A stretch of 43,820 bases of DNA from a virus, in the IMG/VR virus record IMGVR_UViG_3300030090_006763, positions 22,552-66,371 of that record; one strand, given 5' to 3'. The notes under the pieces were generated by a model. The model worked only from the letters and a program-made list of their open reading frames with translations, was not told the DNA's origin and did not search any database. Made by a program: the position numbers and the translations under genes. Positions 1 through 43,820 of this stretch are shown piece after piece; the stretch's first letter is position 1; every line of letters starts with the position of its first letter.

Positions 1-2
1 TC

Positions 3-353
3 CCCGATTTACGGAAAGCGATCAATGAGCTTCAAAAGAACGTTATTGATTCAGAGTTGTGTATTGCTAACATTAATAGCGATAGCGAGCTTCTCGAAAC
101 AATCTACAAAAAAATAGTTTCAAAAAATTCTCTTGAAGCTAGAAGGTATCTAATTGAAAACGAGGATCGCTTTCAAGGTGATTATGATACATTGTTATCT
201 AATTACTTAAACTTTATATATACAGCAAATATAGTCGATCTTAAAAAGAAAGAGATGATCGCTATTATCGCTGATCATCTCTATAAAAGTGCGTTTGTTG
301 TAGATAAAGAAATTAACGCTTTTGCTTGTTTAGTAAATTTAGAAAGTGTTTAA
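3..353 (+). CDS. 44: Clamp-loader large subunit gp44, C-terminal part (5' partial)
   Basis: The frame is open from the left edge, so the gene begins outside the window; the visible part is about 116 residues. It starts with PDLRKAINELQ, which matches the PDFRKTIGEL segment of T4 gp44 after its AAA+ core. The rest is an all-helical region with the length and character of the gp44 collar domain (T4: about 115 residues after that point). gp44 with gp62 loads the gp45 clamp onto primer-template junctions using ATP. The Walker motifs are upstream and not visible. An internal TTG at 57 could be read as a start, but the open upstream frame and the homology argue against it. The gene converges on the minus-strand gene ending at 356. 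Confidence 0.72.
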   Translation, partial: PDLRKAINELQKNVIDSELCIANINSDSELLETIYKKIVSKNSLEARRYLIENEDRFQGDYDTLLSNYLNFIYTANIVDLKKKEMIAIIADHLYKSAFVVDKEINAFACLVNLESV

Positions 354-355
354 GC

Positions 356-955
356 TTATTTCAAATCAGCAAGATACTGATTTGTGTATGATGTTACTGC
401 CGGTGAGGGTGTAGCTGGGTCGGAAGGAATCTCTACGTTCTGTTTAGGGAGAGACATGTCCCTGGCACGGCCCTCGTCAGGTCCATCAGCTGCGTCTGTA
501 CCAAGCGGCGGAACGTCGCTTACTGGTGTGTCTGTAGTGTTAATTTCTTCTGGTTTAATATTAACATTGCTCTTTCGCCTCATGGCATCAGGTATAGGTA
601 ATAGGTTAGGATAATATTCAACAGATTGGCCTAGGCTTGCTGGTATTGAGCAGTAATGTGAATATCTCCCGCCGCCTGTATCTAGAGCGATGTCTAAGAC
701 AACATCAAGAGAGCTAGTATCTGGGTTAGCAGGGTATCGAGCAGGGCTAGTATCTTTTATACCAACAACTCTTACATGGAGCCCCGAATCAATCATTTGA
801 TCTATTAGTCCTTGCGTATTCGTTCCAAGAGACTTGAAGCTATCCGTTCCTTTAAAACCGTCATTAAACTTAAAAACATCACCAACGAGGAATCCCCCAC
901 GTTCGTATCTCCTCATATAAGATTCGTGCAACTTAACAAACTTTTTATCTGCCAT
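356..955 (-). CDS. Hypothetical protein, 199 aa, likely late-expressed
   Basis: I do not recognise this protein. I chose the ATG at 955 rather than the one at 979: a CATAAATA late-type motif lies 5 bases upstream of 955, the usual arrangement here, and would fall inside the longer reading. The N-terminal half (from MADKKFVKLHESYMRRYERG) looks folded, with VGDVFKF and VRVVGIKD beta-like stretches. The last 70 residues are low-complexity and rich in Pro, Asp, Thr and Ser. The DNA for that tail is more GC-rich than the surroundings (about 57% in 481-540). There is no signal peptide, membrane segment or Cys cluster. A virion or head-associated role is possible from the late motif only. Confidence 0.7.
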   Translation of the reverse strand: MADKKFVKLHESYMRRYERGGFLVGDVFKFNDGFKGTDSFKSLGTNTQGLIDQMIDSGLHVRVVGIKDTSPARYPANPDTSSLDVVLDIALDTGGGRYSHYCSIPASLGQSVEYYPNLLPIPDAMRRKSNVNIKPEEINTTDTPVSDVPPLGTDAADGPDEGRARDMSLPKQNVEIPSDPATPSPAVTSYTNQYLADLK

Positions 956-960
956 AATAT

Positions 961-968
961 TATTTATG
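961..968 (-). promoter_or_regulatory. Late-type promoter motif CATAAATA
   Basis: On the minus strand CATAAATA ends 5 bases before the ATG at 955. It matches the T4 late promoter core TATAAATA at 7 of 8 positions and supports the choice of that start. Confidence 0.6.
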
Positions 969-1002
969 CAGACTTGCAAATAATCACACGGTATTACCGA
1001 AC

Positions 1003-1269
1003 TTAATCTTTAAGAAATTCTGCTAAAGTATGAAACGCTGTAAAGACCTCTTCGTCATCTTCTATAACGAGTCCTAAGTCTTCTTCAATCTCAAAAGAAT
1101 GTGTTGTGTATACGGACTTTTCATGAACAAATCGTCCGTCTTTAATGTATACTCGACCTTCATTTGGACTAGGGAAATTCATTCTAGAATACACCTCTTC
1201 TTTAAGAGCTTTTACTAGTTCTCTAGGGTCTATTTCCACCTCAACAGCAGTTTTACCTTTAACACGCAT
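1003..1269 (-). CDS. Hypothetical protein, 88 aa
   Basis: Small acidic protein of unknown function. The N-terminus (VKGKTAVEVEIDPRELVKAL) resembles a strand-helix element; the middle holds a GRVYIKDGRFV hairpin and the C-terminus is acidic (IEDDEEV) followed by a helix. No cysteines or membrane segments. The gene is divergent from gp25, with 60 bases between the start codons. Its upstream region holds a 13-base sequence, GGAACTATAATAT, also found upstream of the minus-strand gene starting at 28672, which suggests shared early or middle transcription. Confidence 0.6.
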   Translation of the reverse strand: MRVKGKTAVEVEIDPRELVKALKEEVYSRMNFPSPNEGRVYIKDGRFVHEKSVYTTHSFEIEEDLGLVIEDDEEVFTAFHTLAEFLKD

Positions 1270-1278
1270 ACTTATATT

Positions 1279-1291
1279 ATATTATAGTTCC
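1279..1291 (-). promoter_or_regulatory. Candidate early/middle promoter, GGAACTATAATAT
   Basis: Read on the minus strand, this 13-mer contains TATAAT; a second overlapping TATAAT ends 6 bases before the ATG at 1269. The identical 13-mer lies at 28681-28693 before another minus-strand gene. I see no good -35 box. Confidence 0.45.
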
Positions 1292-1315
1292 TTAAATTCG
1301 ATTTACCACTCTGGT

Positions 1316-1323
1316 ATTAAATA
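1316..1323 (+). promoter_or_regulatory. Late-type promoter motif ATTAAATA
   Basis: The motif ends 6 bases before the gp25 start codon. It heads the whole virion block, and the next similar motif is not until 5822, so gp25, gp6 and the PKD protein may share one transcript. Confidence 0.55.
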
Positions 1324-1329
1324 TTATAA

Positions 1330-1818
1330 ATGGCTCTTATTAAGTTAACAGATACTGCGGTAGATAGTTTAGATGAATCGTCTTTAGAGCAAGGTTATTT
1401 GTATAAAGATTTATTTCTAGATCTAACGCCATCAGTTTATTATAATAGACAGCTAAATAAAGAAGTTATACTTAAAGACGTGCAAGGCTCTTATGATGAG
1501 CAAGCTATTAAGAATAGTATTACAAATATATTTTTAACTTCTCCAGGTCAAAAAATACTCAGTCCGGAATTTGGATTAGACTTAAGGCGTTATCTTTTTG
1601 AACAAGTAAATGATTTTAATGCTTTTCAAATTCAAGACGATATCAATAATAAATTACCAGAAATGGAGCCAAGAATACAATTAACAAATGTAGGGGTTAG
1701 ACCTATTCCAGATCAACATGAGTATTTTATTACCTTGCAAATAAATGTACCATCATTAAACATATATGGACTCTCACTTAAGTCATTACTAAATAATAAC
1801 GGATATTTTGTACTTTAA
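1330..1818 (+). CDS. 25: Baseplate wedge protein gp25
   Basis: 162 residues, against 132 in T4. Residues 72-91 carry the gp25/GPW family signature, PGQ.IL.PEFG.DLRRYLFE, with the expected Pro-Gly, Phe-Gly and Leu-Phe-Glu positions. gp25 is part of the inner baseplate core bundle and helps join wedges to the sheath initiation site. The N-terminal 50 residues are longer than in T4. Upstream is a late-type motif 6 bases from the ATG with no visible Shine-Dalgarno. The gene is followed after 2 bases by gp6; the pair are neighbours in function (wedge core) and probably co-transcribed. Confidence 0.9.
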   Translation: MALIKLTDTAVDSLDESSLEQGYLYKDLFLDLTPSVYYNRQLNKEVILKDVQGSYDEQAIKNSITNIFLTSPGQKILSPEFGLDLRRYLFEQVNDFNAFQIQDDINNKLPEMEPRIQLTNVGVRPIPDQHEYFITLQINVPSLNIYGLSLKSLLNNNGYFVL

Positions 1819-1820
1819 CC

Positions 1821-3656
1821 ATGCCAACAGAAGAAACAACTAACAAATTTTTAGAATTTAATTTACCGCAAGATGCCTATGTGGCGTTTGATGCAGTAAC
1901 TTTAAAAGAGTATATTGTAAATAGATTAAATGAAAATGAAAAGTTTACAGATCAAAATTTTGATGGAAGTAATCTTGCTGCTATAATTGATATTATAGCA
2001 TATTCGTATCATGTCTTGCTATTTTATTTAAACACTACTGCCTCTGAAGTAAATTTTGATCAAGCTACATTATATGAAAACATGAACAAAATTGTAAAGT
2101 TAATAGGATACAAACCTGTTGGAAGACAAACTTCTATTGTTCCTATTAATGCTGTTGGAACAGCTTCAATGGCTACCGGTAATTATACAATACGTAAATA
2201 TTCATATTTTTTAGTTAACGGTGTGCAATATACATTTAATAAAGATTACTCTTTTAATAAAAATACCAACGCAAGTGAAGTAGTTTCAACATTGAATGAT
2301 ACTGTAGTGTTATATCAAGGATCTATTAAAGAGTATCCAGATTATGTGGCACAAGGTGAACCCTTTGAGGTTCTACCTGTAGTAGTAAAAAATATAGTTG
2401 ATAATAAAACAGATAAATTTATTGCAGAAGACACTTTAAGTGTGTATGTAAAAGAAAAGGATAATGATACGTACTATGAGTATGATGTAGTAGAGAGTTT
2501 ATACTTATCAAATTCTACTGATAGAGTTTATGAAATAAGACTCAACGAGAACGGCTATTATGAAATTAAATTTGGTAACGGTGTATTTGGTAAAGATTTA
2601 ACTGAAGGAGATATAGTTTCTGTAAACTACTTACAATCAGATAATGTATCGGGTGTAATAAGCAAAAATGCAATTAATGCTAATAAATTGTTTATTTATG
2701 ATTCACCTAGGCAGCGAGCAATTTTTAACGATACCTATTCTAACAAAGATGAAACTACTTTCATAGATATAACTAATAGCTCGTTAATTAATTTTAACAA
2801 CCCCCAGGCTTCATCTGCTCTTTCAGATGCTGAAACTGTAGACCAAATAAGAGAAAATGCACCTAAGGTATTTTCTTCTCAGTTAAGACTAGTTACAGAA
2901 TCTGATTATGAAAGCTTCATAAATAAAAATTTAGCTAATGTGGTAAATAGTGTAGAGGTTGTATCTAATGAGTCATATTTGAATGGTTATATAAAGTATT
3001 TTTATGATATATGTGTAGATCCGAATAAAGTAAACCGTGTCATTATTAACCAGGTAAATTTTGCTGATTCTTGTGATTTTAATAATATTAATGTTTTTGC
3101 TGTACCTAAATTTACTACAACTGAAGATGAGTCTTACCCACCGTTTTTAAGTAACTCATTTAAAAATTTAATAGTAGAACAAACACAAGATCGTAAAATG
3201 CTATCTAATACAGTAGTACCAAGAGATCCTATTTATATGGCATTTGGCTTAGGCATGAGTAACTCATCAACTTTAAATCTAGATATTCTTAACAATACTC
3301 ATTTATATGTTGTACGCGAGACTAATAATAAAATTAACAAACAAACTATCCAATCACGTGTAGCTAATAAAATAAAATCATTTTTTGCTCCTGAAAATAA
3401 TAAACTAGGTCAAAATTTAGCTCTAAACGAATTATTAAGAGATATACTTACTCTTGAGGGAGTAAAAAATATATATACTAAAAATGAAAAAGATGGTAGC
3501 TCTCTCGAAACTATCTCATTTCTTTCTTTCAATCCGCTTTATGAACGAAGTGATATTAATTTAGTTAATCAAAATATTACCCTGCCATATTTTAAATTTC
3601 CATATTTGTATTCACCACTTACAGTAGCAAAGCGTATAAAAGTAATAGATGAGTAA
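1821..3656 (+). CDS. 6: Baseplate wedge protein gp6
   Basis: 611 residues, near T4 gp6 (660). The N-terminus has the family pattern: a GSNLAAIIDIIAYSYHV helix and EVNFDQATLYENM (residues about 50-90), followed by KLIGYKP and a beta-rich middle. The C-terminal part (about 500-600) has the helix and GVKNIYTKN strands typical of the gp6/gpJ-like baseplate fold. gp6 dimers form the continuous ring of the inner baseplate and rearrange when the tail contracts. The gene overlaps the next one by 8 bases, which indicates translational coupling. Very AT-rich codon use, like its neighbours. Confidence 0.88.
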   Translation: MPTEETTNKFLEFNLPQDAYVAFDAVTLKEYIVNRLNENEKFTDQNFDGSNLAAIIDIIAYSYHVLLFYLNTTASEVNFDQATLYENMNKIVKLIGYKPVGRQTSIVPINAVGTASMATGNYTIRKYSYFLVNGVQYTFNKDYSFNKNTNASEVVSTLNDTVVLYQGSIKEYPDYVAQGEPFEVLPVVVKNIVDNKTDKFIAEDTLSVYVKEKDNDTYYEYDVVESLYLSNSTDRVYEIRLNENGYYEIKFGNGVFGKDLTEGDIVSVNYLQSDNVSGVISKNAINANKLFIYDSPRQRAIFNDTYSNKDETTFIDITNSSLINFNNPQASSALSDAETVDQIRENAPKVFSSQLRLVTESDYESFINKNLANVVNSVEVVSNESYLNGYIKYFYDICVDPNKVNRVIINQVNFADSCDFNNINVFAVPKFTTTEDESYPPFLSNSFKNLIVEQTQDRKMLSNTVVPRDPIYMAFGLGMSNSSTLNLDILNNTHLYVVRETNNKINKQTIQSRVANKIKSFFAPENNKLGQNLALNELLRDILTLEGVKNIYTKNEKDGSSLETISFLSFNPLYERSDINLVNQNITLPYFKFPYLYSPLTVAKRIKVIDE

Positions 3657-5820
3657 TATAAGAACAGACTATGCTACATTTGATGTATTAGATTATAAGA
3701 ATGAGTCGGTACTATCTTCCTATAATCTTAACATTACCCCGCTTACGTTTAAAGCGCGTATCCCTAATACAGATCAAGAGGATACACCGTTAAATGACGC
3801 AAAAGCTACTTTTGATTTTGGTGATGGTACTTTTGGTCATAACTTAACTAGTACTCATGTATATGAGTACCCTGGTCAATACAATGTAAGGATGGTACTT
3901 AGAGATTGTAATAATAACGCCGTATTAGGAACCTATAATGCGGATGTTAATATACATGATTATATAACCAATACATTTACTGCTACCTGGCCTAATAGCG
4001 GACCTCTTCCATTGTCAGCTAATTTAAATTTATCTGCTGGAGAGTTCTCACAACCAATTACTATAAATTCTCAAACTCCTTTTTATCAAGATTTTCAAGA
4101 TATATTCTTTAGCCTTTCTGGTAACTGGAGTAACTTTTTTAATTTAGAGAAAAACAGATTCAATGATCTAAAAACGTATTGGTCATTTTATAATAAAAAT
4201 TATATAGATAGTTTATCAGGATATGAATATGTTCCTATAAAAAAGGTATCTCTCTCATCAACAAACATATATGCGCAGCTTTCAAACGGAGTTATTGTAA
4301 ATTGTTTAAGTTCGAGTTTATCGAGTGTGTTAGTAGGTAGCTCTGGCACTGATATAATTTATCTTAAAACACCAGATCAACTTACGCCAGTTACTGTATC
4401 ATTTTTTAAAGACAGAAATAATATTTTTTCTAATAGTTTAAAAGGCTATAGAAATAATAATTATACTAACAATTTTACTATTACATTATCCTCTTTAGTA
4501 GGAGGCACTTCTGGTCAAACTCTCAATGAAATTATTTTTTCCTCTAACGGAGTTACAGCTGAAAATGATGAAATAAGTTCTTTTGATGTAAGCCCTATAC
4601 AGTATAAAAACTTAAAAATACCTTTTGTTTTTGTACCTAAAAATACTAACAACTATACTATGAAAGCTCTATCAGCAGGTAGAGATACAGTAAAGTTTGC
4701 TCTGTTATCAAGTGATGGAAATGCTATAAACACTTCTTATTATTCTATATCTAGTTTAAATGATTCTTTATCTAATATAGATACAGATTTCTGGTATAGG
4801 GGGTTTTTGACATTTAACGATTCTTTATCTACACACCCAGCTGCTTTAATACTAAGCGCTCAGTGTTTGTATGAAAACATATACACTAACTTAACCGGTT
4901 CAAATACTGGTTCGATAACACTTACATGTTACCCTAAAAACTACTATGATTATTACAAACATAATGAGGATTTTGATTTTGAGCAAACAATTAAAGATTT
5001 AAGATTTCAAGAAATATTACTTGATAAGAATGTATTCTTTACTGATTTTATAGGTACTATTTTTGGCGATGTTAGCAGTAATCATGATGTTTTAGGAAAG
5101 AAAATATATGAAAAAATATTTAACTTTACGCAAAACACTGGAGATGTAGACTTATGTGGTATAAACGAGATGATAGCTTTATCTAAATTAGTTGATGAAG
5201 ATGGAATAATATTTGATAGATCTTTAGCCCAAGAGCCAGCTGCAGTAAAGAGAGTTTTAGACATTTTAAGTGTAAATTACAATAAATTAAGAGGTACTAA
5301 AAATAAATTTGATGAGAATTTTGATCCCCAGGGACATACTACTAAAAGAACATATGGAAAAAATTTAGGTCCTAAAATTGAAAACACGCTTTCATACGAA
5401 GTTACTGCCGGTAATGATTTAGTAGCATATGAAAGATTTAGTGATACCTATGTAAGGCTTAACACGTTTCAGCCTTTATGTGCATTGAGCGGTGTTACTG
5501 GTAATATTTCCGGTAACCTTAACACTTATATGTTAAGTTCATTTAGAACTGAAACGGTTGCCACAAGTGGGGCACAATATTGGGGATGGGATTTGGTATT
5601 ACCGAGTACTTTTGCGTTAAGCACAGTTACAGATAAATTCTATGACTTTTATTCTTTATCTGCTGTATATGATGATACAATATTGAATGGGTTAATTGAC
5701 TATAATACAGGCTTAACCACTATCCCGTTTTCAACTCCTTTAAGTAGTTTAGAAGGAGATGAAAATATTTTTGATATATTGATTCGAAACTCGTTATTTA
5801 GTAGTCTATCCTTGTTTTAA
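3649..5820 (+). CDS. PKD-domain virion protein, probably baseplate
   Basis: 723 residues. Residues about 45-95 form a PKD-type Ig-like domain: DFGDGT at 56-61 and HVYEYPGQYNV at 70-80 are the two hallmark strands. The middle is Ser/Asn/Thr-rich and beta-like. The C-terminal third (from about residue 480) is more conserved in appearance, with VKRVLDILSVNYNKLRG, KNLGPKIENTL and EVTAGNDLVAYERF. The gene overlaps gp6 and occupies the slot where T4 has gp7, so a wedge or peripheral baseplate role is likely by position. I see no convincing sequence similarity to T4 gp7. No signal peptide and no catalytic motif. Confidence 0.75.
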   Translation: MSNIRTDYATFDVLDYKNESVLSSYNLNITPLTFKARIPNTDQEDTPLNDAKATFDFGDGTFGHNLTSTHVYEYPGQYNVRMVLRDCNNNAVLGTYNADVNIHDYITNTFTATWPNSGPLPLSANLNLSAGEFSQPITINSQTPFYQDFQDIFFSLSGNWSNFFNLEKNRFNDLKTYWSFYNKNYIDSLSGYEYVPIKKVSLSSTNIYAQLSNGVIVNCLSSSLSSVLVGSSGTDIIYLKTPDQLTPVTVSFFKDRNNIFSNSLKGYRNNNYTNNFTITLSSLVGGTSGQTLNEIIFSSNGVTAENDEISSFDVSPIQYKNLKIPFVFVPKNTNNYTMKALSAGRDTVKFALLSSDGNAINTSYYSISSLNDSLSNIDTDFWYRGFLTFNDSLSTHPAALILSAQCLYENIYTNLTGSNTGSITLTCYPKNYYDYYKHNEDFDFEQTIKDLRFQEILLDKNVFFTDFIGTIFGDVSSNHDVLGKKIYEKIFNFTQNTGDVDLCGINEMIALSKLVDEDGIIFDRSLAQEPAAVKRVLDILSVNYNKLRGTKNKFDENFDPQGHTTKRTYGKNLGPKIENTLSYEVTAGNDLVAYERFSDTYVRLNTFQPLCALSGVTGNISGNLNTYMLSSFRTETVATSGAQYWGWDLVLPSTFALSTVTDKFYDFYSLSAVYDDTILNGLIDYNTGLTTIPFSTPLSSLEGDENIFDILIRNSLFSSLSLF

Positions 5821-5821
5821 G

Positions 5822-5829
5822 GATAAATA
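5822..5829 (+). promoter_or_regulatory. Late-type promoter motif GATAAATA
   Basis: Directly after the stop of the PKD gene and 6 bases before the next ATG. Confidence 0.5.
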
Positions 5830-5835
5830 TGTTTA

Positions 5836-8745
5836 ATGGATAACATTGTAACAGGGTTTCCAAATGTCCCGCTTTCTATAACTAATTCGGAGGTTAGTGA
5901 ACGTGATGCTTTAGATAAGTTTGCTCCTTATAGTTTTATTGATTTCATTAAATCAATAACTGAAGATTATGATCCGGATACCCTAGCTACTTTTTATAAC
6001 AAATATTTAAATAGATGGAATCAAAAATCTGTTAAAAAAGAAGCTACTAATAAAGATACTATTATTAATATATATAAAGATTTTTTAAAAGATCTTACAA
6101 TTAATTATTCTACTAACGCTGAGCAAAGATTTTTATCACAATTGGATTTTAAGGATGAATACGATCTTGAAATCGCAATGTCATTTTATAGTAAAAAAAT
6201 AAGAGATATTGTTTCATACTATAAAAAGAAAAGAGAACTACTACATTATTCTGTAACTAAAAATAAAGTCAAAGGTAGTAATTTAGGAATAGAGCAAGTT
6301 GCTAAAGATTTTATAATTGAATACTTAGAAAATAGAGATACTGCTGCTTTAGATTATAATGTTGATATTATCAAAGAAAATTTATCTGTTTCTTTAACAG
6401 AGTATTTTGATAATTTTAGTCAATATTTTAACAGTACACCAAATGCTGAAGAATATGGTAAATCTTTTATTGAATATGATCCTGAAGGAGCCCCTACCGC
6501 GAGTATATTTTTTAATAATGATAGTATTCTTATAACTGAAACATTTAGTGGAGTAAGTACAATTTTACAAGAGTTAAAAGAAGCAGATCAGCTGTTTGAG
6601 AATAAAAGAGATTTAACTAGAAAATTCATAGGAGCTGATTTCTATTATCTTTCTACTGACGATGAGGGTACCCCTGAAATAGGAGTTTTATTTGAAGCTG
6701 ATAAACCATATGCTAATTTTTTAAATCAAAGTTACCCTTCTACAGCATCAGTATTTTCTGATGATATTATAAGTGAAAGAGATCTGGGATTTTTCAGACC
6801 ACACAATTCAAGTATTGTAGTCATACAAGGCAAAAGAGTAGATTATTTTACTAAAAGTAACTACCCCCCTAATCAACTATACTTATTTCCTGATCCCAAT
6901 CTATACACTAACAATGAAGGAGTGTTAACGTTTATTGTTGACACATCAAGATCGGTAAACAATAGAAGTAAAGGTATAGCAATAAACCAGCCTAATACTG
7001 ATAAAGAAAGCACTTCATTTTTAGGATATAATTCTGAAATAGCAGAAGATAGAAATTTAAATACTGATTTGTCTTATCTATATAACGAAGGTTATATAGA
7101 TGATAGCAAAAAAGACTTACTTGGTAATATATTTGGTTTAGTAAAAGATAACAACTATTATAGGAGTAATATAGTATCTGAAGATCCTGATACTATCAAA
7201 AGTTTAGTATTTAACGGTTATCAGTACTATGATGATTTATACGGTGAAGGTTATAATTTTAATTATACAACAGTAGATACTGCTACATATACAGAAACTA
7301 AGCGATCAGGTCTGTCTTCATTTACTAATGATTTAACAACTTTACCGTCATCGGCTTATAACATATTTTTTAGATATTTCAACCCATATCAAAATCTTAA
7401 ACAACCAGCTAATTGGTTAGAAGTTGATTATGGGCGCCCTGAAACATTAACAATAGATGCTGATGTAAAAGAAGCAGCATATTTTATGTTTTCAGATACT
7501 GAAACTTTAGCTGATCCTACCAGCGCAACATCAGCTGGTGATTTGCTTATATCTGGACTGAGCGCTTACGGAGATAGTGAATTACAATTTTACTATTCTG
7601 ATTTGGTTGACGCGGGTGGAGCATTTTTAAATACTGCTAAAACTAGCACAATATTTAGAGGGTTATGCGATCCAACTAATATATGGACTACTACTTTATC
7701 AGGAGATTTTACTGTAAATGCTAGGCTGTCCGGAAATAACGGAGTTAGTAACTATGATGGTGGAAGATTTACTGATAACATAATTTTTAATTACACTGAA
7801 GCAGACGAGGGATTTGATTATAGAAATGATGTATTTAATGTAACTGAGTTTACCACTGTTGATACTGCTAAAGAAAGATTATTTGACAGAAGAAAGCATA
7901 CTGGTAAAATATATGTTAAAAATGTAAATCAACCTTCTGATAGACCAGCAGTAAAGGAGTTAACAGACGCTTTAACATATTTTCCAAGTAAGTATAACAC
8001 CACAGTTTGTCATCAACTATCAACTTCTATTACAGAATTTGATTTACTTTATTCTACTTTATTTTTAGAAACTAGTACTTTCTTGGTAACAGAAAAAACT
8101 AAATATGAAAATAATGTTTTTGTTTCGCCTATAACATTTACTAATTATCTTACTATGAACACGAGCTTTTTTGATAAGGTAAGTAACCGTTTAAAAGTTG
8201 GCTCAAATGTATTTTTCTGTAGACTGGTATACGAACAACTATCGTTAAAGGATGGTAGAATATACCCTAAGATATATAAGTACAGTTTTACTAAAGATAA
8301 AACTGAAGTTATTTACCCAACAACAGGTAATACTGCTGCTAATTCATCTTGTTATTTTGACTTATCAGACCCATCTCCTCTATCTGTATATGTTGAATCT
8401 GGAAAGCCATTTTTAACCTATAGTAGTGATAACGAACAGTTTAATTTAGGAGTGCTGTTGAAAGATTTGAATAAGGGTCCGTTATTTCTAAATTATCTAT
8501 TTGAATACAAAGATAACGTTAACTTTTTAGATACTACTTCTTTTACAAGTAGCAATAGCAGATTTACCTATACATTTGCTAATAATAATTTAACTACAGG
8601 AGCAGCAGATTTAACTAACCTTAACTTTATGCTATCCTCTTCTGTACCATCTGTTACTGCAACTCACCAAATACCAGAGTTTGCTCACACCCCTGTACTT
8701 TCTTCTTTAGCGTCTAAAGTATCTGCTACTGCACTAATACTATGA
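5836..8745 (+). CDS. Large virion protein, 969 aa, unknown (gp7-like position)
   Basis: I cannot name this protein. The first 220 residues are helical and charged (FIDFIKSITEDYDPDTL, SFYSKKIRDIVSYYKKKREL, VAKDFIIEYLENRDT) and resemble an attachment or coiled region. The remainder is beta-rich with many Tyr, Asn, Ser and Thr. The last 250 residues have repeated short strands (GRIYPKIYKYSF, PLSVYVESGKPFLTY) that might form a propeller or sandwich; this is an inference. Its size and place after gp6 and the PKD protein suggest a peripheral baseplate component comparable in role to T4 gp7. It overlaps the next gene by 4 bases (ATGA). Confidence 0.7.
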   Translation: MDNIVTGFPNVPLSITNSEVSERDALDKFAPYSFIDFIKSITEDYDPDTLATFYNKYLNRWNQKSVKKEATNKDTIINIYKDFLKDLTINYSTNAEQRFLSQLDFKDEYDLEIAMSFYSKKIRDIVSYYKKKRELLHYSVTKNKVKGSNLGIEQVAKDFIIEYLENRDTAALDYNVDIIKENLSVSLTEYFDNFSQYFNSTPNAEEYGKSFIEYDPEGAPTASIFFNNDSILITETFSGVSTILQELKEADQLFENKRDLTRKFIGADFYYLSTDDEGTPEIGVLFEADKPYANFLNQSYPSTASVFSDDIISERDLGFFRPHNSSIVVIQGKRVDYFTKSNYPPNQLYLFPDPNLYTNNEGVLTFIVDTSRSVNNRSKGIAINQPNTDKESTSFLGYNSEIAEDRNLNTDLSYLYNEGYIDDSKKDLLGNIFGLVKDNNYYRSNIVSEDPDTIKSLVFNGYQYYDDLYGEGYNFNYTTVDTATYTETKRSGLSSFTNDLTTLPSSAYNIFFRYFNPYQNLKQPANWLEVDYGRPETLTIDADVKEAAYFMFSDTETLADPTSATSAGDLLISGLSAYGDSELQFYYSDLVDAGGAFLNTAKTSTIFRGLCDPTNIWTTTLSGDFTVNARLSGNNGVSNYDGGRFTDNIIFNYTEADEGFDYRNDVFNVTEFTTVDTAKERLFDRRKHTGKIYVKNVNQPSDRPAVKELTDALTYFPSKYNTTVCHQLSTSITEFDLLYSTLFLETSTFLVTEKTKYENNVFVSPITFTNYLTMNTSFFDKVSNRLKVGSNVFFCRLVYEQLSLKDGRIYPKIYKYSFTKDKTEVIYPTTGNTAANSSCYFDLSDPSPLSVYVESGKPFLTYSSDNEQFNLGVLLKDLNKGPLFLNYLFEYKDNVNFLDTTSFTSSNSRFTYTFANNNLTTGAADLTNLNFMLSSSVPSVTATHQIPEFAHTPVLSSLASKVSATALIL

Positions 8746-9275
8746 ATACTTATACACTCAACATATCGACAAATGAACCTCTAGACAACGAGGTGGTTTT
8801 AGAAACCACTCACTTGTTTAGCGCTACAGAGGTATCTTTAGATATATCAAATGTATTTTCAGATATCTTTCCTAATTATATTAGTATTGATTGGGGTGAT
8901 AATTCTCCCATACTAGAGCCAGATCTTACAATATTTAGGGATTATAAAACACAATCTATTTTTCCGGAAATAGAAAAAGGAGCTGCTCCTGTATTTTTAA
9001 CAAACACCTATAAGCATATTTACTACCCTTCAAGTTATGCTTTAAAGAAACGAATGACTTTTAAAATTAACATTGGTTACGTTACAGGTGAAACCACTCA
9101 ACTCAGTGCACCTATAGTAGTAAACTCTGAGGGATATTATCAGAGTATTGAAGATGTTGAGATAGTTGGTCTAGATTTAATTAATGATGCTAATAATGTA
9201 ACACGTGTTTCGCTTTTAACTCAAAAAAACGAATATATAGTTCAATTAGATAACAAATCTTATAAAGAAAAGTGA
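8742..9275 (+). CDS. Small PKD-like virion protein
   Basis: 177 residues. ISIDWGDNSP (47-56) and NTYKHIYYP (88-96) are the paired motifs of a PKD-like Ig fold, as in the larger protein at 3649, though more diverged and with an insertion between them. The C-terminus is a short beta region (ITQKN-like strands, VQLDNKSYKEK). ATGA overlap with the preceding 969-residue protein suggests coupled translation and possibly a shared complex. No enzyme motif. Probably a structural decoration or assembly unit of the baseplate or fibres; confidence in the fold is moderate and in the role low. Confidence 0.65.
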   Translation: MNTYTLNISTNEPLDNEVVLETTHLFSATEVSLDISNVFSDIFPNYISIDWGDNSPILEPDLTIFRDYKTQSIFPEIEKGAAPVFLTNTYKHIYYPSSYALKKRMTFKINIGYVTGETTQLSAPIVVNSEGYYQSIEDVEIVGLDLINDANNVTRVSLLTQKNEYIVQLDNKSYKEK

Positions 9276-9276
9276 G

Positions 9277-9284
9277 TATAAATA
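9277..9284 (+). promoter_or_regulatory. Late-type promoter motif TATAAATA (exact T4 core)
   Basis: Exact T4 late core, ending 6 bases before the ATG at 9291. Confidence 0.6.
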
Positions 9285-9290
9285 TATAAA

Positions 9291-11651
9291 ATGGGTTGTT
9301 TAGTAAAATCAAGTCTAAGTGCTTTAAGTTCAGTTGAGGCGACTATATGTCCAACTGATCTTACTTTAGATCAGTTCTCACAAACTTTTAATGGAGGATA
9401 TGTGTTAAATTTTGTAAGTGCTCTTTCTGGAATACAAGATTTTAAAAATTTAAATTTTACTAATTTTTATCTCACACCTAATGTACTTTTAGATAATATT
9501 ACTACGCATACTGAAATAAATGTAAAACCGGATACGTATTTTACTACTTTAAACTTTACAACATCATCAGATAATTTTTTACTTTTTAAACCAGCAGATA
9601 TTACCTCTTTTCAATCTGACAATAACATTTATAATGCAGAATATTATGGATCAACTACCTTTACAGAAATACTATCAGATGCAAGCAATTTTGAGATAGC
9701 CTTTGTTGATGATTTTACTTGTAGGGTTAGTACTATTAGCTCTAGTAACAATATTAGATACTATTTAATAGTAACAGATGATGAAGAAGTTAACAATAGA
9801 CGTGATACTTTATTTGTTGCAGAAAATCAACTACCGTTAGAATCCTTTAATCTTGAATATAATTTGCTTAAGTACGAAAGCAATAGTTACATAAATTTAT
9901 ATTCAACAAAATCAAATAAAAAATATGTTTTAACAAATATAGACGGACATGTATTTGCAGATAAAATTGACACGTCAACAAAATCTAATCAATTTTATAT
10001 TGCTGATACTAGCATAAAAATTAATCAAGAATTAAATTTAACTATTCCTTCACCTTATAACGCATCATTTATCACTTATGATAATAGTGGTAAAATAAAA
10101 AACAGCGCTAGTGATTTTAATTTACCTTCTAATTATCTATTCTATAGTTCAAGCAATTCAGTAAATCTTGATTTTAATTTTTATAATTTAAAAAATATTG
10201 TAAATACGCAGGAAAGTTTTACATCATCAAATAATTTACTATCAACTTCTGAAACTACTATATTTGCACAGAATTTAAGAACATACACTTCAATATTTTC
10301 CGATATAGATAGTGAAAAGAATGAGACATTAGCATTAAATTTTGTTTATAATAACTTAGATATAGTAATAGAACCCGGAACAACATTCTTTACTACTCCT
10401 TCATCTATGACGCCTTTTAATAAGCTTAATATTAATGATACTAAGTTTACTAAATGCGGTTCTTTCTCTTATACGAGACCAGACTTATCTGATAGAGTAT
10501 ATAGGCTAGATGACGATTCTATATTTGATGAAAATGTAACATATTTATGTACATGGTTATCAGGTGGTATAGGTCAAGAAGGTGTTTGGGTAGATAGATA
10601 CTACTATCCTGATTTAGTTAGTAAAGAAGCGGCATTAGCTTCTTCCCCTGCTTACAACACCACATACGCTCAAGCGGTAGAAAATCTTATAACAACTAAC
10701 TCTGCTTTAAAAGACTCTGTTGAGAAGAAGTTGTATTTTGATAAGAAGAGTGACTTAGTATTTGAGCCTAAGAAACGATATAAGTATGTAAGAATATCAG
10801 AAGATGACTTTATAAGAAAATCCCCTACAAATTATTGCGATACAGCACAACTAAACGGTAAAGTAAACAATTACTATACTACTATAAATAAAAATGGTGG
10901 TTTTGGTTTAGGTTTTACTGTACAAAATGATTCTGGAGATTTTGAAATAAGATCAGGAAGTAACGATATCGAGGGGGGTCTGAGCTTTACAGTTATAGAT
11001 AATGAAGTTTCTTTTCAGTTTACCTTATTTGATAATAGTACCACTGGAAATACTATTCAAGAAAGATTACTGTTGAATACTTTCAAATATAAATTTAAAA
11101 TAGATCAATTTGAGAAAAACAATATATTTTTATCCTTTAATGCTATACAAGGAGTATGTAATTTATATTTAAACTCTAATGTAGTATACACGTTTAGTGT
11201 AGGAGCTTATCAACTTTTTACTAAGAGAATATTATTTGGAGATATTTTTGTAACATCTTTACAAGAAGATGGAGATACAACTCCAATAGAAATATTATAT
11301 AATGAAGCTTCTAAACAAGACTTTATTAGTAATCTATATCTTACTCTAGAACCTTTAGAAAAATTTGAAGAGTTAGCAGTTGTGTTTAGTGCTAATATTG
11401 ATAGTATACAAGATCTTGTTATCTCTCTTCCTTGCGGACAACGAAATCTAACTGATACATTTACAACTGTTAACTCTATTAACACTAACTTAAAGAATAA
11501 GAGTAATGTAGTTGATATTAATGTTAAAAATTTAAATATTAAAGATACTAGTATTACAGATAGTCTTCGTGAAATACTTAAAACTAATATAGCTGATTCT
11601 CTACCTAAGTCGACAGTTATTAATAACATAAACATTATAAATTACAAATGA
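9291..11651 (+). CDS. Large virion protein, 786 aa, unknown
   Basis: Not recognised. The protein is almost entirely beta-like, rich in Asn, Thr, Ser, Phe and Tyr, with few charged helices. Around residues 520-660 the pattern GGFGLGFTVQN... FEIRSG... GLSFTVIDNEVSFQFTLFD, then IFLSFNAIQGVCNLYLN, recalls a concanavalin/LamG-type jelly roll that could bind glycans; this is a pattern-based inference. The C-terminal 100 residues turn helical and hydrophilic (NINTNLKNKSNVVDINVKNL), perhaps a trimerisation or attachment segment. ATGA overlap with the next gene. Likely a baseplate-proximal or fibre protein. Confidence 0.65.
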   Translation: MGCLVKSSLSALSSVEATICPTDLTLDQFSQTFNGGYVLNFVSALSGIQDFKNLNFTNFYLTPNVLLDNITTHTEINVKPDTYFTTLNFTTSSDNFLLFKPADITSFQSDNNIYNAEYYGSTTFTEILSDASNFEIAFVDDFTCRVSTISSSNNIRYYLIVTDDEEVNNRRDTLFVAENQLPLESFNLEYNLLKYESNSYINLYSTKSNKKYVLTNIDGHVFADKIDTSTKSNQFYIADTSIKINQELNLTIPSPYNASFITYDNSGKIKNSASDFNLPSNYLFYSSSNSVNLDFNFYNLKNIVNTQESFTSSNNLLSTSETTIFAQNLRTYTSIFSDIDSEKNETLALNFVYNNLDIVIEPGTTFFTTPSSMTPFNKLNINDTKFTKCGSFSYTRPDLSDRVYRLDDDSIFDENVTYLCTWLSGGIGQEGVWVDRYYYPDLVSKEAALASSPAYNTTYAQAVENLITTNSALKDSVEKKLYFDKKSDLVFEPKKRYKYVRISEDDFIRKSPTNYCDTAQLNGKVNNYYTTINKNGGFGLGFTVQNDSGDFEIRSGSNDIEGGLSFTVIDNEVSFQFTLFDNSTTGNTIQERLLLNTFKYKFKIDQFEKNNIFLSFNAIQGVCNLYLNSNVVYTFSVGAYQLFTKRILFGDIFVTSLQEDGDTTPIEILYNEASKQDFISNLYLTLEPLEKFEELAVVFSANIDSIQDLVISLPCGQRNLTDTFTTVNSINTNLKNKSNVVDINVKNLNIKDTSITDSLREILKTNIADSLPKSTVINNINIINYK

Positions 11652-13531
11652 TAGATTATTTTAAATATACTACAGGTAATGCTTTTACATTAAGCGGTGA
11701 TAACTACACTGGGTTATTTAATATTGTTGATGGTGTTGCATATACAGGTAAAACTCTTACTACTTCATCTAAAGTTTTAAGCTCAAGCGATACATTTTTA
11801 GCTAACTGTTTTCTAAACAAATTCGAATTTGATAGAACTACGACACCTGTTGATAAAACGGTAATTAAGAGACCGTCCATTTCTCCTAGAAATATAATTG
11901 ATCAAAATTTTGTAAACACAAATCTACAATGTTTAAATTTAAACAATTTAAACTTATATGCTCTTAATATTGTTTCTAATCCTGATATATTAGATTTTGC
12001 TAATTCCGTCAAAGGTGGTAATAGTTATTTCTTAGGCGCTTCAAGTAGTTCAACTGATCTAAGAAACGATAATTTATCTCTAGCTAAAGATAATATTTTT
12101 CCTATTCAAATTGACCCATTTAGTACAGTAGATAAAATACCAGGAGTAAATGTGTTAGACGATACTGTAGATAGTACGTTATTTGTTTATGATGATGAAT
12201 CATATTTTTATTTTACAACAACACAAACTAACTCATATACTTTTTCAGGAAGTTTTGTTCATAATGGTGGTTTAGTGAGATTATATGATGATCCATTTGA
12301 AGGTAACAGTAAGTTTACTTATGATAACAATAATGATATTTTATATAGCTTAAACGGTGCAGAGTTAAATCTATACGATAACAGCTTTATTAACCCGTGT
12401 AAGGTTTTTAAATTGGTTGATAAAATTACATTGCCAGTAGAGCCTTTAGATGATATAGTAGAAATAGGTAAAAATTTACTTGGTTTTAGATCCATTGATA
12501 TAGAGGATGGGGATAAAATAAAGATACAGCTTCATGATAAAAATTCATTTAAATTTATTGATGCTATATGTCCAAGTAATGATCTAGAGGAGATTTTAGC
12601 TTTTGACATTAGAGATAGTGATGATAGTATTTTGGTAATAGCAGATCCAGATCCATCTAAACCAGAAGATTACAATTACTATAATATGTACCATATTGAT
12701 GTGGATAGATTAGGAAATAGTGGTAATCAGTATACTTTAAAAAATCCTAAAAAAGTAGCAAGATATAGACCTGATATACAATATAATACTACTGAAGAAG
12801 TAAAGGTATATTTTTCTGGTAGTGATTCAAATATTTTTACTTTAAATGATCTAGGAGCTATTTCCACAAGATTCATTACAAATCCTTCAGAACCGTCTGG
12901 AGTACCCTCTATTAACAATTTACTTTATCTTGAAGATATGTATTTTAACGATACTAGAGAGAGATTTAATTTAATAGAGAAAAAATTTAATTCTAATTTA
13001 TTGAGATCTAACTTTTTTAACAATATTAATTTAATTGTAACAAAAAATAGTTCTAATTTATTCTATTTGCTCCACAACATAGGTAGAATATATTTGTTTA
13101 AAGATTCAAGTTTACAATACAAAAATTTTATTCCTTTAGATTTACCTAATTTATACGAAGAAATAATTAGTTGTGAATCTAGCTTAGGTATATCATTGAA
13201 TAGTGAGTTACAGAATATAATTAAAGATACTGTAAACATTTATTTGAATGCAAGTATTATACCTATTCAAGAACTAGTAGATGATGTACCTGTCTTACGA
13301 AAATTTATATCCTATGAAGGAATGGAGGTCAATTTTAGGAATTTTGAGTTTCATGAAAATGAAGAAGTTACGTATGATGCTATTTCAAGAGTTTTTAATG
13401 AAATATATGAACTTCAAGTTGCAATTATTAACACTATAACAGCAGGAGAGCAAATTGACCAAGAACAAGAAGAAGGTGATGAAGAAGAAGCTCCTGTAGT
13501 ACCCCTACCCGGTGGTGGATTAATTTACTAA
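11648..13531 (+). CDS. Large virion protein, 627 aa, unknown
   Basis: Not recognised. The N-terminus (YFKYTTGNAFTLSGDNYTGLFNI) looks like a short attachment strand set. Residues about 190-470 contain repeated blade-like units (SYFYFTTTQTNSYTF, NNDILYSLNGAELNLYD, DSILVIADPDPS) that could form a beta-propeller. The C-terminal 150 residues are more helical and end in an acidic run (EQEEGDEEEAPVV) and a glycine patch. It starts inside the stop of the preceding gene (ATGA), so the two are probably made together. No catalytic motif seen. Confidence 0.65.
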   Translation: MIDYFKYTTGNAFTLSGDNYTGLFNIVDGVAYTGKTLTTSSKVLSSSDTFLANCFLNKFEFDRTTTPVDKTVIKRPSISPRNIIDQNFVNTNLQCLNLNNLNLYALNIVSNPDILDFANSVKGGNSYFLGASSSSTDLRNDNLSLAKDNIFPIQIDPFSTVDKIPGVNVLDDTVDSTLFVYDDESYFYFTTTQTNSYTFSGSFVHNGGLVRLYDDPFEGNSKFTYDNNNDILYSLNGAELNLYDNSFINPCKVFKLVDKITLPVEPLDDIVEIGKNLLGFRSIDIEDGDKIKIQLHDKNSFKFIDAICPSNDLEEILAFDIRDSDDSILVIADPDPSKPEDYNYYNMYHIDVDRLGNSGNQYTLKNPKKVARYRPDIQYNTTEEVKVYFSGSDSNIFTLNDLGAISTRFITNPSEPSGVPSINNLLYLEDMYFNDTRERFNLIEKKFNSNLLRSNFFNNINLIVTKNSSNLFYLLHNIGRIYLFKDSSLQYKNFIPLDLPNLYEEIISCESSLGISLNSELQNIIKDTVNIYLNASIIPIQELVDDVPVLRKFISYEGMEVNFRNFEFHENEEVTYDAISRVFNEIYELQVAIINTITAGEQIDQEQEEGDEEEAPVVPLPGGGLIY

Positions 13532-13534
13532 ATA
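13527..13534 (+). promoter_or_regulatory. Late-type promoter motif ACTAAATA
   Basis: Overlaps the stop codon of the previous gene and ends 5 bases before the ATG at 13540. Confidence 0.5.
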
Positions 13535-13539
13535 AGAAT

Positions 13540-15810
13540 ATGCCTAACTATGTTACACCAGAAAATGTTGGAGAAAGTTTAAATGGTCAGCGTATAGCAG
13601 ACTACTACACATCTCTATTACATGTTAGTGGCGCAGATTTAACTTCACAACCAGATAATACGGTCTTTACTGGTAGCGGAAGAACTACCGGTATAACGTT
13701 AAGCTCTGATGGTGATAGAGTAATAATTAACAGGTATATAGAACCTGAGGGCTTTGATACTCCAACAGAATGGTTAGATGCTTTTTTTCCTATAAACAGT
13801 ATAATGTTAACGGTTACAAATAATAACCCGGGTAACAGAATAGCAGGGACTAAATGGGCACCTGAGGCAGGTGGAAAGTTTTTAGTGGGTGTAGGAGCTG
13901 GTTTAGATTCTAATGTTCCTCCTTTAGAGAGAAGTTTTTCGCCTGGATTTGGAGGAGTACAAGCTGGTGATATAGCTAGTGAATATTGTGTACAGCTAAC
14001 TGCAGATGAACTACCTGCTCATACACATGACGTAAATACTAAGTTTGTAACTATAGGAGAGTTTGACACTGCAAAGCAATTTGTACCTTATTTCGGTGAA
14101 ACAGTAAACCCGCAAGGGTTGGTAGATGAAGAAAGTACCACATATAAATATTTTTTAGGGCAAGATAAAATAGAAGCTTTTCAAAATAATACATTGTTTG
14201 AAAATGAAAATGAGTATAGAACTGCATTAATTAAGCAGAGACATGAAGAGGGTTACCGGTATAAAGATTCAGATTTCTCTCCAGAAATTGCTAATTATAC
14301 TCTTGAGGGTTGGGGTGGAAGTGTAGTTGGTGGTCCAGGGTGGGGCGGGCTTTTACAGATAAATTCTACTACTACTATTTTTATTAATAATAGCCCAAGA
14401 CCTGATAAAGTGCCTTTCACCGGTGTCGGTAATACACCAGGAGGTGTATTAGAAAAAAGTAATTATGATCCAAGAGATAAAAATAGAGTGCATCCTGGTA
14501 CATTTACAGCACAAGATTTATTACTTGCAAGAAATGTAATAGTTGATGTTTTGGGAGAAGAAGAAGCTGCTATTGCGTTAGAAGGAGTCAACCGGTTAAA
14601 AGAAATAGATGCAAATGTACGAGACGGTAACTACAGGAACTTAACTACCAATGAACAAATACCAGGGGATGGAGTAGATAGATTAACTACAACTGCCGGT
14701 GCTTCAAAATGTCACAATAACATATTACCTAATTATGGTGTGTATGTATGGCGAAGAGTGCCTCTTGATTATGTCATACCGGAGCCTCCCGATGATACTG
14801 ATGATAATGATGTTATCGAAACAGAAAAACCTACTAATACCACTATGTGGCGTGGTACAATAACTAAAAATAGAAAACATCTTAATTTAAATAACTGGGC
14901 ATTGGACAAAGGTTGGGATGGTGTATCACCTGCAACTATAACAATAAAAAATGGAGTTTATATATATTCAGATAAAACTCAAAAACCTGCTCTTAAAATA
15001 AAGCACTGGCCTAACGGTCTTACGCTAATAAACAAAGGATATATTATGGGTCGTGGTGGAGATGGTGGCTCATGGGTAAGTGGGTTAAGACCACCTGGTG
15101 GTGGTTGGTTTACAGGGTGGGATGCCGGGCATGCTATTGAAATAACGCAAAATAGCCCTAAAGGCGTGGTGATAGATAATTCTAAAGGCGCTATAGCCGG
15201 TGGAGGAGGTGGCGGTGCAGGAGGAGGCACTGGTAATTATGGTGGTGGCGGTGGTGGCGCCGGTGGTGGTAAGGGTGGCGATGGCTCGCAAGGAAGAAAT
15301 AATAAAGGTTCACGTGAGCGAGGTGGTAAAGGAGGAAACCCGGGTCAAAAAGGAGAAGATGGTGAAAATTGGAGACGTGTAAACGGGCCAGTTTTAGGTA
15401 GATTGAATCTCGAGTTTCAAGGCGAAGGAGGCGCTGCTGGTGGTGGGGGGTCAGGTGGTATCAAGCGTGATGGTAATGATCCTCATGGAGGAGGCGGCGG
15501 CGGTGGCCGTAAGCTTAGTAAAAGTGGTAGCTCCACCGGTGGTAGAGGTGGTGACAAAGGTGGTGGTCGAGGTGGATCTAATAAGAATAAGGGTCAGAGT
15601 GTAAGCTCAAGTAAAGGTGGTAACTGGGGTAATGCTTCTGGTGGTGGTGGCTGGGGTGCCGACGGAGGTGATCAATTAACTAATTCTAGAGTAAGCTCCG
15701 GAGGAGGTCCTAGAAAAGCTAAAGGAGGTAAAGGAGGTAAGGCTATAAAAACCTCAGGTAAGTTTAATTATAGGGTATCTGGAGGAGTTGTTTACGGTAA
15801 AAAAGACTAG
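13540..15810 (+). CDS. Tail-fibre adhesin: gp10-C/collar domain plus glycine-rich tip
   Basis: 756 residues. Residues about 77-165 and 391-410 make up a gp10 C-terminal/tail-collar-type domain: WLDAFFPINSIMLTV, GTKW, GGKFLVGVG, ADELPAHTHDV, then HNNILPNYGVYVWRR. A 225-residue loop lies between the two halves. After a Pro/Asp linker comes a domain with VYIYSDKTQKPAL and GYIMGRGGDGG, then from about residue 551 a glycine-rich tip with many GGG motifs separated by short variable segments, as in gp38-type adhesins that form polyglycine-II helices. This is the best candidate for the host receptor-binding tip. The first half is paralogous to the next gene. Confidence 0.82.
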   Translation: MPNYVTPENVGESLNGQRIADYYTSLLHVSGADLTSQPDNTVFTGSGRTTGITLSSDGDRVIINRYIEPEGFDTPTEWLDAFFPINSIMLTVTNNNPGNRIAGTKWAPEAGGKFLVGVGAGLDSNVPPLERSFSPGFGGVQAGDIASEYCVQLTADELPAHTHDVNTKFVTIGEFDTAKQFVPYFGETVNPQGLVDEESTTYKYFLGQDKIEAFQNNTLFENENEYRTALIKQRHEEGYRYKDSDFSPEIANYTLEGWGGSVVGGPGWGGLLQINSTTTIFINNSPRPDKVPFTGVGNTPGGVLEKSNYDPRDKNRVHPGTFTAQDLLLARNVIVDVLGEEEAAIALEGVNRLKEIDANVRDGNYRNLTTNEQIPGDGVDRLTTTAGASKCHNNILPNYGVYVWRRVPLDYVIPEPPDDTDDNDVIETEKPTNTTMWRGTITKNRKHLNLNNWALDKGWDGVSPATITIKNGVYIYSDKTQKPALKIKHWPNGLTLINKGYIMGRGGDGGSWVSGLRPPGGGWFTGWDAGHAIEITQNSPKGVVIDNSKGAIAGGGGGGAGGGTGNYGGGGGGAGGGKGGDGSQGRNNKGSRERGGKGGNPGQKGEDGENWRRVNGPVLGRLNLEFQGEGGAAGGGGSGGIKRDGNDPHGGGGGGGRKLSKSGSSTGGRGGDKGGGRGGSNKNKGQSVSSSKGGNWGNASGGGGWGADGGDQLTNSRVSSGGGPRKAKGGKGGKAIKTSGKFNYRVSGGVVYGKKD
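15187..15760 (+). repeat. Glycine-codon-rich tract (GGN repeats)
   Basis: Dense GGT/GGA/GGC codons encode the polyglycine tip of the adhesin, raising local GC well above the surrounding DNA. The imperfect repetition could promote recombination or slippage between glycine motifs. Confidence 0.75.
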
Positions 15811-15834
15811 CTAGGTAGTATTTCTAGATTATAA

Positions 15835-15842
15835 CATAAATA
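15835..15842 (+). promoter_or_regulatory. Late-type promoter motif CATAAATA
   Basis: In the 37-base gap between the two adhesin paralogues, ending 5 bases before the ATG at 15848. Confidence 0.55.
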
Positions 15843-15847
15843 ATAGT

Positions 15848-16999
15848 ATGCCAGAGAGCTTAGAAAATCAATTTATTTCTGATTTATATACTTCTCTGCT
15901 TCACTTAAGTGGGGCGGAACTAGGCCCTAATGGTCCTTTAAATAAAGTTTTTGATGGAGATGGTAATTCTACAGGGTTAGCATTAAGCGGGGAAAGAGTA
16001 ATAGTAAATAATTACATTTACCCACAAGGGTTTACAACAAGGAAACCTCTCGAATGGCTTGATTCCTTTTTTCCAGTAGGTTGTTTACAATTAACACTTG
16101 ATGAAAATAATCCTACAGATAGAATAGCCGGGACAACGTGGGTCCAAGTAGCTAAAGGCAGATTTTTAGTTGGTACAGGAACAGGGACTGATAAAAATGG
16201 TCTTCAAAGAGAATTTTGCCCTGGAGGTGTAGAGGAAGAGGAAGCTGGATTACGTGGAGGGTCAGGTGATACACGTGGAGAATATGAAGTAGGTTTAACA
16301 AGAGATCAACTTCCAGCTCATACACATAATGTTGATGTAGGAGCTGTAGATGTTCAAGTGCCTAACCCGGCTGGAACTGCTACTACTCTTACATCGAGAT
16401 CAGTTGCAACAGAAAATTCAACTCTATCATTTAGAGACCAGGTACAAGCTAGATTTAGTCTTGGTCGTGCATTAAACCTTTTTGTAACTACCCCTCCTCT
16501 TTCTATACCATTAATAAATTTAAATGATACTAGTCTATCAACTGATAGTGATACATACCCTTGGGCATACGCGTTAGATTTAGAATTTAAAAGAGGTTCT
16601 GCAAAATCATATGATGATTCAATAAGACAAGAATATGAAACAGGGGATATTGCTGATATGTTTAAATTTAAAGAAATGGTAGGTATATGGAACGGTGAGA
16701 GTAGATTTGTATCTGACGTTAAAGTTAAATTAGGAGAGGTTAATGGTGAAGCAATAAGATCAGCAAAAACACCTTATGAAATAGCAATAGAACTCGGTGC
16801 AGTAGATATAGGGGCTGCTGAAGCCGGGCAGCTAGTTACTACAAATAATGAACTTCCTACCATCTCTGGACCTACAGAAGTATTAAATAGTCAAGAAGAT
16901 ACTAATAACACAAGAGTTACTGCTGCTGTGGGATTAGATGCTTCACATAACAACATTTTACCATCATACGGGGTATACGTATGGAAAAGAATAGCATAA
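15848..16999 (+). CDS. gp10-C/collar-domain tail protein, paralogue of the preceding adhesin
   Basis: 383 residues. Its N-terminal part aligns with the previous gene: ISDLYTSLLHLSGAEL, RVIVNNYIYPQGF, WLDSFFPVGCLQLTL, GRFLVGTGTGTD, RDQLPAHTHNV. The collar fold closes at the very end with HNNILPSYGVYVWKR. Between the two collar halves (residues about 165-355) is a variable loop unrelated to that of the neighbour. Unlike the neighbour it stops right after the collar domain, with no glycine-rich tip. This suggests duplication followed by gain or loss of a tip. A role as fibre base, connector or alternative adhesin is plausible. Confidence 0.8.
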   Translation: MPESLENQFISDLYTSLLHLSGAELGPNGPLNKVFDGDGNSTGLALSGERVIVNNYIYPQGFTTRKPLEWLDSFFPVGCLQLTLDENNPTDRIAGTTWVQVAKGRFLVGTGTGTDKNGLQREFCPGGVEEEEAGLRGGSGDTRGEYEVGLTRDQLPAHTHNVDVGAVDVQVPNPAGTATTLTSRSVATENSTLSFRDQVQARFSLGRALNLFVTTPPLSIPLINLNDTSLSTDSDTYPWAYALDLEFKRGSAKSYDDSIRQEYETGDIADMFKFKEMVGIWNGESRFVSDVKVKLGEVNGEAIRSAKTPYEIAIELGAVDIGAAEAGQLVTTNNELPTISGPTEVLNSQEDTNNTRVTAAVGLDASHNNILPSYGVYVWKRIA

Positions 17000-17005
17000 A
17001 AAATT

Positions 17006-18529
17006 ATGGCAAATATTACTATAGTAAAATTAAAAGTGAGAAGGGGGTCAGACGCTCAACGTAAATCTATTGTTTTAGATCAAGGTGAGGTAGGTTATAC
17101 TTTAGATACTAAGCGTTTATTTGTAGGAGACGGAGCAAAATATGGTGGACATGTAGTTGGTAATAAAAATATTGGTCCATATGCTGCAGATTCAAGTTTA
17201 GGTCCTGATTCATCACCTGGTATGGAAATAGGTGATATTGGTTATGCTAATAGTTTATTATATATTTTAACATCAACTAATTACAACGATTCTCTGTCAG
17301 GTTACGCGTATATTGGACCGGTACCTGATGATACATTAGTAGAGTTTAATACCGATAATAAATTAACTATTATAAAAGATTCTCTTGATGCAGAATTTTT
17401 AAAGACAAACTTTTTTGGAGATGGTTTATTATCAAGTGTAGGTGGTGTCGCTTCCGTAAATATAAATTCTACTTATTTCGAGTTATCAAACGCCAAAATT
17501 TCACCAGTTGCTAATTCTATAACAGAAAGAGAAATATCTACTTCTACTTTATCTTCTGGATTGCTTGGTGGAGATAATACAAAAATTAAGCTTAATATTA
17601 ATACTGATCAATTTCAATTTAATGCAGAAAATCAGCTTGAATTTAAAGGCTTAGGAACACAAACTATACCAGTGTCAAGCTGGGCTGGTCAAGATGGTGA
17701 TCAATTAGTAGATAGTGGTTTAAGTGTTAACGGTATAACTGGTAAACTTCAATCTGACTTAAGGAGTGTAAATCCTGCTACTTTTTCTTTAGATGCAAAT
17801 GGTCAAATATCACTATTTGGAGCTACATCTGCAGCTCAAGAATTACCATTCTTCGATACAAGAGATGGTTTGATAAAATCTATAGGATCTTCAATATTTG
17901 ATGTAATTACCGCTACAAGTTTATCAGGAGGAGCTCAAGATAACGTTCCTATAGGTAGTATATTACCACATGCTCGTGCTTTTGATACTATACCCGCGGG
18001 TTATTTATTATGTGACGGTAATGCATATGACTCTAATAGTTCTGAATATAGCGACTTATATGATGTTATAGGTGATAACTGGAATACAGCTGGTGATATG
18101 GCAGATCCTGGCGGAGATTTATTTAGAGTACCTAACTTATCGGGTGGTGATGTATTATTATACGGAAACAATGCATCTGCTCCTGGATCTAATGTATTAT
18201 ACTTATCTGGGGCTACAGTGCCTCTTGGACATAAAGGATTTCCTGGAGCCTCAACTTCTGGTAGTTTAAGTGCAGTAGGTGTAAACTTTATTATAAAATA
18301 TAAGAAAGCTTCTTTAAATAGTATTTTTAACGGTGCACCAAATCAAAAAACTGTTGGTTATGGGCGTAGCGTTTACGATCAACAAATTTATGAAGGTATA
18401 GACTCTGGTGGAAATAATATTCAATTAAGTTCTGCAGGTTTTATATGTTTTGCATTATCAGGTGATGTAAGAAATACAACTAGTAATGAACAATATGATA
18501 GATTTGCAATTCCTGTATGGGGTTGGTAA
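17006..18529 (+). CDS. Mtd-N/tail-collar fibre protein
   Basis: 507 residues. Residues about 6-45 match the major tropism determinant N-terminal domain: LKVRRGSDAQRKSIVLD, GEVGYTLDTKRLFVGDG. This domain usually attaches fibres. The middle is repetitive beta structure. Residues about 313-375 form a phage tail-collar domain: VPIGSILPHARAF, IPAGYLLCDGNAY, LFRVPNLSGG. The C-terminus (about 430-507) is a separate unrecognised domain ending in VWGW. It starts 6 bases after the preceding stop, with only a degenerate CATAAAAA upstream, so it may be expressed from the upstream promoter. A paralogue follows directly. Confidence 0.82.
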   Translation: MANITIVKLKVRRGSDAQRKSIVLDQGEVGYTLDTKRLFVGDGAKYGGHVVGNKNIGPYAADSSLGPDSSPGMEIGDIGYANSLLYILTSTNYNDSLSGYAYIGPVPDDTLVEFNTDNKLTIIKDSLDAEFLKTNFFGDGLLSSVGGVASVNINSTYFELSNAKISPVANSITEREISTSTLSSGLLGGDNTKIKLNINTDQFQFNAENQLEFKGLGTQTIPVSSWAGQDGDQLVDSGLSVNGITGKLQSDLRSVNPATFSLDANGQISLFGATSAAQELPFFDTRDGLIKSIGSSIFDVITATSLSGGAQDNVPIGSILPHARAFDTIPAGYLLCDGNAYDSNSSEYSDLYDVIGDNWNTAGDMADPGGDLFRVPNLSGGDVLLYGNNASAPGSNVLYLSGATVPLGHKGFPGASTSGSLSAVGVNFIIKYKKASLNSIFNGAPNQKTVGYGRSVYDQQIYEGIDSGGNNIQLSSAGFICFALSGDVRNTTSNEQYDRFAIPVWGW

Positions 18530-18536
18530 TTAAATA
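18529..18536 (+). promoter_or_regulatory. Late-type promoter motif ATTAAATA
   Basis: Starts at the last base of the preceding stop codon and ends 9 bases before the ATG at 18546, a slightly longer gap than usual. Confidence 0.45.
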
Positions 18537-18545
18537 TTTAAAACA

Positions 18546-20216
18546 ATGGCAATAGAAATTTTAGAAAACACTCTTTTGAAGCTCCTAGTTAGGAGAGGTA
18601 CGGATGCTGATAGAAAACAAATTACTCTAGAAAGTGGGGAGCTTGGATTTACAACTGATACAGAAAGATTATTTATAGGTAATAGTTCAACACCAGGCGG
18701 AGTAGTTACAGGAAATTTATATAAAGGTAAAGCAGCAGCAGTAACTTCTTTAGCCCCGGTAGTAACCGGTGATTATGCTTATGAAACTGACACAAATAGT
18801 TTAAAGGTATGTGTAGCTGGAACTGGTTCTGTTGCTACAGATTGGCTCACTGTATCTAATCAAATTAGCGCCGGTGATGGGACTATTGTAATTGATTCAA
18901 AAAATTTAATTACAGTTGGAAAATTATCTGCTGCTGATATAGATTCAGATGCTTTAGGAAATTCAATAGAATTAGATGGTTCAAATAGAGTAGCGTTAAG
19001 TGCTACAGTAAATATCGATAGCATAACACAAAGAACTACTAGTGCTACTAGTTATCTTTCATTGCCATCAAAATTAAAAATAAATGCAGTTAATTATGAT
19101 TTTCCGGCTACTAGTCCTCAAAACAATACGTTTCTAGGGTCAAATGCTGACGGTGCCTTATCTTGGTCAGTACCCGCTGTAGTAGAATCAGTAGTAGCAC
19201 CAACAACAGCATCACTAATTCCTGTTGGCTCTGTTGTGCCTTTTGCTTCTGCAGCTGCAGAAGTGCCTTATGGTTGGTTAAGCTGTGATGGAGCTGAGTA
19301 CAGAAGTAATACATATCCTGATTTATCTGCTGCTATAGGAACAGCTTATAATAGCCCAGCAGCTACAGCAGATCACTTTAGAGTGCCTAATTATAACAAT
19401 AAAGTTACTTATGGTGCAGCAAATCCTGCAGGTACTACTTTAGTTGGAGTTACAACAGGAGCAGCTACCACCTTAGGTTCAGGGTTATCAGCAACTGGTA
19501 TTCATTATATGATTAAAGCAATAGGAGGGGTAACCAATCCAACTCTTACTGTTCAAAAGAACCTTTCGGCTTTTTTAAATTCTGCAGATAAAACTGGAGA
19601 TACATTTAATCCATTAAGCGGTGCTATTGTGATTGAAAGACCGCCTCCTGGACAGGTAGTTTTTGATAACGGATTAGATACTAATACATTTACTATGCCG
19701 GCTGGAATCCATTACGTTAAGTTTTACGTTACAGGTGCCGGTTCAAAAGGAGGTGTAACATCCGGTGGGGCCGGTGCTACTTGTATTGGTCATCTATCTG
19801 CTAAACCAGGATATGTCTTCAAAATAAAATCTGCGGCTGGACCTACTGTAGCTGATTCTCCAGCAGATGGTGATTTTTCTGCTATATATACTGATGATGG
19901 TGGTACTACTTTAGTCCGAGCAGACGGGGGTATATATGAGGGTAGGTTTGGAGCAGCAAAATTAGCTGGTCAAGTAGCTAGAGGAACTGCAGGCGGCAAT
20001 GTTTTGGTAGCGAACGACTTTGTTCTAAACGGCTATGTTGTAAAAGGCGGGTCTGGTTTAATAGATACAGATGGTGGAGGTGGAAAAGAAGAATCAATAG
20101 GTGCGGCGTCTTGGTGGGGTGTTGCGCCGGCGCCGGGTGGTGGTCAAGGGAGCCATAGCGGAGGAGCCCAAGGACCAGTTCCAAGTAATGGAATAGTAAT
20201 GATTGAATGGTCATAG
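18546..20216 (+). CDS. Mtd-N/tail-collar fibre protein with C-terminal Gly-rich domain
   Basis: 556 residues, with the same start as its neighbour: LLVRRGTDADRKQITLE, GELGFTTDTERLFIGN (Mtd-N). The tail-collar domain is at about 222-285: IPVGSVVPFASAAAE, VPYGWLSCDGAEY, HFRVPNYNN. The C-terminal domain (about 372-556) differs from the neighbour. It begins VVFDNGLDTNTFTMPAG and continues with VKFYVTGAGSKGG and several Gly-rich loops, like glycine-rich fibre tips found in many phages. Conserved attachment and collar with a swapped tip fits a set of modular fibres. More GC-rich and Ala-rich than the other virion genes. Confidence 0.82.
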   Translation: MAIEILENTLLKLLVRRGTDADRKQITLESGELGFTTDTERLFIGNSSTPGGVVTGNLYKGKAAAVTSLAPVVTGDYAYETDTNSLKVCVAGTGSVATDWLTVSNQISAGDGTIVIDSKNLITVGKLSAADIDSDALGNSIELDGSNRVALSATVNIDSITQRTTSATSYLSLPSKLKINAVNYDFPATSPQNNTFLGSNADGALSWSVPAVVESVVAPTTASLIPVGSVVPFASAAAEVPYGWLSCDGAEYRSNTYPDLSAAIGTAYNSPAATADHFRVPNYNNKVTYGAANPAGTTLVGVTTGAATTLGSGLSATGIHYMIKAIGGVTNPTLTVQKNLSAFLNSADKTGDTFNPLSGAIVIERPPPGQVVFDNGLDTNTFTMPAGIHYVKFYVTGAGSKGGVTSGGAGATCIGHLSAKPGYVFKIKSAAGPTVADSPADGDFSAIYTDDGGTTLVRADGGIYEGRFGAAKLAGQVARGTAGGNVLVANDFVLNGYVVKGGSGLIDTDGGGGKEESIGAASWWGVAPAPGGGQGSHSGGAQGPVPSNGIVMIEWS

Positions 20217-20248
20217 TTGCTTTTATTATTTTTCTTTATAACTAAAGC

Positions 20249-20413
20249 ATGGAAGAAGTTATCGTTGAAGGTTTAGACTATAATGATTTTGTATCATTAA
20301 AAGAAATTTTATCTAACCACGCTAATTTTAACTCACAACAACATGAGTTATATGCTGATAATTTAATACTAATAGAAAAGATAGATAAAATTATACAAGT
20401 CTTTGAAGAATAA
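20249..20413 (+). CDS. Small hypothetical protein, 54 aa
   Basis: A short frame from ATG 20249 to TAA 20411-20413, starting MEEVIVEGLDYNDF and ending IDKIIQVFEE. It is acidic and mostly helical and could form a short coiled coil. It fills the gap between the fibre gene and the next gene on the same strand, and codon use matches the neighbours. No recognisable family. Its stop codon lies inside the late-type motif of the next gene. Confidence 0.5.
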   Translation: MEEVIVEGLDYNDFVSLKEILSNHANFNSQQHELYADNLILIEKIDKIIQVFEE

Positions 20414-20416
20414 ATA
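20409..20416 (+). promoter_or_regulatory. Late-type promoter motif AATAAATA
   Basis: Overlaps the stop of the 54-residue gene and ends 5 bases before the ATG at 20422. Confidence 0.5.
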
Positions 20417-20421
20417 CTTGT

Positions 20422-20634
20422 ATGAATGCAAGTTGTTGCAGGGCTAGTGCACTGTGTGAAGAGTTTTCAGATTATGTTATATATGATGAAAGCTTTGAAA
20501 GCGTCCTTGTAAACGTAAATGAAGATTATTTTTCAATAATTTATAGAGAACTCGGAAAAATAGGTTACGTTCTAGTTTTTAAAACTTATCTTCATACAAC
20601 TAATTCCTTGACCTGTACTTTTATAAAGGAATGA
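20422..20634 (+). CDS. Small hypothetical protein, 70 aa
   Basis: Not recognised. The N-terminus has three cysteines (MNASCCRASALCEEF), followed by an acidic region and a hydrophobic beta-like segment (IGYVLVFKTYLHT). Too short for a confident fold. A late-type motif 5 bases upstream supports it as a real late gene. It sits between fibre genes and a lectin-like protein, so a role in fibre assembly is possible but not shown. Confidence 0.5.
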   Translation: MNASCCRASALCEEFSDYVIYDESFESVLVNVNEDYFSIIYRELGKIGYVLVFKTYLHTTNSLTCTFIKE

Positions 20635-20637
20635 GTA

Positions 20638-20645
20638 ATTAAATA
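20638..20645 (+). promoter_or_regulatory. Late-type promoter motif ATTAAATA
   Basis: Ends 8 bases before the ATG at 20654. Confidence 0.45.
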
Positions 20646-20653
20646 TATAATAG

Positions 20654-21517
20654 ATGGCCTTTCCTACAGATATAAGATTACCCGCGGGTTCAAGATACTA
20701 TACTATAATTGCAGATAAAAAATCATTTAATTCTAATTATGATATAGCTTGGTCTTTCGAATATAAATTACCTAGCTGGGGCATAGATGCACCATTTACT
20801 ACTTACGAAGTAGGTTTTGCTACCTTTTTAACTAATTTAGCATACCCTTTATGCAGTTTACCTGGTCAGTACATTGGTGACCAAGATCCTGAATATATAT
20901 TGTCAGCTCATGCCCTATATACTCAAGAACCAGAAGTAATGAAAACAGAAAGTGATTCAACTTTACTGTTAGAAGGTGGTATTTTGAGTGGAATGTTGGT
21001 AAAAATAGCTTTTGATACTACCGGGCTTTACGCGCTTACAGGAAGAGATGATAGACCTGGTGTTAACGATAAGCAAACACACCGGAATGCTCTAGTCGTA
21101 AGAGATTATGAACATAACCTAAAAGGTAATGCTCCATTGTCTACCTTTTCTAACACATTCAATACTTTATCTACTAATACATATAGAACATTAAGATTCA
21201 GATATGTAAATTTAGGTGAAAAATTACATATTGATTATAGAGAAGCAGATACTACAACTTATACATTATTAACTACTATTAATTTAGGTTATAGAGAGGC
21301 GCGTTTATCTAATTTAGAAAATGTATATTGCGGCTTTGCTTTCAGCACACCAATATCTGCAGCTACTGATGGTTTAAGCGCAAGACAATTTTTATTGAGA
21401 AATTTTAATATTGAAGGATTTGAGGGAAGCACTGTAGATACAGAAACAGTAGTAACACCAAGTCTTTCAGTTAACCCTAATACTTCTTACACAACTGTTA
21501 CTAATATAACAGCATAA
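20654..21517 (+). CDS. Lectin-like beta-sandwich virion protein, 287 aa
   Basis: The pattern of alternating strands suggests a concanavalin/LamG-like jelly roll: NYDIAWSFEYKLP, YEVGFATFLTN, MLVKIAFDTTGLYAL, YRTLRFRYVNLGEKLHIDYR, YTLLTTINLGYRE, YCGFAFSTPI, FLLRNFNIEGFEG. This is fold inference from pattern, not a recognised family. The last 30 residues are Thr/Ser/Val-rich and resemble the linkers of the next protein. The gene ends 1 base before the giant Thr-rich protein begins, so the two are likely partners, for example a glycan-binding module mounted on the same fibre. Confidence 0.68.
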   Translation: MAFPTDIRLPAGSRYYTIIADKKSFNSNYDIAWSFEYKLPSWGIDAPFTTYEVGFATFLTNLAYPLCSLPGQYIGDQDPEYILSAHALYTQEPEVMKTESDSTLLLEGGILSGMLVKIAFDTTGLYALTGRDDRPGVNDKQTHRNALVVRDYEHNLKGNAPLSTFSNTFNTLSTNTYRTLRFRYVNLGEKLHIDYREADTTTYTLLTTINLGYREARLSNLENVYCGFAFSTPISAATDGLSARQFLLRNFNIEGFEGSTVDTETVVTPSLSVNPNTSYTTVTNITA

Positions 21518-21518
21518 A

Positions 21519-24500
21519 ATGTCAACTACTCCTACACCTTCACAGACTACACCAAGCGGAGTGATTCCCACCACTGTGCCGCCTACTACTACTCCGGCTC
21601 CAGTAGTGCCTTTTAACGACACGCAGGTTACTAATATAAATTTTACATCAACATCACCTATCGCCGGAACTGGGGGTAAAGAAGGTTCTTATGAAAATAC
21701 TAGCGGTGAAATATTTGTTGAAAACGTAGTTTTAGATAAACCTTACCCTGATCCTTTAACTTATATAGTTTATGATAGTAATGGTAAAAAGGATGAGTAT
21801 GGTGATCCTGTAAATTTTGTAAGTGGAGAAACAGCTGCAACAATAAACGAGGATGGTACATCTATTGTTCAAATAAATCGAAAAATATCTGCTGTTGCTG
21901 ACCCGACTAATAGTTCAGGTAATATGCGGATGGTTGTTCAGCTTAGAGATCCAAATTTTACTACTAAGACTACCGGTGAATCAGTATTAAATACAGTACC
22001 AGCTATTTCACAGCCTACCACTACAACTACTACAACCACCACTTCTATATCGCCTACAGTACCTCCTTCTATTCCTCGTGAAGGGGATAGAATGACACAA
22101 GAAACAGAAAGCGCAATAACAGACTTATTTCGTGAAACTGTTTCTAAGCCAATTACCAAGCAAACAGAAACTATAGTTTCAAATCTTTCAGAACTTGCAG
22201 TTAAAATTGTAGAAACTCCTACAGCAGAAGAAAAGCCTAAATTTAATGAAGAGCAGCTAGCTTTTATAGCAAGAGTTAACCAAGGAGTTGCTAATACAGC
22301 TGTTCTTCCAGGAGTAGTAAGCCCTGAACCGGCTATAGCTCCGGTAAGGGAAGGCGAGCAATTATCGGAAGAATCACAAAGTCTAATATCTGATCTTTTT
22401 CGTGAAGTTATAGCTGGGTCAGTAGATAATGATACAGAAAAACTGGTACAAAATGTAGTAGAGAACGCAATTAAAAATACTACTACTTCTACCACTTCAA
22501 CCACAACTTCTACCACTACAGTTATTCCTAGGCCAGGTGATGATGACCTAGGAGATGAAGGAGATACTAATTTTATACCTTCAGTAGTTAATAACACTCC
22601 AACTATTGCTGTAAATGATATTAAAGTTAATAACTCAGTTACTGAAGATAATGTAGATATAACTGTAGAAATTAGTAACGCTGATCATTGGAATTTTAGT
22701 ATTGACGGTGGATCTACAGTGCGAGTTAACGCTTATGATTTAGATCACCAGCTTTGCGAAAATCAATCAGATCCACATCCAGTTGAATACATTAACGAGA
22801 GCCCTTCGCAGCTTTTAAAGGAACTTACCGAGTATTTCGATAACCAAGAGAATCCACAACCTGAATCACCGAATTCAGGTCTACCATTTGATATGTTAGA
22901 CCCGGTTGCTTTTTGGGATTGGTTTTATTCCATTTATGAAGACATTAAGCGTCGGCTTGCTGAGCGCGATGAATTTATAGAGGGCATTGGTGTTGATGAT
23001 CAGGAAAGAGTTGAAGGTTTAGATGAGCCAGATTTATGGGATGAAGCTCTCGATGAAATAGATGAAGCATTAGAGGATGCTTCAGCAGATGACCGACAGG
23101 TTGCCGAAGAACGGAGTAATGAATGGGCGGAAAGTATAGGCCGGGTGACGGAAAGTATCCTTGAGGCGGGAAAGAGGCTTCAAAGTGGCGGCCTTACAGA
23201 AGAAAGAGCTGCAGAAAGGGTAAAACAATTTGAAGATTTTGTTGAATCCGCGGAAGGTATTAATATTGGTAAGGGTTTATTTGGTCGAGATGTTAATCGG
23301 AGGACCCCTTGGCTTAACCGCCGGCGTTTAGCTCGAAACCCGGAAGTGCTTAAGGAGGCTAACGAATTAGTGAGGGATTTATTAGAGGACACGACGCTTA
23401 TTGATGAGCTAGACTTACAAGCAGGGGTGGATCAGTTGGCTGAGCAACTCGAATTCGAAGCCGTGGATGAAAGGCTACAGGAGTTTGGAGCTGATGAAGA
23501 CACAGCTCGTAGATGGAAACAATTTGACGAGGAAGACTTTGAGGCCTATGATAAATTTAAAGAACAGCACGATAAAAGAAAAGCTGACGCAAGAAGATTA
23601 TTAGACAGGCTTAGAGATGGTACAATAACGCCGGAAGAATTATCAAAATTAAGAGGACATATTCCTGGTAAGTCTCCGGCTTTGGATGAGTATATACGTA
23701 GAAAAGGTTGGATTAATGATTCTGATCTAAAAGATCTGATCGATGGGCCCTCTTATAACGAACCTGTTACATCTGCTTCTATATGTAGTCATGACGCGCC
23801 TTGTGATAGTCCTTCGCGAACAGTCACCTTAACTGTAGTGCCTGGCGAGCATAATGTTTTAGTAACCGCGGTTAATTCTAATAATCAACCGGTTGCAACA
23901 GCATCTAGTAAGTTTGCTGTTGATGAAACAACTAATGAAGTATCGTCTCAGGGTCAATTGGTAGCTGCTTTACAAAAATTTTCTACTGTTAAAATTGTAG
24001 GTAATTTTGATGTTACACAAACTATTCAAGTTCCTTCTGATGCAAGAATAATAGGTGTTAACAACCCTGTAATAAGAACTAATACTACTGCTTTTTCTGT
24101 AAAGGAAAGTAATGTTGAATTAGCTGGATTTACAATTACAAAGCTCGGTAGCACCCCAACAGGGGTGGGCGTGCTTGTTGATAGACCTAAACGAAGCTCA
24201 ACAACTGCACCTTCTAATATTAACATCCATGATATAGTATTTTTAGAAGTTGGTACACCTGGCCTAGCTGGTTATTCTCCTATAGTAGTAAAAGGTTATA
24301 ATAAATTATTACCGGATCCTGATTCAGACTCTAAAATAGCAACTTTAAATAAAGGTTCTGATCCTATAAAAAATATTAAAATAGAGTTTAACAGATTTGT
24401 AAATATCCCTAATAATGCTATAGATGTATCAGTTGTTAATAGGATAGATGTAGCTGATAATAATATTTTTAATACAAATAGTTCTGCTAGGTCTTTAGGA

Positions 24501-27500
24501 AATGGTATTATTTTTAATAATGTAACTGATGGTAGTGTATATCAAAACTCATTAAACACAGTAGGTAGATCCGGAGTAGTAATATCGGGTAAGCAGTCTT
24601 CGTCTATTGATGTTACTAATAATATTATTAATAACTTCGGAATTAATAAAGGCGACGGGTTTAATGCTGGTGTTGAAATAACTGGTTCTTCAGGTGTCAA
24701 AGTATCCGGAAATACTATAACAGGTGGTAGTAATATATGGAACAGTGGTATATCATCGAATAAGGGTTCCTCTAATTTATCAATAACTGATAATAATGTC
24801 GATAAAGTAAGAGATGGAATTCTTCTCACAGATAATAGTAACACCTTTAATGTAAGAGATAATAAGTTAACTAATATTAATCGTTATGGTATACAGACCT
24901 ATCAAACGTGGTCGGGAGCTGTTAATAATAACAAAATAACACAATCACCTACAGCTGTAGAGTCTTTTAACGCTCTTTCAAAATTACAACAAAGAACTTT
25001 AGGACTAGGAAGTGGTGTTTTAGTGGGTGAAAGTAATGGTATACAGGTCGTAAGTAATAAAATAGAAGGTGTGTATGAAGAAAAAAATGGTGATTCTGCA
25101 GTTCTTATCTCAGGTATCTACCCTATTCAGGATACATCAAAAACATCAGTTCAAATTGCTATAGGTGAAAAAGAAAGTGATGTCTATGGTGATAATAAAG
25201 TAACAGATTCTTCACCGCAAAATATAGTCGCAGGAAATACTCATTTAGGTCCAGGTAAGTTATTTTCAACCAATAAGGGCAATGTAATATTAGTTACTGA
25301 AGTAACTGAAAATGAAAATATTAACGTTCCAAGTATTGCTACTTCTACCACACCTGTATTACCAACATCTACTACACCTGAACCTTATTTAGGTGGCATA
25401 ACAACCACTACAACTACTACAACTACTGATTATCCAGGTAAAGTTACTGTTATAGCATCACCAAATACAAAACAAACTCAAGAGAGTTTAAGAACGGAAT
25501 TTGATACCTTTGTTACTGAAAATAAAGAGTTAGTTAGTAATAACAACGTAGTAATTATAACTCCTAATAAACTAGATTCATCAAAAGGTTCGATTACAAC
25601 AAGTGATGATAGTACAAAATATAAAGGTGATACTGATACCACGTTTGATACTGATCCAGTTGTACCTGGTAATACTACAACTACAACTTCTACAACCCCA
25701 CCGCCCTTCACAATAGATCGAATAGATCTACGTACACAGGAAGAAATCGCTAGAGATAATTATATAGCAGCTAGTTTAGAAGCTAATGATGCATTTCAGA
25801 TTATAATATCTGAGATAGAAGCTGGTTTGATAGATTTTGAGGAAGCTGCTTCAAGATCAGCATTAGTTCAAAGCGAGTTTGATGTAGACGCTAAAAAAGA
25901 AATATATGAAAATGTAAGATATACAGAGGCTTTATGGAAGCGAGATTTATCTACATGGTTATCCACGCGTAATGCTTCGCCTTGTACAAAAGAAAGGTAT
26001 AAAACATTTGTCAATTTAATGCCTCAAGATTGGTCTAATCAAGATTTATATTGGGCAAATGACACCATCATAGATATTTCCGGAATCACCAAGCCTGGTC
26101 CCCATTATGATCCGGATATTGGGTTTAAGGATAATTTAAAATCTGTAGAATCAGGCGGCGTGGGTGTTAGAAAGGCCGCAGTACTAATTTCTCCTTCTCA
26201 TGTATTAATGGCAGATCATTGGAAATACACCGAAGGTCAGACCTTAACGTGGGTAGCTAACGACGGTGAAGAAATTTCAAGAAAAATAGTTAGTAAGGGT
26301 ATTAAAGTACCTGGTGCTGACACCCGGGTACTGGGACTTGACGAGCCTGTGCCTGATAAATTAAAAATATACCCTTTACCTTCACCTAAGTCTTCCGATA
26401 CTTATAATGATTTACTAAATGGTTCTTTAGTGTTTATCGGTAATCAACAACGTAAATTTATTACTGGTTATATATTAAGACAAGAACCTTCTTATACTTA
26501 CGATCCAATTTTAAATGTAGGGTTAGATCAATCTTTCCCATCTATTAGGAATAGAAACATATCTTTAAAATTTCAATCAGCCATTCCATTTTTAAATCAA
26601 CAAATTCCTACTTCTTTTACTAATTTTCAACCTGATGAAAGACCTTCTTCCATAGCAGCTGAAGGGCCTGAACTAAATCGGGTTGTAAAAGGAGATAGTG
26701 GTTCGCCTAGTTTTATTTTATCGCCTGATGGAGATATAATTTTAATATCACAACACCAGTTCGGAGGAGGAACACCGAAAGGTCCGTTTTTTGGAAGTAG
26801 TACCACGTTTAATTTCATACAAGAATATATGAATGAAATAAGTGATAGGGAAAACTTACCACGTTATACTCTTCGTTCAATTGACCCTTGTACTGGTGAA
26901 AAAATAGGATATCCAGGTGATACCGGTACTCCAGGTACTACAGATCCCCCAGGTACTACAACTACAACAACTACTTCAACTAGTACTTCAACTAGTACTA
27001 CAGTACCCCCAACAGGGCCCCCTACTACTAGTACAACAACGCCAAGATTAGGGTGGACAACTACTACATCAACATCTACTGGTTACCCTACAATATTTAC
27101 TAATCCTCCTATTATTGATACTCCACGTGTATTCGATCCTCCAAATCGTATATGGACCCCACCCCCGTGGATAACTACCCCGCCTCCAGAAGAACCATAT
27201 ATACCAGCTCTTTGTCGAACTCCACCTGAAGATCCTCCTGGAGAGGAAGATCCTCCTGAAGAGGAAGATACAGGAGGCTATACTGAGCCTTCAGATACAA
27301 ATTTTGTAGCTAGAGTTGATAGTTCTGATGATGTTAGTATTAGGGTAAATGTTAATCAAGAATCTAATGAACCAATAATAAAAATATTTCCTGCCCCAGT
27401 AAGTAGTTTGCAAGAACCCTTTAATCCGGAATTCGACTTTAATACCAACGTTACTAAAAGAACACCCACTCCATACAACTTTACAACTCCGGATGATGAA

Positions 27501-27602
27501 GATGGTATTAGGGAACCGGTAGTAGAGCAAGTTAGAAGTGAAGGAGAGGATGAAGATATATGCCCTCCTGATCAAGAAAATTGCAATACCTTACAATTTT
27601 AG
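21519..27602 (+). CDS. Giant multidomain surface/tail protein with beta-helix and trypsin-like protease
   Basis: 2027 residues. Order: T/P-rich start (1-32); Ig-like region (33-160); Thr linker; two copies of a 44-residue helical repeat (187-230, 277-320); Thr linker; an Ig-like domain (about 350-800) split by a charged helical insert (about 415-745); right-handed parallel beta-helix (about 810-1250); Thr linkers; helical segment (1405-1490); chymotrypsin-fold protease (about 1490-1800) with His1567 (LMADHW), Asp1601 (GADTRVLGLDEPV) and Ser1727 (KGDSGSPSF); T/P-rich acidic tail ending ICPPDQENCNTLQF. No signal peptide. Position at the end of the fibre block suggests a virion fibre or decoration. 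The protease might mature fibres or attack host surface proteins. The multidomain plan is clear; the function is inferred. Confidence 0.8.
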   Translation: MSTTPTPSQTTPSGVIPTTVPPTTTPAPVVPFNDTQVTNINFTSTSPIAGTGGKEGSYENTSGEIFVENVVLDKPYPDPLTYIVYDSNGKKDEYGDPVNFVSGETAATINEDGTSIVQINRKISAVADPTNSSGNMRMVVQLRDPNFTTKTTGESVLNTVPAISQPTTTTTTTTTSISPTVPPSIPREGDRMTQETESAITDLFRETVSKPITKQTETIVSNLSELAVKIVETPTAEEKPKFNEEQLAFIARVNQGVANTAVLPGVVSPEPAIAPVREGEQLSEESQSLISDLFREVIAGSVDNDTEKLVQNVVENAIKNTTTSTTSTTTSTTTVIPRPGDDDLGDEGDTNFIPSVVNNTPTIAVNDIKVNNSVTEDNVDITVEISNADHWNFSIDGGSTVRVNAYDLDHQLCENQSDPHPVEYINESPSQLLKELTEYFDNQENPQPESPNSGLPFDMLDPVAFWDWFYSIYEDIKRRLAERDEFIEGIGVDDQERVEGLDEPDLWDEALDEIDEALEDASADDRQVAEERSNEWAESIGRVTESILEAGKRLQSGGLTEERAAERVKQFEDFVESAEGINIGKGLFGRDVNRRTPWLNRRRLARNPEVLKEANELVRDLLEDTTLIDELDLQAGVDQLAEQLEFEAVDERLQEFGADEDTARRWKQFDEEDFEAYDKFKEQHDKRKADARRLLDRLRDGTITPEELSKLRGHIPGKSPALDEYIRRKGWINDSDLKDLIDGPSYNEPVTSASICSHDAPCDSPSRTVTLTVVPGEHNVLVTAVNSNNQPVATASSKFAVDETTNEVSSQGQLVAALQKFSTVKIVGNFDVTQTIQVPSDARIIGVNNPVIRTNTTAFSVKESNVELAGFTITKLGSTPTGVGVLVDRPKRSSTTAPSNINIHDIVFLEVGTPGLAGYSPIVVKGYNKLLPDPDSDSKIATLNKGSDPIKNIKIEFNRFVNIPNNAIDVSVVNRIDVADNNIFNTNSSARSLGNGIIFNNVTDGSVYQNSLNTVGRSGVVISGKQSSSIDVTNNIINNFGINKGDGFNAGVEITGSSGVKVSGNTITGGSNIWNSGISSNKGSSNLSITDNNVDKVRDGILLTDNSNTFNVRDNKLTNINRYGIQTYQTWSGAVNNNKITQSPTAVESFNALSKLQQRTLGLGSGVLVGESNGIQVVSNKIEGVYEEKNGDSAVLISGIYPIQDTSKTSVQIAIGEKESDVYGDNKVTDSSPQNIVAGNTHLGPGKLFSTNKGNVILVTEVTENENINVPSIATSTTPVLPTSTTPEPYLGGITTTTTTTTTDYPGKVTVIASPNTKQTQESLRTEFDTFVTENKELVSNNNVVIITPNKLDSSKGSITTSDDSTKYKGDTDTTFDTDPVVPGNTTTTTSTTPPPFTIDRIDLRTQEEIARDNYIAASLEANDAFQIIISEIEAGLIDFEEAASRSALVQSEFDVDAKKEIYENVRYTEALWKRDLSTWLSTRNASPCTKERYKTFVNLMPQDWSNQDLYWANDTIIDISGITKPGPHYDPDIGFKDNLKSVESGGVGVRKAAVLISPSHVLMADHWKYTEGQTLTWVANDGEEISRKIVSKGIKVPGADTRVLGLDEPVPDKLKIYPLPSPKSSDTYNDLLNGSLVFIGNQQRKFITGYILRQEPSYTYDPILNVGLDQSFPSIRNRNISLKFQSAIPFLNQQIPTSFTNFQPDERPSSIAAEGPELNRVVKGDSGSPSFILSPDGDIILISQHQFGGGTPKGPFFGSSTTFNFIQEYMNEISDRENLPRYTLRSIDPCTGEKIGYPGDTGTPGTTDPPGTTTTTTTSTSTSTSTTVPPTGPPTTSTTTPRLGWTTTTSTSTGYPTIFTNPPIIDTPRVFDPPNRIWTPPPWITTPPPEEPYIPALCRTPPEDPPGEEDPPEEEDTGGYTEPSDTNFVARVDSSDDVSIRVNVNQESNEPIIKIFPAPVSSLQEPFNPEFDFNTNVTKRTPTPYNFTTPDDEDGIREPVVEQVRSEGEDEDICPPDQENCNTLQF
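22014..22058 (+). repeat. Threonine linker 1 (ACN codon repeat)
   Basis: Nine consecutive Thr codons, with several ACN synonyms used, followed by Ser/Pro. It joins the first Ig-like region to the helical repeats. Confidence 0.75.
22077..22475 (+). repeat. Two-copy 44-residue protein repeat
   Basis: Copy 1 (about 22077-22208) starts REGDRMTQETESAITDLFRE; copy 2 (about 22347-22478) starts REGEQLSEESQSLISDLFRE. Both then continue with a Glu/Asn helix and precede a Thr-rich or Pro-rich stretch. The shared pattern is REG-x5-E-S-x2-I-x-DLFRE. Confidence 0.75.
22479..22520 (+). repeat. Threonine/serine linker 2
   Basis: TTTSTTSTTTSTTT encoded by ACN/TCN codons after the second helical repeat. Confidence 0.7.
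22752..23760 (+). other. Composition-shifted helical insert within an Ig-like domain
   Basis: About 335 residues of charged, helical sequence (RVEGLDEPDLWDEALDEIDE, ERAAERVKQFEDFVESAE, NRRRLARNP) lie between two halves of one Ig-like domain (ISNADHWNFSIDGG before, PSRTVTLTVVPGEHNVLVTA after). Local GC reaches 52-55% (23101-23160 and 23281-23340), against about one third outside. It also uses Trp, Arg and Glu more than the flanks. Confidence 0.65.
25341..25427 (+). repeat. Threonine/proline linker 3
   Basis: Two Thr/Pro clusters, the second with nine Thr in a row (25401-25427), between the beta-helix and the next small domain. Confidence 0.7.
25674..25697 (+). repeat. Threonine linker 4
   Basis: TTTTTSTT before a Pro cluster, ahead of the helical segment that leads into the protease. 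Confidence 0.65.
25987..26880 (+). other. Trypsin-like serine protease domain
   Basis: Residues about 1490-1788 of the giant protein. His is in the SHVLMADHW motif (codon 26217-26219; S1 consensus TAAHC), Asp in GADTRVLGLDEPV (codon 26319-26321; consensus DIALL.L..PV), Ser in GDSGSP (codon 26697-26699; consensus GDSGGP). Order and spacing fit the chymotrypsin fold (S1/S1B-like). Confidence 0.75.
26954..27085 (+). repeat. Threonine/serine/proline linker 5
   Basis: The longest low-complexity linker (TTTTTTT, then STSTSTSTT, VPPTGPPTTSTTTP, TTTTSTSTG), placed after the protease domain. Mucin-like composition. Confidence 0.72.
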
Positions 27603-27615
27603 TAATTATTAGTAA

Positions 27616-28455
27616 GTGAAAAAACTTACTATAGGTACTTGTGTGTATGATGATTATGATGGTTTATATTTCACACTGCAATCTATAAGATTAAATAATC
27701 CGGAAATTCTTGATAGGTTAGAGTTTGTTATTATTAATAATAACCCCGGGTCTGCACAAGGAAGAGAAATACCTAAATTATTAGAACAAATAAACACACC
27801 TGTAACTTACTTAGAGTTCTCTAAATATAACTCTCCATTTTTAAAAGGTAAGATATTTGATTTAGCTGAAACTGAATATGTATTAGTATTAGATTCTCAT
27901 GTTTTAATAGAACCTGGTGCTTTAAAGCGTTTATTACACTATTATGATTCAGAAAAAGATGGTGGTAATTTATTACAAGGCCCACTTCTATATGATGATT
28001 TGCAAAATATTAGTACTCATTTTGATCTATCAAAATGGGGTACAGATATGTGGGGTGTATGGTCAACAGATAAAAGAGGAATGTACAAAGACAACGAACC
28101 TTTTGAAATACCAGCACAAGGTATGGGGTTATTTTCTTGTCGCAAAGATTCTTGGCTTGGATTTAACAAAAATTTTAGAGGATTTGGCGGTGAAGAGGGT
28201 TATATACATTGCAAGTATAGAAATGCAGGTAAAAAAACTCTCTGTTTACCGTTTTTAAGATGGTTACATAGATTTAACCGACCAGATGGTCCTAAATATA
28301 TTCCTACTTTAGAAGACAGGTTTCGAAACTACATGATAGGCTTTTCCGAAATTGGTAAAGATATTAATGAAATAATAAATAGATTCGAAGATAGAATTCC
28401 TCTTAATTATATTAATAAAGTTAAGAAGGAATTAGTTAGTCTAGGTTACCCATAG
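27616..28455 (+). CDS. GT-A glycosyltransferase, GT2/GT27-like
   Basis: 279 residues, with a GTG start 13 bases after the preceding stop. N-terminal nucleotide-sugar fold: TIGTCVYDDYDGLYFTLQSI (5-24) and LEFVIINNNPGS (35-46). Metal site VLVLDSHVLIEPG (89-101) has DSH rather than DxD, as in polypeptide GalNAc-transferases. GLFSCRKDSWLGF and FRGFGGEEGYIHCKYRNAG (187-205) match the acceptor-loop region of GT2/GT27 enzymes, and WLHRF (216-220) offers a third metal ligand. It probably transfers a sugar from a UDP-sugar in the host cytoplasm. The adjacent Thr-rich giant protein is an obvious candidate acceptor; cell-surface or other glycans are alternatives. Confidence 0.82.
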   Translation: MKKLTIGTCVYDDYDGLYFTLQSIRLNNPEILDRLEFVIINNNPGSAQGREIPKLLEQINTPVTYLEFSKYNSPFLKGKIFDLAETEYVLVLDSHVLIEPGALKRLLHYYDSEKDGGNLLQGPLLYDDLQNISTHFDLSKWGTDMWGVWSTDKRGMYKDNEPFEIPAQGMGLFSCRKDSWLGFNKNFRGFGGEEGYIHCKYRNAGKKTLCLPFLRWLHRFNRPDGPKYIPTLEDRFRNYMIGFSEIGKDINEIINRFEDRIPLNYINKVKKELVSLGYP

Positions 28456-28672
28456 CAGCTTCTACTTTTAAGTCATGCTTCATTGAATGAAATCTTTCAT
28501 CTATATATTTTTGAAAAGCTAACGGTTTAATCCACTTGTCACTTTCAATATCTACTCCTTCTTTACTACCAACAACATCAAGAGCTTCAATTAAACACGC
28601 CCATCTTACTAATTCATCAAAGTCCATTTCTTTAGTAGAACCATCTTTGAGTTTAAATTTATATTTCTTCAT
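28436..28672 (-). CDS. Hypothetical protein, 78 aa
   Basis: Small protein with an N-terminal beta hairpin (YKFKLKDGSTKEMDFDELVRW) followed by a helix and a charged C-terminus. No known family recognised. It converges on the glycosyltransferase with a 20-base overlap of coding ends. Upstream is TATAAT, 10 bases before the ATG, inside the 13-mer shared with the gene at 1003-1269, so it is probably early or middle rather than late. Confidence 0.6.
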   Translation of the reverse strand: MKKYKFKLKDGSTKEMDFDELVRWACLIEALDVVGSKEGVDIESDKWIKPLAFQKYIDERFHSMKHDLKVEAAMGNLD

Positions 28673-28680
28673 AATATATA

Positions 28681-28693
28681 ATATTATAGTTCC
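28681..28693 (-). promoter_or_regulatory. Candidate early/middle promoter, GGAACTATAATAT
   Basis: Minus-strand copy of the 13-mer also found at 1279-1291. It contains TATAAT and partly overlaps the end of the upstream gene. Confidence 0.45.
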
Positions 28694-29121
28694 GTTCCTT
28701 GCTTATATTCTGATGTTATTTCAACATCTTTCGAAGGTATGGTAGCAGGTTTATCTAAATCTACCGGCTGTGTTAATAAGGTAGGTAAAATAGATATATT
28801 TATATTGTATTCATTATTACATTTTTCACAAAAATAGGAATTCTCTATATTAGGAAAAATGTTTTCTGTAAAAGAATAATTACCACAAGGACAATCTATT
28901 TTAACTTCACTTAGACTTAGTAATTGTTCTAATTCTCCTTCAAACTCTTGAGTTAAAGCCTGTGTCTTATTAATCTTAAAAGAAGAGTATACGAATGATA
29001 TTACAAATTGCAGCACAAAGGTTAAAGCTACTGCTTCAAAAAATCCAATAATATTGCGTAATGCAAATCCAAATAATAAAGATACTATAAAAGTAATAAA
29101 AATTGACCTTAAGACAGTCAT
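28684..29121 (-). CDS. Membrane protein with CxC/CxxC zinc-ribbon-like motif
   Basis: 145 residues. Two hydrophobic segments (about 4-22 and 26-48) predict two membrane helices. Then comes a short helix and a cytosolic-type domain with Cys77 and Cys79 (DCPCGNYSF) and Cys98 and Cys101 (FCEKCNNEY), a pair of knuckles that could bind one zinc. The C-terminal tail is Thr/Pro-rich. Start overlaps the end of the upstream gene by 4 bases, so it is coupled to it. Function unknown; an inner-membrane role such as host takeover or lysis control is possible but not shown. Confidence 0.65.
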   Translation of the reverse strand: MTVLRSIFITFIVSLLFGFALRNIIGFFEAVALTFVLQFVISFVYSSFKINKTQALTQEFEGELEQLLSLSEVKIDCPCGNYSFTENIFPNIENSYFCEKCNNEYNINISILPTLLTQPVDLDKPATIPSKDVEITSEYKQGTEL

Positions 29122-29444
29122 ATAGCTATTTTAGCTATATCTTCTGGAATATCCAGTATTAATTCGTTAATTTGATCTATTTTACTGTTAATATTTTCTA
29201 TTGATCCGTTAGGTACATCAGGATTATCTATTGCTCTAGCGAGCATATTTCGTAATTCCGCTAAACAAACAAAGGTATTACCAAGAAGTTCATTAATATG
29301 CTGTACCTCGTGTGGTAAAATAGGTGGAGCTTTTTGGTGTTTTTCATTATCTTTGTACATAGATATTTGATCTTGTACATTCATATGAAATGATATAGGT
29401 TTATCTTCTGGCCCTACACTGTAAGGAAATTCTGGTCCATCCAT
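29118..29444 (-). CDS. Hypothetical protein, 108 aa, helical
   Basis: Not recognised. The first 40 residues are Pro-rich and flexible (GPEFPYSVGPEDKPISF). From about residue 43 the protein is helical with a leucine/isoleucine heptad flavour (HEVQHINELLGNTFVCLAELRNML, INSKIDQINELILDI), suggesting a coiled-coil oligomer. First gene of a two-gene unit with the membrane protein (4-base overlap). A CATAAATA motif 5 bases upstream marks it as late. Confidence 0.65.
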   Translation of the reverse strand: MDGPEFPYSVGPEDKPISFHMNVQDQISMYKDNEKHQKAPPILPHEVQHINELLGNTFVCLAELRNMLARAIDNPDVPNGSIENINSKIDQINELILDIPEDIAKIAI

Positions 29445-29449
29445 GTAAT

Positions 29450-29457
29450 TATTTATG
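29450..29457 (-). promoter_or_regulatory. Late-type promoter motif CATAAATA (minus)
   Basis: Ends 5 bases before the ATG at 29444. Together with the plus-strand motif at 29464-29471 it makes a back-to-back late promoter pair in a 32-base gap. Confidence 0.6.
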
Positions 29458-29463
29458 CTAGAG

Positions 29464-29471
29464 ACTAAATA
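29464..29471 (+). promoter_or_regulatory. Late-type promoter motif ACTAAATA (plus)
   Basis: Ends 5 bases before the ATG at 29477. Confidence 0.55.
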
Positions 29472-29476
29472 ATTTT

Positions 29477-29914
29477 ATGCATAAGTTTGAAAGACGTTTT
29501 TTTAAATCCCTTAATGAACAAGCTGAAGAAGAAAGAGCAGCTTTTGAAGCAGAGTTGGATGATAGTACAGAAGCTGGTGATTTTGATGTAGATGTTGAAG
29601 TCGATGAAGTTGCTGTTGAAGAAGATCCTAATGTAAAAGCTGCTCAAGCTGTTAGTGAACGTAACGCAGCTATGAGAACACAGCTTGAAGGTTGGGTTAG
29701 TGAGATTGAACGGTTTCTAGATTACTTAAACGGATCAACTCCAGATTCTATTCAAACTTTGTTAGCTAATGCTGAACCTGATACAATCTTTGATCGTATG
29801 AAAGCTTCTGAACAGCGTAAAATTGCTAGAGTTGCTACAGAGCTTGCTGCTCTAAATGAGTCATTTAAAGGGTATATCGCTCAAACCGGAAATGCTCAGT
29901 TTAAGTACGTTTGA
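29477..29914 (+). CDS. Acidic helical protein, 145 aa, probable late gene
   Basis: Begins MHKFERRFFKSLNEQ, a basic amphipathic helix, followed by a strongly acidic stretch (DDSTEAGDFDVDVEVDEVAVEEDP, about 28-51) and a helical C-terminal half (QLEGWVSEIERFLDYLNG, KIARVATELAALNESFKGYI). No enzyme motif. It is one of only two plus-strand genes in the replication region and carries its own late-type motif and a strong terminator. A prohead-core or other head-assembly role would fit composition and timing, but this is inference only. Confidence 0.7.
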   Translation: MHKFERRFFKSLNEQAEEERAAFEAELDDSTEAGDFDVDVEVDEVAVEEDPNVKAAQAVSERNAAMRTQLEGWVSEIERFLDYLNGSTPDSIQTLLANAEPDTIFDRMKASEQRKIARVATELAALNESFKGYIAQTGNAQFKYV

Positions 29915-30957
29915 TTTCGATACTTTTTAATCTCAGACAATCTCACAATACCTTCGATTCCATCGAAGGTATTTTTTTCTATAAAGCTCCACTTAATTTC
30001 ATCTATCTTACAAGCAATAGCTATATCATTAAAGTCTTTAAATCTTTTACCAAACTTCTCTGGCCATATAAACACCCTCTCCCCTTGTTTGAGTAATACT
30101 TCAGACTTTACTAATGATGCTTGATCAACCCACTGTGAATCAAGTATCCACGTCTTATCATACCATTTAAGCGTTGTATTTAACTGCTCTTCCTGTCGTT
30201 GCGTAAAAGATCTACCACGTTCAGTAATACCCGCCACAGCAATAGAGTTCTTCGTAAAGAATGCATTAATAGGTCCTTCAAAAATATAAACACAATCGTG
30301 ATCACTACTTACACGGTCAATATTAAAGAGAGTTTTTTCAGCATTTACCTTTCCTAAATATTTTGGTTTGACTTTATTATCTTTGTTTAGGACTGTCCTT
30401 GTTTGATAGAACTCAATTTCATCATTCTCATTAAAGAAAGGTATAACAAGTCTATTCTTATGTACCATGTCATTTAATGATACATATAACGCTGAGGGTT
30501 TATTAACAGCAGTATCTAATCGACGTTCTTTAATTAAATGTTTAACAGCCGTAACAACGCTGCTGCTACTATAAAAGTCAAGCTGAAGCTCGTCAGACAA
30601 ATTAATACTATCCTTAGGTAAGGTAGTGACTTTAAAGTTCGGTTTAGTATCTTCACTTCTATCAATAATATCTTCAGCATCCGGAACATGATCTTTTAAT
30701 TCTTTAATTATATCTTTATCTGTAGTGCCTGATACCTCTTTTATCCATCTCAACGGCTTACCAGACCATCCACAGTTATGACAAAATATATTTTCATTTT
30801 TAGGTATATAATAACATCGTCTCTTTTTACCTAACGACTTACCTTCTCTGCATATAGGGCAACTACACTGATAGACGTTATTAAATTTGTTATACTTAGG
30901 ATAGAAACCAAGCTCAAAAAATTTTAGTATAACAAAATCTTCAGGAAGCGATATCAT
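29896..30957 (-). CDS. 61: DNA primase gp61
   Basis: 353 residues, close to T4 gp61 (342). The N-terminal zinc-binding domain has Cys33, Cys36 (SCPIC), Cys59 and Cys62 (CHNCGW). The core shows the TOPRIM pattern: VIPFFNENDEIEFYQTR, then YIFEGPINAFFT with the catalytic Glu, and KTWILDSQW with the Asp. It makes RNA primers for lagging-strand synthesis together with the gp41 helicase. The start overlaps the upstream exonuclease gene by 17 bases. Its 3' end overlaps the plus-strand gene ending at 29914 and contains, in antisense, that gene's terminator. Confidence 0.85.
   Translation of the reverse strand: MISLPEDFVILKFFELGFYPKYNKFNNVYQCSCPICREGKSLGKKRRCYYIPKNENIFCHNCGWSGKPLRWIKEVSGTTDKDIIKELKDHVPDAEDIIDRSEDTKPNFKVTTLPKDSINLSDELQLDFYSSSSVVTAVKHLIKERRLDTAVNKPSALYVSLNDMVHKNRLVIPFFNENDEIEFYQTRTVLNKDNKVKPKYLGKVNAEKTLFNIDRVSSDHDCVYIFEGPINAFFTKNSIAVAGITERGRSFTQRQEEQLNTTLKWYDKTWILDSQWVDQASLVKSEVLLKQGERVFIWPEKFGKRFKDFNDIAIACKIDEIKWSFIEKNTFDGIEGIVRLSEIKKYRNQTYLN
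29948..29978 (+). terminator. Rho-independent terminator inside the primase 3' coding end
   Basis: ATACCTTCGAT, three-base loop TCC, ATCGAAGGTAT: an 11-bp perfect stem followed by six further T. It would end plus-strand transcription of the 29477 gene. It lies within, and antisense to, the primase C-terminal codons (the FDGIEGI region). Confidence 0.85.
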
Positions 30958-31825
30958 TTAACTTATTATATAAGCTTTTCATAAAAAACAAATTATGCCA
31001 ATCTTCTTTTTTATCTAAAATTCTTTTAAAGGAATATTCTTCACAATATTCAAGAAATACTTTATATGAAGGATCAACTTTAACTGCTAATTGATCTTTA
31101 TAGTATTGTGATTCTTCAGGTAAAGATTCATACTTATCTAAACAAAAAATATCTACGTTTCGTTTGAATATTTCTCGCTGCTTTTCATCTAACGTAAATC
31201 CTGGATCTTCAAAATACTTCTTAACGGATGCTTTACCAAACTTCGGTATACCGGGAACGTTATCTGACTTATCCCCTGTTAAACATTTTGCAGTAAACCA
31301 TTGCTCAACATCTTTGTATCCTGTCTGTTCTTTGAAATTAACCTCTTCAAAGAATCTTTTACGTATTGGATCATATAAAGTACACTCAGAACTAACTAAT
31401 TGCAGAAAATCTCTATCAACTGAAATAATTACTTTCGATCCCTCATGCTCTCTACAAATGTATGCAACAATATCATCTGCTTCAAGCTCACGAGGAAAGA
31501 TAGAGTTAATACCCATAGAGTATAGTATAGACTTTATGACCTCATTATTTTGATGAGGTGAAGGATCTTTAGATCTATTACCTTTATATTCTTTAAGTAT
31601 ACTCTTTCGTATATTGGGTTTATAATCTTGCTTTTCGTCCCATACAAATATTGTAGTATCCGGAACAAACTGTTTTACGTAGGAGCTAACCGCATTAAGC
31701 GTAAAGTATATATGTAAGTTACTTACCTGATAATCAGAATGATTTTTAGTCTTTTTTGACTGAACTTTTGCTGTATGAAATGTTCGGTGTATTAAATTGT
31801 TGCCGTCTATTATCAGAGTTTTCAT
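30941..31825 (-). CDS. rnh: 5'-3' exonuclease / RNase H (FEN family)
   Basis: 294 residues (T4 RNase H: 305). Metal-binding FEN residues are visible: Asp7 in LIIDGNNLIHR, ELEADDIVAYI (113-123), SVDRDF (135-140) and the helix-hairpin-helix TGDKSDNVPGIPKFG (183-197). The enzyme removes RNA primers and adjacent DNA from Okazaki fragments. It overlaps the downstream primase (17 bases) and the upstream small gene (80 bases), so the three form a tight lagging-strand unit. The ATG at 31825 gives the expected N-terminus starting directly with the first motif. Confidence 0.86.
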   Translation of the reverse strand: MKTLIIDGNNLIHRTFHTAKVQSKKTKNHSDYQVSNLHIYFTLNAVSSYVKQFVPDTTIFVWDEKQDYKPNIRKSILKEYKGNRSKDPSPHQNNEVIKSILYSMGINSIFPRELEADDIVAYICREHEGSKVIISVDRDFLQLVSSECTLYDPIRKRFFEEVNFKEQTGYKDVEQWFTAKCLTGDKSDNVPGIPKFGKASVKKYFEDPGFTLDEKQREIFKRNVDIFCLDKYESLPEESQYYKDQLAVKVDPSYKVFLEYCEEYSFKRILDKKEDWHNLFFMKSLYNKLNDIAS

Positions 31826-32060
31826 TTTTTTTGTATTGAGCTTCTATAACAGAATAAACCTTTTTAGGTAGTTTTTCTACAAATTTAATTATATGATTGT
31901 TCCTTCCGTTATCAAATGACTCTCTCGGAACTTTAATATTTTCCATTTGTGGTAGGATGAGACAACCAATACTCTCATCTTCTAGTTTTACGATAGCAAA
32001 CATTTTACCAACAAAGTCACCTGTTTGTACAGCATATATATCTCTTTTACAATATTTCAT
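31746..32060 (-). CDS. Hypothetical protein, 104 aa
   Basis: The first 75 residues look like a small folded beta-rich domain (FVGKMFAIVKLEDESIGCLILPQMENIKVPRESF). The last 30 are basic and disordered (NNRRQQFNTPNISYSKSSVKKD). That tail lies in the 80-base overlap with the exonuclease gene, so its composition may be set by the overlap. Family not recognised; the conserved-looking body and position among lagging-strand genes suggest a replication-linked accessory. Confidence 0.65.
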   Translation of the reverse strand: MKYCKRDIYAVQTGDFVGKMFAIVKLEDESIGCLILPQMENIKVPRESFDNGRNNHIIKFVEKLPKKVYSVIEAQYKKNENSDNRRQQFNTPNISYSKSSVKKD

Positions 32061-32376
32061 CCGGACCTTGTGGATTGATACCTTTTATAGAATGCACTTC
32101 AGAAGCAAAATATTTTAAGAGAAAGGAATTTAGCGCTTCTACTTTTTGAGGAGTTGAAGCGGCTTTTATATCTACGTGATTTCCATTAAAATCATATCCA
32201 AGTAGTATATAACTATCCATGTACTCACTAATAATAGTTGATAACCTATATGCTAGTTCTTTTTTTCTCTTAAAGATTTTCTTGTCTTTAATATTCTCCT
32301 TTAACGCACGCTCGATAATCTCTCTTAATTCATCATCATCTTCATCGTGATAATCCGGATTATCTTTATCATTCAT
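32047..32376 (-). CDS. Hypothetical protein, 109 aa
   Basis: N-terminal 25 residues are acidic (DNPDYHDEDDDELREI); the rest is helical then beta (ELAYRLSTIISEYMDSYILLGYDFNGNHVDI, NSFLLKYFASEV). Not recognised. It has its own late-type motif 5 bases upstream, and it overlaps the next gene by 14 bases. It could give the exonuclease-primase unit a late promoter. Confidence 0.62.
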   Translation of the reverse strand: MNDKDNPDYHDEDDDELREIIERALKENIKDKKIFKRKKELAYRLSTIISEYMDSYILLGYDFNGNHVDIKAASTPQKVEALNSFLLKYFASEVHSIKGINPQGPDEIL

Positions 32377-32380
32377 ATTA

Positions 32381-32722
32381 TTATTTATTCAAAAAAGTAT
32401 CATTGTTTTTTTGTCTAACACCAGAACTAAGTAGACGCTGTACTACAACTTCAATTGAGTCTGTTTTTAAGCTAAAATTACTTTTGAACCTTTGGTTTCC
32501 ATCTTCAAAGCTAAACAAGTATTCTCCCTTAAAAGGAGTATTTTCAAAACATGTAATATAAACTGAAGCTCCTGATGGGTCAACTAACACAGTCCATTTA
32601 CGGGGATCGGATTCGCCATACTTAGTAAAAATTCGTAAAGTAACAAAGTCATTATCTTTAAGGCGCTTAATAAAGTACCCAGGAGTTTTAAGTTTATTCT
32701 TTTTTTGCTGATTGGTAGTCAT
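32381..32722 (-). CDS. Hypothetical protein downstream of the sliding clamp, 113 aa
   Basis: Compact protein: basic N-terminus (TTNQQKKNKLKTPGYFIKRLK), then strands FVTLRIFTKYGE, KWTVLVDPSGASVYITCFEN and GEYLFSFEDGNQRF, and a C-terminal helix (SIEVVVQRLLSSG). I do not recognise a named family. It starts within the stop of gp45 (TAATG overlap), so translation is coupled to the clamp, suggesting a replication or late-transcription partner. Confidence 0.65.
   Translation of the reverse strand: MTTNQQKKNKLKTPGYFIKRLKDNDFVTLRIFTKYGESDPRKWTVLVDPSGASVYITCFENTPFKGEYLFSFEDGNQRFKSNFSLKTDSIEVVVQRLLSSGVRQKNNDTFLNK
32382..32389 (-). promoter_or_regulatory. Late-type promoter motif AATAAATA
   Basis: Ends 5 bases before the ATG at 32376 and overlaps the 3' end of the upstream gene. 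Confidence 0.5.
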
Positions 32723-33444
32723 TATTGAGTAAGAGCTGAAATTATATATTTTAATTTAATGTCTTTATCTTCAATATCAAATACAACTACACCATATTCA
32801 GTATTTACCTTTACTATAAATTCATTGTTAATAGTTGATAGCAACCTAATATTATCTAAATTTACCGGTACAGGATCAAGTTTAAAGTCTGCTTCACCTA
32901 AACTAATAGTAAAGTTATCAGTATTATGCCGAGACCTATCTGTAAGCTCTGCCATTAATTTATTATCTTCAGTATAAAAATATATTTTATTAGTTTCTGA
33001 GGCAAAAGTACTTCCTTTAAATAAACGTGCTAAAGTAGGTTTATCTAATTTAAATTCTACATCAAATTGAAACTTACTAATTTTATCTAAATTTATATTA
33101 GGTCTAGATATAAAGCCTTCTTCATATAGATGATATTTAAATTTAACACCAGAACCGGTATATTGTATATTATTTGAGTTAATAGTTACATCAATATTAT
33201 TGTCTTCTATAGTATCAAAAACATTTCTTAACTTTTTAACATCAGGAATATTAAGTACGTCTTCAAACGAAGACTCAGTATTATATTCAGCATGTAAAAT
33301 TAATGTACTATCGATACTTGAAACTAGGCTCGAAATTTTAGTATTATTAATATCAAAAATAACACCGGTATCATTAATTTTAGAAATAGCGTCTAAGAAT
33401 CTTAGAAATTCACTTTTGTTTTGTACCTTTAGCGTTTTTTCCAT
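32722..33444 (-). CDS. 45: Sliding clamp gp45
   Basis: 240 residues, near T4 gp45 (228). The two-domain clamp pattern is visible: SEFLRFLDAISKINDTGVIFD at the start, KLRNVFDTIEDNNIDVTI in the first domain, and a second half with LARLFKGSTF, KIYFYTEDNKLMAEL, FTISLGEAD and RLLSTINNEFIVKV. The trimeric ring tethers DNA polymerase and, in T4, activates late transcription with gp33 and gp55. It lies between gp32 and the exonuclease-primase genes. It overlaps the upstream 148-residue gene by 35 bases. Sequence is diverged from T4, so the call rests on pattern, size and neighbourhood. Confidence 0.78.
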   Translation of the reverse strand: MEKTLKVQNKSEFLRFLDAISKINDTGVIFDINNTKISSLVSSIDSTLILHAEYNTESSFEDVLNIPDVKKLRNVFDTIEDNNIDVTINSNNIQYTGSGVKFKYHLYEEGFISRPNINLDKISKFQFDVEFKLDKPTLARLFKGSTFASETNKIYFYTEDNKLMAELTDRSRHNTDNFTISLGEADFKLDPVPVNLDNIRLLSTINNEFIVKVNTEYGVVVFDIEDKDIKLKYIISALTQ

Positions 33445-33856
33445 TATCTAATTTTAGACTAATTTCTTTTAAAATCAAATTTTGCTTTTTTAGCAAATCT
33501 ATTACTATATCTGTTTTAGTCGGTTCTGAAAAATCAAACTCAACTTGTGGATTAGCAGGTTCAACATGCGTTGTAGCTATTTCACGTGCTGCTTGCTCCG
33601 GAGTAACTTGTTGAATAGGCTCCGGAGTTGCGGGCTGAACTGGGGGAGGCGCCTGTGGGGGAGGCGCCATATGCTGTTGATTAACTGTGGGTGTTCTTGC
33701 AACATCTTCAAATTGATTCTTAAGTTGCTGAGAAGTCGGAGAAAGGTTCCCCGACTTACCAATTATCATTTGGTCGTTTTTATGAGCTTCCCCATAAGTT
33801 TGCCCCATTAATTGCATTAGCCCAGCTTTTTGCTCTGGTGTCATTCCTTGTTGCAT
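33410..33856 (-). CDS. Hypothetical protein between gp32 and gp45, 148 aa
   Basis: N-terminal helix rich in Met and Gln (MQQGMTPEQKAGLMQLMGQT), a Pro/Gln-rich disordered middle (APPPQAPPPVQPATPEP) and a C-terminal helix (TDIVIDLLKKQNLILKEISLKL) that may be a coiled coil. No recognised family. It starts 4 bases after the gp32 stop and overlaps gp45. A linker or adaptor acting with SSB or clamp is an inference from position alone. Confidence 0.62.
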   Translation of the reverse strand: MQQGMTPEQKAGLMQLMGQTYGEAHKNDQMIIGKSGNLSPTSQQLKNQFEDVARTPTVNQQHMAPPPQAPPPVQPATPEPIQQVTPEQAAREIATTHVEPANPQVEFDFSEPTKTDIVIDLLKKQNLILKEISLKLDNGKNAKGTKQK

Positions 33857-33860
33857 AGAA

Positions 33861-34697
33861 TTAAAGATCTTTTAACAAATCGTCGATATCTTCTTCAATA
33901 TTATCGTTACTACTTACTGCTACTGGTTCAGGTTCTGCAGGAGTAGTATCAGCAGGTACAGGAGCTGAAGTTTCAGGTGTAGAATCTTCTGTTCTACAAT
34001 AATAATGCTCGTTTAACATATCTTTAAGTTCGTCATAAGACTTAAGAGTAAATACCTCAGTAAGATCAAATGCACCTTCATAGATATCCTTTTGTTGATC
34101 TTCACTAAGATCGACCTTACCTGCAGAAGTAAATCTCGAAGATACATAAGTAGGAAAATCACCTTGCTGCTCTACTTTAATTTTAAAGTTAACGCCATCA
34201 GATCCAAGATCAAAGATACGAGGACCAAACTCTTCAGCATCTTCTCCTTCGATAGCTTCAGTAATAATTTTCTGAAGCTGCTTACCATAACGAAGAATTT
34301 TTACCTTGCCGTTATTATCCGGATTTACTGGATCGTCAATAACATAAACATTGACAAGCCATTTTTCTAATCGGCGAACAGCACTCATCTTTTCTTTCTC
34401 TTCTTCACTTCCAGTACGAAGAACTTTAAAACGCTCTTCTGCAATAGGATCACGTTCACCAAACGTTTGCGGGCTCAACGTCTGCACGTATTGACCAGTA
34501 GCGAAGGAATTCCATCCATGGTTATAATAATGAAAGAAAGTTTTACTAGGATCTTTTGCAAAAGGCAAAAGTCTAACTGTAAACGTATTACCGACCTTAG
34601 TCTGCATAATTTCGTTGAATGTAGCTGAGCCCTTACTATCTGAGCTAGCTAACGCGTCTTTAATTGATTGAAACATTGAAGTATTAAAAGTACTCAT
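33861..34697 (-). CDS. 32: Single-stranded DNA-binding protein gp32
   Basis: 278 residues (T4: 301). N-terminal cooperativity region, then a core matching T4 in FFHYYNHGW, LEKWLVNVYVIDDPVNPDNNGKVKILRYGKQL and GVNFKIKVEQQGDFPTYVSSRF. The C-terminus has a flexible Pro/Thr linker and the acidic tip DDLLKDL (T4: DDLLNDL), which recruits replication partners. Unlike T4, the three zinc cysteines of the core are absent: the region corresponding to CSSTHG...CPVC reads LSPQTFGERDP. It has its own sigma70-like promoter and follows a gp59-like gene. Confidence 0.9.
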   Translation of the reverse strand: MSTFNTSMFQSIKDALASSDSKGSATFNEIMQTKVGNTFTVRLLPFAKDPSKTFFHYYNHGWNSFATGQYVQTLSPQTFGERDPIAEERFKVLRTGSEEEKEKMSAVRRLEKWLVNVYVIDDPVNPDNNGKVKILRYGKQLQKIITEAIEGEDAEEFGPRIFDLGSDGVNFKIKVEQQGDFPTYVSSRFTSAGKVDLSEDQQKDIYEGAFDLTEVFTLKSYDELKDMLNEHYYCRTEDSTPETSAPVPADTTPAEPEPVAVSSNDNIEEDIDDLLKDL

Positions 34698-34703
34698 GCG
34701 TTT

Positions 34704-34731
34704 ATTATAATAACTACGCGGTAAACTTCAA
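34704..34731 (-). promoter_or_regulatory. Sigma70-like promoter of gp32
   Basis: On the minus strand, TTGAAG (34726-34731), 16-base spacer, TATAAT (34704-34709), then only 6 bases to the ATG. Transcription would begin at or next to the start codon. The -35 lies in the 3' end of the gp59-like gene. Confidence 0.6.
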
Positions 34732-35391
34732 CAACTTTTGTTCGATTATTTTCAATCCTTTTCTAGCTTTATCTTTGAGAATTTTAGAACTTATGAATTT
34801 TACCCGTGTTTTAGAATAAAGATCTGCAAAATCAGATATAAGCCAATTGTATACTTCTGCATCTATACCTTTAACTGCTCCACCTATATCAAGAGCATGA
34901 AGTGTATAAAAATTAATATGGTGATTTTTCAAATGCCAAAACACTTCTGGCGTCGCACTATCAGGTAAAAGATCCGAAGCTACTCCCGGTATATATGTTT
35001 TATACTCCTGTAGTGTTATCTTTTTATCGTTACAGAAGTTATATATAAACTTTAAACACTCTTTTAACGTATTGATAGTCTCTTCACTATCCGGGTTTCG
35101 TGTTTCTTTATCTTTACAATACATTGAATAGCACTTTATTGCTCTTCTTGTATTAAAGAAAGATAAGTCGAAGTAATTATCTGCACCATATACTTTGTAG
35201 GGTGCTATAAAAAAGTCACTATAATTAATATGTGTATATTTTGATAAAAGCGAGTTAAGTTTTTTTAAAGCTACTTCGTCTTTACTTTGTATATTGTCAA
35301 AATTTTGTCTTAAACGAACTGGTTTGTTTTTAGCTTTTCGAGATGCGTATAGAAAACTATTATATATTGATTTTTCTTTTTCATTAATCAT
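34714..35391 (-). CDS. 59: Helicase loader gp59-like
   Basis: 225 residues (T4 gp59: 217), all-helical and basic. The C-terminal half shows the gp59-like pattern: ATPEVFWHLKNHHINFYTLHALD corresponds in position and character to T4 SSYIFKLLQSNIISFETFILLD, followed by a final basic helix. gp59 loads gp41 onto gp32-coated forks. Position supports the call: the gene lies immediately before gp32 in transcription order, as in T4. Start overlaps the upstream gene's stop by 4 bases. Confidence 0.72.
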   Translation of the reverse strand: MINEKEKSIYNSFLYASRKAKNKPVRLRQNFDNIQSKDEVALKKLNSLLSKYTHINYSDFFIAPYKVYGADNYFDLSFFNTRRAIKCYSMYCKDKETRNPDSEETINTLKECLKFIYNFCNDKKITLQEYKTYIPGVASDLLPDSATPEVFWHLKNHHINFYTLHALDIGGAVKGIDAEVYNWLISDFADLYSKTRVKFISSKILKDKARKGLKIIEQKLLKFTA

Positions 35392-35684
35392 AGTTTAATA
35401 TTAGAATTCGAATTTAAAAATTTAGTAATATACTTTGACTTAGTTATTGAAGGTTCAAAGTCTATAAATAGTTTAACTACATCAAAGTTAGTTTCAATAG
35501 TTAAAAGTTCTTTTAATATATTTCTTAATTTTTCTTCTTGTAAAACCAATATAAAAATATTTTGTAAAGATAATTTTTTACCTTTCAATGAAGAGCAAAA
35601 CGTACAAAAACATAATAATAAATGCTCAGTTTCATCTTTAATTAACGTGCTTGATGGAGCTTTTTGCGTCGTAGTATTTAACAT
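35388..35684 (-). CDS. Hypothetical protein, 98 aa (gene 33 position)
   Basis: Helical, with two cysteines close together (LLLCFCTFCSSL has three) and repeated Leu/Ile. The position upstream of a gp59-like gene and gp32 is where T4 has gene 33, the late-transcription co-activator. However, I see neither clear sequence similarity nor the hydrophobic-acidic C-terminal clamp-binding tail of gp33 (it ends NSNSNIKL). The role is therefore open. Overlaps the upstream DHH gene by 7 bases and the downstream gene by 4. Confidence 0.6.
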   Translation of the reverse strand: MLNTTTQKAPSSTLIKDETEHLLLCFCTFCSSLKGKKLSLQNIFILVLQEEKLRNILKELLTIETNFDVVKLFIDFEPSITKSKYITKFLNSNSNIKL

Positions 35685-36550
35685 GCTGTAAATTGTTTGG
35701 TTAGAGAAGCAAATTGTTCAGTTAACTTACCTCCAGCTGCAGCTGCATGACCTCCCCCATTACATAATTTTTGTGCTAATATGCTTACATCAGCATTACA
35801 ATTTTTTGATCTTCTAAAAGAAACTGTCTTGTTTTGTGTATTAACTATAATACTAATATCACAATTATGTTTGTTTAAAAGGTAGTGTGCGAGTTCGTTT
35901 ATTGCATAATTAGCAAAAGTAGCTACTACGTTATATTCCTTTACCTTGCCTTTGAAAGTTTCTCCAGATAATTGGTCTTTAAACTTTTTAAAGTATAACT
36001 TTATAGCATTTTTTTCTTGAACTGTATATTCTCTTAATCCTCCCTCGAAAGCATTTATAAAGTTTTCTGTTTTTGGAGAATTAAGATTATAATATATTGC
36101 ATTAAGCTTTAACGACTCTTTATTATCTGAATTATACCAATCGTACTGCTCTATACACGATATTAATTTAAGTTGTTTGTCAGTAAGGTGAGATAGATGT
36201 TTTTTAAATTTTTTGTATATTAATTTAATACAAGAATATTCACCTTTATCTATTATTGGTTTAGCTTTTTCGTATAAGTCAGTATACTGTGAATGATTTT
36301 TATGACTATCAATAACAACTACATTATCTCTATCTATAAGTTTTATTTGTTGTGGGGTAAGGTCTAAGTCTAATATATAAATTCTGTCGTAATGATCTAG
36401 AGTATGTAACGCTCCTTTAAATCTACCCGTAATTGTAGATTCTGATACGTCATTTATACTAAATGTATCAGCATCTTTATATAACCACTTCAATACTAAG
36501 GCTGCTCCTGCGCCATGTAAATCAGTATCAGTCCATACTTGGATATTCAC
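35678..36550 (-). CDS. DHH-family phosphoesterase
   Basis: 290 residues, GTG start. Motif I is TDTDLHGAGAALVL (7-20), motif II is YILDLDLTP (58-66), motif III is VIDSHKNH (79-86, DSH for the usual DHH), and the DHHA1 end motif is GGGHAAAAGG near the C-terminus. Such enzymes (RecJ, NrnA, PPX families) cleave phosphodiester or phosphoanhydride bonds with Mn2+; size and DHHA1 fit NrnA-like nano-RNA or oligonucleotide hydrolysis best. The third acid of motif I is replaced by His12. A TGTAAATA motif is 6 bases upstream. Leads a four-gene unit toward gp32. Confidence 0.8.
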   Translation of the reverse strand: MNIQVWTDTDLHGAGAALVLKWLYKDADTFSINDVSESTITGRFKGALHTLDHYDRIYILDLDLTPQQIKLIDRDNVVVIDSHKNHSQYTDLYEKAKPIIDKGEYSCIKLIYKKFKKHLSHLTDKQLKLISCIEQYDWYNSDNKESLKLNAIYYNLNSPKTENFINAFEGGLREYTVQEKNAIKLYFKKFKDQLSGETFKGKVKEYNVVATFANYAINELAHYLLNKHNCDISIIVNTQNKTVSFRRSKNCNADVSILAQKLCNGGGHAAAAGGKLTEQFASLTKQFTAC

Positions 36551-36556
36551 TGTTTA

Positions 36557-36564
36557 TATTTACA
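36557..36564 (-). promoter_or_regulatory. Late-type motif variant TGTAAATA
   Basis: Ends 6 bases before the GTG at 36550. It lies in the 23-base gap after the end of gp41. Confidence 0.4.
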
Positions 36565-36573
36565 ACTAGTTCC

Positions 36574-37884
36574 TTATTGTGCAAGTCCGGCTAACATATT
36601 AAGAGTTTCATCACCATCATCGTCAAATTCTATATCATCTGCCTCTTCAATTGTTAAAGTAGAGTAGTTAATACGCATTGCTTGAGTATTTCCACGAGGG
36701 CCGTATCTATTCTTCATCATACCTAATCTAATAATTCCTAATTCTCTATCTTCTTCGTTTTGATAGATTGATACAATAACATCAGCAGTAGCTGCTAACC
36801 CAATAGATTCAGATATAGTTGCTAGGTCTGGATTATCTTGATCGAATCCAGCTCTATTTAACTGCGTTGCAGAAATAATAGGGCATTCAAACAAATAACT
36901 CATCGCACGAACTTGTTCAGTTACATGTTTAATTCTTTCGTATGAATTATTACCCATAGTAGAGTGCATTAGGTTAAGATAATCTAAAACAATAGCATCT
37001 AACTTAATACCTTGCTCTTGAAACTTCTTTATAAATCCTTTTAACTGACTAGCAGTAATAGTCGACGGCGGAAACTCTTTAATAAAAATTTTACCATCTT
37101 CATCTTTAATAGCTTGCTTAATAGCCGGGGTATTACCAACCATTTCTTTCAGAGGTACCTTCGTAACGTTAGAACAAATTCGTCTAGCATAAAGTAACTC
37201 CGACATCTCTAAGGTTACCAGTAATACGTTCTTACCTTCCTTAGCGATATTATGAGCTATATTACCAAGAAAGATTGACTTACCAATATTAGTCTCACCA
37301 GCAAAAACATATAGAGATTTACCAGCTTCAAGGAACCCGCCGCCGAGACATTCATCTAACCATTCCCACTTACTAGGTATATGCCGCTCAACAGAGTTTA
37401 TATCATCAATAAGCGCGTCAATATTACTATATAAGTCTAACCCAAGGTCAGTTACCAGGCTAATATTGCACGACTTTTCAAATTTATCTAAAACATCAGA
37501 CGTATCAACTTTCCCACTCGATACATCTTCAGCAACATTGAGCATTGTATGATAGACAGCCTTCTCTTTTAGGAACTGTTCCGTATTTTCATACAATTCA
37601 TCTTTATCTAAATTTTTATCAATGTCATTAAACGATTTAACAAGCTCTTTAAAGGAACTTTTTTGTTCGTCAGAAACTAAATACGACTTAATCTCAGTTA
37701 CAGTAGGTAACTTATTACGCTTTTCAGAAAAGTCTTTAACAATAGCAAAGATACTTGCTATAGCTTTATTCTTGAAATAGTCCGGTTCAACAAAATCTGC
37801 TACAGATGCAAGATACGTGCTGTCTGTTAGCGACTTGTAAATAAGCACATTTTCAAAATAATCTAAGTCTAGCTTACTCACCAT
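36574..37884 (-). CDS. 41: Replicative DNA helicase gp41 (DnaB family)
   Basis: 436 residues (T4 gp41: 475). N-terminal helical domain (1-150), then the RecA-like core: Walker A AGETNIGKS (195-203), LLVTLEMSELLYARR (221-235), Walker B DAIVLDYLNLM, and ISATQLNR sensor, with a C-terminal acidic tail (DDIEFDDDGDETLN). The hexamer unwinds the fork 5'-3' and couples to the primase encoded at 29896-30957. TATAAT is 8 bases upstream of the ATG. It stands between the glycosyltransferase and the DHH gene. Confidence 0.92.
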   Translation of the reverse strand: MVSKLDLDYFENVLIYKSLTDSTYLASVADFVEPDYFKNKAIASIFAIVKDFSEKRNKLPTVTEIKSYLVSDEQKSSFKELVKSFNDIDKNLDKDELYENTEQFLKEKAVYHTMLNVAEDVSSGKVDTSDVLDKFEKSCNISLVTDLGLDLYSNIDALIDDINSVERHIPSKWEWLDECLGGGFLEAGKSLYVFAGETNIGKSIFLGNIAHNIAKEGKNVLLVTLEMSELLYARRICSNVTKVPLKEMVGNTPAIKQAIKDEDGKIFIKEFPPSTITASQLKGFIKKFQEQGIKLDAIVLDYLNLMHSTMGNNSYERIKHVTEQVRAMSYLFECPIISATQLNRAGFDQDNPDLATISESIGLAATADVIVSIYQNEEDRELGIIRLGMMKNRYGPRGNTQAMRINYSTLTIEEADDIEFDDDGDETLNMLAGLAQ

Positions 37885-37892
37885 TTAATAGT

Positions 37893-37898
37893 ATTATA
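37893..37898 (-). promoter_or_regulatory. -10-like TATAAT upstream of gp41
   Basis: Minus-strand TATAAT 8 bases before the ATG at 37884. No convincing -35 box seen. Confidence 0.4.
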
Positions 37899-37900
37899 GA

Positions 37901-38548
37901 TTATTTCGTTTTCCACTTATTAAGAAACCACTCACTACCGTCTTTGAATTCTTGTGTTACGTTACTAAGACCTGGTGATTGATGTGTAATTAAAATGTCA
38001 CCGACACCTAATTTAAATCCTGCTTTATAACATTGCATAGTGTAATCCAAATCATAAAAATGCCATTTTGCTGGACATGATTCATCAAATCTAATTTTCT
38101 CAAAAACTTTTCTGCTAATAGCGAGAAAAACTCCATCGAGTAAAACAACTCGCTTTGGATAAGGCCCAAATGCAGTCATATGTTTCGTCTTACCGTCACC
38201 ATGAGCTACGGCACCGTGTAGGTTACCAGAACCAAAACCACCGCCCATTATATGCCACAGCGCTGGGCTCTGTAACTTTACTTGCGTTGTACCTGCGACT
38301 CCAACAACATCAAATTTTTGCATTAAATTATCAAGTCTTTCAGTTGTGTAGTTTTCTAATATTACATCATCATGAACCAGTATAAGATTATCTACATCTT
38401 CCTCTATTGCAAAGTCAATAGCTTTATTATAACACTTAGCTAACGATGTGGTATTATCTTCTTGAATCCAAACTTCTTCATCTGTTGTATTATACAGCAG
38501 GGTTTGTTCCTTTTTACCTTGTGATGCTGCGTATATAAATGTTTTCAT
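37901..38548 (-). CDS. Glycosyltransferase, GT2/StrF-like
   Basis: 215 residues. NTTSLAKCYNKAID (32-45) and NLILVHDDVILENY (54-67) are the sugar-nucleotide binding pattern of the StrF-type GT2 subfamily, with HDD in place of a classic DxD. LLDGVFLAISRKVFEKIRFDE and WHFYDLDYTMQCYKAGFKLGV match the acceptor-side motifs, and THQSPG provides a C-terminal His. The gene overlaps the upstream amidotransferase by 4 bases. Its acceptor is unknown: host surface glycan, virion protein or modified DNA base are options. It is not closely similar to the transferase at 27616. Confidence 0.78.
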   Translation of the reverse strand: MKTFIYAASQGKKEQTLLYNTTDEEVWIQEDNTTSLAKCYNKAIDFAIEEDVDNLILVHDDVILENYTTERLDNLMQKFDVVGVAGTTQVKLQSPALWHIMGGGFGSGNLHGAVAHGDGKTKHMTAFGPYPKRVVLLDGVFLAISRKVFEKIRFDESCPAKWHFYDLDYTMQCYKAGFKLGVGDILITHQSPGLSNVTQEFKDGSEWFLNKWKTK

Positions 38549-39216
38549 ACAAATAAAAAGGACGAATCAAACTTAAACGTACTTACTTTATTCCATCTTT
38601 TAGTTTTATTATTAAGCTTCATAATATTACCTTCAGGCAGCTTCTTAAAGCCATCACCCGGTAGTGTAGAGTAGTCACCGTTATTATTGTAGTGAAGTAA
38701 TGAACCAGACCGAGCTAAAAATACTTCATTTGTATCACATAAAACTATACTCAAAGCAAAAGTTCCTGATAACTGTTCAAGAGTTCTTTTCACAATCTTT
38801 TTACCATCAATAATTACTTTACCCTTTTTATGTTCCAGATGGGTAAAATATTCTAATAAGTTAACTATAGTCTCTGTGTCCACTTTCGTTTTAAAACCAT
38901 ATATTTTATTAATATCTTTATAGTTGGTTAAAACTCCGTTATGTGATATTAACCATGACATTGATTCAAAAGGGTGTGAGGTATCATAACTGTAAGCTCT
39001 CATAGCTGATGTAGGAGCTTGTACATGTCCTAGGTAATAATTTGTCTTAGGTTGATGTGTGTATTTGTCAAAATCAATATCACCTTCTTTCTTTTTTACA
39101 AATTGATCATCATCACTTAAACTTATAATACTGCTAGCGAAATTACCTCTCTGTTTATTCGCTTCATACAATACTTCAAACATAGAAGTATTAAAAGAAC
39201 CAAAAATTGCGCACAT
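38545..39216 (-). CDS. Class II glutamine amidotransferase (stand-alone)
   Basis: 223 residues. The N-terminal Cys2 (MCAIFGSF) is the nucleophile after Met removal. Supporting motifs: LGHVQAPTS (62-70), SHNGVLTNY (91-99, oxyanion hole), VDTETIVNLL (112-121) and GTFALSIVLCD, with a RSGSLLHY loop. This is an Ntn-hydrolase glutaminase domain releasing ammonia. No synthetase, PRPP or isomerase domain is fused, so the acceptor enzyme must be separate. The glycosyltransferase follows with a 4-base overlap, and a QueC-like enzyme lies 2.3 kb upstream. Related stand-alone domains occur in marine T4-like phages. Confidence 0.85.
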   Translation of the reverse strand: MCAIFGSFNTSMFEVLYEANKQRGNFASSIISLSDDDQFVKKKEGDIDFDKYTHQPKTNYYLGHVQAPTSAMRAYSYDTSHPFESMSWLISHNGVLTNYKDINKIYGFKTKVDTETIVNLLEYFTHLEHKKGKVIIDGKKIVKRTLEQLSGTFALSIVLCDTNEVFLARSGSLLHYNNNGDYSTLPGDGFKKLPEGNIMKLNNKTKRWNKVSTFKFDSSFLFV

Positions 39217-39245
39217 ACTTTATGTTAATATATGTTGTATAATAA

Positions 39246-39698
39246 TCAATCTTCCCAATCGAACTTAAACCCAGGTTTCCACATATAAGAGTTATCTACA
39301 TAACGACTAGATGGTCCATCAGGACCTTCTTCCCTAATACGTTCGCACATTTTTCTTAATCTTAGTATATGTGGGCTAGGTTCCCCTACAGGCTGTCTAT
39401 GCTCCTTGGGTATCCTCCAAAACAAATCAATATTACCATATCTTTTGTCTTTAGCTAGACTGTAATCCGGGTAATCTACACCATCAATAGTAAACCATTT
39501 TTTCTTTTTCTTTTTGGTTTTTTCAATTCCTAAATTTTTAAGTGTTTTTTTGCCTAGCCCCTTTACTTTAAATAGATCATCATTATTTCTAAAAGGCCTA
39601 AAGCCTAGAATGCGTTTAGCTGTCGTCCTCCCTACTCCTGGTAGTTTATACAGCTCTTTTTCAGTCAATTGGTTAAAATCCTTATAATTCAGCTTCAT
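39246..39698 (-). CDS. Helix-hairpin-helix protein, 150 aa
   Basis: Two HhH units: LYKLPGVGRTTAKRILGF (16-33) and LFKVKGLGKKTLKNLGI (42-58), as in ComEA/RuvA-type nonspecific DNA binding. A run of lysines (KTKKKKKKW, 60-68) follows, and then an unrecognised Trp/Tyr/Arg-rich region (DLFWRIPKEHRQPVGEPSPH), ending acidic. DNA-binding accessory of replication, recombination or packaging is likely. It is divergent from the 39716 gene with only 17 bases between start codons. Confidence 0.72.
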   Translation of the reverse strand: MKLNYKDFNQLTEKELYKLPGVGRTTAKRILGFRPFRNNDDLFKVKGLGKKTLKNLGIEKTKKKKKKWFTIDGVDYPDYSLAKDKRYGNIDLFWRIPKEHRQPVGEPSPHILRLRKMCERIREEGPDGPSSRYVDNSYMWKPGFKFDWED

Positions 39699-39701
39699 AG
39701 G

Positions 39702-39709
39702 TATAAATA
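39702..39709 (+). promoter_or_regulatory. Late-type promoter motif TATAAATA (exact T4 core)
   Basis: Ends 6 bases before the ATG at 39716, inside the 17-base gap between divergent genes. Confidence 0.6.
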
Positions 39710-39715
39710 TATTAT

Positions 39716-41491
39716 ATGAGTTCCTTCGATTACACCGATAATTTTAATGGCTTTAATGATTTAATCAACAGAGCAGACTTTCTTACGGAAATGAAGATTG
39801 GAAAGGCACATCCTTCGTTTAAAGGCCTAGCTAGAAGAATCCAAGACGATCCAAGAAGTGGTGGAAAGGGATGGCCACGAGATGCGAGAATGCTTATAAA
39901 GACAGTATTATATAATGTAGATATATTTAAAGAGGAAGATATAAAAACATTAAGAGCTTCTGGTGTTGAAGCATCTAGAGATTATAGAGAGGCACTTGAA
40001 GCATTATTAGATAAGTATGAAGATGAAATAAAGGATAAAGCAAGTGATATAGCCGATGAGCTTGAAAAGCAATTCGAAAGCTTTGTTAATGATCAAGGTT
40101 TAATGGTAGGAGCAGAAAGAAAAGAGATGTATTTAGCTAAAAGAGAAGCTAAAGCTGCTGCTGATAAACTTGAGAAAGAAATTGAAAAGGGTGGAGATGT
40201 GGTAGATGCAGTAGAAGATGCAGTAGGTGAACTTGAGCAGAGTACAGCTGATGCGTTTGAAACTCTTAGAGCAGCTAAAGAAGATCCAACTACATTTATT
40301 GAAATAAAAATTAGAGATGCTGATAAAGCTTCTGATGTAAGTAACATTGTTACTAAATATGCTAATGAAGATGGTGTAGAAGTATCAGGTAATACGGTAC
40401 AATTTTCAGTCGATCCTGATACACCGTTAGCTAATGCAGTATCTACACACGGAGTAGATAAAATTGAAGCAGCTCTTAAAAGAGATGTAGACGCTATCAG
40501 TGATAGTGTAGTTGTAGTTATGGCACCAGAAGAAGATTACGAGCGTATGGATGATGAGGAAATGGGATATGGTCTAGATGAGCCAGGTGGTGTTCCAGGT
40601 AGTTACGCTATGGGTGAAGAAGGTGGTGGAATTACAGAAGTTGAAGATGCAGAAGATCTTAGTGCTAAGAAGGCTAGGGCAGGAAAGGATATCGGTAAAC
40701 CAGGAAAGAATTTCTCTAAAATAGCAAAAAGCGCTGGTAAAAAGTATGGTTCGAAAGCAGCTGGAGAAAGAGTAGCTGGTGCTGTATTAGCTAAGATGAG
40801 AGGTAATTATGAAGGGGAAGAAGATGGTATAACGCAAAAGCCTTACATATCAATGTATAAGGATGATGAAGGAAGAACAGTATATGATGTGTTAGATAAG
40901 CATGGTAAGTCTGCTTATAAGTCTTACTATAAAAAAGTAGCTGAGCATTGGTTAAGAGAATACTATGATATCATGATGATGGAAGATGAAGAAGATAATG
41001 AGCTAGATCACTTCTTAACTAAAGAGCAACCAGAAGATTATATTCCTTCAACTGATTATGAAGACGTATTAGATGCTCTTGTTGATGATGATAAAAAGAA
41101 GCATGCAATGAAAAAACTTGGTAGTGAAGATGAAGAAAGTATACTTTCTAAGATTGAACAAGATATTAGTAATGGGATGACTGTTAAGGAGTCAATGGAT
41201 AGTTTAGGAATACACCCATCGCATCAAAAAGATATGCTTCATAAATATCTTGCATACACCAAAGAATACTCAGAGGGTCCAGTTGAGACTGGTTTTGAAA
41301 ATGAAGAAGAGGCTATAAAGATGCAACCGATGCTCGAGTCACATAAAACAAATACATCAGTATACCTTACTGAGCAAGCTGCTTCTGATAAGCGTAATAA
41401 GAAGACTGAGACTAAGAATCAGTCCTTTAAAGAAAAGTATAAGCCAAAGACATCTTGGCAGTTAGAAGAGCTTAGACGTTACGGTCTTTAA
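39716..41491 (+). CDS. Large acidic protein, 591 aa, probable late/structural
   Basis: No family named. N-terminus (FNDLINRADFLTEMKIGKAH, RRIQDDPRSGGKGWPRDARM) precedes a long helical, Ala/Glu/Lys-rich coiled-coil-like region (about 90-190), a small alpha/beta unit (DPTTFIEIKIRDADKASDVS, about 195-270), an acidic Gly-rich linker, a basic GKPGKNFSKIAKSAGKKYGS stretch (about 322-341), and a C-terminal helical part (YKSYYKKVAEHWLREYYDIM). The alternation of acidic and basic segments resembles scaffold or internal head proteins, but this is inference. It is a lone plus-strand gene with an exact late motif, overlapping QueC by 4 bases at its end. Confidence 0.7.
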   Translation: MSSFDYTDNFNGFNDLINRADFLTEMKIGKAHPSFKGLARRIQDDPRSGGKGWPRDARMLIKTVLYNVDIFKEEDIKTLRASGVEASRDYREALEALLDKYEDEIKDKASDIADELEKQFESFVNDQGLMVGAERKEMYLAKREAKAAADKLEKEIEKGGDVVDAVEDAVGELEQSTADAFETLRAAKEDPTTFIEIKIRDADKASDVSNIVTKYANEDGVEVSGNTVQFSVDPDTPLANAVSTHGVDKIEAALKRDVDAISDSVVVVMAPEEDYERMDDEEMGYGLDEPGGVPGSYAMGEEGGGITEVEDAEDLSAKKARAGKDIGKPGKNFSKIAKSAGKKYGSKAAGERVAGAVLAKMRGNYEGEEDGITQKPYISMYKDDEGRTVYDVLDKHGKSAYKSYYKKVAEHWLREYYDIMMMEDEEDNELDHFLTKEQPEDYIPSTDYEDVLDALVDDDKKKHAMKKLGSEDEESILSKIEQDISNGMTVKESMDSLGIHPSHQKDMLHKYLAYTKEYSEGPVETGFENEEEAIKMQPMLESHKTNTSVYLTEQAASDKRNKKTETKNQSFKEKYKPKTSWQLEELRRYGL

Positions 41492-42270
41492 GCACATTCT
41501 CTACAATTATTTTCTTCGTATAGCTTATTCAACTTTTCTTGTTGAATATAAGTAATAGGATCTTTATAACCAGCGTCAACAAACCCCTTTACTCTCATAC
41601 TACTTGATGGTGTAGTTGCGTCTGCAATCAAATGATAACCTTTACCGTTCTTTTCTACCTTACCATCAGAATAACAAGTCCAAGTATCTTTAAATTTAAC
41701 TCCAAGTCTAATACCTTCTTTAATAATATCTGCTTTAGACATATCTAATAAAGGAGCTTCAATTTCAATTCTATTTTCTCTGTTTAGTTCTGTAACTTTA
41801 TTAACAACATCTACAAACTCTTCACTACCATCCCAGTAACCAGCTAGAGAGTCTACTTGCGCTGCACCATACCAAACTGTATCAGCTCCAACACCTTCAG
41901 CATAAGAAGAGCAAATAGATAAAAACATTAAATTCCTAAACGGTACATAAGATACAGGTTGAGCATCACCAGCCATATCACTAATGTTAGGATTATCGAT
42001 ATCGGTATTAGTTAAAGATGATGTAGGGGCAATATCTTTGATATACTTAACATCTAAAACTTTATTCGTCACCTTTATATTCATCCAAGCATTAAACTGC
42101 TCATTAAAGTTTTTAATTTGCTTATCAACGCAAGCAAGTTCACGTTTATGTCTTTGACCATAGTCAAAGGTTACCGTATGTATTTCTTCATAGCCTCTAT
42201 CTTGTGCCATATACAACAGCACAGATGAGTCCATTCCACCACTAAGAGTTAGTACTAATTTTTTCTTCAT
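41488..42270 (-). CDS. queC: QueC-like 7-cyano-7-deazaguanine synthase, zinc site altered
   Basis: 260 residues. PP-loop LSGGMDSSV (9-17), FDYGQRHKREL (35-45), VPFRNLMFLSICSSYAE (109-125), and AAQVDSLAGYWDGSEEFV (136-153, typically DY.GYPDCRPEF) follow the QueC pattern. The end normally has TW.CY followed by CG.C.SC.LR: here TWTCY is kept (Cys199) but the rest reads DATTPSSSMRVKGF (217-230), losing three zinc cysteines. CREC sits at the extreme C-terminus (256-259). QueC converts CDG to preQ0 with ammonia and ATP. Overlaps uvsX by 29 bases. The fold is certain; activity may differ. Confidence 0.82.
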   Translation of the reverse strand: MKKKLVLTLSGGMDSSVLLYMAQDRGYEEIHTVTFDYGQRHKRELACVDKQIKNFNEQFNAWMNIKVTNKVLDVKYIKDIAPTSSLTNTDIDNPNISDMAGDAQPVSYVPFRNLMFLSICSSYAEGVGADTVWYGAAQVDSLAGYWDGSEEFVDVVNKVTELNRENRIEIEAPLLDMSKADIIKEGIRLGVKFKDTWTCYSDGKVEKNGKGYHLIADATTPSSSMRVKGFVDAGYKDPITYIQQEKLNKLYEENNCRECA

Positions 42271-43372
42271 TTATTAAATCTTCTAATCCACCAACTTCTT
42301 CAGGTGGTTCTTCTTCTTTATTACTATATGTCCATTCCTGGCTTATACGTTCTTCTACTTTAGGTAGAATAGTATCTTCCCAAAGCTTAACATCTTTTCT
42401 CCAATTCTTATAATAACCTAACTTAGTACCATCTTCAAGCTGATAAGTAGCACCAGTTTGAATTACTGCACCAACGCCAACGGCTAAGTCAACTAATCCA
42501 TAGTATCTATCCAAACCAGAAGAGAAAGAAAGATACATTTCACCTTCTAAGTATTGCTTAATAAATCTATTTTTACGAGTTAATGCTCTAATAATAATAC
42601 CGGAGTATTTTTTCTGACCTACAGCTAATTCACCGTCTACAGTCTTACCTCCATCATCTTTCATAGGCTTACGAGCTAGTTGCACGGTAACTGAAGGTAG
42701 GTAGATACAAGACTTACCACCAGGCATATTCTTTTCAATAGATGGAAACAAAGCAGTAGGATCATCATAAACATGATTAGTACACAGTATGGTAGTTTGA
42801 GTAACTGAACCTAAATTAGTACATGTCTGCATTAACGTTTTCATAGCACGTGCTTTAGTACCCATATCTGATGATGTACTATCCTTACTCATACGAGAAA
42901 GTTCTAATTCAGACTGTAAGTTAGCAAGAGAGTCAATAGCTACAATAAATTTACCTTCAAGACCCTTCTCCTTTACAGAAGTAAGAAATTTATATAAAGA
43001 GTTTCTAGCTTGTTCAATACTAGTAGTAGGAACATACTTTACTTTACTAATATCTAAACCAAGTCTTGCTGCTCCATCCGGGTCGATAGCATTTTCAGTA
43101 TCAAATATAACAGGAATAAGTCCTTCTTCTTGAGCTTTAGCTAAAATCTTTTGAACAAACAACGACTTACCTGTCATTGATTCACCAGCAAGCATAGTTA
43201 CTCTACCTTTAGGAATACCACCATTAATTGATCCAGAAATAATAGCATTCAGTACATAAGACCCTGTATCAATCCACTCACCTACATGACTTAAAGTATT
43301 GTTATCAAGGTAAGTAGCGAAAGGGTTAACTTTATCAATAGCGTCTAATGCGCTAGCAACATCTTTATCCAT
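42242..43372 (-). CDS. uvsX: UvsX recombinase (RecA-like)
   Basis: 376 residues (T4: 391). SGSINGGIPKGRVTMLAGESMTGKS (47-70 region) holds Walker A GESMTGKS (63-70). PVIFDTENAIDPDGA follows, then Walker B KFIVAIDSLANLQSE (141-155), GTKARAMKTLMQTC and TTILCTNHVYDDP with a MPGGKSCIYLPSV loop 2. C-terminus acidic. UvsX catalyses strand exchange and recombination-dependent replication. It has a good sigma70-like promoter with a 16-base spacer and only 7 bases from TATAAT to the ATG. QueC is coupled downstream by a 29-base overlap. Confidence 0.92.
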   Translation of the reverse strand: MDKDVASALDAIDKVNPFATYLDNNTLSHVGEWIDTGSYVLNAIISGSINGGIPKGRVTMLAGESMTGKSLFVQKILAKAQEEGLIPVIFDTENAIDPDGAARLGLDISKVKYVPTTSIEQARNSLYKFLTSVKEKGLEGKFIVAIDSLANLQSELELSRMSKDSTSSDMGTKARAMKTLMQTCTNLGSVTQTTILCTNHVYDDPTALFPSIEKNMPGGKSCIYLPSVTVQLARKPMKDDGGKTVDGELAVGQKKYSGIIIRALTRKNRFIKQYLEGEMYLSFSSGLDRYYGLVDLAVGVGAVIQTGATYQLEDGTKLGYYKNWRKDVKLWEDTILPKVEERISQEWTYSNKEEEPPEEVGGLEDLINEEKISTNS

Positions 43373-43379
43373 ATAAAGT

Positions 43380-43407
43380 ATTATATTTTATCTAAAGCAG
43401 TTTTCAA
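43380..43407 (-). promoter_or_regulatory. Sigma70-like promoter of uvsX
   Basis: TTGAAA (43402-43407), 16-base spacer, TATAAT (43380-43385), then 7 bases to the ATG. It lies in the 3' coding end of the upstream gene. Predicts a leaderless mRNA. Confidence 0.65.
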
Positions 43408-43698
43408 CTCATTAATTTGATCTATAAGTTGCATAACATTACTACAACTAATCTTATTAGTTTGAATAGTCATTGGATAATCTAATTCTGTATCTAGTCT
43501 TATACCTTCAACATTATATTCGTCGGGTACAATATCATGAACAAAGTCATACAACCCATTGTCTTTAAGATTTTTGTAATAATAATCAATTAATGACTTT
43601 TTAGCTTCTACTATAACGTCAGCTTCAGTCATCATTGAAAGATATCTAAAATATAGCCCTTCATTAGTGGTTAAATCAGCTATAACTATAAGATTCAC
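43381..43698 (-). CDS. Hypothetical protein, 105 aa
   Basis: GTG start (MNLIVIADLT after initiation). N-terminal beta strand and helix (MTEADVIVEAKKSLIDYYYKNL), a middle with acidic strands, and a C-terminal helix (VMQLIDQINELKTAL). No recognised family. TATAAATA lies 5 bases upstream, so late expression is likely, while the uvsX promoter sits in its 3' end. It is the first gene after the terminator at 43716-43740. Confidence 0.6.
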   Translation of the reverse strand: MNLIVIADLTTNEGLYFRYLSMMTEADVIVEAKKSLIDYYYKNLKDNGLYDFVHDIVPDEYNVEGIRLDTELDYPMTIQTNKISCSNVMQLIDQINELKTALDKI

Positions 43699-43703
43699 AC
43701 TTA

Positions 43704-43711
43704 TATTTATA
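43704..43711 (-). promoter_or_regulatory. Late-type promoter motif TATAAATA (exact T4 core)
   Basis: Ends 5 bases before the GTG at 43698, supporting that start. Confidence 0.55.
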
Positions 43712-43715
43712 CATT

Positions 43716-43740
43716 AAAAAAGCCCCCTAGGGGGCTTTTA
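43716..43740. terminator. Bidirectional intrinsic terminator
   Basis: AGCCCCCTAGGGGGCT (43721-43736) is a perfect 16-base palindrome, preceded by five A and followed by four T. It can act on either strand. It separates the gene ending at 43766 from the uvsX cluster on the minus strand. Confidence 0.85.
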
Positions 43741-43765
43741 AAGGGTGGGTGAGAGGATTTTCTGG

Positions 43766-43819
43766 TTACCTCCAACTTTCAGTTAGGCAAGATGCAGTTT
43801 CATCTTTTAAACCTACTTG
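43766..43819 (-). CDS. C-terminal end of an unidentified gene (5' partial)
   Basis: On the minus strand only one frame stays open from the window edge. It encodes QVGLKDETASCLTESWR and then TAA, followed by the terminator about 26 bases on. The short length prevents naming the product. A non-coding tail is an alternative. Confidence 0.4.
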   Translation of the reverse strand, partial: QVGLKDETASCLTESWR

Positions 43820-43820
43820 T

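Follow-up and report, generated by a model that had tools for sequence, protein, structure and literature searches.

In Streptococcus mutans, the gene of the GT-A transferase PgfS lies directly downstream of the gene of the adhesin Cnm and is co-transcribed with it, and PgfS is needed for the modification of Cnm, a protein with a threonine-rich region (PMC5856776). Protease resistance has been shown for the PgfS-modified proteins Cnm and WapA (PMC5856776). Among phages, glycosylated capsid and tail-tube subunits are described for mycobacteriophages, as far as the available summary of that work goes (Freeman et al. 2023, as summarised in PMC12619734). The polypeptide GalNAc-transferases of family GT27 (GALNT) are a third point of reference and are found in animals and apicomplexans; the animal enzymes initiate the sugar chains of mucins. 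Here, a phage gene pair is described that consists of a giant protein with mucin-like segments and a small GT-A enzyme encoded directly after it. The pair is likely to act as a cassette for mucin-type O-glycosylation in a distant and uncultured lineage of T4-like phages. The motifs, the predicted fold, the conservation of the pair, the co-occurrence and the accessory genes come from computation, and the activity, the choice of acceptor, the presence in the virion and the benefit are inferred.

Genomic setting and the Thr-rich giant protein

The window, i.e. the whole stretch of 43,820 nucleotides that was analysed, is part of a 66.4-kb virus contig from IMG/VR. Upstream of the gene pair, a baseplate-wedge homologue and two Mtd_N/Collar fibre-like proteins are encoded, and on its other side a gp61-type primase, a gp32-type single-strand binding protein, a DnaB-like helicase and a UvsX-like recombinase. 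Since these neighbours are T4-like and the primase is at most 28 % identical to those of cultured T4-like phages among the matches listed, the lineage is regarded as T4-like, distant and uncultured. The tail location of the giant protein is derived from synteny with the upstream baseplate-wedge and fibre-like genes, and its presence in the virion is inferred. The 287-aa tail-region protein has a Thr/Ser-rich C-terminal tail (VDTETVVTPSLSVNPNTSYTTVTNITA), which is conserved in several lineages and makes it a possible alternative acceptor.

Table 1. Coordinates of the gene pair, its conserved neighbour and their features within the window
Feature	Position	Strand	Basis or remark
287-aa tail-region protein, conserved neighbour	20654..21517	+	adjoins enzyme in some giant-less lineages
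2027-aa tail-region protein with mucin-like segments, proposed glycosylation acceptor	21519..27602	+	ORF; same position as upstream partners elsewhere
Thr/Ser/Pro-rich N-terminal stretch, aa 2-26	21522..21596	+	
Mucin-like segment 1, aa 140-203, contains PTTTTTTTTTS	21936..22127	+	
Thr/Ser run TTTSTTSTTTSTTT, aa 321-334	22479..22520	+	
Right-handed beta-helix region, aa 983-1185	24465..25073	+	Pfam Beta_helix E=4.6e-8; NosD under its cutoff
Mucin-like segment 2, aa 1263-1315, nine Thr in succession	25305..25463	+	
Mucin-like segment 3, aa 1354-1399	25578..25715	+	
Trypsin-like serine protease region, between Thr-rich segments	26136..26738	+	motif only
Mucin-like segment 4, aa 1784-1871	26868..27131	+	
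C-terminal motif CNTLQF of giant protein	27582..27599	+	
279-aa GT-A glycosyltransferase, GalNAc-transferase-like predicted fold, proposed initiating O-glycosyltransferase	27616..28455	+	Pfam, alignment, model
DSH, residues 93-95 (D93, H95), DxH motif	27892..27900	+	
GFGGEE, residues 189-194	28180..28197	+	in register with GGE loop of GALNT7
WLHRF, residues 216-220; H218 candidate third metal ligand	28261..28275	+	no metal modelled

The original prediction described a 2027-residue protein with Thr/Ser/Pro linkers of up to nine Thr in a row and, 13 bases behind it, a GT-A enzyme with the motifs DSH and GFGGEE. Recomputation of the ORFs, the runs and the motif positions reproduced this description, and the enzyme ORF has a GTG start located 13 bp after the end of the giant protein. 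Runs of Thr, Ser and Pro are present at the N-terminus of the giant protein and at residues 166-176, 321-334, 1295-1303, 1386-1396 and 1813-1854. The longest Thr run comprises nine residues, whereas the longest runs in shuffled sequences of the same composition (n = 2000) averaged 3.2 residues and did not exceed six. The giant protein thus meets the criterion for mucin-like proteins of having segments dominated by Thr, Ser and Pro beyond chance, which relies on the shuffle test and does not demonstrate dense O-glycosylation. Within the runs, the Thr codons are mixed (ACT 37, ACA 22, ACC 8, ACG 1). This pattern suggests that selection acts on the amino acid, and slippage of codons is disfavoured as the source of the runs.

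The protease region was assigned by its motifs, HVLMADHW at about residues 1561-1568 and GDSGSP at residues 1725-1730, and a Pfam search returned no match for it. Glycans could possibly shield the giant protein from this region of its own, which is untested and depends on a protease recognized by motif only. A related protease-like region, with HDSSSP, was seen in the giant protein of another phage locus (L003). PHROGs and NCBIfam provided no family for the giant protein or the enzyme, and no homologue of the giant protein was found among the 50,697 phage records searched.

A glycosyltransferase with a GalNAc-transferase-like predicted fold

In an alignment of 95 phage and bacterial homologues with 36-80 % identity to the window enzyme, the residues D93, H95, G189, F190, G191, E193, E194, W216, H218 and F220 are invariant. 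Pfam places the enzyme in Glycos_transf_2 (PF00535) only, with 26.8 bits versus a gathering cutoff of 23.3. The AlphaFold (AF2) model has a mean pLDDT of 95.2 and a pTM of 0.92. When it was compared with the PDB using Foldseek, ranks 1 to 49 were all occupied by polypeptide GalNAc-transferases with E-values down to 1.4e-13. The first other match, COLGALT1 at rank 50, had a query-normalised TM-score of 0.50 versus up to 0.75 for the GalNAc-transferases, and its E-value was only about 500-fold weaker. The ranking lacks a same-method control, since the model of an accessory GT2 reached a pLDDT of only 42. The enzyme had originally been likened to GT27, to be compared by structure with GT27 and GT2, and its predicted fold is indeed nearest to the polypeptide GalNAc-transferases and not to GT2 enzymes with polysaccharide or lipid acceptors.

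At the sequence level, the GLF, GGE and His motifs of GALNT7 are matched in register by a profile built from the C-terminal half, but the E-value of this alignment, 0.49, is not significant. When the sequence of the window enzyme was used on its own as a query against the PDB, nothing relevant was returned. Pfam detected no ricin-type lectin domain in the 279-aa enzyme, and no hydrophobic N-terminal anchor was seen. For lack of a lectin domain and of significant sequence similarity, the enzyme was not filed in GT27. Judging from the model, it probably works like a polypeptide GalNAc-transferase, with the activity and the donor sugar being inferred and not shown. None of the NCBIfam models, including that of PgfS, matched the phage enzyme. 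A tblastn search with three enzymes against the 50,697 phage records found no homologue and hence no cultured phage with the enzyme. Among viral models, a protein from an uncultured Caudovirales phage gave the best match; it has 30 % identity and is named merely as a GT-A-type protein.

The N-terminal half of the profile has weak matches to GT2-type transferases of wall and capsule polymers. Together with the Pfam assignment, this could suggest that the enzyme modifies a host surface glycan such as lipopolysaccharide, teichoic acid or capsule, for example against superinfection. The Thr linkers would then be unmodified spacers, and the linkage of the two genes would be inherited synteny. However, the nearest solved folds are those of GalNAc-transferases with peptide acceptors. 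Another possible target is the phage DNA, since the phage is T4-like and DNA glycosylation is common in the T4-like group. However, the DNA glucosyltransferases of T4 are GT-B enzymes, whereas the enzyme described here is of the GT-A type and nearest to GalNAc-transferases, and its bacterial homologues are encoded in ordinary chromosomes. DNA glycosylation was rejected on the basis of the fold, and hardly any chance is left for it.

Linkage of the enzyme to mucin-like proteins

A third and broadest scan of viral contigs yielded 353 relatives, of which 80 were kept, and more enzymes were obtained from primase-anchored scans. Counts of the pair are based on 80 distinct enzymes with readable upstream sequence. 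The linkage of the two genes, which had been proposed as a check, is kept in most relatives: in 66 of the 80 distinct phage loci, the upstream neighbour is mucin-like and/or ends in C[NK]xLx[FYW]. It is mucin-like in 64 loci by a loose measure or better and in 56 by a strict one, and ends in the motif in 63. A marginal loose match in a 287-aa-type protein (L017) was left out of the mucin-like count. Two loci scored as mucin-negative (L161, L180) have, by eye, Ser/Thr-rich partners that end in the motif and are below the strict threshold. The spacing between enzyme and partner is usually 10-22 bp. Motif-bearing partners vary in length between about 100 and 2058 aa, and small freshwater ones (e.g. 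135 aa in L062 and 140 aa in L084) contain little besides Thr, Ser, Pro and the C-terminal motif.

Of 2905 distinct ORFs in the loci, 79 are mucin-like, 76 have the C-terminal motif and 60 have both. The first kilobase upstream of the enzyme contains 58 mucin-like residues per kb, compared to 0-12 in every other bin. Across the family, the mucin-like segments are composed of 45 % T, 16 % P and 11 % S. The motif C[NK]xLx[FYW] is retained in partners that otherwise share little and may be a tail for virion docking or for recognition by the enzyme. Repeats of the type GCxxPxAxNFxPxAxxDDGSC were observed between the Thr-rich linkers of two upstream giant proteins (L002, L007).

GT6 and GT31 are families whose animal members lengthen mucin-type and blood-group glycans. 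Of 77 distinct phage loci, 14 have a further gene on the same strand within 80 nt after the enzyme, and the two genes often overlap by 4 bp. These genes encode GT6 enzymes (L034 and L039, E ~5e-22), a GT31-type galactosyltransferase (L007, E = 4e-10), GT2 enzymes (L031, with L002 and L046 just or well under the Pfam cutoff), GT2 enzymes with sugar-binding and methyltransferase domains (L019, L020) and a weakly polysialyltransferase-like protein (L013). The window itself has no accessory gene of this sort after the enzyme.

A genome scan identified 53 bacterial relatives with 34-54 % identity in Proteobacteria, Desulfobulbaceae, Actinobacteria, Bacteroidetes and others, and in the enzyme tree the phage enzymes form one group apart from them. 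The linkage also exists in roughly half of the bacterial homologues. A strict Thr-rich segment is present within 4 kb of the enzyme in 24 of 50 homologues, most densely 1-2.5 kb upstream. When 297 genomes of a single order were drawn separately, eight had the enzyme, and in four of these it had a Thr-rich, apparently secreted neighbour. Several bacterial neighbours are small proteins with long Thr tails and matches to TAT-signal models. Many bacterial homologues are proteins of about 600 aa in which the enzyme domain is C-terminal and the N-terminus resembles HprK-related kinase A or PqqD.

Such fusions were observed in loci including L089, L098 and L087, and an NTP_transf_5 gene adjoins the enzyme in L098. 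The fusion loci represent an uncharacterised system near small TAT-type Thr-rich proteins. In another locus (L081), the protein directly upstream of the enzyme (8917-9999) is radical-SAM-like by eye (CNAGCWYC) and not mucin-like, and mucin-like ORFs are located a few kb to either side.

The overall synteny is common to related phages, which fits the possibility of a host-glycan enzyme next to unmodified linkers. As a control for shared ancestry, loci were fetched by their gp61 primase, ignoring the enzyme, and were counted if the sequence continued for 6 kb or more past the primase. Both the enzyme and a mucin-like protein were present in 36 of these loci, the enzyme only in 7, a mucin-like protein only in 7 and neither in 34. 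After clustering at 98, 90, 80 and 70 % primase identity, the Fisher p-values were 7e-8, 1e-5, 3e-4 and 0.001, respectively. A test on the primase tree provided only five independent contrasts, of which a mean of 2.5-3.3 agree and 0.2 oppose, and was not significant. Therefore, the association is strong in counts and not proven to be independent of ancestry. Nevertheless, the co-occurrence of enzyme and mucin-like proteins goes beyond synteny, if weakly after phylogenetic correction, and the same link is found in bacteria without phage synteny. For these reasons, a modification of host surface glycans is considered very unlikely.

The pairing is not obligatory. Three lineages have an enzyme with an intact DxH motif and no mucin-like neighbour. 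In the first (L009, L017, L018, L048 and L049), the enzyme follows a 287-aa-type tail protein, in the second (L010 to L016) it is located behind replication genes on the other strand, and the third comprises L026, L303 and L310. In five records without a partner, no mucin-like ORF was found in up to 105 kb of contig sequence, with the contigs being incomplete. One locus (L025) has two strongly Thr-rich genes slightly further upstream instead, and two others (L253, L276) encode a giant protein with the C-terminal motif and no adjoining enzyme. For the exceptional lineages, two explanations remain: the enzyme acts on a different target, or its partner has moved to a place outside the sequence covered. 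Three loci with a primase near the L026 type (L237, L241, L308) have long PT/V repeats in a tail-region protein and lack an enzyme of the family.

Alternatively, another tail protein, e.g. the 287-aa neighbour, could be the usual or ancestral target, and the mucin-like proteins could be secondary or lineage-specific. In the mucin-less lineages, the enzyme is still intact and is encoded in several cases 30 bp behind a 287-aa-type protein, the C-terminal tail of this protein type (VDTETVVTPSLSVNPNTSYTTVTNITA in the window) is conserved in several lineages, and the enzymes without a partner require about six changes on the enzyme tree. However, the immediate upstream partner in most loci is the mucin-like gene and not the 287-aa gene, the enzyme of the L010 group is encoded on the other strand behind replication genes, and the bacterial homologues are found near Thr-rich proteins. 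Another tail protein as the main target thus seems unlikely.

Proposed mechanism and comparison with known systems

Based on the fold and the gene linkage, the computational evidence supports the original prediction that the phage may O-glycosylate its own linkers, with the activity and a glycosylated virion not shown. These phages probably coat one of their own proteins with sugars, for which there is no experiment. In the proposed glycosylation cassette, the enzyme would be synthesised directly after its acceptor and would be a soluble GT-A transferase that depends on a metal and lacks a lectin domain. Within infected cells, it would transfer one sugar from a nucleotide-sugar donor to Thr, and also Ser, in the Thr/Ser/Pro segments of the upstream protein. 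In some relatives, this sugar may be lengthened or varied by the GT6, GT31, GT2 and methyltransferase proteins encoded next. The predicted outcome is a tail-associated protein with stiff, bristle-like and protease-resistant glycosylated linkers. Candidate benefits are protease resistance, a stiff spacing of binding domains or binding of something by the glycan. For a wider prokaryotic mucin-type O-glycosylation, in which a GalNAc-transferase-like family serves dedicated Thr-rich secreted or tail substrates and phages add swappable GT6/GT31 elongation genes, the chances are considered even.

If the proposed cassette is real, the phages of a large, uncultured T4-like lineage produce a mucin-like glycoprotein of their own, which may serve in adhesion, host recognition or resistance to proteases. 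The cassette would also offer a testable explanation for the long Thr runs in tail proteins of environmental phages. Furthermore, the enzyme would be a small, soluble protein O-glycosyltransferase without a lectin domain that has a natural Thr-rich substrate. It could be used to produce mucin-type glycoproteins in laboratory bacteria and would bear on the origin of the GalNAc-transferase fold.

The original statement that no phage system of this type has been described needs to be qualified, since mycobacteriophages glycosylate capsid and tail-tube subunits, as far as the summarised source indicates. For the pair of a GalNAc-transferase-like enzyme and a mucin-like protein, no report was found in the open-access literature searched. 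Phage virion glycosylation is already known, as is an adhesin-adjacent GT-A enzyme acting on a Thr-rich region in S. mutans. The combination of a GalNAc-transferase-like enzyme with mucin-like partners dedicated to it, in phages as well as in bacteria, appears to be new.

The proposed cassette would share glycans on virion subunits with the mycobacteriophages, in which, according to the summary, the targets are the C-termini of capsid and tail-tube subunits instead. Cyanophage P-SSM2 has a blood-group-type GT6 transferase that is homologous to the gene after the enzyme in L034 and only 24 % identical to it. The N-terminal domain of bacterial homologues is similar to HprK-related kinase A (TIGR04352), but scores only 82-101 bits versus a family cutoff of 200 and is absent from the phage enzymes. 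In the PgfS/Cnm system, a GT-A gene likewise directly follows the gene of a protein with a Thr-rich region. However, PgfS is membrane-bound, works with PgfM1, PgfE and PgfM2 and is not from a phage, and its NCBIfam model matches a bacterial homologue of the enzyme only with an E-value of 0.07. In contrast to the GT27 enzymes, the phage enzyme is prokaryotic, has neither lectin domain nor anchor, shows no significant sequence similarity to them and uses an unknown donor. Nevertheless, theirs is the closest fold, the DxH motif, the GGE loop and the downstream His occur in the same order, and the proposed acceptor is Thr/Ser/Pro-rich as well. The prokaryotic enzyme family may be a counterpart, or a relative, of animal GT27.
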